Assembly (NCBI GenBank): GCA_948144175.1
Contig: CANXME010001988.1
Coordinates: 806,001 to 870,000, forward strand
Length of the DNA stretch: 64,000 nt
Direction: 5' to 3'
Source of the DNA: Closterium sp. NIES-65
Lineage: Eukaryota; Streptophyta; Zygnematophyceae; Desmidiales; Closteriaceae
Shown: piece after piece, positions 1 through 64,000 of the stretch
Position numbering within the stretch: position 1 is the stretch's first letter
Layout: the number at the start of each line of letters is the position of its first letter
Position numbers and translations under genes: made by a program
The notes under the pieces: generated by a model
Seen by the model: the letters and a program-made list of their open reading frames with translations, nothing else
The model's database searches: none
What the model was told of the DNA's origin: nothing

Positions 1-715
1 CACAACATGGAGGCGCAATATTCATCATTAGCAACATGGGGATATGGCCTCGCCGTACACAGACCCTGTCACCGGAACCTACGCCAAATCCCATCTTCCC
101 ATTCAAGCGCAACAATCCCTTCACCACGGATCATGATTACAATGATGACAATAAGCAGGACCGTAACTTGCCAATCTTGTGCTCAAAAGCCCTCGGCACC
201 TGTACGAACCAAGGCCAGTACCCACCAACTAGAGCGCTTGTGAATGATTCTTAACATTTAACTCTCCGCACATGATCACCCCACGGCTCGCACTGCTCAC
301 ATGCAATATGACAAGCATCACAATATTTGGTACCTCGACAGCTCCTGCGGACAGCACATGGTGGGATCAAGGCTTTTCATCTCGAACGCCGTCCCCACTC
401 CCATGATCATGCACATTACCGCAACAACGAGAGGCTGCGCGCAAGGGATCGTCGTTGCGCAAGGCGCACGATACCAACACGCATATCTGTCAAACTACAT
501 TCGGACGTTACCATATCACCCTAAACGATGTGCGCATTACCCCAAACTTTTGCTTTGACCTGCTGCCAGCATCACAACTCATGGATTGTGGCGTCGAACT
601 CCGCATAGACCTGAGATCGCGCAACATCCTCCTTCACTACGCACACCTCGACAAGCCGCGAAATACCTAAGGAGAGCATGCTGTGTACCAAAGTTGATCT
701 TCCTTTACAGACTTT

Positions 716-845
716 TGTCAGAATATTATCTTATTGTTCTAGCCTGTAGTGGGGTGCTCTATAGCGAGTACAACCCTTCTAGGGTTTGCTATTTGTATCC
801 TCATTCTTGCTAGTTCAACCCTCTTTCTTCCTTCTAATTTTGTCA
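716..845 (+). repeat. 5' LTR of mini-element A1
   Basis: 130 bp, starts TGTCAGAATATT and ends TTTTGTCA. It contains a core shared with the other LTR families here (TAGTGGGGTGCTCTATAGCG, then CCCTTCTAGGG). Confidence 0.95.
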
Positions 846-915
846 TGGTATCAGAGCAGGTCGATCCCCTTGGATCGATCCTGTGGGTGGGTTTCCACCT
901 CGCTTCCGCTGCTAC
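846..915 (+). promoter_or_regulatory. Primer-binding site plus extended antisense tRNA-iMet-like leader (A1)
   Basis: The sense strand is complementary to the 3' end of plant initiator tRNA-Met (TGGTATCAGAGC). It then continues with blocks complementary to further tRNA parts in the correct order: CTGTGGGT (anticodon stem, 3' side) and CCACCTCGCTTCCGCTGC (17 of 18 against the D-arm/anticodon-stem region). Where the T arm should lie there is a perfect hairpin, TCGATCC/GGATCGA. The tRNA sequence used for comparison is from memory of the plant consensus. Confidence 0.75.
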
Positions 916-929
916 CTTTCCTTCCCGCC

Positions 930-1075
930 GTGCGCCCCGAGGCGCGCGGCGGTTTTCCTTCCCGCCGTGCGCCCCCAGGCGCGCGGCGATTTTCTGCCCG
1001 CCGTGCGCCCCGGGGCGCGCGGCGGTTCTTTGCCCGTTGTGCGCCCCGAGGCGCGCGGCGGGCGTCTGCCCTACC
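930..1075 (+). repeat. Four approximately 37 bp palindromic leader repeats in A1
   Basis: Each unit carries CGCCGTGCGCCCC followed by GAGGCGCGCGGCG or a near variant, which can fold into an 11 bp GC stem. The same hairpin repeat occurs three times in A2 and about five times in A3. Confidence 0.85.
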
Positions 1076-1405
1076 TTCGCGGGCGTCCGCCCTACGTCGC
1101 GGCCCCGCCCTACGTCGCGGCCCCGCCCTACGTCGCGGCCCCGCCCTACGTCGCGGCCCCGCCCTGCGTCGCGGCCCCGCCCCTCGAAGCGGCCCTGCCC
1201 TACGTCGCGGCCCAGCCCCGACCGTCGCGGCCCCGCCCTGTGTCGCGGCCCTGCCCCTCGAAGCGGCACTGCCCGACCGTCGCGGCCCCGCCCCTCGTCG
1301 CGGCCCCGCCCCTCGTCGCGGCCCCGCCCCTTGTCGCGGCCCCGCCCCTCGTCGCGGCCCCGCCCCTCGTCGCGGCCCCGCCCCTTGTCGCGGCCCCGCC
1401 CTCCA
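1076..1405 (+). repeat. Short GC-rich leader tandem repeats (CGTCGCGGCCCCGCCC unit)
   Basis: About twenty copies of a 15-18 bp unit built on CGCGGCCCCGCC. The same core recurs in the leaders of A2, A3, B1, B2, Copia-1, Copia-2 and Copia-4. A run of 21 C follows at 1443-1463. Confidence 0.9.
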
Positions 1406-2149
1406 ACCAGGCCCGTGGTGGGCCCATTTCACCACACCGCTTCCCCCCCCCCCCCCCCCCCCCTCCTCCCCCCCCTCCCCCTGCCATTTCCCGTCGTCCG
1501 TCGAGGCGACCTGAGGGGCGAGCTGTGGGGTGGCGGGTATGGGGGTGCTCGGTGTGCCTTCCTCCCTTTGCTCCTCCTCCTCCTTCGTCTCCCACTGCTG
1601 CAGCTGTCGCTGAGGGGGGTGGTTGTGTGGGAGACTGGGGTTTAGGGTTTAAGGGGGGTGCGTGGGAGTAGAGCTAGCGGTGTAGCAGTGGGTGTGTATC
1701 AGGGGGGGTGGGACTGTGTGCGGGAGGATGAGCGGAGGTTGCTAGTCTGTCGTCAGCAGCACCTGTAGTCCGGGGCGCTGTCCCGGTAGCCCAGTCGTAG
1801 CCAGCTGTGCCAGCCGCCCGTGGGTCCGTTGCCCGTCCGCCGCTATTTGAGCCACGGGGCCTGTTACTCCTGTAGTCCGGGCGCTGTCCGGTAGCCGCTG
1901 TGCCAGTGTGCCTCCTGTTACCCGTGTGCCTGCAGCTTCAGCCGTCGCCTCCTATCTCCTCTCCCCTCACTCTCTCTCCTCCTCCTCACTTGCCCGTTGT
2001 GACTACCACTAGCTCTGCTCATAATTGTGAACTCTAAACTATCTCTTCTTGAACTTGTGCTCAGAATGTGTGGTGACATTGTGATCCACCCTGAGCTTGT
2101 ACTGCTTTGCCTGCTCTGCTGATTACACCCCACTTTGGCTATGGGGGTG

Positions 2150-2279
2150 TGTCAGAATATTATCTTATTGTTCTAGCCTGTAGTGGGGTGCTCTATAGCG
2201 AGTACAATCCTTCTAGGGTTTGCTATTTGTATCCTCATTCTTGCTAGTTCAACCCTCTTTCTTCCTTCTAATTTTGTCA
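2150..2279 (+). repeat. 3' LTR of mini-element A1
   Basis: 130 bp, differing from the 5' copy by one base. It is preceded by the purine tract and followed by the ACTTT target duplication. Confidence 0.95.
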
Positions 2280-2320
2280 ACTTTCCCGTCGCACCACAAC
2301 CCGAATACACCAAAAAAAGG

Positions 2321-3147
2321 TGTGCAAATCTAGAGAGCAAAGTAAGAGAACGGGTCCCTCGCACCATTGCATCCAACTCACATATTGTTATATCATGAGC
2401 AGGTACGCGTTGGAAAGGTAAAGCACACCTTCAACCAAGATCTAAGCCAAACGCTATCACAATTCGAATGCGACCCTGTATCCTAGCGGAATTGCTAAGG
2501 AGCCATAATTTAAATCTATGATTAGCTTTAGCAAAAAATCATATCTTAAAAGTTATAAGTTTGACAATGTTCACAAGCCCAACTCTTGCCCTACAACAAT
2601 CCGCAACAACCCAATGTAACTCACTAGCAACACTGAAGATGTTACATTGAGTAGTATAGGTTTGTTGGTGCTTGTTGGTATGAGTTCAATTCTAGCCCGC
2701 AACAAGTCCAACGATCACATTTTGCCCAAGCTCTTACCCCACAATCATCTAGAGCAATATCCCACAACCAACTACATAAAAATCTCCCCATTGCTCGTGC
2801 TGGAGGTGGCTGAACACAAATGGGAAAAATCCTTCACTCAGGCCCCCCTTGCCCAGGGAGGGACACCATCCTCAGCATGATGTCATCAAGGGAGAAAAAT
2901 ATCGACCCTTCCCCATCCTGCTTAGGCACCAGGACAATATGGGGCTGCATCCCCAACAAAGACATGCACACACATGGGAAGGGGTTTGGTGAGTATGTTG
3001 GCTGCTTGGCGATTGGTCGGACACCACCTGAGGATCACCTCACCACTAGCCACCATCTTCCAAAAGAAATGTCACCGAACCTGCATGTGCTAGGGGCAGC
3101 CATGCATTATGTGCAAGGGCAATGGCAGATTGGTTGTCCACAAACAC
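2321..3147 (-). mobile_element. Copia-6 relic, copy 1, LTR-side part
   Basis: From 2321 (TGTGCAAATCTAGAGAGC) the sequence matches 29728 onward, the left end of a second Copia-6 copy. The first approximately 500 bp are its LTR. About 2850-3147 correspond to the RNase H end on the minus strand. Copia-5 interrupts it at 3148 and it resumes at about 8709. It is broken and old. Confidence 0.7.
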
Positions 3148-3918
3148 TGTCAGAGACTAAGGAGTCTAGATCTTTTAGGGGCCGAAATATCTCAAAATCG
3201 TCAACTACAATTCTGGACAGAAAATTTGTTGTCACAAGAAACGTCGTCGACAAAAAACCAACTGCTAGAATTCTTTCAAACTCGAGTATGTTGTAGCCTT
3301 TGACCGATGCTATCTTTCCTCATTTTAATCGTATCAAAATATGAAGTATTACTTGAGTTGTGAATTTCGGGGGTATGCTGCTATAGAAACGTAACTCAAT
3401 CACAATAGTCTCACAAGTTGCACACAAGAAAGTTAGAGTAGCAATAAACCAGGTAGGAGGGAAGACGAGGACAAGAGGGAAGGTCCCCAAGGAGTCCCCA
3501 ACCAACGAAACCCCATAGTCACACCAAATCCCTTCCCTATAGGCACCCCAACTTTGACTTTTGTCACTTTCCCAACCCATGCCATCCACCTTGGCCACAC
3601 TTGCAAACCTGGTCTGGCTTCTCCCAACTACGTGGCATCATCTACAGTAGGAGTGACGAGTTTCTCAGCCCCCAAAAGTGTATACCCTATATAGAGTCAC
3701 TCAACAAATTCTCAAAGTCGTCGCATCACAATCAAAACTTAGAACAATCATAACTTTCTTGTTTTTGCTCCAATCGTGACGATTCTTGGTTTGTCGGAAA
3801 GCTTTTGAGCAGAGGAGTCACTTCAGATATCTGCTCAAGCCAATCAACATTCACAAACACTCAGAAAATCCAAACCACGCCAAATACAAATTCTTGCACA
3901 CACCACGCATGTAACGCA
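3148..3918 (-). repeat. 3' LTR of Copia-5 (right end approximate)
   Basis: Aligns over its length with 7923-8708. Shared landmarks are GGCCGAAATATCTCAAAATC near the start and ATTCTTGCACACACCACGCA near the end. Confidence 0.8.
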
Positions 3919-3929
3919 CCACCTCCTCA

Positions 3930-6900
3930 TCAGCATAGGGATGAAATGGAATGAAACAGCTTCCTGTCACTCTCACCCACCACCTCCTCATCAGCATAGG
4001 GATCCACAATGAACCCCGAAGGCAGTGGGATGGCTGGCTTTCCTCCATCTTGCAGCCCATACTTCTCAGCCAGCCCCTCACAGTACTTCCTCGTGTGCAA
4101 CCTCAACACTCCGTTGTCAAGGTCCCTCTCCATATGCATCCTGAGATAGTACATCACATCTCCAATCTTGGAGCACTTGAAGTGCATCTCCAACATCTCC
4201 TCCACATGGTCAATCATCGCAGACGACTCCAAGAAGTCGTCCACATACACCAGGAGCATGAGGAAATGCTCCTTCTCTTGCAGCAGGAACAGGCTGTGAT
4301 CACACCCGCTCTTCTTGAATCCCCCAACCAGCAGTGTCTCCTCCAGCTTGTGGTACCATGCACGAGGAGCCTGCTTCAAGCCATAAATGGCTTTCTTCAG
4401 CTGGCACACCCTGCCGCTCCCATCATCCAACCCCTCAGGCTGCTGCATGTACAGCTCCTCCACAATGATCCCATTGAGAAAGGTAGTTGTGATGTCCATC
4501 TGTTTGATCCTCCATCCGTGGTTTGCAGCCATTCCCAACATAACTCTCACTGTAGTCCCTTTCCCCAAAGGAGAAAAAATCTCATCAAAGTCCTTCCCCT
4601 TTGTCTGCTAGAACCCCTTAGCGACAAGCCTTGACTTGTAGCGGATCAGCTCCCCATCAGGTCCTTACTTGTGCCTGAAGATCATATTGGAAGAAATAGC
4701 CTTCTCCCAAGGAGGAAGCTCACAAAGCTCCCACGTTTCATTCTCCAGCACAGAGTCATACTCCTCCTTCACACTCTGCTTCCACTTCTCAGCAACAGGC
4801 CCACTCAAGGCCTCGGCAACCGTCTTGGGCTCAAGGACTCACTGCCCAGTAGCAGTGCGCAATCTCATCCTCATCACACTGCTTGATCACACTCCCAGCT
4901 CGCACCATACTTTGCTTTCCAAAACTAGGATAAGTTAGCCTGTTAGGAGGGCGCACATCCCTCCTAACAGGCAAGCAAATGTTGGGCATGTGGTGGAGCA
5001 TCTTGCTGTTGCTGCTGCGGCTGCTGCTACTGCTGCTGCTGCGGCTGCTGCTGCTCCTCCACCTCAGGTTCTCCCCCATCCTTAGTCACCCCAGAGATCT
5101 CGTGCTCTGAGACAGTGACCTGCACTTGCCTCGAAGGCCGCTGCACCTCATCAGCCTCAATGATCAGCGGTGTAGTAGAAAGCTTCTGCTGCTGCTGCTT
5201 CCACCCCTTGTAGTACAAGGACTCAAGGAACTTCACATCCCTTGAGACAGTCAGCTGCTGGCTGGTCAAGTCCCATATCAACCAGCCCTTGTGATCTTTA
5301 GCAAGCCCCAAGTGCACACCTCATCTCCCAGAAGCTTCCAGCTTTCCCCTTTTCTCCTTAGGCACATGAAACTCCACCATGCACCCACAGGCTCTCAACA
5401 TGTTGACTACTGATGCACTCCCATACCACTTGGTGTAGGGGACCCACTACTTGTCCCCCACAGTCGCAAACACCCTGTTCTTCACAAGGGCAACCTGCCG
5501 CAGTGCAGTCATTCAAAACGAATCCGGCAGCCCTGCACGCCCAAGGAGAGTGCGAGCACCTTCCTGCAGGGTCCGGTTGAACCACTCAGCCACCCCGTTC
5601 TGCTGAGGATTGTAGGGCACCGTGAGCTGATGCTGGATCCCCTTCTTCTTTATCAACGCCTCAAAGTCAGCGCCAATAAACTCTCCCCCGTTGTCGGTGC
5701 GGATCACCTTCACCTTTTGTCCACTCTCCCTTTGTGCCCTCGGTATCTACTCCTTTAGGAAAGCCACTGCCACCTTCCCCTTGGACTTGAGAGGGTACAC
5801 CCACACTGCTCACGTGTGGTCATCCACAATCATCAAGAAGTAGTGGCTGCCCGAGGGAGAAGGGGCCCTCGTAGGGCCCACCACATCCATGTGCACAAGC
5901 GCAAGTGGAGCGTTGGCAGGTCCCGTGCTGTTGTTAAAGAGGAAACATCGTGAACTTCGTTTGAAGGCATGTAGGGCATCTCCCAATCTCCTTTGCTGCC
6001 CCCTTCACCTCCAACCCCTTCAAGCTCCCATCCTTCACCAATTTATGCAGCATAGGAATGTTAATGTAGCACAGCCTCTCGTGCCACGTTTCCTAGTCAG
6101 CCTCACCACTCCCAGATGAAGCCTTTGCCCGTGCAGCTATCGCATCCACACCAGCAAGCACCTCACCATGTGGCTGCTGTGGCTTCTAGACCTTGGCTGC
6201 AACCAGGGCCCCAGCAGTTGGTGCAGTCTCCTCTCCTCCCGCAGTTGCTTCAGCCGTTGCTGCTGCCGCTGCCGTTGCAGGAGGTTTCCTGTTCCAAGGG
6301 ATTATGGGCAGCTGCCACAGGTCCTTGATGCAGCTGCTCTTCTCCTCCAAATCCCACAGCAGCAACTTCCCAAGCATTGCGCGGCAGCTGGTTGGGCCGA
6401 ATGTAACTTTGGCCTTGCTAATCTGCAGCTGGCGCACCGAAAGAAGGTTAGCGGACAAACCTTCAACTACTCGGACATTCCCAAGCCCCACAAGCTCCCC
6501 ATTGGCTCCCATCACCTTGGCATTTCCAACACCGGTCACAGGGAGCAAAGCACTTGAAGCGGCAGCCACAAATTTGATTTTCCCAGGGGTTTTTACCTCG
6601 TCAAGCAAATCTGCCCATGGGGTCATGTGACTTGTGCAACCTGAGTCTATCACCCAGTGAGTGAGGGGGTGCATCACAACCTTCCCAACCAAACCCACAT
6701 CACACCCACTCCCTTGCACATCCTCAACCATGAGGAACATCTCAGGAGAAGCTTTACCTTGTGCACCTGAACCTTGCACAGCGCCACCTCGTGCACGTTC
6801 ACCACTTGGCGGCTTCATGCCTGGAGGTGCCCATCCCTCACGCCGGCTGAAACGCTTGAACCATGGGTGGCCAACCTTCTTGCAGTACCAGCACGCACCC

Positions 6901-7690
6901 TCCATTCGGGTGCTCCCCCTGCCACCAGAGCTCCCATGCCCTTCATTGTAGTCACCTCGGCCTCTAACTCTGCCAAAGCCTCTCCCACGACCTCGGCCTC
7001 TCCCACCCCCTCTTCCTCTACTGCATCCTACATTTCCATACCCCTCAGCAGTTTTGTTGGCAGCGCTGCCTCCCATGTGGCGCCTGCGGAAGTCCTCCTA
7101 CAGAATTTGTTGTCGTAGCCACTCAGGCGTCCACCGGTCCTGCTGAGTGTTGAGGGTGGGGATGAGGTTGTCCCAGGTATTGTCAAGCACCGAGATGATC
7201 TTGGTGCACTGCTGCATCTGCCACACTTTCTGCCCGCCGCTGCCATCCTCCCATAGGTGTCCTTGATCTTGTCAAGGACCGGCTTCACACCATCACCCGG
7301 TCGCATGGAGAGGGGAGCCAGCTCCTTCTCCAACACAATCACCATCGGCAGCGTGTTGGGCTGAATCACATCGCGCAGTAGCTTCCACGCCTTCGGTCCG
7401 GAATCATCCAGGTCCACTAAGTATTTGATGTGCTGGAACACATCGTTGTTGACTGATTGGAGGATGAGGTTGTACAGCACTGCACTCTTCTTAATCCATC
7501 GATCGCGAGCATCTCCTTCCTCCAGCATCTTCTCTTCCCCCATTGCAAATTTCAGCAGCTTGTAGCGCTTGAAGAGCCTCCTCATTCGGCCGCTCCATTC
7601 CTCATAATTCGAGCCATCCAAAGCCTCAATCTTGGATGGTGGCGGCTCACTCATTTTCTCAGCTACTTCTCTACTCCCTTGACTCATCTT
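3930..7690 (-). pseudogene. Copia-5 gag-pol coding remains
   Basis: Retroelement polyprotein remains, N to C on the minus strand: gag, CX2CX4H-type knuckle, DSG protease, integrase with DNGGEF, and Copia-type RT with YVDD. A CAG/CTG repeat at about 5005-5055 encodes a glutamine run in the linker between integrase and RT. The coding region is broken several times and is a fossil. Confidence 0.8.
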
Positions 7691-7922
7691 CTTTTTTACC
7701 GAATCGCAAATTTCAGCTCCCCCTTGCTGTCCACACCGAAGTCCCACACAATTTTTACAAGTGTCGGCGCCAACGAAATTTCGACAGAGTTTCCCCTAAG
7801 CAGAAGTCACATGCATCCCTTAGAACTCCACTTAGGCACGCCCACAGGCCATCGTGGGTCTAGGAGGGTCTTCACACCTCAGTAGACTCTTCACGAAGTC
7901 CTTAATCGGCTCTGATACCACT

Positions 7923-8708
7923 TGTTAGAGACTAAGGACGGAGTCTATAGCGTTTAGTGGCCGAAATATCTCAAAATCGTCAATTACAATTCTGGACAGA
8001 AAAGTCATCGTCACAAGAAACGCCGTCCACGAAAACCCACCATTAGAATTCTTTTAAACTCAAGTATGGTGTAGCCCTTGACCGAGACTATCTTTCCCAA
8101 TTTGAATAGTATCAAATTATGAAGTATAACTCGAGTTGTGAAGTTCGGCGCACTTGTGGGTATGCTGCCATAGAAACTTAACTCAATCACAATATTCTCA
8201 CAAGTTGCACACAAGAAAGTTAGAGTAGCAATGAACCAGGTAGGAGGGAAGATGAGGAGAGGGAAGGTTACCAAGGAGTCCCCAACCAAGGAAACCCCAT
8301 AGTCACACCAAATCATTTCCCTATAGGCACCCCAACTTTGACCTTTGTCACTTTCCCAACCCATGCCATCCACCTTACTCAACTTGGCCACACTTGCCAA
8401 CCTGGTTTGGCTCCTCCCAACTACTTGGCATCATCTTCAGTAGGAGTGACGAATTTCCCAACCCCTAAAAGTCTATACTCCATATAGATTCACTCCACAA
8501 ATTTTCGAAGTCGTCGCATCACAATCAAAAATTTGAACGATCATAACTTTCTCGTTCTTGCTCCAATTGTGACGATTCTTGGTTTGTTGGAAAGCTCTTA
8601 AGCAGAGTCACTTCAGATATCTGCTCAAGCAAATTAACATTTGCACATACTCAGAAAATCCAAACCACGCCAAATACAAATTCTTGCACACACCACGCAT
8701 GCAATGCA
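7923..8708 (-). repeat. 5' LTR of Copia-5 (right end approximate)
   Basis: Lies directly beyond the primer site CTCTGATACCA at 7909-7920. It matches the 3148-3918 copy with clear divergence. Confidence 0.8.
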
Positions 8709-10250
8709 CGATCATAAGATGGAAGGCAGACTGACGTGAATGCAAATGATTGCATCACATAACAAAATAATATATTTACTCCCTGTGGTGGACAGAGCAA
8801 TCACTGGCTGCTGTAAGAATCCCAATCACTAGACCATTGGGATAAAAGGGCTTGTTAAGTAGCGGGTCAGAGTGCGCCCATAACCCCCTAGGCAAACGCG
8901 CCTGTAACCCCCCGTAGGATCAATCGGGCATCCACGGTGCAGATCTACTGACACCCCCCCACACTGGGAGGCCCAGGACTGAGCACAGCGGCAACGGCCT
9001 ACATGTGCATACACCGGGATTCGAACCCGAGACCTTCGCTCTGATACCATGTCACAATCCCAACCACTAGACCATTGGGATAAGAGGGCTTGTTTCAGTA
9101 GCGGGTCAGTGCGCCCATAACCCCCCAGGCAACCGTGCCTGTAACCCTTCCCTAGGATCAATCGGGGATCACCAGTGGACCTCTGACACCCCCCCTCACT
9201 GGGATGCCCGAAGTGCACACACCGGGATTCGAACCCGAGACCTTCGCTCTGGATACCATCTCAGAATCCCAACCACTAGACCATTGGGATAAAAGGGCTT
9301 ATTTAAGTAACGGGTCAGTGCGCCCATAACCCCCCAGGCAAACGCGCCTCTAACCCCCTCCAGGATCATTCGGGCATCCACAGTGCAGATCTACTGACAC
9401 CCCCCCACACTGGGAGGCCCAGGACTAAGCACAGCGGCAACGGCCTACATGTGCATACACCGGGAATCGAACCCGAGACCGCTCTGATACCATGTTAGAA
9501 TCCCAACCACTAGACCATTGGGATAAAAGGGCTTGTTTCAGTAGCGGGTCAGTGCGCCCATAACCCCCCAGGCGAACGCGCCTGTAACCCTCTCCAGGAT
9601 CAATCGGGCGTCCACAGTGCAGATCTACTGACACCCCCCCACACTGGGAGGCCCAGGACTAAGCACAGCGGCAACGGCCTACATATGCATACACCGGGAA
9701 TCGAACCCGAGACCGCTCTGATAGCATGTCAGAATCCCAACCACTAGACCACTGGGATAAAAGGGCTTGTTAAGTAGCGGGTCAGTGAGCCCATAACCCC
9801 CCAGGCAAACGCGCCTGTAACCCCCTCCAGGACCATTCGGGCATCCACAGTGCAGATCTAGTGACACCCCCCCACACTGGGAGGCCCAGGACTAAGCACA
9901 GCGGCAACGGCCTACATGTGCATACACCGGGAATCGAACCCGAGACCGCTCTAATAACATGTCAGAATCCCAACCACTAGACCATTGGGATAAAAGGGCT
10001 TGTTTCAGTAGCGGGTCAGTGCGCCCATAACCCCCTAGGCGAACGCGCCTGTAACCCTCTCCAGGATCAATCGAGCGTCCACAGTGCAGATCTACTGACA
10101 GCTGCCTCTTGCTTTGCCAAGAGATGGCTGCACCATAGAGGCAATAGAGCATAGTCGGTGTGGCTGTTGCGGCTAGCTGAATCTCTAGTAGAGCCTGCAT
10201 TATCAAAGCCCACCAGCTCAACTTGAGACTCACTGCGTGCGGGCAAATAC
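8709..10250 (-). mobile_element. Copia-6 relic, copy 1, RNase H part, interrupted by tandem-LTR array C1
   Basis: 8709-8811 and 10101-10250 match the minus-strand RNase H region of Copia-6 copy 2 (30.6-30.9 kb). For example, GCTGCCTCTTGCTTTGCCAA occurs at 10101 and near 30740. The microelement array sits between the two parts. Beyond about 10250 the sequence changes to Copia-7. Confidence 0.65.
8812..10100 (-). mobile_element. Tandem-LTR microelement C, array of six LTRs and five internal segments
   Basis: Six LTR units lie at 8812-8953, 9050-9188, 9259-9399, 9493-9633, 9727-9866 and 9960-10100 (139-142 bp). They are separated by internal segments of 96, 70, 93, 93 and 93 bp. On the minus strand each full LTR runs from TGTCAGTAGATC to GGGATTCTGACA, and each internal segment begins TGGTATCAGAGCG and ends in a G-rich tract. 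The whole array is bounded by the perfect target duplication GCTGC (8807-8811 and 10101-10105). There is no coding capacity. The units carry tRNA-like A-box (TGGTCTAGTGG) and B-box (GGTTCGAATCC) motifs. Confidence 0.92.
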
Positions 10251-13200
10251 ACGACGTGTATCTACATCCTGGTTATATTAGTTTGAGCACATCTTAATCA
10301 CGTCATCACCTTCAACAACGTAGCTACATGTTACGTCTTGCATGCACTCATCCTCTCGCGTGACCTTGCCTACGACACCTTAGTTGCATGGCTTCCTGTG
10401 GCTGAAAGGGAAAACGATATACAATTCAAAAGTTTCCAAACAGATGGAGCACTATACTATCAGTCACTGCGCTTCAGGAACTACCTAGCTGAATGTGGAA
10501 TCAAGAAGCTAAAGACAGTGGCTTTCCAGCATTAGCAGCAGGGTATGCCAGAGCAGATGAATCAGACTCTCCAAGTGATCGTGCGCAAACTTCTCGTGAA
10601 AGCACATCTGCCATTACACCACTAGCCGTTTGCAATGGACCACACCATGCTGCTACATAATTTTCTGTCATCACAGTCCATGTCAGACAACTCCTCACCC
10701 TATAAGGAATATACAGGTAGATTTTGCAGCACAAAAATGTTACGCATCTTGGGGTGTATGGTACAATACAGGCATCCGGATACACCTCTAGGAAGATTTT
10801 CGCAACGAGCGAAGTGGGGAATGCATTTGGGGTTTGAGAAACAATTCGCAACTTGGAAAGTTTAGGATCTTGAAGACTGTGTGGCAATCCCTGCACGTAA
10901 TGTACTGTTTTACGAGCGCCTCATTGGTTTACAACAATTGGCAAGTACAGTGCACCAACATCGACGACTTGATAGCTGGATTTACTGGAGCATGCACCGG
11001 TGCCATAGAGGCCGACGAAGCAGATGCGGTGGAGGAAGGTCACTCTGGTGCGTCACGAACTGTCGGTGACACCCTTTACTATTTAGTCTCTATTGACAAC
11101 GATGAATCGGATCCGCATAACGACGTCAATGTCGAAGCTTTCTACGGGTTTGCTGATAGCGGATCTAACGAAAGCGAAAGTCTGTTCCCTGGTTCCAACT
11201 TTCATCCTGAAGCTAGTGATGAAGCTGCTACTTCCAAATCATAGACACAAACCCAGTATCGACAAGACAGAGACACGGACCCAAAACCAAAACAAAGAGA
11301 CAGACCCAGCTTACAGATACTGGTCTCGCAGCTGCTGTACAGAATCATACTGTTCCTACAGAACCAAAAGCTAATGGAGCGTAGATGTCCTATCGCTGGA
11401 TTTGCTGGAGCATGCACCGGTGCCATAGAGGCCGACGAAGCAGATGCGGTGGAGGAAGGTGACTCTGGTGCGTCACGAACTGTTGGTGACACCCTTTACT
11501 ATTTAGTCTCTATTGACAACGATGAATCGGATCCGCATAACGACGTCAATGTCGAAGCTTTCTCCGGCCTTGAAGGGGCCTCACACGGAGAAATGACGCG
11601 AAGCAATGGAGAAGGAGCTGAAGGCACTTCACGGCGGCAATACCTGGGAATCAATCCCTATTTTGACTGTTGCTGGCCAGCATGTCCTATTAGGAAAATG
11701 GGCTTTCCATATTAAGAATAATGCAAACGGCATGATCGAATGCTTCAAGGCGCGCTGGGTTGTTCGCGGGTTTGATCAGACACATGGCATTGACTTTGGC
11801 GATACTTTTGCTCCCATTAGTCGACACACTTCCCTCTGCATCTTACTCGCATTTGCAGCTGCGTTGGGTCTCAAGCAACGGCATATCACCGTCGCCATGG
11901 CATTTCTCTTCGCACTCGTTGATACCCTCATACTCGTCAAGCAGTTGCACGGTTACGTCGACGACCCTACGCTCGTCCGCAAGCTCAACAAATATATATA
12001 CGGGATTAAGTGTGCACCTCGGCTCTGGCAGCACCACCTCCACGCACGGCTTATCCGCATCGGCTTTCGTCAACTACCGCACGATCAAGGCGTGTATCGT
12101 CTCAATGCAAAAGTTTCTTTGTGCTTCTCGTCATCTACGTTGATGGTTTGCTTTACATTGGCACTACTGCAACATTTCTCTCTTACCATGAAGTGGAGCT
12201 GTAGTCGGATCTTATGCTGACGATCTCTACTGATGTTACTAAGTAGCTTAGTCTCAACATCACCGAAACATCTACAGCTCTCCTCACCTTCCTGTCGAGC
12301 CACAACTGCACGGTTAGCACGCCAACAGCCCCCACATTCCTAATGGTAAATATGCCGAGAAGCTTCATAAACATTTTTCCCTCCCGCTTACTATTGCTTC
12401 GACACCTTTCCTTTCATCAACTACCGCATGATCACGGCATGTATCGTCTCGATTGCAAAAGTTCTTCTGTGCTTCTCGTCGTCTATGTTGATGGTTTGCT
12501 TTACATAGGCACTACTGCAACAATTCTCTCTTACTTTAAAGGGGAGCTGTAGTCAGATCTTTGCTGACAATCTTCACCGATGTTTCTACGTAGCTTAGTC
12601 TCAACATCACCGAAACGCCTACGGTTCTCCTCACTTTCCTATCGAGCCACAACCGCACGGCCAACATGTCAATAGCTCCCAGATTCTAATGGTAAATATG
12701 CCAAGAAGCTTCATAAGCATTTTCCCTTCCTGCATACTACTGCTTCGACTCCTTTCCTCTCTCTTTCGATGAAATCAAAGGTTATCAGCAGTTGCTTGGA
12801 TGTCTTCTATTTGCCGTCACCTGTCGCCCGGACTTAGCTTATTCAGCTAACCAATTCGCTCAACGCCTAAAGCGACCTGAAGGGGAGAACCTAAGGGAGC
12901 TCGAAGTTGCAGTCTCATATTTTATATCTACACCTACGGTTGGTCTGAATTATCGCAAGTCGACGCAGTCTACCCTTCAACTACTTGTCTACGTAGATGC
13001 AGATTATGCGGGTGATACCGAAAACAATCGCTCATGCATGGTATTTGTATTTTGTCCTGAGCCAGTTGGCACAATCTCCTGGCAGTTGCGCAAGCAGGAC
13101 ATGATTGCACTTTCGTCAGCAATGGCTGGGTTTATCGCTGCTTGCACCGCAACGAAGGAAGATATTTACCTTCTCGAGTTATTTGGTGAAGCGAACCTAT

Positions 13201-13360
13201 GGACCTGCCTCAGTAGCATTCTTCTTAGACAATCAATCTGCACTTTGCATCGTGAATAAGTCAAACTTTGAGACCCCACTAGGCACATTTCGCTTGTATC
13301 TCCCACAAGCAAAATGGCCGGGGATTTCTTGACCAAACGTCTGCCATGACCGAATTTGTT
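10251..13360 (+). mobile_element. Copia-7 relic, right part (integrase, RT, RNase H)
   Basis: Plus-strand Copia pol remains. Integrase lies at about 10340-10920 and resembles Copia-3 (KSFQTDGALYYQS, FGCMVQYR-like, VLFYERL). RT lies at about 11600-12560 (GKWAFHIK, ARWVVRGFDQTHGIDFGDTF) and RNase H at about 12790-13340 (LAYSANQFAQRL, MAGDFLTKRLP-like). Two internal direct duplications are visible: about 10975-11141 with 11395-11565, and about 12060-12250 with 12410-12600. It is old and broken many times. It is probably the continuation of the relic at 1-2320. Confidence 0.75.
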
Positions 13361-13830
13361 GTAGGGTTGCGAAGCATTTTTTTCACAGAATCATTTGGTA
13401 GTTGATTAAAAAGATGTGAATTTGAGAAATATGCAAGCATCACCTGAGAGAACCGAACCAAGGACCTCTTAGACGGTAGTGCAAAGTCACTCGACTATGC
13501 CATCTGCCTTACGTTGCGCAATCTTGTATAGCTCAATAAAATGCGCATGTTTTTATACCTTAATTAATTGCGCATGGCTTCAAATATGCTGAAACGGTAA
13601 TTGGTCACCAAGAACTGCACCTAAGACTTTCGTATCTGGAACCAATATGCTAACCGTTATGCTAAATACAACGAATAATTTTTATTTTATTTTACTCACA
13701 CGTAATTTTGCGCTCCGACGAAGGTGGTTAGGTTTCCGCGTTGCTTTTCTTCTTTACCATGCTACTCTAGATTCTAGGTAAGAGAGAGCAGCAGCATAAA
13801 TGGCAAGTGTTAGTGCTAGGCCCCTTGGCC
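13361..13830. other. Unassigned 470 bp between Copia-7 and array C2
   Basis: No open frame or family similarity recognised. A weak tRNA-like stretch at about 13446-13512 on the minus strand was considered and not called. Confidence 0.4.
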
Positions 13831-13922
13831 TAATTTGTCAGTAGATCTGCACTGTGGATGCCCGATTGATCCTGGAGAGGGTTACAGGCGCGTTCGCCTG
13901 GGGGGTTATGGGCGCACTGACC

Positions 13923-14052
13923 TGTGAAGTAATGAAAACAGGAATGAAAATGACTAAGGAAAGATTGGGTACAAATACAACCCTAGAAACCCTGTACCCC
14001 ATATGTGCTACCCCACTATAGCCTACAGCAAATATGTCATATAAATCTGACA
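13923..14052 (-). repeat. 3' LTR of Copia-4
   Basis: 130 bp, followed inward by the purine tract (CACCCCCATAGGCAAAGTGG on the plus strand). Confidence 0.95.
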
Positions 14053-14263
14053 CACCCCCATAGGCAAAGTGGGGGAGAACAAGGGGTCACAAGACCAGTC
14101 AAGTAAAGCAAAGCAGAGCAAGCTCAGGGTGGATCACAAAGTCACCACACAGTCCGAGCACAAGAGCAGGGCCAGAGGCCAGTTCACATGCAGGAGTACA
14201 GACATATATATATAAAACCAGACAAGCAAGAGCAGGTATATATATGTCACAGTACAAGTAAAG

Positions 14264-17200
14264 TCAAGAGGAGAGCAAGTGAGGCAAGACGGGCACAAGA
14301 CCCAGCTGGGTGCAAAAGCGCTGATGGTCACAAGGCGCGAGTGCCTTGGTGAACACATCAGCAGTGTTGGCCTCAGAGGCCACGTACGCAAGTCGCAACT
14401 GACCACGCTGCTGCAGCTCACGAGCAAGGAAGTAGCGGAGAGCAATGTGCTTCGTTCTGTGCTCCAAGCGCTGCTCTCGACACAAGGCCAGCATGGCCTT
14501 GTTGTCTACGTACAGCACTGGAGGAGAACGAGGCGGCTCTCCAAGGTCAGTCAGCAGGTAGGTGAGCCAGCGAAGCTCCTGTGCAGCCATGGCCCCGGCG
14601 TAGATCTCAGCCTCACAACTGGAGCCGAGAACCGAAGACGAGCGAGTAGACCGCCACGAGACAGAGCCGGAACCAAGGCTGAAGGTGTAACCCTGTGACG
14701 ACCGCTGCGTAGCCTGGTCGTCAGCCCAAGAAGCGTCTGCGTGGCCGGTAAGGACCACTGGACTCCGCCCTCCAAGCACTAGCCCCATGCCCGACGTGCT
14801 GCACAGGTAGCGCAATACCCTCTTCGCTGCAGCCATGTGCTCCGGTCTGTGTCTCCCAGGAGCAACATAGCGAGCAAGAATGCTCAGAGGGTATGCCAGG
14901 TCAGGTCGTGTGCAGGTCATCAGGTACATGAGGCAGCCAACAAGCTCTGCATACGGACCACTCGACTCTACGGACTCATCCGAAGGCAGAGCTGAGAGTG
15001 AGTGGCGAGTAGGCAGAGGAGTGGCCTGAGGCGAGGAGTACGTGAAGCCGAAGCGCTGAAGGACCTGCTGCACCATGTGTGACTGAGTCAAGGTAATGGT
15101 GCGGCGTGCTCTGTCCCGAGTGATCTGCAAGCCAAGGTAGCTGCGCAGTTCACCCAGGTCTGTGCACGTGTGTCTCTTCAGCAGCTCGGACTTCACGTAG
15201 GCGAGTCCAGCAGTGTCTGCTGTGGCAAAGACCAAGTCGTCGACGTACACGAGGATGTAGAACGGCGGCAGGGAAGTGTCGGTGCGAAGAAACAGCGACG
15301 GGTCAGCAGTAGAAGGAGCAAACCCAAGAGCCGCAAGCGTAGTCCTCAGTGTGTCATGCCACTCACGCGGTGCCTGGCGGAGACCGTAGACTGGCCGTCG
15401 GAGGCTCCACTGGGTGCCAGGAGGGAAAGTCCCAGTGAAGCCAGGTGGACGGCGAAGCCAGATCTCCTCGTGCAGGCTACCCTGCAAGAACGCAGTTCTG
15501 AAGTCGAGAGAGTGAAGCTCGTAGTCGCGCTGAGCGGCTATGTGCAGCAGCACCCGAAGAGTAGTCATCTTCGGGGTGGGAGAGAAGGTCTGAAAGTAGT
15601 CAACTCCCTGCCGCTGACTGAAGCCACGAGCAACGTACCGTGCCTTGAAGACAGGTGGAGAGCCCGGCGGCCGCTTCACCCTGAAGATCCACATGCCACT
15701 GACGATGTTCGCCCCAGGAGGGGGAACCGCGTCAACGTAGGTGCCTGTGGACTTCCAGGAAGCCATCTCTGCATCCATAGCTGCCTGCCACTGAGAGGAG
15801 TAGGGACCCTCTACGGCCTCCGCGTAAGAACGCGGAGTCGGGATGTCTAGTGCATCCGGGTCTCCCTCAGGGGCAAGCAGTACAGACGCGAGATGAGGTG
15901 AAGCAGCCGCTAGACACTGTAACTCCTCCTGCTTGTCCTCTAGGACGTCCGTGCCAAGAGCACACTCACCCCCGACGGACGGAGGACAGACAGACGCAGA
16001 CTCAGCAACAAGACCAGCAGCGTAGTCAAGACGACAGCGAGCAGCAAAGTTGACGAGCTCAGCGACTAGAGCAGACGCAGCAGTGGACTCAAAAGAGGGG
16101 TCAGTGACGACAGTAGCAAGCAGACGCGTGACAGTAGGACTGGCAGCACGAAGAGAGTCCGACTCAGGGTCGGCAAGCGCAGGAAGAGAGGACTCAGGAG
16201 GAGAAGGCAAAGGGGCACGCAGAGGAGCAGTGGACGGACGCAAAGACATCCGGTGCGTGCCAGGGACAGGAGGAGGACGCTGACGCGAACTGCGACCACT
16301 AGCGCGAGCAGTGCGAACAGGCGACGTGGGACGAGACGCAGGCTCACGACGCTCAGCAAGACCTCCAGTAGGACCAGTGTAAGGAGAGGGAGCAGGCAGT
16401 GGAGAGGAAGGCTCCAGCAGGGACTGCGACTGGACAGGCGGTGGACCCTCTACTAGAGGAGAAAGACCAAGAACCTGCTGCAGGAGCGGAACGAAGTACG
16501 GCCGAGGCCGCGCGGCAGCTCCAGACGCAGCAGGGACAGCACCAGCACCCTCAGCGACAGCACCAGCGCCGCCTACACCTCCAGCGGCAGGACCAACAGC
16601 AGTAGGCTCAGCACCAGCGCCCTCAGCAGCTCCAGCTCCAGGAGGACCCGCAGGTCCAGCAGCTCCGGGACCGGTAGCACCCGCACCCTCGACGGTCGAA
16701 GAAGCTCCAGCTCCAGCTCCAGCAGCACCTCCAGACTCAGCAGCACGCCTCCAGCGGCGAGCAAACCACTCGTGCAGCTCCTGTGGAGAGAGGGGCTCCC
16801 GGCGAGACGCGGCAGCAGGAGAAACCCCAGGCTCAGCAGCTCCAGACGCAGCACCCCCAGGCTCAGCAGCTCCCAGCTCAGCACCCCCAGGCTCAGCAGC
16901 TCCCGACCCAGCACCCCTAGACACAGCACCCCCCGGCTCAGCACCCCGAGGCTCCGCACCCTCCGCAGTAGCACCCCCAGGCTCAGCACCCCCGCGCACA
17001 GCACCCCCAGAGTCAGCACCCCCAGGCTCAGCACCCGCAGCAGTACCAGAGTCACCAGTAACCTCGACCGGGTCAACGGCGTCTACCTGGGACACACCTG
17101 AGGGGGCAGGAACCTGAGGGGGTAGGGGGTCTACCGGGGGGGGGAACCGGCACAAGGAAGTCCGGGGGAGGGGGGAGGGAAGGAGTGCGGTAGGGGAAGA

Positions 17201-20124
17201 GACGGTAGAAGGGGACTGACTCGTCGAACGTGACGTCCTGGGAGGACAGAACACGACGAGAGGAGGGGTGGTAAAACTGCCACCCTGGGGCGTCAGTGGG
17301 GAAGCCAAGGAAGACACAGGGAGCAGCACGAGGGGACAGCTTGTCCGCAGACAAGTCGCGGACAAACGCCCGAGATCCCCAGACACGGAACACAGACGCA
17401 TCGCCAACCTTCCCCGTCCACAGCAAGGCTGGGGACATCGCAGGCCGAGAGACCCGGGGGTGAAGGTTGAGCTGATGCGCTGCGTACCTCACCGCAAACG
17501 GCCACAGAAAATGGGGGGCAGCCGCATGCATCATGGACGTACGAGCGACATCCATGACCATACCAATGCGGCGCTCAGCAATCCCATTTTGCTGTGGTGA
17601 GTCCGGAAGCGTGAAGGTCTGGCGGATCCCCCGTGCACGACAGTAGTCCCGCAGAAGGCGAGAAGAGAACTCTCCGCCTCTGTCAGAGTGCAGACGCAGA
17701 ACAGGAAAGTCTGAGCGGAAGCTCTGCCTGAGCTGGAGACGAGCCTCGCGGATCCAGTCGATGAGCACCTCAGTGACCGCACCCTTGCTGCGCAAGGGGA
17801 GGACTGTGGTGTAACGCGAGTAGTCGTCAACCACCAACAGGAAGTAGCGCTCGTAACCCTGCCCACGGACGGGGGCTGGGCCCCACACATCCATGTGAAG
17901 CGTCTGCAGGGGAGCCTCTGTCGGGGGGAAGTGGGAGGAGTGAGGAGTAGCCCGGAGGCGACCCTCGACACAGGGGACACAGGAAGGTCCTGGCCCGGAG
18001 GGGAGAGGAGGGAGAGACTGGGGAAGACCAGAGACAAGGACACGGGAAGCCATGCTCCGAAGACGGGGCAAGGAGGGGTGGCCAAGACGGTGGTGCCACA
18101 GGAGAGTCTCGTGAGACAGGAGGCGACAAGAACAGGGGGCAGACTCAGGACCTGACCGGGACGCAGCCGCAAGTACCTGACCCGACGCAGCCACCTGACC
18201 AGACGCAGGGACAGGAGGAGACTCAACGGTCAAGGTGTAGAGACTCGACCCCGGCCGACGCGAGAACGTGGCCAGGTGTCGGCCTGTGCGTGCCTCCGTG
18301 CAGTGGGTCACCCGCTGACTCGCAGGAGTGAACTGGTGAACCCCCACATCCTGCAGGTGCGCTCCACTCACCAAGTTCGTAGAGAACGAGGGAAGGTACA
18401 GACCCGACAGGGTGCCCGAAGGGGCAGCCGGACACGGGAGGACAGTGGAGAAGTGAGACAGGACAGGACCCCCAGAGGGGTCAGCAAGGGAGACCGCAAC
18501 CGGCCGGCCCAGCGGCGTAAGGGTAGTGCGGTCTCGAAAGAAGGATCGAGAAGCTCCGTAGTCAAGTGTGAAAGTGAGGGAGGACGAGGACGACGCAGTA
18601 CCTGAGAGCGCAGTCTCACCAGTACCTGAGAGCAAAGACGCACTGGCACCTAGAGCAGCAGCCTCACAAGCACCTAGCGCAGCAGTACCAATGCCCGGGT
18701 CGGGCTGGAAACAACGGTAACCCTCATTCTCCTCACTATAATCCACAACATACATAGCAGCAAGGATAGCATCAAAATCAAGATCAAAGATCGCTACACC
18801 AGCCCTGAGGAGCTCATCCCAGCGAGGGATATCACTAGCCCCAGGGAACTGCCGACGCCAAGCGTCCGTCAGGCGGCCAAAGCAGCGCTGGGTGGCGTGG
18901 GCACCCCCACACTGCTCACCCGCGCGGTCGCCGGAACGAAGAACGTAGGTGCAGGGACCAGTGCCCCCACCCCTCTGACGCCCAGCGTACCACTCACGAA
19001 GCTGCTGAGGCGGAGGGATGTCCCGCGAGCGCTGCTGCTGCTGCCGCTGCGAGCGCTGGGCACCACCACCGCCGCTACGCTGCTGGGTACCACCTCGACC
19101 AGCCCCACCTCCTCCACCACCACCGCCTCCTCCGCTGCCGCCTCCACCGCCTCCACCTCCGCCGCCTCCACCACCGCCGCTGCCAACACCACCACCGCTG
19201 GCACCACCACCACCGTCTCCGCCACTGCTGCCACCACCACCACCACCTCCACCACTAGTCCCGCCGCCACCCCCACTCCCTCCGCCGCCACCGCCGCCAC
19301 CGCCACCGCCCCCTCCAGCTCCACCCGCGCCCTTGCCCCCCTTGCCCTTGCTGGAGCGACGTCTCCCACTAGGGGCAGACGCCGCGCCGACCGACTCAAG
19401 ACCCAGCAGGTCGGCAGCAGCAGCAGAGGCAACAGAGGGCAGCAAGGGGGAAGGAGAGCACCCCTCAAAGATGGGGGTGCGAGGGTCACCACGAGAAGCA
19501 CCTACAGCGACTATGCTCTTCTCCGCTGCGAGGAGGGCCTTCTCGAGCAGGTCGACGGTGAGGGTGGTGGGACAGACTGCGAGAAAGTGGTCCCTGACGA
19601 CGCGAAGGGAGTCAGGGAGGCGCGCGACTACGTAGTAGAGAGCGATGTACATGGGGGGGGGGGTTCTTAGCGCAGAACTCAGCAGGAAGGGCGGCGCGGT
19701 AGCGAGTGTCACTAGTGCGGAGGTGCGTAATGAGGTCAGCGACAGTGGGAAAGGCAGAGAGGTCAGGAAAGAGGTAGGGAAGCATGAGACGGCTCAGTGC
19801 AGCTGTGGCAGGGGAGGAGTAGCGCGCAACTACAGCGTCGTACAAGGTCTGAGCACTCTTGTACTGACTAAAGTGCGCACGCTCAGAGGTAGGGAGGTGG
19901 CGACGCACAGCAAGATGTGCAGCAGCATCGCGGGTGGCCCACTTAGAGCGGACAGCGGGATCAGCATCAGCAGGAGGAGCAGGAGAGGCGCCAGAGGTGA
20001 GGTCAAAGAGAGAAAGGTCGTCAGCCCTGTCGCACTGTAAGAACAACTGCAGGTCGTCTAACCAGACCTCAAAATCAATGGCGCGACCCTCAGCGTCAAA
20101 AGCTAGGACACTAGGGGTAGCCAT
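14264..20124 (-). pseudogene. Copia-4 gag-pol coding region
   Basis: Copia polyprotein in the order gag, protease, integrase, RT, RNase H. Gag begins MATPSVLAFDAEGRAIDFE and contains long glycine runs and a CX13CX3HX4C cluster. Integrase shows HLGHP-type and VDDYSRY motifs, then HSDRGGEFS and PQQNGIAERR. RT shows ARGFSQRQGVDYFQTF and YVDDLVFA. RNase H shows GHADASWADD, CEAEIYAGAMAAQELRW and the RTKHIALRYF ending. It is close in sequence to Copia-1 and Copia-2. A few breaks interrupt it, so it is treated as a fossil. Confidence 0.9.
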
Positions 20125-20179
20125 GGCGACGACAGCGACGCAGTGCAAGCAGTAGGGAAAGAGCTCGCAGTGTCAGTGG

Positions 20180-21240
20180 GACTGTGCTCACCAGGCAGGG
20201 CAGGTCGTGCAGCTATGCAGAAAGGCGGCTCAGCGACCGGGCAGCTCGGGTGCACAGCGGCTCGGCTGCTGGGCGGCTCGGCGGCTGGGCGGCTGGGGTG
20301 CAGGGCGGCTCGGCTCCCGGGCGGCTCGGCGGCTGGGCGGCTCGGGTGCAGGGCGGCTCGGCTCCTGGGCGGCTCGGCGGCAGGGCGGCTCGGGTCCCGG
20401 GCGGCTCGGCGTTGGGCGGCTCGGCTCCCGGGCGGTTCGGCTGCTGGGGCGGCTCGGCTCCCGGGCGGTTCGGCTGCTGGGGCGGCTCGGCCGGGAGATG
20501 CAGGGGCGGGGCCGTCAGGTGCAGCGGCGGGTCGACCGGTGCAGTGGCGGGCCGGCAGGTGCAGCGGCGGGCCGGCAGGTGCAGCGGCGAGCCGGCAGGT
20601 GTAGCGGCGGGCCGGCAGGTGCAGGCGGCGGGCCGTAGGGTGCAGCGGCGGGCCGTAGGGTGCAGCGGCGGGCCGGCAGGTGCAGCGGCGAGGCCGTCAG
20701 AGGCGGCAGGCCGCTGGGTGCAGCGGCGGGCCGGCAGGTGCAGCGGCGGGCCGGCAGGTGCAACGGCGGGCCGGCAGGTGCAGCGGCGGGCCGGCAGGTG
20801 TAGCGGCGGGCCGGCAGGTGCAGGCGGCGGGCCGTAGGGTGCAGCGGCGGGCCGTAGGGTGCAGCGGCGGGCCGGCAGGTGCAGCGGCGAGGCCGTCAGA
20901 GGCGGCGGGCCGCTGGGTGCAGCGGCGGGCTGGCAGGTGCAGCGGCGGGCCGGCAGGAGCAGCGGGGGGGCCGTCAGGTGAGGCGGCGGGCCGGCAGGAT
21001 GCAGCGGCGGGGCCGTCAGAGGCGGCGGCGGGGCCTCGGCAGTAGAGGCGGGGCCGCGTCAGGGGAGGCGGCGGGGCCGCGTCAGGGGAGGCGGCGGGGC
21101 CGCGTCAGGGGAGGCGGCGGGGCCGCGTCAGGGGAGGCGGCGGGGCCGCGACAGGGGAGGCGGCTGGGCCGCGTCAAGCAGGCGGCGGGGCCGCGATCAG
21201 GAGAGGTGGCGGGGCCGCGTCTGAGGGACAGCGGGGCCGC
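20180..21240 (-). repeat. GC-rich tandem-repeat leader of Copia-4
   Basis: Three successive repeat fields: GGCTCGGCTCCCGGGC-type units (about 20220-20490), GCGGGCCGGCAGGTGCAGCG units (about 20500-21010), and GGGGAGGCGGCGGGGCCGCG units (about 21040-21240). No coding signal. The GGGGCCGCG core matches the leaders of the other lineage members. Confidence 0.9.
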
Positions 21241-21290
21241 GAGGGAAAAGGCGACCCGAGGGGTCGCTAAAAAAAAGGCGCGCCTCGGGG

Positions 21291-21344
21291 CGCGCTTCGG
21301 TGGGCCCAAAAAAACGGTCCTAAGGCAGGACCCGCTCTATACCA
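21291..21344 (-). promoter_or_regulatory. Primer site and antisense tRNA-iMet-like leader of Copia-4
   Basis: On the plus strand the order of tRNA-like blocks is GGTGGGCCCA (anticodon stem-loop), then the hairpin GGTCCT/AGGACC in place of the T arm, then CGCTCTATACCA next to the LTR. The order and spacing agree with tRNA-iMet. Confidence 0.7.
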
Positions 21345-21474
21345 TGTGAAGTAATGAAAACAGGAATGAAAATGACTAAGGAAAGATTGGGTACAAATAC
21401 AACCCTAGAAACCCTGTACCCCATATGTGCTACCCCACTATAGCCTACAGCAAATATGTCATATAAATCTGACA
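21345..21474 (-). repeat. 5' LTR of Copia-4
   Basis: 130 bp, identical by eye to 13923-14052. It is followed by the target duplication TGACC and the rest of the microelement LTR it landed in. Confidence 0.95.
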
Positions 21475-22006
21475 TGACCCGCTACTGAAACAAGCCCTTT
21501 TATCCCAATGGTTTACTGGTTGGGATTCTGACATGGTATCAGAGTTGTCTCGGGTTCGAATCCCGGTGTATGCACATGTTGGCCGTTGCCACTGTGCTCA
21601 GTCCTGGGCCTCCCAATGTGGGGGGGTGTCAGTAGAGCTACACTGTGAGATCCCCGATTGATCCTGGGGGGGGCTACAGGCGCGTTTGCCTGGGGGGTTA
21701 TGGGCGCACTGACCCGCTACTGAAACAAGCCCTTTTATCCCAATGGTCTAGTGGTTGGGATTTTGACATGGTATCAGAGCGGTCTCGGGTTCAATTCCCG
21801 GTGTATGCACATGTAGGCCGTTGCCGCTGTGCTTAGTCCTGGGCCTCCCAGTGTGGGGGGTGTCAGTAGATCTGCACTGTGGATGCCCGATTGATCCTGG
21901 AGAGCGTTACAGGCGCGTTCGCCTGGGGTGTTATGGGCGCACTGACCCGCTACGGAAACAAGCCCTTTTATCCCAATGGTTTACTGGTTGGGATTCTGAC
22001 ATAATT

Positions 22007-22944
22007 CTGCTAAAGATTAGCGGGGTCGACTAAGTCGACGATGAAACGCGGCGGAAGACTTTGGCGAAGGAAGGACTTGCGAAATAGGCGAAGAAGTAAC
22101 TGGGTAATGGTTGAATGAGAATTGGTTGATATTGGCAAGTACAAGCAAGGTTAATATAGCATGCAACGTCGAATGTTGGAAAGTAGCTTGTGGGGCTAGA
22201 AAAGGGAATGCAAGAAAACTATAGTGCCACGTGGCACAAGGGAATCTGGGAAATCTTAGATGAGTTGGATGAAGATAAGGCTGAGATGGGGTTGGGGTAT
22301 TGTTTAGGGTAAACCACCCTTCAACAATAAACCACCATGTAACAGTTAGCTAGTTTGTGAAGACAAAGGTTAGCCATTGAAGTTGATTAGAAAAGTATGT
22401 CGAGATTTAGAAGATTGGCTGTAAAATTACCTGATCTTGTTATGATGCGATGTTTATTTCTGCCTTGTTTTGCCTCCTTGTTGTTGCATAATCAAGGCTT
22501 TCGTATATCTTTTCCCTCTCATTCTATCTCCATCCCCTATTCTTCTCTCTCTTGACTCTGTTCGTGTCTCCCTTTCGTTTCCCTCTTTTATCCTCTCGTG
22601 TCGTTTGCTGGTGTTTGGCGCACTAACAAAATTTTGCTCGTGCCAGGCGATGTAAGGGAGAGGCGACGCCACCACGCTATCCACGGAAACTGCAGCAACG
22701 AAGTCGGGTGAGTGAAGAGTGTCGAAAAGAAGCAATTAGGGAGGCGGAATCTGGACCTCCTTACGGTTTTATTCTTCCCTTTCGTCTCTCTTCCTTCCAC
22801 TCGCCAGTGCAGCTTGTTTCTTCTTGGTTCCTAAATACACACACGCACGCATCGGTATGACGTTTTATAGCCTAGATCCACCTTAGCCAACTATGTTTTC
22901 TTTGAAGTAGATGTGTATGTTAGCCAATTCAATATAGATTCCTA
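22007..22944. other. Unassigned 938 bp between array C2 and mini-element B1
   Basis: Moderate base composition with a pyrimidine-rich part at about 22480-22620. There are only short open frames (93 codons or fewer) and no family recognised. Could be host intergenic DNA or an old LTR. Confidence 0.4.
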
Positions 22945-23076
22945 TGTCAGAATGTTATAATTGTCTAGCCTGCAGTGGGGTACTCTATAGCGAGTACAAC
23001 CCAATTAGGGTTTCCTATATGTATGCCAACTGCTGCTAGTGCAACCCCTCTCTTCTTCATTCCTCATTTCTTCACA
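22945..23076 (+). repeat. 5' LTR of mini-element B1
   Basis: Shares the LTR core with family A (CAGTGGGGTACTCTATAGCG, CCCAATTAGGG). Confidence 0.92.
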
Positions 23077-23138
23077 TGCTATCAGAGCATCTACGCTCCT
23101 GGCCTGTGGGCCCACCTAACTGCTTCCGCTGCTACTCT
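23077..23138 (+). promoter_or_regulatory. Primer site and antisense tRNA-iMet-like leader of B1
   Basis: Sense-strand blocks TGCTATCAGAGC, CTGTGGGCCCACC and GCTTCCGCTGCTACTCT are complementary, in order, to the 3' end, anticodon arm and D arm of initiator tRNA-Met. Confidence 0.72.
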
Positions 23139-23169
23139 GTGTGCTTCACGCCCCATGGCGTGCGACCGA

Positions 23170-23510
23170 ATTTTCCTTCTCGGCCCCTCACGGCCCCTTC
23201 GCGGCCCCGTTGCCGCCCTTCCAGGCCCCTCGCGGCCCCTTCGCGGCCCCGTCGCCGCCCGTATCCGGCCCGTCGCCGACCTTTCAGGCCCCTCGCGGCC
23301 CCTTCGCGGCCCCGTCGCCGCCCCTAGCGGCCCGTCGCTGCCCTTCCAGGCCCCTCGCGGCCGCTTCGCGGCTCCGTCGCCGCCCGTATCGGCCCCGTCG
23401 CCGCCCGTATCGGCCCCGTCGCCACCTCCAGCGGCCCCGTCGCCGCCCCTTACGGCCCCGTCGCCGCCCCTTTCGGCCCTGCCTCGACCCTGCCCCGGCC
23501 CCGCCCCGGC
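23170..23510 (+). repeat. GC-rich tandem-repeat leader of B1
   Basis: Repeats of CCCCTCGCGGCCCCTTCG and CCCGTCGCCGCCC type. The proline/arginine-rich open frames across it are compositional. Confidence 0.85.
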
Positions 23511-24371
23511 CATGCTCCGTCGCCTGTCGCGGCGCACCGGGGGCACGTGCACCACCCCCCCCCCCCCCCCCCCCCTCTTTTCCCATCGCCTGTCGAGGCG
23601 ACGTGAGGGGGCCGCGCGGGGGGGGGGGGGGGGGGGGGGGGGGGGGCGAGCGTCGCCCCTTCTGCCGCCTGTTTTGGCGCCCAGGGAGGCCGCGCGTCGC
23701 CCCCCCCCCCCCCCCCCCCTAACCTCCCTACCCGTCGCCCGGCCCTGCCCTGTGTTAGGGTTTGGGGGTGGCGAGTAGGGGGTGGCGGGTGTGTGGTCTC
23801 CCCTGCTCCTCCTCCTCCTCTGTCTCCCACTGCTGCAGCTGCCGCTGAGGGGGGTGGGTGTGTGGGAGTCGACGGAGTGGTGCTAGGGGGTGGGGTGTGA
23901 GTGAACCTAGGGTGCAGCAGGGGGTGTGTAAAAGGGGGGTGCTTTGGGAGTAGAACTAGGGTTTGAGCGAGGGGTGTGTGTCGGGAGGTGTGGGGCAGCT
24001 GGAGGAGGTTGTGTGAAGGTAGCTGTTGTGTCGCCTGCAGCGCCTGTAGTCTGTCGCCCTTGCTTCGGTAGCCAGTGAGCCTGTTGCACCAGTCGCCAGT
24101 GGGTCCGTTGCTCCTGCCGCTCGTCTATAGCCATGGAGCTAGTTACTCCAGTAGTCCATCGCCCTTGCTTCGGTAGCCACTGAGTCAGCCGCTCCTGTGC
24201 CCGTGCCTCTCCAGCTGCAGTCATTGCCTCCCATCTTCTCTCCCTCCACAGTTCCTCCTCCTCCTCACTTGCCCGCTGTGATTAACTCTAGCTTTGCTCG
24301 CTATTGTGAACTCCTGCTCTATGCCTGCTTGCTCATTGTGCTGATTACACCCCACTTTGGCTATGGGGGTG

Positions 24372-24477
24372 TGTCAGAATGTTATAATTGTCTAGCCTGC
24401 AGTGGGGTACTCTATAGCGAGTACAACCCAATTAGGGTTTCCTATATGTATGCAACCTGCTGCTAGTGCAACCCCTC
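24372..24477 (+). repeat. 3' LTR of B1, partial
   Basis: The first approximately 106 bp match the 5' LTR. Similarity then fades and Copia-8 sequence follows. Confidence 0.8.
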
Positions 24478-24479
24478 TG

Positions 24480-26255
24480 CCACTTTCTTTTTCCCCTGCT
24501 CGTATTTCCCTTTTTTTACTTCCTTTACTTCCACCCTCCTTATGGTTTTGTGAAAATTTCTCTTTCGCTCCTAGCGCTTCTGCTCCAATAGTTCCTATCA
24601 GTGGGGCAATAAGCCCTCGACTCTACGTCGCACAGTCTACAGCCCAGATCCCGAGCCGCGCGAACCTACTCTTGTCCGTGATACAATCCCCGGGACCAAC
24701 ATCCCCCTCTCCGTGATTCCCGACAGAGAATTTCTTGCATTAGTGCAAACTTTCGCAGCAAGGAGCTGCAGGACTACCTAACACAGAAAGGAATTGAGCA
24801 CCACATTTCCCTTCCCTACGCGCATCAGCAGTAGGGTGGCGCCGAGCACACAGATTGCACAGTCTTGACGAAGGTGCGGGTGCTGCTAAAGCAATCGAAG
24901 CTTCCCCCGACGCACTGGCCGTACGCAATGCATCACGCCGTGCAGGTGCACAACCTCCTTTCTACCACCGCCATCACAAGCAACCTGTCCCCGCACCTGA
25001 AGTGGACGGGCACGACTGCGGCAGATATTGGGCCTACACACTGCCACCTCCACCGCTCCACGCGACATCGAGCCAAAGAACCCACGACAGGCACTGAGAG
25101 GACCACACAGCAAAGAGTGGCGCAAGGCCATGGACTCAGAGATACTGTAAATGCTCTAGAATCACCCGACACATGGTTGCTCGTCGATCGCGCCGCCATC
25201 AAGGGAAGGAGAGTGCTATCGGGGAAATGGGTCTACCGCGTAAAGACTATAGCAGACGGAATGATTGAGCGCTTCAAGGCACGCTGGGTCGTACGCGGTT
25301 ACGACCAGAGGCATGGCACGATTTTGATCAGACGTTCGCTCCGGTCAGCCGTCACGCTTCCGTCAGAATCTTGTTCGCTATAGCTACTGCGAGACACCTA
25401 CCCCTTCATCAGATCAACGTGAAGAATGCATTCCTATATGGGTTGGTAGATGCATTAATCTTCGTGGAGCAGCCACACACCCACGACGAAGTAGACCCAC
25501 GCGTCTGTCAGTTGAAGAAGTCGCTTTACGGGATAAATCAAGCACCATGCCTCTGTCAGCAGCACCTGCACAAAATCCTACTAGAGATAGGTCCAGCAGC
25601 TGCTGCACAAACCCGGGCATGTATCGCCTCCATTCTGCGGCAACTACATTTTGCTCACGATGTACGTTGACGACCTGCTTTACACTGGAACAAGCAGCAC
25701 CCTGCTCAACCAGTTTGAGAAGAACCTGTGATGCGAGTTGACATCACCACCAATTATGACGTAATACAGCTCCAGGGGCTCAACAACACCTTTGGCCTGC
25801 ACTGTAACAACCAGAGTGCGATCAAGATCGCGAACAAGCCAGGATTCGTCCCAAATGATGGTACTTCTTCATCAAGGACGAAGTTGACAAGGGCAAGGTT
25901 GACTTGACCTAGTGCCCGACGGGTGACATGGCAGCTGACTTCCTCACGAAGCGACTGTCACATCAGCAGTACCAGCACTGCTCCAAACTGAGCGGGGTAG
26001 TAAAATGGGTCAAGTCCTGCTACGGCTAGGTGTGAAGGGGGGTGTTACAAATAGTAAACATAAAGTGTTACTGTGCACTCATGATAGTCGCAATCGAGGC
26101 ACACAGCAACGAGTATGAAGATGAAGAGACGGAATGACGCGAAGGGTCGCGTATGGTTACGAGGCATCTGGATCGTCAGGGCAGACAGCATCAGGCAACA
26201 GCAGTGGTAAGGATTCTGCCGGAACTGTTCGTAACCGTCTGGAGTCGCACGGTTG
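24480..26255 (+). mobile_element. Copia-8 relic (integrase to RNase H)
   Basis: Plus-strand Copia pol remains: integrase end near 24740-25000 (KGIEHHISLPYAHQQ), RT about 25110-25740 (SGKWVYRVKTIADGMIERFK, NAFLYGLVDALIFVEQPH) and RNase H end about 25800-26030 (CNNQSAIKIANKPGF, DMAADFLTKRL). A purine tract AAGGGGGGTG near 26035 may precede an LTR starting TGTTAC. The element is broken many times, old, and lacks gag and protease. Confidence 0.75.
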
Positions 26256-26977
26256 GGCAAGTGAGGAGGAGGAGGAACTGTGGAGGGAGAGAAGATGGGA
26301 GGCAACGACTGAAGCTGCAGAGGCACGGGCACAGGAGCGGCTGACTCAGTGGCTACCGAAGCAAGGGCGACGGACTACTGGAGTAACTGGCTCCGCGGCT
26401 ATAGACGAGCGGCAGGAGCAACGGACCCACTGGCGACTGGTGCAACAGGCTCACTGGCTACCGAAGCAAGGGCGACGGACTACAGGCGCTGCAGGCAACA
26501 CGACAGCTACCTTCACACAACCTCCTCCAGCTGCCCCACACCTCTCGACACACACCCCTTGCTCAAACCCTAGTTCTACTCCAAAAGCACCCCCCTTTCA
26601 CACACCTCCTGCTGCACCCTGGGTTCACTCACACCCCACCCCCTAGCACCACTCCGTCGACTCCCACACACCCACCCCCCTCAGCGTCAGCTGCAGCAGT
26701 GGGAGACAGAGGAGGAGGAGGAGCAGGGGAGACCACACACCCGCCACCCCCTACTCGCCACCCCCAGACCCTAACACAGGGCAGGGCGGGACGGCGGGTA
26801 GGGAGGTTACGGGGGGGGGGGGGAGGGGGGGGCCGACGCGCGGCCTCCCAGGGCGCCAAAACAGGCGGCAGAAGGGGCGACGCTCGCCCCTTCCCCCAGG
26901 TCGCCCCTCTCGTTGCCTGTCCAGGCGACCTGAGGGGGTCGCGCGCGGCCCCCTCAAGTCGCCTCGACAGGCGATGG

Positions 26978-27017
<40 letters not shown>

Positions 27018-27570
27018 CGGTGCACGGGCCCCCGGTGCGCCGCGACAGGCGACGGAGCATGGCCGGGGCGGGGCCGGGGCAGGGTCGAGGCAGGGCCGAA
27101 AGGGGCGGCGACGGGGCCGCAAGGGGCGGCGACGGGGCCGCTGGAGGCGGCGACGGGGCCGATAGGGGCTGCAACGGGGCCGCAAGGGGCGGCGACGGGG
27201 CCGCTGGAGGCGGCGACGGGGCCGCTGGAGGCGGCGACGGGGCCGCGAAGGGCGAGAGGGGCCTGGAAGGGCGGCGACGAGCCGCTAGGGGCGGCGACGG
27301 GGCCGCGAAGGGGCGGCGACGAGGCCGCTGGAGGCGGCGACGGGGCCGATAGGGGCAGTGACGGGGCCGCGAAGGGGCCGCGAAGGGGCCGCGAGGGGCC
27401 TGGAAGGGCGGGGACGGGCCGCTAGAGACGGCGACGCGGCCGCGAAGGGGCGGCGACGGGGCCGCGAAGGGGCCGCGAGGGGCCGAGAAGGGCGGCGGCG
27501 GGGCTGCAAGGGGTGGCGACATGGCCGCTAAGGGTCACGCAAGGGGCACGCCACGGGGCGTGTAGTAGAC

Positions 27571-27632
27571 AGAGTAGCAGCGGAAGCAGTTAGGTGGGCC
27601 CAGAGGCCACGAGCGTAGATGCTCTGATAGCA
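27571..27632 (-). promoter_or_regulatory. Primer site and antisense tRNA-iMet-like leader of B2
   Basis: On the plus strand AGAGTAGCAGCGGAAGC, GGTGGGCCCA and GCTCTGATAGCA lie in tRNA order, as in B1. Confidence 0.72.
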
Positions 27633-27764
27633 TGTGAAGAAATGAGAAATGAAGAAGAGAGGGGTTGCACTAGCAGCAGTTGGCATACATATAGGAAACC
27701 CTAATTGGGTTGTACTCGCTATAGAGTACCCCACTGCAGGCTAGACAATTATAACATTCTGACA
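27633..27764 (-). repeat. 5' LTR of mini-element B2
   Basis: 132 bp match to the B1 left LTR in reverse, from TGTGAAGAAATGAG to ACATTCTGACA. Confidence 0.92.
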
Positions 27765-28430
27765 CTTGCATGTTTATATTATCTCTATCATTTTACAATC
27801 GCTCTAATTTGAGATCAAGGGCCCACCACTACCATATACATTTTGTACGAACCTTCCTGAGGAGATCCTAGGCACGATCTTTCGTCATCGCAGGAGAACT
27901 GATCATATTCTTTTGGGATACAGAGATTGTATAGTACTCATGTGATAGTTGTATGAATTGAATGCTAGGTTGTTGACTTCCCCCCCATGGTAGGCAGGGG
28001 ATGCGGTAGCCTAGTTGTTTAGGTCTTATAACTATCATGCATTTCAATCATGTACTGGCATGCATACAAGAGTAACATATATATTGTACTAGTATGCATT
28101 CCACTATCCATCATATTCATAGACTATGTAATCATTACTTTATAATCATCATATCAATACATGCATCATGGGATACACAGCCATATAGTCATTGAAGGAG
28201 GAGCACATGCAAAAGTTTTAACATACAAAAGGAGCACACAACTACATACGCACCACACGAAGTATAGTAAGGTACTCATTGAAGTAATCCTCCTTTTTTT
28301 ACATAATGATTGTAATAGGTTGCTTCTCAACTCCAAAAAAAAAAAAGCCACGATGGCAAACATGCACCAATCCCCTAAACACAATGCTATACTAACACTA
28401 TTGCCAGGCGTACACTATACACGCACATCT
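27765..28430. other. AT-richer unassigned stretch
   Basis: No gene, RNA or repeat recognised. Frames are short and interrupted. This may be ordinary host intergenic DNA flanking the possible gene that follows. Confidence 0.45.
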
Positions 28431-28433
28431 AGT

Positions 28434-29330
28434 GAATAGGCTCGTCAATGTGGTAGGTTTCTTCAGCATCCTCTTTGTTGAACAGGAACAGATTCTCCTC
28501 CTCTTTATCTGTGTAATCTTCGTGGGGGGGTTCCTTGATCTCCTGATCCATCTCCCTGCCATCACTACCCTCATCACCTGACTCCTCAAATTCCTCTTTA
28601 TCCTTGCGATGCTGCTGATTGTGTCCCTCATCCTCTTCCAGCTCTTTCCCCTTGAGCTTATAATCATCCACGTGAAAAACCACACTTTGTGTCGGGTGCC
28701 TTTTCTTCAGGCTCTTCGAGGAGTCCCGCGCAGCATCCTAGTCTACATCGTACTCCAAGTGTGAAATCTGCATCAGTTCTGCCAGCCGAGCGTTGCACAG
28801 CGACCCCCGCATCCAAGAAAAAATGACGTTTTGCCGTCAAAATCCCCTCGCATTCGACGGTTGACAATGGCAGAACCTCGAGCACCTACCATAGCAGCAA
28901 CAATGTGGGCGATCGCCTGCCAAACACGAGGGAGAAAATAAACAATGAGTTCATAAAAGCATACATACAAAGCACAAGTCACAAACGCTTAGCAATTATA
29001 CTTACCGGAGTACATCGCCATGAAGTTTGCGAGGCCTTGCGCGAATCTCTCCTTGTCGTGGTGGGACTCCATGATGGGGCACCACGTATCGAGCTCCCTC
29101 GCTGCTGACTTGAGATCAATACACGAGAGCTTGTTCTTGAAAAGCGCGCTGCAACCAGTCAGCCAGTTGTGGTACTGGTGGTAACGTGCGTTCTTGCTAT
29201 TCGGCCACTTGGAGGCACGAAACAACTTCGTCGGCCCCATCCCCTGCAAGGCATCTAGGAAATAGAGGAGTCTGTCGACGCAATCCCTTGCAAATTTGCG
29301 ACCTAGCTTCAGTTGTAGACACTGCAATAG
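28434..29330 (-). pseudogene. Possible multi-exon protein gene fragment of unknown family
   Basis: The minus strand holds three stretches with protein-like composition. The first, about 29324-29007, includes LGRKFARDCVDRLLYFLDAL and a MAMYSG end, then meets a strong donor (G/GTAAGT) near 29006. An acceptor-like TTTGGCAG lies near 28918. The last, about 28683-28434, is strongly acidic (KELEEDEGHNQQHRKDKEEF, EESGDEGSDGREMDQE) and stops at 28434. The splice pattern through the middle is unclear. I do not recognise the family. It could be a host gene, a gene fragment or a DNA-transposon gene. Confidence 0.3.
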
Positions 29331-29615
29331 GTGCGCCCCTTAATAAACCTTGTGTATTATGTATGTGTGTGTCAGATGCTCCCTTCATTGTCCACGCTGT
29401 AAACGCAAATATTCTGATCTGCACACTTCCCGTGGAGCGTCTGAAACTTCGGCAGCTACTCGTTTCCACTTCCACCGAACGACCTAGGTGTCGAGGTACC
29501 TATGATGCAGGTCAGATATGACATGGTTGATGGTCTTCGCCACCTTAGTCACATTCGCCAGCTAAAAAACAACATCAGAGAATATTTGATTCTAGAAAAT
29601 GTAAAAAAAAAAAAA

Positions 29616-29660
<45 letters not shown>

Positions 29661-29727
29661 AAATCACATGATTGTCACTCACCAGACGCTTCTCGAAGGA
29701 ACGATTGAGATCATTCATGATGGAAAT
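29331..29727. other. Unassigned stretch with A-run and CAA microsatellite
   Basis: Contains a run of about 16 A from about 29602, followed by about fourteen CAA units to about 29661. Otherwise nothing recognised. Confidence 0.5.
29602..29661. repeat. Poly-A and (CAA)n microsatellite
   Basis: Simple repeat visible directly. On the plus strand it would read as polyglutamine in one frame, but no gene supports that. Confidence 0.9.
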
Positions 29728-32640
29728 TGTGCGAATCTAGAGAGTGAAGTAAGAGATTAAGTCTGCCGACTTCGATGAAACATTGCGTGCAGCTCATGTG
29801 ATCTTAATATATGAGCAGGTACGCGTTGGTAAGGTTTTAATCTCTAACCTCCAGAATGGTAATCCACGCCTTCAACCAAGATCTAGGCAGATCGCTATCA
29901 CAATCTGAGTGCGACAGGGTATCCTAGCGGAATTTCTAGGTAGCCATGGATTAGATTCTGGTATCGCTATAGCAAGAGTTCATTTCTGAATAGTGACGAG
30001 CTTAACAAACCCTACCATCCCAACCATCGCCCTACAACAATTCCCAACAACCCAAGGTTCCAAACTACCAACACCAAAGGTGTTGTAATGAATAACAACG
30101 GTTTGTTGGTGCTTGTTGGGTGCGAGCTCAATTCCATCCCGCAACAAGTCTAACAATCACATTCTGCCCAAGCTCTTAGCCCACAACTAGCTTGAGCAAA
30201 AAACCACAACCACCTACACAATCATCACTCCTTGCTCGTGCAAGAGGTAATTGAACACCACTAGGAAAAATCCTTCACTCCACTCCCCTTTTTTTAGTGA
30301 GGGGCGCTATCCATAGCATAATGTCGTCAAGGGAGAGAAGCACCACCCAACCCAAACCTTGCCCAGGCACCATGCCAACATGGGGCTACATCCCCAGCAA
30401 GGACATGCTCACACCATGCCGCTCAAAGGAAAGAGGTTTGGTAAGTATGTCGGCTACTTGGCGGTTGGTCGGACACCACCGGAGGATCACCTCATCACCA
30501 GCCAACAACTCCCGGATGAAATGCCACCGAACCTGCATGTGCTCAGTTCGGCCATGCAAGCAGGCATTCTGTGCGAGGGCAATGGCAAACTAGTTGTCCA
30601 CAGACACGAGCGCACCACCAACAAACTCATGCCCAAACTACCCAAACAAATGCTTCAGCCACACACCCTCTTGAATGCATTAACACAGACTCACTCTCTT
30701 GAATGTACTCACTCTCAGTGGTGGACAACGCAACTACTTGCTGCCTCTTGCTTTGCCAAGATATGCCTGCACCATTGAGGCAATAGACATAGCCGATGTG
30801 ACTCTTGCGATTAGCTGAATCTTCGGCATAATCAACATCATTAAAGCCCACCAGCTCGACACGAGGCTCGATGCGTGCAGGGAAGAAGATACCTGACTTC
30901 ACACAACTTGTCAGGTACTTCAACACCATCTTAGTAGCCTGCAGAACACCACCTTGGATAGTTGTGACACTGCATAGGCAATTTGGGGCTATGTGGTCGT
31001 ACTTGCATAAATGAAGGACCCCACAATGCTTTGATAGAGTTGAACCATCTCATCTCGCACCAAGGGTTCCTCAGCATGTGCATACACATCAAACCTAGTG
31101 GGAAGAGCGGTTTGCATGGGGTTAGCCTCAGAAAGGCCAAATGACTCAAGCATGTTGAGAATGTATCGCTCCTGATGAATCAAGATGAGAATCTCATCGC
31201 GTTCAATCTGCGCCCCCAAGTACAACTTTGCCTCCCGTAAGTCCTTCATGTGGAAACGAGAGGACAAGAGTCTCTTGACCTTGTATTGCATGACCATGCT
31301 CGAAGACAAGAGAAAAATGTCATCCACATAGAGGTAGAGGGACAACCTGCCTTCGCGCCTCACCAAGTGGTACAAGGCGGGGTCACACTCTAACCTCTCA
31401 AAACCAGAATTCATCAGTGTCTCATCAAACTTGAACTACCACTACCTTGGAGCTTGCTTCAGCCCGTAGATTGATTTTCTGAGTCTACAAACTTTGCCGG
31501 ACCCGTCATCAAAACCAGGGGGCTGTGTTGTGAAGAAATGAGGAATGAGGAAGGAGGGTTTCACTAGCAAGCAGTTGAGTACATATAGCAAACCCTAAAT
31601 TGGGCTGTACTCACTATTGAGTACCCCACTGCAGGCTAGACAAACATAACATTCTGACATGTGTCATATAAAGCTCCTCCTTCAAGATCCCATGAAGATA
31701 GGAAGTTGTCACATCCACATGATGGATGTGAAACTCCAAGAAGGAAGCCATCCCAAGGGAGCCCCTCAGGCTGGTAGGCTTGCCCATAAAAATAAACACC
31801 TGGTTATATTGAACACCCCATGTTTGAGTGCTCCCCATGGCCACCAACCTAGACTTAGGCTTCTCAATATTGCCATCAGCCTTGTGCTTGTACTTCCACA
31901 CCCATTGACACCTCAAAGACCTCCATTCCCGGTGGCACACTAGCTGGATCAACTAGCTCAAAGAACACGTTCACCCTATCGGACTGAAGCTCCTCACGCA
32001 TTTGGTGTGAACCTTTTAGGTGGCAGGGAGATGCATGTGATACGGCGCATAGTTGATGCCCCCTCCCTGCTCCATACTTTGCAGCTTCTCCTCCCAAGTC
32101 ACTCTCTTCAACGGGGACCGTGGTGATTTAAACAAGTGCTGTTGCAGTAGTTGCTGCCACCTACCACAAAAACAGGTGGTTCATGCTGTTGCTGAGGCTG
32201 CTGCGGCTGCTCTTGTTGTTGTTGCTACCCTTGTGCCGGCTGCGGGTCATGGGATGGTGCTTTAGGGTCAGGGGTGGAACCAGCAGTCGGGGAATTCTCA
32301 TGGTGAGGTGCTGTTGCCTTCTATTCCTCTTGTTGCTCCTCTACCTCCTCTCCAGGGACTTCTCGTGCCCCCTCAAAGATTGAAGAGAGGTAGGGATTTT
32401 GGAGGGAACTTCCAGCCGTACTAGCACCATGCTCCTTGCACCCCTTTGTAGCTCAGCCCCTCGTAGAAAACTGCATCTCTGTTTTCCACCACCCGGTGAT
32501 CCGCCACACCCCACAACACCCAAGCCTTGCTCCTCTCCGACACCCCAAGGAAACTTCCCCATTGTGCCTTGGGATCCAGCTTCCTCCTTTACCGGTCGGA
32601 CACTTTGTACTGCGCCATGCAACCTCCGAGTACGGTTACT
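29728..32640 (-). mobile_element. Copia-6 relic, copy 2
   Basis: The LTR starts at 29728 (TGTGCGAATCTAGAG) and runs to about 30275 (end approximate). On the minus strand RNase H lies at about 30300-30930 (RVELVGFNDVDYAEDSANRK, SKRQQVVALSTTESEY). RT lies at about 30990-31950 (LYLYVDDIFLLSSSM and a VWKYKHKADGNIEK-type start). The integrase end lies near 32450-32640. The other LTR, gag and protease are absent. A family-B solo LTR is inserted at 31529-31659. It is old, with many breaks. Confidence 0.75.
31529..31659 (-). repeat. Solo LTR of mini-element family B
   Basis: 131 bp matching the B LTRs on the minus strand (TGTGAAGAAATGAGG to CATTCTGACA), flanked by the perfect target duplication TGTGT (31524-31528 and 31660-31664). 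No interior is present, so this is the usual product of recombination between the two LTRs of an inserted element. Confidence 0.9.
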
Positions 32641-33397
32641 TGGCGGTCAACAGTCAGGGCCGTTGACTAACTGCGACTGTTGACCTTCGAGTGACTCTCG
32701 AGCTGACACGTGCTCTATACGAGCTTAACACGATAGTGGTACAGGTGCGATGCTTTGTTATAAAGCGATGCGCTAAGTGAAGCCTTCGAGAATGTAGTTA
32801 TTACCATCGGTTATTCCAAAAATAATCGCTTTGATATCCTGAGACAATGCGAGCGGGATCAGTAGAATAGCGGTAAAGCGCAGACAAAAAGCAGCTTCCT
32901 TTGTGACGTCGATGTCTAACTCCTCACCAGAGTCATCGTCCAAGAAACCGTCATCAGCATCTTCAATAGGCTTTGACGTCTCATACTTTTCTTCTACAGA
33001 GAGGTCGGAACTGTGAGCCACTGGAGCCTCCTTGCCTATTTGACCCTCAACCGTCTGCACCCCTTCCGTGTAACTGTAGGTACTGGAGAAATATTATGCT
33101 CCAGTATGATGCTGTCATGCGAGGCAACATCCACTATTATCTTGTTCGAACGGCCTTTCGGATCCATGATGCAATGATGACAAATGATCAGCAGCCATGA
33201 GGGTAAACCCGTTGAGATTCGAAGGACTCCATGAGCTTCTTCTGTTGAAAGTGTGAGCCTTGAATCCTTTATAAGCCTTTACGAGCCAAAGAGGAGTTGT
33301 GGTCTTGGCTCGTGGAGGCTTTGGGATCCTTACGAGAGATCAGGTTGTGATAACTGAAATGTAGCTCGTGACCAATGTTAATAATGCTTCTTAGCGA
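32641..33397. other. Unassigned stretch with a possible exon
   Basis: A minus-strand open stretch at about 33078-32773 reads acidic, then hydrophobic (IEDADDGFLDDDSGEELDID, CLRFTAILLIPLALSQDIKA), and is preceded by CTACAG, which could be a splice acceptor. The family is not recognised. No other signal was seen. Confidence 0.25.
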
Positions 33398-33399
33398 CA

Positions 33400-33916
33400 C
33401 TGTCAATGCAGTCGCGATGTTATCAACGATAGGAAGCCTTGGTAGTTGTAGATCTTGATAAGAACAGGGTACATTGAGGAGAGCCCGATGAAGATACAAT
33501 GTCCGCAATATGGACATAAAAAACGTATCCTTTGCATTGTAAATTCGTAATGTACGCAGGAATTCGTAATGTACTCAATGTTACCAACTGATACGGATGC
33601 TTCACGTAACAGGGTCCTAAAGTTACGCGGAGAAATCTATGGCGGCCTTGCCACTATCAATGTAGTCGCGATGTTATCAACGATATGAAGCCTTGGTAAT
33701 TGCTGATATTGATAAGAACAGGGTAGATTGCGGAGAGCCCAAGTAGCTGAAGATACAATGTCTGCAGTATGGACATAAAAAACGTATCCTCTGCATTGTA
33801 ATGTACTCAGGAATCCATAACTATGCCAGGACTGTGCTCAATGTTACAAAATGATACGGATGCTTCACGTAACAGGCTCCTGAGGTTACTCGGAGAAATC
33901 CATGGCGGCCTTGCCA
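33400..33916. repeat. Direct tandem duplication, about 253 bp period
   Basis: Unit 1 is about 33400-33652 and unit 2 about 33653-33916. Both contain GCGATGTTATCAACGATA, TATGGACATAAAAAACGTAT, GATACGGATGCTTCACGTAA and a GGCGGCCTTGCCA end. Small differences show that it is not very recent. Confidence 0.85.
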
Positions 33917-34656
33917 TTGCCTATATTAAATTTACATATATGATTGCTGATTAAAGCAAGGGTGCACTTTTGGGGGGGTGGATACAAAGGTTTATCCCTT
34001 GGGTTGTGTAGTTACCGGGTTTGGGGTTGGGAGTCACACGCGAACCAAAGTTTAGTGTTGGTGGAGTTGCGCGGGTCCTCTTTTCCCCATGAGTAGGGAA
34101 TGGATTGATGGGAGTTGGGAACTTGGACACTTGGGGCCTGGTAGTTTGTGAGCCAAAACACATTAGTCCTTCTGAGCACGCGAATCCCAAGTCACGAATA
34201 ACACAAGGACCACCACCAACAGCGCACCGCCCTGAGAGAGCATGTCGATCTGGGATATAAACAATATTCTAAGAGCACTGAAACGATGTCGCAGTCATGA
34301 CGTAGCTCGAGAGCCCTAAAGTCGCAAATAGTTATCGCAAAGCGTAGTGAAGCGTGAGGAGATAGAAAAATCGCAAAATCATAGCGCACACTTAGGAGCG
34401 CATCTCGCCGCGCATTGTTGTTTGGCCCGCCTCCACGGGAGATCACATAGATCTAGCCTTAGGCGAACAGGCGGCTGCACGAACAAGGCACCCGACCACA
34501 CGACGCAGCCCACCCCGCGCCACGTCACGCGCCACGCGCCCTCGCGAAGCAGGGCGTGGCATCACACCGTGCCTGCTGTCCAGGCCTACTGTCGTCTCGC
34601 CAAATATCCGTAAGGAGGCGTTGACGCGGCTGTGCGGCGATGCTCCAGCGCTTGCA
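33917..34656. other. Unassigned host-like flank of Copia-3
   Basis: No convincing gene. The sequence ending GCTTGCATAAGC (to 34661) continues after Copia-3 at 56828, so this is the left side of the original insertion locus. Confidence 0.5.
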
Positions 34657-34661
34657 TAAGC

Positions 34662-35092
34662 TGTTGGGCTGAACGCCCTAGGATCTTTAGTAGAGTTAAA
34701 GTCTGAGTAAATGATGTAGTAGCGGAAGCGTTTGAATAAAGTCCTTGAACCACCTTGCGCTAGTATGTGAGGGCAAAGTAAGTTGATTAAAGCAAAGAGA
34801 TACAGGAATATATATATATGAGTACAGAGAATATGAAGAAACATAATTGTAACTGTTTTACTGTTGCGGTTCGATACAGTGCGACTCGGGCAACTGCTCA
34901 ATGTCGAGTCAGTTGTGTGTCCTTGCTGTCGCGTTGCGTCAGGTCAAAAGTCGCTGACCTTTGACTTTCTCGTAACCTCCAGCGGTTACGTTAACCTCCG
35001 AGGGTTGACTCGCGGTGCTTCGATTTGAGCTGCTTAGCTTGTGTCTTGAGTTTCGACACGACAGAGGCGCTTAAGACTATTTGTTCCCAACA
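34662..35092 (-). repeat. 3' LTR of Copia-3
   Basis: 431 bp, TGTTGGGCTGAACG to TTCCCAACA. A short TA repeat accounts for most of the length difference from the other LTR. Confidence 0.95.
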
Positions 35093-36660
35093 CTCCCCTT
35101 CGCTTCTGGAGTGTCGCTGATGGTGACGTGGCTTTGTCCAGTCAGCAGCATGCAGTACTCGAACTTCTGTTTTCCGAGCTTCTTGGTCAAGTAGTCAGCT
35201 GCCATCTCAGACGTGGGACAGTAGGATAGTTTGAGTTTCCCTTTCTCGATCTCGTCTTTCACGAAGAAATATCGCAAGGCGATATGCTTCGTTCTGTTCG
35301 CGAATCCACTCTTGTTGGTGATGCGAATCGCAGATTGGTTGTCGCAGAACAGAGTGAAGTTGGGTAACTCGGCTAACTTCGCTTCTTCCAGCAGCTCGCG
35401 AAGATAGAGTCCTTCCTTGGTGGCTGAGCAGAGTGCGATATATTTTGCTTCAGCTGAGGAGAGAGCGATTAGTTCCTGCTTGCTCGATTGCCAGGAGATA
35501 GGTCCGATAGGTTCGAGGCGGTAGATGTAGCCAGTGCGGGAGCGTCTGTTGTCTAAATCGCCGGCGTGATCGGCATCGACGTAGCCGACTAGTTTCGTCG
35601 GTGTAGTTTTACTCTTGTAGTATGTCAGGCCGATCGTCGAGGTGCTCACAAAGTAGTGGAGAACGCGGTCGAGTTCCGCTAGGTGTTCTGTTTCGGGCCT
35701 TTTGAGATAGGTAGCAAGTTGACTTGCGGAGTAGGACAGATCTGGGCGGCAGGTGACGGCTGCGAAGAGAAGGCAGCCCAGCTTCCTCTGGTAGTCGCGT
35801 ATTCCAGCGGTTTTGAGTAGAGCGGGACCTCCTTTGTCGTTCCCTGCCGTGTAGCGGTATGGCGTGGAGATAGTGGTAGGTGTGAGCGAGAAGCGTTTGG
35901 CGATAGTGTCGGCATACTTTTCGGCACTGAGATAGATCGCGTTCTCTTCTTCGCGGATGTTGAGTCTGAGGTACTGAGTGACGGTAGAGGATACCGTGAG
36001 TGTAAGATCCCTCTGCAGCTCCCCTTCGAACCAGGTGGTGACGTCGTCGGTGGTGCCAATGTAGAGTAGGTCGTCGACGTAGACGATCAGCAGGATATAG
36101 TCGGCGTTTTTGGTGAGTCGATACATTCCTTGGTCGTGAGGTAGTTGGCGGAATCCGATGCGAGTGAGGCGAGTGTGTAGGTGCTATTGCCACAGCCGCG
36201 GGGCTTGTTTGATACCGTAGAGCGATTTCAGTAGCTGGCAAACTTGGTTAGGTTCCCCGTGGGTACCGTGTGGGAGCTCGACGAAGATTTCGGCGTCGAC
36301 GGGTGCGTAGAGGAACGCGTTGGCGACATCGATTTGTCGCAGTTTCTTCTTCTTCATAGCGGCGATCGCGAGAAGAATTCGGAGTGAGGTATGTCGGCTG
36401 ACCGAAGCGAATGTCTCGGTGAAGTCCCGTCCGTGCTCCTGGTCGAATCCACGCACGACTCAGCGTGCTTTGAATTTCTCGATTGTACCGTCTGCCTTTG
36501 TTTTAATGCGGAAGACCCATTTCCCGGTGAGGATGGTCTTGTTCCTTGCCACGCTTACGGGAACGACTTTCCAGGTGTTGCGTTCCTCCAGCGCCTTTAA
36601 CTCTCTGTCCATGGCTTCACGCCATTTCTCCCTGTGTTCCCCCCCCAGAGCCTGCTGAAC
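35077..36660 (-). pseudogene. Copia-3 RT and RNase H coding remains
   Basis: RT motifs include GKWVFRIKTKADGTIEKFKA, ARHTSLRILLAIAA-like and LIVYVDDLLYIGTTDD. RNase H shows DADHAGDLDNRRS, LIALSSAEAKYIA and CDNQSAIRITNKSGFANRTK, and ends in a MAADYLTKKLGKQK-type tail. This is the C-terminal part of a Ty1/Copia polyprotein, with the rest beyond the A2 insert. Fossil. Confidence 0.85.
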
Positions 36661-37095
36661 TGCCACAGGCTCTTTAGGAAGAGCATTGCCGTGGACTGCG
36701 GTGACAAGGCCGAGAATCTGCAGTCCAGTCTGTGAGTAGCGGGGGAGAGTTGTGTCCTCGGGATAAGCTGCTTCATCTCCCGCTTCTGGGTCGGGTAAGA
36801 AATTCGGCCCTATCCGTTCTGCTTCGTTGGTGTTGACTGTCGCAAGTGTTACGTAACCGTTGTCGGCGAAGTGGTAGAAGACTTCGGCGTTGGCGCTTTC
36901 GCGAGGATTTTCTTCGTCCATGGGGACGTTGACGGAGCAGAACGGTAGAGGTCCGGCTTCTTCTGATGCGTTGTCGACGTTCTGCTCGTCCCAGTCTGCT
37001 TCGCCCGCTGCTGAGGCGAAGGCTCGGTCACCACGAAAGCCACTTGTGGGGTCCTGATTTTCATGCAAGTTGGCGAGGTACGTCTGAAGCGTGAG

Positions 37096-37225
37096 TGTCA
37101 AAATTAGAAGAAAGAAAGAGGATTGAACTAGCAAGAATGAGGATACAAATAGCAAACCCTAGAAGGGTTGTACTCGCTATAGAGCACCCCACTACAGGCT
37201 AGAACAATAAGATAATATTCTGACA
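37096..37225 (-). repeat. 3' LTR of mini-element A2
   Basis: 130 bp, with CACCCCCATAGCCAAAGTGG (purine tract on the minus strand) just inside it. Confidence 0.95.
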
Positions 37226-38119
37226 CACCCCCATAGCCAAAGTGGGGTGTAATCAGCAGAGCAGGCAAAGCAAAACAAGCTCAGGGTGGATCACAATGTC
37301 ACCACACATTCTGAGCACAAGTTCAAGAAGAAATAGTTTAGAGTTTACAATTATAAGCAAAGCTAGTGGTAGTCACAACGGGCAAGTGAGGAGGAGGAGG
37401 GAGAGTGAGGGGAGAGGAGACAGGAGGCGACGGCTGAAGCTGCAGACACACGGGCAACAGGAGGCAGACTGGCACAGCGGCTACCGGACAGCGCCCGGAC
37501 TACAGGAGTAACAGGCCCCGCGGCTCAAATAGCGGCGGACGGGCAACGGACCCACGGGCGGCTGGCACAGCTGGCTACGACTGGGCTACCGGGACAGCGC
37601 CCCGGACTACAGGTGCTGCTGACGACAAACTGGCAACCTCCGCTCATCCTCCCGCACACAGTCCCACCCCCCTGATACACACCCACTGCTACACCACTAG
37701 CTCTACTCCCACACACCCCCCTTAAACCCTAAACCCAGTCTCCCACACAACCACCCCCCTCAGCGACAGCTGCAGCAGTGGGAGACGAAGGAGGAGGAGG
37801 AGAAAGGGAGGAAGGCACACCGACCACCCCCATACCCGCCACCCCACAGCTCGCCCCTCAGGTCGTCCGTCGTGGCGACCTGAGGGGGCCGCTTGCGGCC
37901 CCCGAAGGAGCCGCGACGGGCGACGGGAAATGGGGGAAGGGGAGAAGGGGGGGGGGCCCACCACGGACCTGAGGGGAGGGCGGGGCCGCGACAAGGGGCG
38001 GGGCCGCGACGAGCGGGGCGGGGCCGGGACGGTCGGGGCGGGGCCGCGACATAGGGCGGGGCCGCGACGTAGGGCGGGGCCGCGACATAGGGCGGGGCCG
38101 CAACGTTGGGCGGGGCCGC

Positions 38120-38375
38120 GAAGGTAGGGCGGGGCCGAGCCGGGCAGGCGCACGGGCGGCGACGGGCCGGGGCAGGGCCGCGACGTAGAGCGGGGCCGAG
38201 CCGGGCAGGCGCACGGGCGGCGACGGGCCGGGGCAGGGCCGCGACGTAGAGCGGGGCCGAGCCGGGCAGGCGCACGGGCGGCGACGGGCCGGGGCAGGGC
38301 CGCGACGTAGAGCGGGGCCGAGCCGGGCAGGCGCACGGGCGGCGACGGGCCGGGGCGGGGCCGCGACGAAGGGGA
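38120..38375 (-). repeat. Four approximately 64 bp tandem repeats in the A2 leader
   Basis: Units contain GGGGCCGAGCCGGGCAGGCG and CACGGGCGGCGACGGGCCGG, nearly identical between copies, which suggests recent local expansion. A single similar unit is present in A3 (52185-52240). Confidence 0.9.
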
Positions 38376-38490
38376 GAAGCCCGCCGCGCGCCTCGGGGCG
38401 CACAGCGGGCAATGAACCGCCGCGCGCCTCGGGGCGCACGGCGGGCAGAAAACCGCCGCGCGCCTCGGGGCGCACGGCGGGAGGAAAAAT

Positions 38491-38559
38491 TAGCAGCGGA
38501 AGCAAGGTGGGGACACACCCACAGGATCGATCCAGGGGGATCGACCTGCTCTGATAGCA
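38491..38559 (-). promoter_or_regulatory. Primer site and antisense tRNA-iMet-like leader of A2
   Basis: Plus-strand blocks AGCAGCGGAAGC, GGTGG, CCCACAGG, the hairpin TCGATCC/GGATCGA and CTGCTCTGATAGCA appear in tRNA order. Confidence 0.72.
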
Positions 38560-38689
38560 TGTCAAAATTAGAAGAAAGAAAGAGGATTGAACTAGCAAGA
38601 ATGAGGATACAAATAGCAAACCCTAGAAGGGTTGTACTCGCTATAGAGCACCCCACTACAGGCTAGAACAATAAGATAATATTCTGACA
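38560..38689 (-). repeat. 5' LTR of mini-element A2
   Basis: 130 bp, identical by eye to 37096-37225. Confidence 0.95.
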
Positions 38690-40963
38690 GTGAGTCGTTC
38701 GTAGAAGATCACGTCACGTGCTGCTACTGTTTCCTTGGAGTGGACGTCAAAGATTTTCCACGCGTTGTAATTCTTTTCGATGCCGAGGTGTAGTCCCCAT
38801 TGTGCGCGTTGTGAAAATCTTCCCGCTCGTGCTTCTGGGGGTCGGTACTGTACCATGCACCCGAAAACTCGTAACATTTTTGTGCTGCCCTGTTTCCCTG
38901 TCCACAGCATATGCGGTGATGCGTTGTTCGGAAGTGAGGACGACGACATCAAGTTGTGCAGCATGACAGCGTGGTCCATTGCTGCAGGCCACTGGTAGTT
39001 GGGTAGCCGCATGCCACGTAGCAGTTTGCGCATGCTGTTCTGCAGAGTCCTGTTCATTCTTTCTGCGACACCTTGCTGCTGATGGGCGTAGGGAAGGGAG
39101 AGGAGCTGCTTGATTCCTCTTTCCGCCAGGTACTGCTTGAAGCGCTGAGAGGTGTATTCTCCTCCTCCGTCTGACTGGAAGCTTTTCAGCTGTGCTCCCG
39201 ACTCTCTCTCTGTTACTGGTAGCCAGGCGGCGAACGCTGCGAGTGCCATGTCGCGGCTTGGTAGGTTTAGGTGCCAGACGTATCGAGTGGCGGCGTAAGT
39301 AACTTGTCGATGAAGGTTATCGTGTGGTTGTAAGTAACTTGTCCTGGTTCTCGATTGAAGAGAATATCACTGTACACCTTCTCGAGAGGTGCGTACGCGG
39401 GTGCGCTCGGGTTGTGGTGAGGAGTAAACGGTCGATGTGGTAAGTCGGCTTCGGGGCAGGTGAGGCAAGTTCCTCGTGCCCGTTGAAGTTCTCTGCCGTC
39501 GGGTAGTAGTAATGAATCCTTGTCTAGGAATCCTGCTCTTATTGTATTATTTAACACGGTGTTGCTTGGATGTCCCATGCGTGCGTGCCAGATGTCTTCG
39601 GAGGCGCGGTGTCCGGGTGAGCGTCGATACGCATCGGAGTTGGAGTAGAAGCTGGCGACGAAGTTTGCGCTTCTGTGGACTTCTCGTTGAGTTGGGTTCA
39701 GCTGCTGTGCGAGTGTTGGTGGTGCTTCGTCAACGAGAATTGGTGTCGCTGACGATGGTTCTGCTACTGCTGATGATGTTTCTGCTGCTGCCGACGTTGT
39801 CTCTGCTGTTTCTGCTGCTGCCGATGTTGTCTCTGCTGCTGATGATGATGTTTCTGCTACTGCCGATGTTGTTTCTGTTGCTGCCGGATGTTGAATTGTT
39901 GCTAACACGCGTGTTCGTTCTACTTCAGGGATGGTATGCGAATACCAGAAGCCTTCCGGGCTGAAGTCTGGATCAAGATCTGGAGGGTGCGTCCAGTCGG
40001 CGAAGTTCACGATGGCGTCGCAGTCTGCGCTGCCCAGGTCTGGGACGAAGTCAAGGACAAAGACGTTATTCTTCAGAACCGCCTTTCCGATGTAGAGGTG
40101 GCCCTTCCCGTGGTACAGTTTGAACTCCTGGGTGGTGCTGTCGGCTTCCAGGTGTATGCCTTTCGCCATCAGCTGACTGACGCTCAGTAAGTTGTAGCCG
40201 AGTCCCTCTGCTATTAGGACTTTCGACATTTGTAGTACGACGTTCGTCTCCCGTGACTGAAGCTGTACTATGCCTTGTCGTCTTGTTCGCAGGTTCTGAT
40301 TATTGGCGACAGTGAAGACGAGTTCTCGTTGAAGTCGGTGCTCGCGTTGAACGAAACGTCCTGAGGAGCACATGTGTTGTCCGCAGCAACTGTCCAAGAA
40401 CCAAGTGTCTCTTCCGGATGGCTCGCTTTGAGCGATGGCGGCGTATGTCGGGTTCGGCTGAAGTGACTCGCGGCGAGGTGTGGTTTCGTCAAGTCGTTCT
40501 TCTGGTGAGTAGTGTGGCGGTGATTCGGTGATGCAGGAATCTGTTGTCTTTGCCATGCAGTTGACGATGTTTCTTGCCCCTTGTGTTGGTTGTCCTGTTG
40601 GAGTCGTTGAGGTCTTAATCTTTGTCGTGGGAGTTGCTTGCGTTGAAGTGACTTGGGAGCTTGAAGGCCGAAGTTGTCGCTGTGGTGTTGTCGATTGCTG
40701 GCGATACGGGCAGTGCGTACGAGGATGCCCTGAAGTCTTGCATATATGGCAAAACGGAGGTACTAGCTTCAATTGTTGTTGCTGCCGATTGTTGTTGTTG
40801 TAGCGTCGCTGGGTGTGAAACGCGAACTCTGGTACTGACGTTTTCTTCTTATGTCGTTCTTCTTGCAGGTCCATGTCCTGCTGATCAGCATGGATTTCGG
40901 CGCAGAGTGCTGCTTCGGAGATTCTCGCGTGTGCCCGTAATATGGCGCGAGTGGAGCGCCAGT
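38690..40963 (-). pseudogene. Copia-3 integrase, protease and gag-end coding remains
   Basis: Minus strand. A CX2CX4HX4C zinc knuckle lies near 40750. A protease-like segment (DTWFLDSCCGQHMCS) lies near 40400, followed by a pre-integrase region (HARMGHPSNTVLNNTIRAGF) near 39560. The integrase core lies at about 39250-38900 (KSFQSDGGGEYTSQRFKQYL, HQQQGVAERMNRTLQ), and the region ends with the FGCMVQYRPP and DVIFYERL segments. A serine/threonine/alanine-rich low-complexity stretch (AAAETTSAAAETAETTSA) lies at about 39750-39890. Fossil with some breaks. Confidence 0.85.
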
Positions 40964-41096
40964 TGTGAGAATTGAAACGAGAATGGATCAACTATGAAAT
41001 GAGTGAGTACAAGTACTAACCCTAATTGGGTTGTACCCCCTATGGGATACCCCACTATAGCCTACACAAATGTATAAGCTATATAGCATTCTGACA
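40964..41096 (-). repeat. 3' LTR of Copia-2
   Basis: 133 bp. Inside it follow the purine tract and a (TA)n run at about 41279-41306. Confidence 0.95.
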
Positions 41097-41278
41097 CACC
41101 CCCATAGGCAAAGTGGGGGAGAACAAGGGGTCACAAGACCAGTCAAGTAAAGCAAAGCAAAGCAAGCTCAGGGTGGATCACAAAGTCACCACACAGTCCG
41201 AGCACAGGGTCAAGGCCACACGGCCAGTTCACATGCAAGAGTACACACATATATATAAAGCTAGACAAGCAAGGGCAG

Positions 41279-41309
<31 letters not shown>

Positions 41310-41324
41310 AGAGTACAAGCAAGG

Positions 41325-44300
41325 TCAAGAGGAGAGCAAGTGAGGCAAGACGGGCACAAGACCCAGCTGAGTGCAGAAGCGCAGATGATCACAAGGCGGA
41401 AGTGCCTTGGTGAAGACATCAGCAGTGTTGGCCTCAGAGACCACGTACGCAAGCCGCAACTGTCCACGCTGCTGTAGCTCACGAGCAAGGAAGTAGCGGA
41501 GAGCAATGTGCTTTGTTCTGTGCTCCAGTCGCTGCTCTCGACACAAGGCCAGCATGGCCTTGTTGTCTACGTACAGGACTGGAGGAGAACGAGGCGGCTC
41601 TCCAAGGTCGGTCAGCAGGTAGGTGAGCCAGCGAAGCTCCTGTGCAGCCATGGCCCCGGCGTAGATCTCAGCCTCACAACTGGAGCCAAGAACAGAAGAC
41701 GAGCGAGTAGCCCGCCACGAAACAGAGCCTGAACCAAGGCTGAAGGTGTAACCCTGTGACGACCGCTGCGTAGCCTGGTCGTCAGCCCAAGAAGCGTCCG
41801 CGTGCCCAGTGAGGACCACTGGACTCCGCCCTCCAAGCACTAGCCCCATGCCCGACGTACTGCACAGGTAGCGCAACACCCTCTTCGCTGCAGCCATGTG
41901 CTCTGGTCGGTGTCTCCCAGGAGCAACATAGCGTGCGAGAATGCTAAGAGGGTATGCAAGGTCAGGTCGTGTGCAGGTCGTCAGGTACATGAGGCAGCCA
42001 ACAAGCTCTGGGTACGGGCCACTCGACTCTACGGACTCATCCGAAGGCAGAGCTGAGAGCGAGTGGCGAGTAGACAGAGGAGTGGCCTAAGGCGAGGAGT
42101 ATGTGAAGCCGAAGCGCTGAAGGACCTGCTGCACCATGTGTGACTGAGTCAGGGTAATGGTGCGGCGTGCTCTGTCCCGGGTGATCTGCAAGCCAAGGTA
42201 GCTGCGCAGTTCACCCAGGTCTGTGCACGTGTGTCTCTTCTGCAGCTCGGACTTCACGTAGGCGAGTCCAGCAGTGTCAGCTGTGGCAAAGACCAAGTCG
42301 TCGACGTACACGAGGATGTAGAACGGCGGCAGAGAGGTGTCGGTGCGCAGAAACAGCGACGGGTCGGCAGTAGAAGGAGCAAACCCAAGAGCCGCAAGCG
42401 TAGTCCTCAGTGTGTCGTGCCACTCACGTGGCGCCTGGCGGAGACCGTAGACTGGACGCCGGAGACTCCACTGGGTACTAGGAGGGAAAGACCCAGTGAA
42501 GCCAGGTGGGCGACGCAGCCAGATCTCCTCGTGCAGGCTACCCTGCAAGAAAGTTGTGCTGAAGTCAAGAGAGTGCAGCTCGTAGTCACGGTGAGCAGCA
42601 ACGTGCAGCAGTACCCGAAGAGTGGTCATCTTCGGGGTGGGGGAGAAGGTCTGAAAATAGTCAACTCCGTGCCGCTGACTGAACCCACGAGCCACGTAAC
42701 GCGCCTTGAAGACAGGCGGAGAACCCGGCGGCCGCTTCACCCTGAAGATCCACATGCCACTGACGATGTTCGCCCCACGAGGGGGGACAGCGTCAACGTA
42801 GGTGCCTGTGGACTTCCAGGAAGCCATCTCTGCATCCATAGCTGCCTGCCACTGAGAGGAGTAGGGACCCTCTATCGCCTCCGCGTAAGAGCGCGGAGTC
42901 GGGATGTCAAGTGCATCCGGGTCTCCCTCAGGGGTAAGCAGTACGGACACGAGATGAGGTGAAGCAGCTGCCAAACACTGGAACTCCTCCTGCCTGTCCT
43001 CAAGGACGTCCGTGCCAAGGGCACACTCACCCCCGACGGACGGAGGACAGACAGACTCAGACTCAGCGACAAGACTAGCAGCTTAGTCTAAGCGACAGCG
43101 AGCAGCAAAGTCGACGAGCTCAGTAACGAGAGCAGACGCAGCAGTAGACTCGAAAGAAGGGTCAGTGACAACAGTAGCAAGGAGACGCGTGACAGTAGGA
43201 CTGGCAGCACGAAGAGAGTCCGACTCCGGGTCGGCAAGAGCAGGAAGAGAGGACTCAGGAGGAGAAGACAAAGGGGCACGCAGAGGAGCAGTGGACGGAC
43301 GCAGAGACATCCGGTGCGTGCCAGGGACAGGAGGAGGACGCTGACGCGAACCACGACCACTAGTACGAGTAGCACGGACAGGCGACGCAGGGCGAGACGC
43401 AGGCTCACGACGCTCGGCCAGACCTTTAGTAGGACCAGTGTAGAGAGAAGGAGCAGGCAAAGGGGAGGTAGGCTGCAACTGTAGCTGGGACAGGACAGGC
43501 TGTGGACACTCTAAGGGAGAAGGAGGACCAGTAGAAGGTGGAAGACCAAGAACCTGCTGCAGGAGTGGAACGAAGTACGGTCGAGGCCGTGTGGCGACGC
43601 CAGAAGCAGCAGTGACAGCACCAGAACCCTCAGCAGGAGCACCCGCTCCAGCAGCACCACCAGTAGCTCCAGAACCTCCAGCAGCACCAGGAGCACCCCC
43701 AGCAGGACCGTCAGCGGTAGTCTCAGCGCCAGCACCCTCAGCAGCACCTCCAGTAGGAGCACCCGCTCTAGCAGCACCTCCAGGAGCTCCAGAACCTCCA
43801 GCAGCAACAGGAGCACCCCCAGCAGGACCACCAGTGGTAGTCTCAGCGCCAACACCCTCAGCAGCACCAGCTCCAGTCGAACCTGCAGGCCCAGCAGCTC
43901 TAGTACTCCCAGGACAAGTACCTCCGGGACTCGCGACAGCAGCACCCTCAGGAGCCGACGAACCTCCAGCACCAGCAGCACGGCTCCAGCGCCGGGCAAA
44001 CCACTCGCGCAGCTCCTGTGGAGAGAGTGGCTCCCGGCGAGACGTAGCACCCGGAGAACCTCCAGGCGGAGCACCTCCCGGCTCAGCACCCCCAGGCTCA
44101 GCACCCCCAGGCTCAGCACCCCCAGGCTCAGCACCCCCAGGCGTAGCACCCCCAGGCTCAGCACCCCCAGGCTCAGCACCCCTAGGCTCAGCACCCCCAG
44201 TAGCCGAAGAACCTCCAACACCAGCTGCACGGCTCCAGCGCCGGGCAAACCACTCGCGCAGCTCCTGTGGAGAGAGTGGCTCCCGGCGAGACGAAGCACC

Positions 44301-46500
44301 CGGAGAACCTCCAGGCGGAGCACCTCCAGACTCAGCACCCCCAGGCCCAGCACCCCCAGGCAAAGCACCCCGAGGCGTAGCACCCCCAGGCTCAGCACCC
44401 CCAGGCACAGCACCCCCAGGCTCAGCACCCTCAGCAGCACCAGAGTCACCAGTGACCTCGACAGGCTCGACTACATCTACCTGGGACACACCTGAAGGGG
44501 CAGGACCCTGAGGGGGGAGGGGGTCTACCTGGGGGGGACCTGGTACAAGGAAGAGCGGGGGCGGGGGGAGGGACGGAGTGCGGTAGGGGAAGAGGCGGTA
44601 GTAGGGGACCGACTCGTCGAACGTGACGTCCTGGGAGGTCAGAACACGGCGAGAGGTGGGGTGGTAGAACTGCCACCCAGGCGCGTCAGGGGGGAACCCC
44701 AGGAAGACGCAAGGAGCAGCATGAGGGGACAGCTTTTCCGCAGACAAGTCGCGGACAAACGCCCGAGATCCCCAGACCCGGAACGCCGACGCATCGCCAA
44801 CCTTTCCCGTCCACAGCAAGGCTGGGGAGGTCTCCGGCCTGGAAACCCTGGGGTGAAGGTTGATCTGATGCGCCGCGTACCTGACCGCAAACGGCCACAG
44901 AAAATGGGGGGCAGCCGCATGCATCATAGACGTACGAGCGACGTCCATAACCATGCCAATGTGGCGCTCAGCAATCCCATTTTGCTGCGGAGAGTCCGGA
45001 AGCGTGAAGGTCTGACGAATGCCCCGTGCGCGACAGTAGGCTCTCAGAAGGCCAGAGGAAAACTCTCTGCCTCTGTCCGAGTGCAGACGCAGAACAGGAA
45101 AGTCCGAGCCAAAGCTCTGCCTGAGCTGGAGACGAGCTGCGCGGATCCAGTCGATCAGCACCTCAGTGACATCACCCTTGCTGCGCAAGGGGAAGACTGC
45201 GGTGTAACACGAGTAGTCGTCAACAACTAGCAGGAAGTAGCGCTCGTGACCCTGTCCACGGACGCGGGCTGGGCCCCACACGTCCATGTGAAGCGTCTGC
45301 AACGGGGCCTCTGTTGGAGGAAACTGGGAGGAGTGAGGGGCAGCACGCTGGCGCCCCTCGACACAGGGGACACAGGTAGGGCCAGGGCCCTGAGGAAGGG
45401 GAGGGAGGGACCGGGGGAGACCAGAAACAAGAAGACGAGAGGCCATGCCTCTGAGCCGAAGCAGAGAGGGGTGACCAAGGCGGTGGTGCCACAGGAGAGT
45501 CTCGTGAGACAGGAGACGACACGAACAGGGGGCAGACTCAGGACCAGACCTGGACGCTGCAGCAAACACCTGACCCGACGCAGCTACCCTACCAGGCTCA
45601 GCAACTGGAGGAGACGCAGTGGTCAGTGTGTACAGGCTCGACCCCGGCCGACGAGTAAACGTGGCCAGGTGTCGGCCTGTCCGAGCGTCTGTGCAGTGGG
45701 TCACCCGCTGACTCGCAGGAGTGAACTGGTGAACCCCCGCATCCTGCATGTCAGCACCACTCACCAAGTTTGTAGAGAACGAGGGGAGGTAAAGACCAGA
45801 CAGGGTGCCAGAGGGGGCCGCCGGACACGGGAGGACAGTGGAGAAGTGAGCAAGGACAGGGCCCCCAGAGGGGTCTGCCAGAGAGACTGCAACTGGCCGA
45901 CCAAGCGGCGTGAGTGTGGTGCAGTCTCGAAAGAAGGAGCGGGAAGCCCCCGAGTCAAGGGTGAAGGTGTGAGAGGCCGGAGCCGACGCGGTACCTGAGA
46001 GAGCAGACTCACCCGCACCTGAGGAAGCAGACTCACTAGCACCTAGAGAAGCAGCCGCACCTGTACCTGGAGCAGGAGACACACTAGCACCCAGAGCAGC
46101 AGCCGCACCAGCAGGTAGAGCAGCAGGATCTATACCCGGGTCAGGCGGTACGCACAGGTGACCGGCACGGTCAGCACTAGTAGGCAATGCATACATGGCA
46201 GTGAGAATAGCATCATAGTCAAGAGCAAATATATCTACCCTCTGCCTAAGCAACTCCACCCTTTCGGGGAGCTCAGCCTCGTCGCCAAACTCAGTACGCC
46301 AGGCGTCGCTCAGACGGGCAAAGCAGCGGGACGGTGTGTGACTAGGCGTCCCACAAGGCTGACCAGTCCGAGCACCAGTGCGAATCACGTAAGAGCAGCA
46401 AACAGAACTGAGAGACCCTCCACTCTGAGCGTACCACTCACGAAGCTGCTGGGGCGTGAGAGACGCGCGTGGGCGTTGTTGGAGCTGCATCTGGCCGCCG
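41325..46500 (-). pseudogene. Copia-2 gag-pol coding region
   Basis: Same lineage as Copia-1 and Copia-4. Seen are a CX13CX4HX4C cluster (CSYVIRTGARTGQPC), protease (FTLDSGASRSFFRD), integrase with VVDDYSCY, HSDRGREFSS and PQQNGIAERH, a long alanine/proline/glycine linker with repeated AEPGG, RT (ARGFSQRHGVDYFQTF, YVDDLVFATADT) and RNase H (GHADASWADDQATQRSSQGY). The N-terminal gag segment present in Copia-1 and -4 was not recognised. Fossil with a few breaks. Confidence 0.88.
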
Positions 46501-46599
46501 CCAGTAGAAGCAGGAGCAGGAGTAGCAGCAGTAAGGCAGGCAGCCAAGCAAGCAGTAGGCAGCGCGCTAGTAAGGCAGGGGCTCACCAGTGGTGGGAAG

Positions 46600-47320
46600 A
46601 GGAGGCTCGACGACTCGGCAACTTGGCGGCACGGCGGCACTGCAGCAACTGCGGCTCGGGCGACTCGGGCGGCTCGGCTGCTCGGCAGCTCGGCGGTACG
46701 GTTGCTCGGCAGCAATGCAGCTCGGCGGCTCGGCGACCCGGCGGCTCGGGCGGCTGAGGTGGCGCTGCGGCTCGGGCGGCTCGGGTGGCTCGGGTGGCTC
46801 GGGCGGCTCGGGCGGCTCGGGCGGCTCGGGCGGCTCGGGTGACCCGGCACTAGTTCGGCGGCGCCGGCGGCTCGGTGGTGACGGCGGGGCCGCCTGGGGA
46901 CGGCGGCGGGGCCGGGTGGAGCGGCGACGAGGCCAGCAGAGGCGGCGCCGGGGCCGGCAGAGGTGGAGCAGGGTCGCAGGGGCACAGGGGCAGGCGACGG
47001 GGCCTGCAGAGGCGGGGCCGGGTCGGTGCAGGGCTGCGGGGCCGCAAGGGAGGTGGCGGGGCCGCGGTGGAGAATGGCGGCAAGGGCCGCGACGAAGGGC
47101 GGCAGGGGTCGCGACGAAGGGCGGCAGGGGCCGCGACGAAGGGCAGCAGGGGCCGCAACGAAGGGCGGGGCCGCGACGAGAGTGGCGGAGCCGCGACTAG
47201 AGATGGCGGGGCCGCGACGAGAGGTGGCGGGGCCGCGACGAGGGGCGGGGCCGCGACGTAGGGCGGGGCCGCGACGTAGGGCGGGGCCGCGACAAGAGGC
47301 GGGGCCGCGATGAAAATAGG
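46600..47320 (-). repeat. GC-rich tandem-repeat leader of Copia-2
   Basis: GGCGGCTCGG-type units (about 46640-46850), then GGGGCCGCGACGA-type units (about 47050-47310). These are the same two repeat styles seen in the Copia-4 leader. Confidence 0.88.
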
Positions 47321-47345
47321 TCGCACGCCGCGGGGCGTGCGACAG

Positions 47346-47415
47346 ATCGAGTAGCAGCGGAAGCAGTAGTAGGGCCTTAGGAACAGTTCCCACGAGGGAA
47401 CCTGCTCTGATACCA
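47346..47415 (-). promoter_or_regulatory. Primer site and near full-length antisense tRNA-iMet-like leader of Copia-2
   Basis: This is the best example. On the plus strand about 70 nt begin ATCGAGTAGCAGCGGAAGC, pass through GTAGTAGGGCC and CAGTTCCCA, and end AACCTGCTCTGATACCA. They track the 75 nt plant tRNA-iMet from its first bases to its CCA end with small gaps. GTTCCC/GGGAAC forms a hairpin in the T-arm position. Confidence 0.78.
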
Positions 47416-47492
47416 TGTGAGAATTGAAACGAGAATGGATCAACTATGAAATGAGTGAGTACAAGTACTAACCCTAATTGGGTTGTACCCCC
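47416..47492 (-). repeat. 5' LTR of Copia-2, first segment
   Basis: 77 bp of the 133 bp LTR, ending at the CCCCC target where Copia-1 entered. The remainder is 55363-55418. Confidence 0.93.
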
Positions 47493-47624
47493 TGTCAGAA
47501 CATTATAGCTTACTTATATGTGTAGGCTATAGTGGGGTATCCCATAGGGGGTACAACCCAATTAGGGTTTCCTATTTGTACTCACCTCGTTCGTAGTCAA
47601 TTCATTCACGTTAATTCTTTCACA
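47493..47624 (+). repeat. 5' LTR of Copia-1
   Basis: 132 bp, TGTCAGAACATTATAGC to TTCTTTCACA. Confidence 0.95.
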
Positions 47625-47680
47625 TGGAATCAGAGTAGGTCCCATCCTAGGGACTGTTCTTTAGGGCCCACCGAAGCGCG
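47625..47680 (+). promoter_or_regulatory. Primer site and antisense tRNA-iMet-like leader of Copia-1
   Basis: Sense strand: TGGAATCAGAGTAGG, hairpin GTCCC/GGGAC, ACTGTT, then GGGCCCACC. These are complementary, in order, to the tRNA 3' end, the T-arm position and the anticodon stem. Confidence 0.7.
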
Positions 47681-47749
47681 CCCGAGGCGCGCGCCTTTTT
47701 TTTTTTTTTTAGCGACCCTTCGAGTCGCCCTGTTCCTACTCGCGGCCCG

Positions 47750-48560
47750 GCCGCCGCCCTACCTTAGCGGCCCACCCGCCGCCCTCGCTAGCGGCCCCGC
47801 CGTCCCGTCGCGGCCCCGCCACCCAGTCACGGTCCCGCTACCCCTAAGCGCGGCCCCGCCACTTCGTAGCGGGCCCGCCACCCCCTTCGAGCGGCCCCGC
47901 CCCTTCGTCGCGGCCCCGCCACTCCGTCGCGGCCCCGCCACTCCGTCGCGGCCCCGCCACCCCTTCGAGCGGCCCCGCCACTCCGTCGCGGCCCCGCCAA
48001 CCAGTCGCGGCCCACCCGCCGCCCTACCTTCGGCCTCCCCGCCGCCCTACCTGCCGTCCGCCGCCCTACCTGAGGCCGTCCCGCCGCCCTACCTGTGGCC
48101 TACCCGCCGCCCTAACTGCGGCCGTCCGCCGCCCTACCTGCGACCGTCCCGCCGCCCTACCTGCGGCCTACCTGCCGCCCTACCTGCGGCCTACCCGCCG
48201 CCCTACCTGCGGCCGTCCGCTGCGGCCGTTCCGCCGCCCTACCTGCGGCCTACCCGCCGCCCTACCTGCGGCCCACCCGGCCGCCCTACCTACGCGGCCC
48301 AGTAGCAGCCGAGCCGCCCGGAGCAACCGAGCCGCCCAGGAGCCACCGAGCCGCCCAGCAGCAGCCGAGCCGCCCAGCAGCAGCAGCGCCGCCCGGAGCC
48401 GCCGAGCTGCCCAGCAGCAGCCGAGCCGCCCAGGAGCCTCCGAGCCGCCCAGCAGCAGCCGAGCCGCCCAGGAGCCGCCGAGCCGCCCAGCAGCAGCCGA
48501 GCCGCCCAGCAGCAGCCGAGCCGCTCGGGAGCCGAGCCGCCCAGCAACCTAGCGGCCGTG
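47750..48560 (+). repeat. GC-rich tandem-repeat leader of Copia-1
   Basis: CCGTCGCGGCCCCGCCAC-type units (about 47800-48010), CCGCCGCCCTACCTGCGGCC units (about 48010-48290) and GCCGAGCCGCCCAGCAGCA units (about 48300-48540). Confidence 0.9.
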
Positions 48561-49485
48561 TCGTCTGGCGACCTTCCTCCCGAGCAGCCCGACGTGCCCT
48601 GCCCGGTGAGCACTGCACTGCTGTCACTGCGTACCCTTCCCCTACTGCTTGCACTGCGCCACTGTCGTCGTCATGGCTACACCCAGTGTCCTCGCTTTTG
48701 ACGCTGAGGGTCGAGCCATTGACTTTGAGGTCTGGCTCGACGACCTGCAGCTGTTTTTACAGTGCGACAGGGCCGACAGTCTGTCTCTCTTTGACCTCAC
48801 CTCTGGCGCTTTCCCTGCCCCTGCTGCTGATGCTGACGCCACTGTTCGCTCTCAGTGGGCCACGCGCGATGCTGCTGCACGTCTTGCTGTGCATCGCCAC
48901 CAGCCTACCACTGAGCGCGCGCACTTTAGCCAGTACAAGAGTGCTCAGACCTTGTACGACGCTGTAGTTGCACGCTACTCCTCCCCTGCCACTGCTGCAC
49001 TGAGCCGTCTCATGCTACCGTACCTCTTCCCTGACCTTACTGCCTTTCCCACAGTAGCTGACCCTCGCACCCCCATCTTTGAGGGGTGTTCTCCTTCCCC
49101 TCTCCTGCCCTCTGTCGCCTCTGCCGCTGCGGCCGACCTCGTTGGTCTTGAGTCGGTCGGTGCGGCGTCTGCCCCTAGCGGGAGACGCCGCTCTGGCAAG
49201 GGCAAGGGGGGCAAAGGAGCGGGTGGGGCCAGTGGGGGCGGTGGCGGTGGAGGTGGAGGCGGCGGAGGGAGTGGGGGTGGCGGTGGAGGTGGTAGTGGGG
49301 GTGGGGGTGCTAGTGGCAGCGGTGGCGGCGGGAGTGGCGGCGGCGGTGGCGGTGGTAGCGGAGGTGGCGGAGGTGGCGGCGGTGGAGGTGGAGGCGGGGG
49401 CGGTGGAGGCGGAGGCGGGGGTGGCGGAGGTGGAGGTGGTCGGAGTGGGGCTTCGCAGCGGAGCGGCACTGGTGGCGGTCAGCGC

Positions 49486-49519
<34 letters not shown>

Positions 49520-51539
49520 GTTCTCGCGACGTCCCCACCCCTCAGCAGCTCCGTGAGTGGTACACGCAGCGTCAGTGCGGTGGGGGTTTTGGTCCCTGCA
49601 CCTACGTTCTCCGCACTGGCGACCGCACTGGAGAGCAGTGTGGGGGTGCCCACCCCGCCCAGCGCTGCTTTGGCCGCCTGACAGACGCTTGGCGTCAGCA
49701 GTTCCCGGAGGCCGCGGAGATCCCCCGCTGGGGAGAGCTGTCTAGGACTGGTGTAGCTATCTTTGATCTTGATTTTGATGCTATCCTTGCTGCCATGTAT
49801 GCTGTGACCATTAGTGAGGAGGGTGACTGTTACCGGTGTTTCCCGCCCGACCCGGGCATTGGTACTGCTGCTCCAGGTGCCGGTGAGGCTTCTGCTCTAG
49901 GTGCCAGTGCGTCTGTACTCTCAGGTACTCGTGAGAGTGCTCTCTCAGGTACTAGTGCGTCTGCGCTCTCAGGTACTGCGTCGGCTTCGGCCTCCCACAC
50001 CTTCACTCTTGACTCTGGAGCGTCTCGCTCTTTCTTTCGGGACCGCACCACACTTACGCCGCTTAATCGGCCGGTTGCGGTTTCCCTGGCTGACCCCTCT
50101 GGGGGTCCTGTCCTGGCTCGCTTCTCCACGGTCCTCCCGTGTCCGGCGGCTCCCTCTGGCACCCTGTCTGGTCTCTACCTCCCCTCGTTCTCTACGAACT
50201 TGGTGAGTGGTGCTGACCTACAGGATGGGGGAGTCCACCAGTTCACCCCTACTAGTCAGCGAGTGACGCACTGCACGGAGGCTAGCACGGGGCGTCACCT
50301 GGCTACGTTTACACGTCAGCCACGGTCGAGCCTGTACACACTGACCACTGCTTCTCCTCCAGGTGCTGAGTCTGGTAGAGTCCCTTCGTCTGGTCAGGTG
50401 TTTGCTGCAGCGTCCAGGTCTGGTCCTGAGTCTGCCCCCTGTTCGTGTCGTCGTCTGTCTCACGAGACCCTCCTCTGGCACCACCGTCTTGGCCACCCCT
50501 CTCTGCTTCGGCTCAGAGGCATGGCCTCCCGTCTTCTTGTGTCTGGTCTCCCCCGGTCTCTACCTCCCCTTCCTCAGGGCCCTGGCCCTGCCTGTGTCCC
50601 TTGTGTCGAGGGGCGCCAGCGTGCTGCCCCTCACTCCTCCCAGTTTCCTCCGACAGAGGCTCCGTTGCAGACGCTTCACATGGACGTGTGGGGCCCTGCC
50701 CGCGTCCGTGGACTCGGTCACGAGCGCTACTTCCTGCTGGTGGTTGACGACTACTCGCGTTACACCATAGTCTTCCCCTTGCGCAGCAAGGGTGATGTCA
50801 CTGAGGTGCTGATCGACTGGATCCGCGCAGCTCGTCTCCAGCTCAGGCAGAGCTTTGGCTCGGACTTTCCTGTGTTGCGTCTGCACTCGGACAGAGGCGG
50901 AGAGTTCTCCTCTGGCCTTGTGCGTACCTACTGTCGTGCGCGAGGCATCCGCCAGACCTTCACGCTTCCGGACTCCCCGCAGTAGAATGGGATTGCAGAG
51001 CGCCGCATTGGCATGGTCATGGACGTCGCTCGTACGTCCATGGTGCATGCGGCTGCCCCCCATTTTCTGTGGCCGTTTGCGGTCAGGTACGCATCGCATC
51101 AGATCAACCTCCACCCCAGGGTCTCCAGGCCGGAGACCTCCCCAGCGCTGCTGTGGACGGGGAAGGTTGGCGATGCGTCGGCGTTCCGGGTCTGGGGATC
51201 TCGGGCGTTTGTCCGCGACTTGTCTGCGGACAAGCTGTCCCCTCGCGCTGCTCCCTGCGTCTTCCTGGGGTTCCCCCCCGACGCCCCCGGGTGGCAGTTC
51301 TACCACCCCACCTCTCGACGTGTTCTGTCCTCCCAGGACGTCACGTTCGACGAGTCGGTACCCTACTACCGCCTCTTCCCCTACCGCACTCCGTCCCTCC
51401 CCCCGCCCCCGCTCTTCTTGGTACCAGGTCCCCCCCCGGTAGACCCCCTTCCCCCTCAGGGTCCTGCCCCTTCAGGTGTGTCCCAGGTAGACGCGGTCGA
51501 GCCTGTGGAGGTCACTGGTGACTCTGGTGCGGCTGCGGG

Positions 51540-51737
51540 AGCTGAGCCTGGGGGTGCGGAGTCTGGAGGTGCTGAGCCTGGGGGTGCTGTGCCTGGGGGT
51601 GCTGAGCCTGGGGGTGCTGAGCCTGGGGGTGCTGAGCCTGGGGGTGCTGAGCCTGGGGGTGCTGTGCCTGGAGGTGCTGAGCCTGGGGGTGCTGTGCGTG
51701 AGGGTGCTGAGCCTGGGGGTACTGAGCCTGGGGGTGC
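51540..51737 (+). repeat. 15 bp minisatellite encoding AEPGG in the Copia-1 linker
   Basis: About thirteen units of GCTGAGCCTGGGGGT and variants in the segment between integrase and RT. It resumes at 52701 beyond A3. Similar arrays lie at 16800-17060 (Copia-4) and 44060-44440 (Copia-2). Confidence 0.9.
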
Positions 51738-52492
51738 TGAAGCTGCAGACACACGGGCAACAGGAGGCAGACTGGCACAGCGGCTACCGGACAGCGCCCG
51801 GACTACAGGAGTAACAGGCCCCGCGGCTCAAATAGCGGCGGACGGGCAACGGACCCACGGGCGGCTGGCACAGCTGGCTACGACTGGGCTACCGGGACAG
51901 CGCCCCGGACTACAGGTGCTGCGGACAACAAGCCGGCAGCCTCCGCTCAACCTCCCGCAAACAGTCCCACCCCCCTGATACACACCCACTGCTACACCGC
52001 TAGCTCTACTCCCACGCACCGCAAGCGGCCCCCTCAGGTCGCCACGACGGACGACGGGAAATGGCAGGGGGGGGGGGGGGGGGGAGGCGGTGTGGTGAAA
52101 GGGGCCCACAACGGGCCTGGTTGGAGGGCGGGGCCGCGACAAGGGGCGGGGCCGCGACGAGCGGGGCGGGGCCGCGACGTAGGGCGGGGCCGAGCCGGGC
52201 AGGCGCACGGGCGGCGACGGGCCAGGGCGGGGCCGCGACGTAGAGCGGGGCCGCGTCGAGGGGCGGGGCCGCGACGATCGGGGCGGGGCCGCGACGTAGG
52301 GGAGAAGCCCGCCGCGCGCCTTGGGGCGCACAGCGGGCAATGAACCGCCGCGCGCCTCGGGGCGCACGGCGGGCAGAAAACCGCCGCGCGCCTCGGGGCG
52401 CACGGCGGGAAGAAAACCGCCGCGCGCCTCGGGGCGCACGGCGGGAAGGAAAACCGCCGCGCGCCTCGGGGCGCACGGCGGGAAGGGAAAGG

Positions 52493-52561
52493 TAGCAGCG
52501 GAAGCGAGGTGGTAACCCACCCACAGGATCGATCCAAAGGGATCGACCTGCTCTGATAGCA
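52493..52561 (-). promoter_or_regulatory. Primer site and antisense tRNA-iMet-like leader of A3
   Basis: Plus strand: AGCAGCGGAAGCGAGGTGG, CCCACAGG, the hairpin TCGATCC/GGATCGA and CTGCTCTGATAGCA, as in A1. Confidence 0.72.
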
Positions 52562-52700
52562 TGACAAAATTAGAAGAAAGAAAGAGGAAAGAGAGGAATG
52601 AACTAGCAGAAATGGGGATACAAATAGCAAACCCTAGAAGGGTTGTACTAGCTATAGAGCACCCCACTACAGGCTAGAACATAAGAATAATATTCTGACA
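52562..52700 (-). repeat. LTR of mini-element A3
   Basis: 139 bp. Alignable to the 130 bp A1 and A2 LTRs with a short internal insertion and scattered differences. Confidence 0.9.
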
Positions 52701-55225
52701 TGGGGGTGCTGAGTCTGGGGGTGCTGAGCCTGGGGGTGCTCCGCCTGGAGGTGCTTCGTCTCTCCGAGAGCCACTCTCCCCTCACGAGCTACGTGAGTGG
52801 TTTGCCAGACTCTCGAGGCTTGCTGCTGGTGCTGGAGGTTCTTCGGCTGCAGAGGGTACTGCTGCCGAGCGTCCCAGCGGTGCTCGTACTGTGGGTGCTG
52901 GAGCTGCTGGGTCTGAGGGTTCTCCTGGAGCTGGTGCTGCTGAGGGTGCTGACGCTGAGACTGCCGCTGGAGGTCCGACTGGCGGTGCTCCTGGTGGTGC
53001 TGCTGGAGGTTCTGGAGCAACTGGAGGTGCTGCTGGAACGGGTACTCCTGCTGGGGGTACTGGTGCTGTCCCTGCTGTTTCTGGCGTCGCCACGCGGCCC
53101 CGGCCGTACTTCGTTCCGCTCCTGCAGCAGGTTCTTGGTCTTACACCTTCTCCTGGTCCTCCTCCTCCTCCCTTAGAGGGTCCACAGCCTGTCTCGTCAC
53201 AGTAACAGCTACAGCCTGCCTCCCCTTTGCCTGCTCCTTCTCCCTACGCTGGTCCGATTGGAGGTCTTACTGGGCGTCGTGAGCCTGCCTCTCGTCCGTC
53301 CGTCGGGGGTGAGTGTGCCCTTGGCACGGACGTCCTTGAGGACAGGCAGGAGGAGTTCCAGTGTCTGGCCGCCGCTTCACCTCATCTCGCGTCTGTACTG
53401 CTAGCCCCTGAGGGAGACCCGGATGCACTAGACATCCCGACTCCGCGCTCTTACGCGGAGGCGATAGAGGGTCCCTACTCCTCTCAGTGGCAGGCAGCTA
53501 TGGATGCAGAGATGGCTTCCTGGAAGTCCACAGGCACCTACGTCGACGCTGTTTCCCCTCCTGGGGCGAACATCGTCAGTGGCATGTGGATTTTCAGGGT
53601 GAAACGGCCGCCGGGTTCTCCGCCTGTCTTCAAGGCGCGTTACGTGGCTCGTGGCTTCAGTCAGCGGCAGGGGGTTGACTACTTTCAGACCTTCTCCCCC
53701 ACCCCGAAGATGACCACTCTTCGGGTACTACTGCACGTTGCTGCTCACCGTGACTACGAGCTGCACTCTCTCGACTTCAGCACAGCTTTCTTGCAGGGCA
53801 GCCTGCACCAGGAGATCTGGCTGCGTCGCCCACCTGGCTTCACTGGGTCTTTCCCTCCTGGTACCCAGTGGAGTCTCCGGCGTCCAGTCTACGGTCTCCG
53901 CCAGGCGCCACGTGAGTGGCACGACACACTGAGGACTACGCTTGCGGCACTTGGGTTTGCTCCTTCTACTGCCGACCCGTCGCTGTTCTGCGCACCGACA
54001 CCTCTCTGCCGCCGTTCTACATCCTCGTGTACGTCGACGACTTGGTCTTTGCCACAGCGGACACTGCTGGACTCGCTTACGTGAAGTCCGAGTTGCAGAA
54101 GAGACACACGTGCACTGACCTGGGTGAACTGCGCAGCTACCTTGGCTTGCAGATCACCCGGGACAGAGCACGCCGCACCATTACCCTGACTCAGTCACAC
54201 ATGGTGCAGCAGGTCCTTCAGCGCTTCGGCTTCACGTACTCCTCACCTCAGGCCACTCCTCTGCCTACTCGCCACTCGCTCTCAGCTCTGCCTTCGGATG
54301 AGTCCGTAGAGTCGAGTGGCCCGTATGCAGAGCTTGTTGGTTGCCTCATATACCTGATGACCTGCACACGACCTGACCTTGCATACCCTCTCAGCATTCT
54401 CGCACGCTATGTTGCTCCTGGGAGACACCGACCAGAGCACATGGCTGCAGCGAAGAGGGTGTTGCGCTACTTGTGCAGTACGTCGGGCATGGGGCTAGTG
54501 CTTGGAGGGCGCAGTCCAGTGGTCCTCACTGGGCACGCGGACGCTTCTTGGGCTGACGACCAGGCTACGCAGCGGTCGTCACAGGGTTACACCTTCGGCC
54601 TTGGTTCCGGCTCTGTCTCGTGGTGGGCTACTCGCTCGTCTTCTGTTCTCGGCTCCAGTTGTGAGGTTGAGATCTACGCCAGGGCTATGGCTGCTCAGGA
54701 GCTTCGCTGGCTCACCTACCTGCTGACCGACCTTGGAGAGCCGCCTCGTTCTCCTCCAGTCCTGTACGTAGACAACAAGGCCATGCTGGCCTTGTGTCGA
54801 GAGCAGCGACTGGAGCACAGGACAAAGCACATTGCTCTCCGCTACTTTCTTGCTCGTGAGCTGCAGCAGCGTGGACAGTTGCGACTTGCGTACGTGGCCT
54901 CTGAGGCCAACACTGCTGATGTCTTCACCAAGGCACTTGCGCCTTGTGATCATCAGCGTTGCTGCACGCAGCTGGGTCTTGTGCCTGTCTTGCCTCACTT
55001 GCTCACTTCTTGACCTTGCTTGTACCTTGACCTATATATACTCTTGCTCTTGCTTGTTTGACTCTTGTATATCTCTATATATGATCTTGCATGCGAACTG
55101 GCCTTGTGGCCCTTGACCTTGCGCTCGGAATGTGTGGTGACTTTGTGATCCACCCTGAGCTTTGCTTTGCTTTGCTTGACTGGTCTTGTGACCCCTTGTT
55201 CTCCCCCACTTTGCCTATGGGGGTG

Positions 55226-55357
55226 TGTCAGAACATTATAGCTTACTTATATGTGTAGGCTATAGTGGGGTATCCCATAGGGGGTACAACCCAATTAGGG
55301 TTTCCTATTTGTACTCACCTCGTTCGTAGTCAATTCATTCACGATCATTCTTTCACA
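55226..55357 (+). repeat. 3' LTR of Copia-1
   Basis: 132 bp, two differences from the 5' copy. Preceded by TTTGCCTATGGGGGTG. Confidence 0.95.
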
Positions 55358-55362
55358 CCCCC

Positions 55363-55418
55363 TATGGGATACCCCACTATAGCCTACACAAATGTATAAG
55401 CTATATAGCATTCTGACA
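55363..55418 (-). repeat. 5' LTR of Copia-2, second segment
   Basis: The remaining 56 bp, TATGGGATACC to CATTCTGACA, followed by the CCAGT target duplication. Confidence 0.93.
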
Positions 55419-55423
55419 CCAGT

Positions 55424-56171
55424 GAGGGCCAAGACCACCGATGACAACCGTGACAAAGGCGTCTTCTGAAATCGATCCTCCACATCGAAGAAGCTTGTCG
55501 CGCAGTTCGCGGCAGCGACTGATATATGCCATGCCCTTCTCGCCTGGTTTTATTTCGATTGTTGTCAGCTGCGCCTTTAACCGGCTTTGGTTTACGCTGT
55601 CTGTTGCTTGATACAGGTTCTTCAAGTGGTTGTACGCGAGCTCCGCGGAGTTACCGTAACCTCGGTAAGTCCTTATGTTCTGTTGTTGAGTTGGGGTGAT
55701 GTTCCTCAGTAGTATTGTGTACGCCATCATCGATTGATAGGTGTACTGCTGCTTCTCATACTGCGTGCCGTTTGTTGGATATGGCAGGGACCCGTCGAAG
55801 AAGCCAAGGATCTGCGCTCCTTCCATCATCAGCTCGAATTCGATCGACCAGGTAAAGAAATCCTTCCCGTCGAAAGGTTTTGTCGTTTGTAGTTTCAGAA
55901 CATGCGCGAATTGCGACTGAACTTGTAGTGCGTCCAGTGCTCTTTCTTGTCCCGGTGCAGGTTGTGGTTGCGGCATGAAGCTGACGGAGCCACGCTGGGG
56001 CTCGTACGGAGCGAAGGTAGGTTGTTGATGTTGATTCCCGCGTGCGTAGGATGAGCCATCGAAACTCATGGGCGTCACGTTGTTGTTGTTGTTGCTGTTG
56101 TTTGATTGCGCAGGTACTCCTTGCTGATGCTGCTCGTAGAAGGACATGAAGGAGAAGAATTTCTCCATCAT
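55424..56171 (-). pseudogene. Copia-3 gag coding remains
   Basis: Minus strand, starting near 56171 (MMEKFFSFMSFYEQHQQGVP). It has an asparagine-rich N-terminal stretch and then the typical Copia gag core (KPFDGKDFFTWSIEFELMME, YNHLKNLYQATDSVNQSRLK, LRDKLLRCGGSISEDAFVTV). It continues beyond the Copia-2 insert near 40960. Fossil. Confidence 0.85.
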
Positions 56172-56393
56172 ACTTGGATCGAAGCCCGCGCCTTGGTTTG
56201 CGGGTGTTTACGTAGACCCAGCTGCTGGTCTAGTTGTTGTCCCTTCCTCTGTCAGTAGGCCAGAGGCAGGAGGTGGAGTAGGGGTAGTACCGGGAGAGCC
56301 GTTGGAGGAGTTCCTCTCCTTTCTAGTAGACATGTCTTCTTGATGTATGAAGTGTTAAAGAGAAATTTTTAACTCTAACCAGCTCTCATACCA

Positions 56394-56822
56394 TGTTGGG
56401 CTGAACGCCCTAGGATCTTTAGTAGAGTTAAAGTCTGAGTAAATGATGTAGTAGCGGAAGCGTTTGAATAAAGTCCTTGAACCACCTTGCGCTAGTATGT
56501 GAGGGCAAAGTAAGTTGATTAAAGCAAAGAGATACAGGAATATATATATGAGTACAGAGAATATGAAGAAACATAATTGTAACTGTTCTACTGTTGCGGT
56601 TCGATACAGTGCGACTCGGGCAACTGCTCAATGTCGAGTCAGTTGTGTGTCCTTGCTGTCGCGCTGCGTCAGGTCAAAAGTCGCTGACCTTTGACTTTCT
56701 CGTAACCTCCAGCGGTTACGTTAACCTCCGAGGGTTGACTCGCGGTGCTTCGATTTGAGCTGCTTCGCTTGTGTCTTGAGTTTCGACACGACAGAGGCGC
56801 TTAAGACTATTTGTTCCCAACA
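56394..56822 (-). repeat. 5' LTR of Copia-3
   Basis: 429 bp, matching 34662-35092 with about three substitutions and one 2 bp length difference. It carries GTAGCGGAAGCGT at 56451-56463, matching 12 of 13 bases of the tRNA-iMet D-arm region. Confidence 0.95.
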
Positions 56823-57840
56823 TAAGCGAGGCGGCGAGGCTCCGATGCGGCGGCAATGTGGCATCGATGTGGCGGCGACGTGGCGGCGATGATGATGTGC
56901 TGCGGCGAGTTGGCGTTGCGGCTGTGATGTGGTTGTGAGAAGGCGAGTGGGGGATTTGGTGGCAAAGATGGTGTGAAGCAGTACTGTACGTCGCACGGCG
57001 CATGAGTGATGCAGCGCGGAGGCAGCTCTGGTGGGAAGGCAAGAGGAGGAGGCGCACTAAACCCGGCGAGACGGGATCATGTCGTATGTTGCGCTACAGG
57101 AAAACGAATCGTCGCATTGCCTGGTTTTGACGCGATGTAGTAAGGTTGTGGCCATATGATTGCGATGACGATTTCACCCAACACTTCAGGGGCAGTGAAT
57201 CACCACATCGTACTAAGTCGAAATGGCGCTTCGGTTGTATTAGTAGTAAGAAGGTGGTCTCTTCTTGGGTGTCCTTGTTCTTCAGCTCAGATTTGTCAGA
57301 TTGAGCGGGACATGTTTTAGTGTCTGCATTGTTGTTTGCGCTGGGGGGTAGAGTTAAGTCATGGAGCATGTGCGGTTCCCTTGGCCAAGGCTGAACGAAT
57401 TTGGTTGGCCTCGCTAGAATTGATTCCTCACCTCGCACCAGCATTACAAAGTGAACCACTCTTCGCGCGCGAATCAGAAGGCTCCAAAGGGTGTACACTT
57501 TAAATGCCCCCAAAAACCACCCCTAGGAATGTGCACCCTTGCTATAATGCTCAAAACATACACCTTACAATACTCGAAACCGCCACTGCTAATACTGCAC
57601 TCGTTCGATTTGGAACCGTTGCTCTAGTGAGCAGACCTGGCAGTGACGAGAGCGCAGCAGACGGTCGCGCAGTTGAGATTGCGACGCGAACAATTTACGA
57701 GCCGCAAAGTGACCACTCGCCCTGTCGGTGGGGCCGCAGGCCGAGGAGAATGGCGGTGCGGTTTCACGGCCGTCGGATCCCGGCGCCTGACATTACTCTG
57801 TTCGCAACATTTGAATTTGGGACTGACGAAGAGTAATACA
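56823..57840. other. Right flank of the Copia-3 locus, no assigned gene
   Basis: The TAAGC duplication (56823-56827) is followed by GC-rich sequence. Open frames exist at about 57094-57513 (minus, 139 codons) and 57504-57836 (plus, 110 codons). Neither resembles a family I know, and no splice or start context favours them. Confidence 0.4.
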
Positions 57841-58870
57841 TAATTATTGAATACTCTGCTTTGTAAAGACCAACGTCATTCTATCTTGACGCACCCAGAC
57901 GGCGTCTCCCTTTTACTCAAAACAATGGATCAGCTGAGCTGGTGAAAGAGTCATGTCATATATGTATGTTCGATTTAAAGAATATGAGTATGACATACAT
58001 TCCAGTGTTATGATTTTACAAATCCATGAGAATATAATAAAATATTGGAAAAGACACATGCTCTTGGAATATAAGTGTATATTGATTCGAATATATAATT
58101 TCTCTACCATTTTTCATTATTATAATATAAATATACCAGAGCTATATATATATCAGGTACAAAAAGTTTTTAGCATTATGTGTAATAATATGTAATTCAC
58201 ATGTATATTTTAACAGTAAATTCAAGTATATTTTACAATCTAACGAATCATTTATTAAATATACTACATTTAGATAATATGGTACAAGAAGCCATAGAAA
58301 CATTCAGCTAGCTCATAATACATATGGATTAAGAATGCAAAGAGTAAAAACATAAATTCTGAGTCAATGTAATTATGAATAAAAATAGATAAGATAATAT
58401 ATATATGTTTTTTTCATATGTAGTTATCCGATTTAGAATATACAAACTAGTTATATCCTTTTCTTACCATGAATGCAGAATTTTTGTATTTCCAGCATAT
58501 AAATGAAATGAGAACATTATATTATATATATTTGCGTAAAATTGATAAAATAATTGATTACAATTGTTTTATACTACACGTAGACAACAAATTGCAAATC
58601 AGATAGGTTGTTTTTTTAATAATACAGTTTATTATCATGTTTATATGGAATACGCTCTTATTATACATGTAAGGTTTTTATTACTAATGAATAATTTCCT
58701 GTAAATTTTTATCAAACTAGCATTCCAGCAATTTAATCTCTATGTAGTTATAGAGAAAAAAATTGCTTCAAAATTTGCATACGTTGAATGTATGAATATA
58801 TATATTGTTCTCTTAAACACCAAATAGAGCATGTAGCATTTTATGTGATCTTTGTTTAAAGTAATCGCAC
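57841..58870. other. AT-rich intergenic block
   Basis: About 1 kb of strongly AT-rich sequence with many TATATA runs and no coding signal. It contrasts sharply with the GC-rich gene downstream. It could be intergenic spacer or a scaffold/origin-like region. Confidence 0.6.
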
Positions 58871-59373
58871 AGAACAGTATTAGATCGTTGATAAAACAAT
58901 GTCCATGGTGAAACTGTACCCATGCACCAATTGTAGGGGTTGGAGTCGCACTGGGCAGCTGGCAGACTGGTCCATGGTTCTGAGAAATTTTGAGAAAGTA
59001 TAGGCTTTGTGCAATTTCTCGACGCAAACACTTTTGGGTGGCACCCCAGTAAACACCCCAAATGCCACATCAGAGAGAGCTGCTAGCAATAGCAACAGCC
59101 CAGTGCTCATCTGACAGGCACCAATGCTCACCAACGAATTAGGAAGAGCAGCAGCTGAGGCCACAAGAGAAAACCAGCACCCAGTTAGACCGGAAGAAAG
59201 ATAAAGCAAAGCTGTTGTTGGACTAATTTTCTCGACGTTATCCCTTGCAAGGTCCTTTTGTGGTGGCTATCTTTCAGACTCACCTTTTCCGGAAGAACTC
59301 ACTGTAGTTATAATCGGCCGTGTGCAGCAGGGACTCAGCGCAGTTTTTTCCAGTGACGCTGTTAGCCCGAAAT
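58871..59373. other. Upstream region of the LDLa gene
   Basis: It should contain the promoter and 5' untranslated region of the gene starting at 59374. No clear TATA box was recognised close to the start. A minus-strand frame at 58880-59209 (109 codons, hydrophobic N-terminal part) has no recognised family and is not called. Confidence 0.4.

Positions 59374-64000
<4,627 letters not shown>

Follow-up and report, generated by a model that had tools for sequence, protein, structure and literature searches.

A high-copy TRIM of Closterium with A and B boxes on either side of the LTR/interior border: a possible split Pol III promoter and possible strand joining at the primer site

The window analyzed here is a stretch of 64,000 nucleotides from Closterium sp. 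NIES-65 (contig CANXME010001988.1, positions 806,001 to 870,000, forward strand). It contains two tandem arrays of one TRIM family, the first of them interrupted by a Copia element. Their parts are as follows.

8812..10100, minus: second TRIM array, same family, 6 LTRs and 5 interiors, target site duplication (TSD) GCAGC
13831..13835: 5' TSD TAATT of the first array
13836..13922, plus: LTR1 (subtype b), first part, ending at the Copia insertion
13923..21474, minus: Copia element nested in LTR1, 7.55 kb; its two ORFs encode RVT_2, rve and SH3 domains
21480..21533, plus: LTR1, second part, preceded by the duplicated TGACC (21475-21479)
21491..21501, plus: CAAG-CCC-TTTT, seen in the sequence; putative start region, R and terminator (T4 at 21498-21501)
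21502..21526, plus: hairpin ATCCCAA/TTGGGAT, its loop a changed A box; the stem is seen in other copies
21534..21626, plus: interior 1 (subtype a), 93 bp, with the primer-binding site (PBS) at 21534-21545 and a G-tract ahead of LTR2
21550-21566, plus: T-arm-like hairpin of interior 1, containing a B box (21553-21563)
21627..21768, plus: LTR2 (subtype a), 142 bp, with an A box (21744-21754)
21769..21860, plus: interior 2 (subtype b), 92 bp, with PBS (21769-21780), B box and G-tract
21861..22001, plus: LTR3 (subtype b), 141 bp
22002..22006: 3' TSD TAATT

An earlier note on this DNA had read the first array, with the Copia insert removed, as LTR-int-LTR-int-LTR within a TAATT duplication, and the coordinates bear this out: three LTRs of 141-142 bp, two interiors of 92-93 bp, and TAATT on both sides. 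The iMet-type PBS and the G-tract that it described are also present. LTR1 adds up to 141 bp (13836-13922 plus 21480-21533), and LTR3 is the same as LTR1 at 138/141 positions and as LTR2 at 128/142, so that by subtype the element reads LTR_b-[int_a-LTR_a]-[int_b-LTR_b]. The nested Copia element has identical LTRs of 130 bp (13923-14052 and 21345-21474) and the TSD TGACC. The second array, absent from the earlier finding, includes one unit from the other (short-interior) subfamily. Elsewhere in the window, at 47415, a PBS with the same 12 nt as that of the TRIM precedes an ORF (43083-47393, minus) with rve, SH3 and gag_pre-integrs domains.

This is a high-copy TRIM with two LTRs of ~140 bp, an iMet-type PBS, a G-tract and 5-bp TSDs. 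In the 874-Mb genome, whose Copia proteins have matches in Closterium, there are 6,931 exact matches to the LTR core and 3,765 to the PBS followed by a B box (PBS + GGTTCRA); all 100 of the latter that were listed are TRIM-like in spacing and sequence, judged by eye. Thousands of genome copies share the borders, which supports the retrotransposon ends, TSDs and PBS of the tandem element. Copies without such borders or duplications would have spoken against that reading, and we find instead perfect 5-bp TSDs around 48/54 two-LTR elements, and at least 4 of 5 matching around 51/54, when element ends are allowed to shift by 3; with no shift, perfect TSDs flank 47/62 elements. The TSDs differ from copy to copy, as expected of dispersed insertions. 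In size the copies are those of a TRIM, with two LTRs of 137-144 bp, a short interior (mostly 66, 69 or 93 bp in the sampled copies), PBS, PPT and a total well below 1 kb. The LTR pairs (n=57, some inside arrays) have a median identity of 0.972, and 7 are identical.

The sample behind these numbers consists of 100 junctions, listed in contig order out of 3,456. Ninety loci (L048-L137) contribute one junction each, some of them overlapping (L061/L062); of the other 10 junctions, L094, L119 and L130 together contain four and L034 one, and the remaining five (on C92, C93 and C95) were left out. Loci L001-L047 were picked with a query across the LTR_a/int_b junction and are excluded from the counts, and in the length table the rows of L126 and L137 were mis-set by script. 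Alignment A1 has 69 rows, after exclusion of 15 loci that are hybrid or not TRIMs and removal of 6 identical rows. The 21-base junction pattern has no exact match in viral contigs.

In the aligned copies, the A box lies near the 3' end of the LTR and the B box just past the PBS, with tRNA spacing between them. Thus, the promoter-like unit is complete only at the joint between an LTR and an interior. The window element has two such units: in unit 1 the B box is perfect and the A box is changed to TGGTTTACTGG (21509-21519), and unit 2 pairs a perfect A box with the B box GGTTCAATTCC (21788-21798). The A box TGGTCTAGTGG (21744) and the B box GGTTCGAATCC (21553) that had been singled out before are both perfect, but they sit in different units. 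The A..B pattern at tRNA spacing occurs 6 times in the window, 5 of them in the second array, versus a mean of 0.017 and a maximum of 1 in 60 dinucleotide shuffles. By strict patterns, the 90 sampled junctions have both boxes in 54 cases, A only in 12, B only in 12, and neither in 12, and 10 of these last 12 are not TRIM junctions.

How much of a tRNA is there? The best Rfam match of the border segment, out of 4227 families, is tRNA, over model positions 7-64, but two elements score 16.4 and 15.9 bits where the cut-off is 29 (E 1 and 1.4). The match ends ahead of the acceptor stem, and the full cloverleaf of a tRNA gene is not there. In the window, ARAGORN finds no tRNA and an Rfam scan gives no match reaching the gathering score; these results, together with the sub-threshold model score, rule out a functional tRNA. 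The segment has no folding advantage over shuffles (z -0.66), and 17/69 alignment rows lack one of the T-arm pairs. In a genome search with RF00005 (63 of 18,457 candidates scored), the matches repeat in a few classes. Searched against Rfam, neither the window nor the two elements give a 5S match.

The label tRNA-Glu, which the earlier note had attached to this segment, turns out to be loose. Its similarity is 60 to human tRNA-Glu (shuffled maximum 30) and 51 to a tRNA-Gln, and 42 and 43 to two host tRNA-Glu genes, versus shuffled maxima of 38 and 31. Those two genes, both called tRNA-Glu by ARAGORN, were retrieved from among the 47 matches that a tRNA-Glu pattern has in the host; because the similarity to them is moderate, we reject a recent capture of a host tRNA-Glu. 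An animal-type tRNA-Glu pattern has 8 genome matches, all of which read as TRIM junctions. As for the anticodon-like stem, its sequence is there, but it consists of the LTR end and the PBS, and is common to non-TRIM junctions of the genome.

A tRNA gene or SINE head may have entered an ancestral TRIM, as in Helenus, for which a SINE insertion has been proposed as the origin (PMC10886601); only the position relative to the border would then be unusual. The similarities above and the alignment to the tRNA model argue for such a capture. However, the middle of the segment is the LTR end and PBS that other elements also have, so the insertion would have to span the border and yet leave the PBS working, and the acceptor stem is not seen in the tRNA-like segment of the TRIM. 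We consider this account, which concerns origin and is compatible with the explanation that we favor below, somewhat unlikely.

Another question is whether the boxes are conserved beyond the rest of the unit, since boxes no more conserved than their surroundings would count against a promoter. Between subfamilies, the A box scores 0.951 and the B box 0.907, whereas the average over 149 other 11-nt windows is 0.668; but 10/149 windows score at least as high as the A box and 29/149 at least as high as the B box. The boxes are then conserved at tRNA spacing, as in TRIMp3, yet not above some other stretches, and it is the whole block that is conserved, not the boxes alone. The block from CAAGCCCTTTT through the T arm, in which the LTR end and PBS are fixed by the sampling pattern, has values of 0.84-1.0 between subfamilies, and other named parts 0.38-0.88. 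Subtypes a and b differ in the loop (TTCGAAT/TTCGATT), at a position that the B-box consensus leaves free. A T4 run stands at the proposed R site in 50/57 units, and elsewhere in 1/57. However, only ~6 nt separate this run from the proposed start, and a stretch of ~235 nt is not often expected to hold more T4 runs. By these sequence features, the TRIM may be transcribed by Pol III.

Could this be an ordinary Pol II TRIM, with the B-box-like hairpin being the post-PBS stem-loop of other LTR elements (for priming or packaging) and the likeness to an A box coincidental? When 13 non-TRIM PBS junctions, some of them related, are folded against shuffles, 4/13 give values <=0.013 and 7/13 <=0.06, and with a strong hairpin right past the PBS in those 7 the B-box hairpin may serve another role. 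In addition, the A box is the loop of a 7-bp stem in which 7 cells have both sides changed (shuffled mean 1.4), and with such compensatory changes the stretch may owe its conservation to something else. On the other hand, the post-PBS stretch of the TRIM is no better folded than shuffles (0.57 and 0.71), and a B box, by the pattern applied, occurs in 0/10 sampled non-TRIM junctions, while PBS + GGTTCRA is abundant and TRIM-like in every listed match. The window shuffles also make it very unlikely that A and B boxes fall at tRNA spacing by chance. We find a Pol II TRIM of this kind unlikely.

The arrays tell something about how the element is copied. Long and short types are mismatched at 15/90 PBS boundaries (9 loci) versus 0/97 PPT boundaries (Fisher p 9e-6, the 15 mismatches not being independent of one another); finer a/b/S typing gives 20/90 and 5/97. 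L062 is excluded from these boundary counts because it overlaps L061. Of 11 arrays, 8 are flanked by perfect 5-bp TSDs and another two by TSDs that match at 4 of 5 positions (ends may shift by 3); types are mixed in 6 of the 8. Some loci are hybrids with LTRs and interiors of a putative Copia type (LTR_C, int_C): L083 reads LTR_C-int_T-LTR_T with TSD GTATC; L085 reads LTR_C-int_T-LTR_T-int_C-LTR_C with TSD GAATT and outer LTRs alike at 126/129; and L062 has the order of L085 with two TRIM units and flanks AATAT/AACAT. Exact-pattern searches with two particular joins give 1 match each. Ordinary nested insertion is rejected for the hybrids, as it would leave two TRIM LTRs and a TSD of its own. 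In a different locus, L049, a solo LTR is nested in the ordinary way, judged by eye, with TSD TGCAC.

By eye, the partners in these hybrids have only ~14-21 nt in common at the joins. At the switch in L085, both LTRs retain their own 3' ends (LTR_C ...TTTTGTCA, LTR_T ...TTCTGACA), which places the switch downstream of R, within CA + PBS. The mismatches at the PBS and the TSD-flanked hybrids joined there suggest that intermolecular plus-strand transfer at the PBS builds arrays and hybrids. In TRIM/TRIM switches, the position could be anywhere in the conserved block, the PBS not being the sole option. Unequal crossing-over between LTRs after integration, in place of reverse transcription, might also make arrays: the conserved block offers enough length for TRIM copies to exchange by homology, and breakpoints in it would yield the same mismatch pattern. 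But the intact TSDs of most arrays, the mixing of types within them, and the shortness of the shared sequence at hybrid joins make it distinctly unlikely. For complexes that have TSDs and identical outer LTRs, Sabot and Schulman (2007, PMC1950507) proposed that the template is switched within R as the minus strand is transferred. Given where the LTR ends of L085 place the switch, this mechanism is very unlikely to have made the composites described here.

The explanation that we favor, and think probable, is a high-copy TRIM replicated by autonomous Copia-type elements, with a border-spanning Pol III unit and with strands joined at the PBS. To the joint reading in which the PBS both splits the Pol III promoter and is the joining point in the particle, we give slightly less than an even chance. 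The Pol III start would precede the A box by ~17 nt; CAA is a plant start motif. The transcript would run through the interior into the next LTR, cover its U3 and end at its T4 run, and the ~10-nt ends of this RNA (AAGCCCTTTT) could act as R. The A box would come from the LTR and the B box from the interior, with LTR end and PBS replacing the anticodon arm, so that only an LTR joined to an interior would be a promoter, and 3' LTRs and solo LTRs would be terminators only. The RNA would be packaged by Copia proteins, with reverse transcription beginning at the PBS. Inside the particle, a plus strand of LTR and PBS could anneal to the PBS of another cDNA, and repeated annealing would yield LTR-(interior-LTR)n arrays and Copia/TRIM hybrids; plus strands would hop between TRIM and Copia cDNAs, and the mixed arrays would integrate as a single piece. 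Such joining predicts the order LTR_b-[int_a-LTR_a]-[int_b-LTR_b], as seen in the window.

If this is true, placing half the promoter outside the LTR solves a design problem of LTRs, which have identical ends and need one start and one stop, and a streptophyte alga provides a second architecture for Pol III TRIMs. The composites preserve a record of the larger elements that replicate the TRIM and, if our reading holds, also of the sites of strand switching, namely the PBS during plus-strand transfer.

In the open-licence literature we found nothing similar to a border-spanning promoter. The closest known elements, as described by Kojima (2024), are Helenus (TRIMp3), short non-autonomous LTR elements with tRNA-type A and B boxes, PBS and PPT (PMC10886601). 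In the one plant family, from Selaginella, the LTRs are 120 bp, the interior 85 bp and the TSDs 5 bp long; compared by that description, Helenus and the Closterium TRIM are alike in size, boxes, PBS and PPT. But in Helenus the tRNA-like part is described as lying inside the LTR, whereas in the aligned Closterium copies it is not contained there, the A box being in the LTR, the B box in the interior, and the PBS between. SINEs have no LTRs, and the Closterium TRIM has LTR pairs and 5-bp TSDs. Cassandra, a Pol III TRIM, shares the tandem LTR-interior arrays (PMC7215508), but its promoter is of the 5S rRNA type and inside the LTR, and it is not reported to have tRNA-like boxes; the Rfam searches show no 5S-derived sequence in the Closterium LTR. 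Start and stop in the Cassandra LTR give a short R, as summarized in PMC10886601. How tandem TRIMs form is posed as a question in the Cassandra paper, with later recombination and template switching among the answers offered (PMC7215508). The tandemly arrayed TRIMs of Gao et al. (2016), L3I2 and longer with TSDs, match the Closterium arrays in form, and the term "polymerase III" is absent from the text of that paper (PMC4717578), which is not known to explain how the arrays arise. Finally, the complexes of Sabot and Schulman are, like our composites, flanked by TSDs and have matching outer LTRs; in their model, as given in PMC1950507, the switch occurs in R and between related elements, whereas in Closterium it appears to occur at the PBS, and unrelated LTRs are joined too.

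Once the Copia insert is skipped, the TRIM (a tiny LTR element with an iMet-type PBS) reads LTR-int-LTR-int-LTR inside a perfect TAATT duplication, as the earlier note had described.

TRIM arrays of the window and the nested Copia
13836-13922 + 21480-21533: LTR1, split by the Copia insert
13923-21474, minus strand: Copia insert, LTRs 130 bp and identical, TSD TGACC
21534-21626: interior 1
21627-21768: LTR2
21769-21860: interior 2
21861-22001: LTR3; TAATT copies bound the whole element
8812-10100, minus strand: second TRIM array, 6 LTRs, 5 interiors, TSD GCAGC

LTR identity is 138/141 for LTR1/LTR3, 131/142 for LTR1/LTR2 and 128/142 for LTR2/LTR3. The nested Copia encodes the RVT_2, rve and SH3 domains, and near its 5′ LTR (20190-21230) lie GC-rich tandem repeats with periods of about 20, 8 and 23 bases. 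For a Copia-type protein encoded in the window, the top-scoring matches come from Closterium sp. NIES-54 and NIES-53.

We searched the genome (874 Mb, 2400 contigs) with exact-match patterns, using reversed patterns as a control; the latter gave zero matches. The LTR end + PBS junction TCTGACATGGTATCAGAG occurs 3,456 times, PBS + GGTTCRA 3,765 times and the TRIM LTR core 6,931 times. The LTR cores thus outnumber the PBS + B-box units about 1.8 to 1, both being exact-match counts, which suggests that solo LTRs are few. From 100 junctions listed in contig order out of the 3,456, we sampled 90 loci. A script finds two LTRs in 62, with a perfect 5-bp TSD and no end shift in 47 of these; once the ends are typed and may move by at most 3, perfect 5-bp TSDs flank 48/54 two-LTR elements, bearing out the earlier expectation of target duplications across genome copies. 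LTR pairs (n=57) have a median identity of 0.972 (minimum 0.841) and 7 are identical; some family members have therefore transposed recently. Interiors are of two types: the long one, about 93 bp, comprises subtypes a and b, and the short one (S) measures about 66-69 bp. Three pairs of loci (L105/L106, L096/L109, L035/L042) have identical flanks and similar elements, and are possibly assembly haplotype copies or segmental duplications.

Eleven arrays (10 loci and the minus-strand array of the window) contain three or more LTRs and retain both ends. Their TSDs are perfect in 8, 4/5 in two and 3/5 in one, and 6 of the 8 perfect-TSD arrays mix types. Long/short mismatch occurs from an LTR to the next interior at 15/90 boundaries, in 9 loci, versus 0/97 from an interior to the next LTR (Fisher p 9e-6, with boundaries within one array not independent). 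Under a/b/S typing the mismatches are 20/90 and 5/97. The window element obeys this rule, with outer LTRs of subtype b around an inner a unit. Outer LTRs are not closer than inner ones in L055, L090, L126 and the minus-strand array. The latter also includes one short-interior-subfamily unit and an interior (PBS at 9049) whose spacer is short-type and whose body is long-type.

In 5/90 loci (L062, L074, L083, L085, L098), a Copia-type element is joined to a TRIM at the LTR/interior border.

Structures of three hybrids (LTR_C, LTR of the candidate Copia-type partner)
L083: LTR_C 127 bp - TRIM interior 69 - TRIM LTR 138; TSD GTATC
L085: LTR_C 129 - TRIM interior 93 - TRIM LTR 141 - foreign interior 448 bp - LTR_C; TSD GAATT
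L062: 218-bp LTR_C - two TRIM units of differing types - foreign interior - LTR_C (96.3%); flanks AATAT/AACAT

The hybrid joins sit at or beside the PBS; two target duplications are perfect and one is 4/5. LTRs of L051, L082 and L110 share 80-83% identity with the LTR_C of L083. In L085, where the two LTR_C copies are alike at 126/129, both switches fall inside CA + PBS, about 14 nt, and the end of the foreign interior resembles, by eye, the 3′ end of the window Copia. L098, a partial read, has the order of L062; for L074, matching flanks were not found within the portion read. In both, the LTR end is TRIM-like over 10-12 nt, so the switch may sit just upstream. Exact patterns for two specific joins gave one genome match each, and thus any one precise join is rare.

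In standard reverse transcription, as PMC3187697 describes it, plus-strand DNA carrying LTR and PBS transfers to the minus strand, where it pairs with the complement of the PBS. Were this strand to transfer to a different cDNA sharing the PBS, the product would be LTR_X-PBS-int_Y-LTR_Y. A single such hop would yield the L083 structure, and a return hop would yield those of L085 and the window element. PMC1950507 and PMC7215508 explain composites elsewhere by a switch in R or by later recombination, whereas here the hop would occur at the PBS.

The proposed Pol III promoter has its A box at the LTR 3′ end and its B box just past the PBS. The window holds 6 matches to the A..B pattern, five of them within the second array, against an average of 0.017 per shuffle over 60 shuffles. 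The perfect A and B boxes of the earlier note are both present, but in different units, each unit of the window element having one changed box. The a/b loop difference falls where the B-box consensus allows any base. Among 90 junctions, the strict pattern finds both boxes in 54, A only in 12, B only in 12 and neither in 12, 10 of which are non-TRIM. Comparison of 30 long with 27 short elements gives scores of 0.84-1.0 for the block from CAAGCCCTTTT to the T arm, and of 0.38-0.88 for the remaining named parts; LTR positions 71-90 are also high (0.94-0.95), and conservation of LTR end + PBS is set by the sampling pattern itself. The boxes, expected to stand out, do score high (A 0.951, B 0.907), but 10/149 and 29/149 other 11-nt stretches equal or exceed them, so their conservation is not unique. 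A T4 run lies at the proposed R site in 50/57 units and elsewhere in 1/57.

A 7-bp stem encloses the A box as its loop; this stem pairs fully in 160 of 178 LTR tails and has one mismatch in 14 (4 unparsed). In a 69-row junction alignment, whose rows are related, covariation of this stem is modest: 7 stem cells changed on both sides versus 1.4 in shuffles (reached by 0/500), and 2 stem pairs with two-sided change (reached by 160/500). In Rfam the best match of one full element is indeed tRNA (positions 7-64, E 1), but at 16.4 bits it lies below the cut-off of 29; a second TRIM search gave tRNA at 15.9 bits. The tRNA-like segment folds no better than shuffled sequences. Judged by its sequence, the border segment is tRNA-like, and that much of the proposed tRNA-Glu reading stands; an origin from tRNA-Glu is possible. 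Two host tRNA-Glu genes score 42 and 43 against the TRIM (shuffled maxima 38 and 31). A human tRNA-Glu scores 60, Gln 51, and Gly and His 44. Among the 63 scored of 18,457 tRNA candidates in the genome, the highest matches recur with equal scores and cluster on small contigs (C113, C155, C241, C1956 and others), as in organelle or bacterial sequence. Seven of 13 folded non-TRIM PBS junctions (window 846 and 47415; L051, L052, L073, L082, L104) carry a stem-loop, roughly 7-11 bp long, right past the PBS, at ≤0.06 versus shuffles.

In the open-licence literature we found no description of a border-spanning promoter or of this TRIM family. Kojima 2024 (PMC10886601) proposes TRIMp3 as a name for Pol III TRIMs and defines Helenus by a tRNA-like sequence inside the LTR. 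By its putative boxes the window family resembles TRIMp3, and it differs from Helenus, so defined, in where its tRNA-like part lies.
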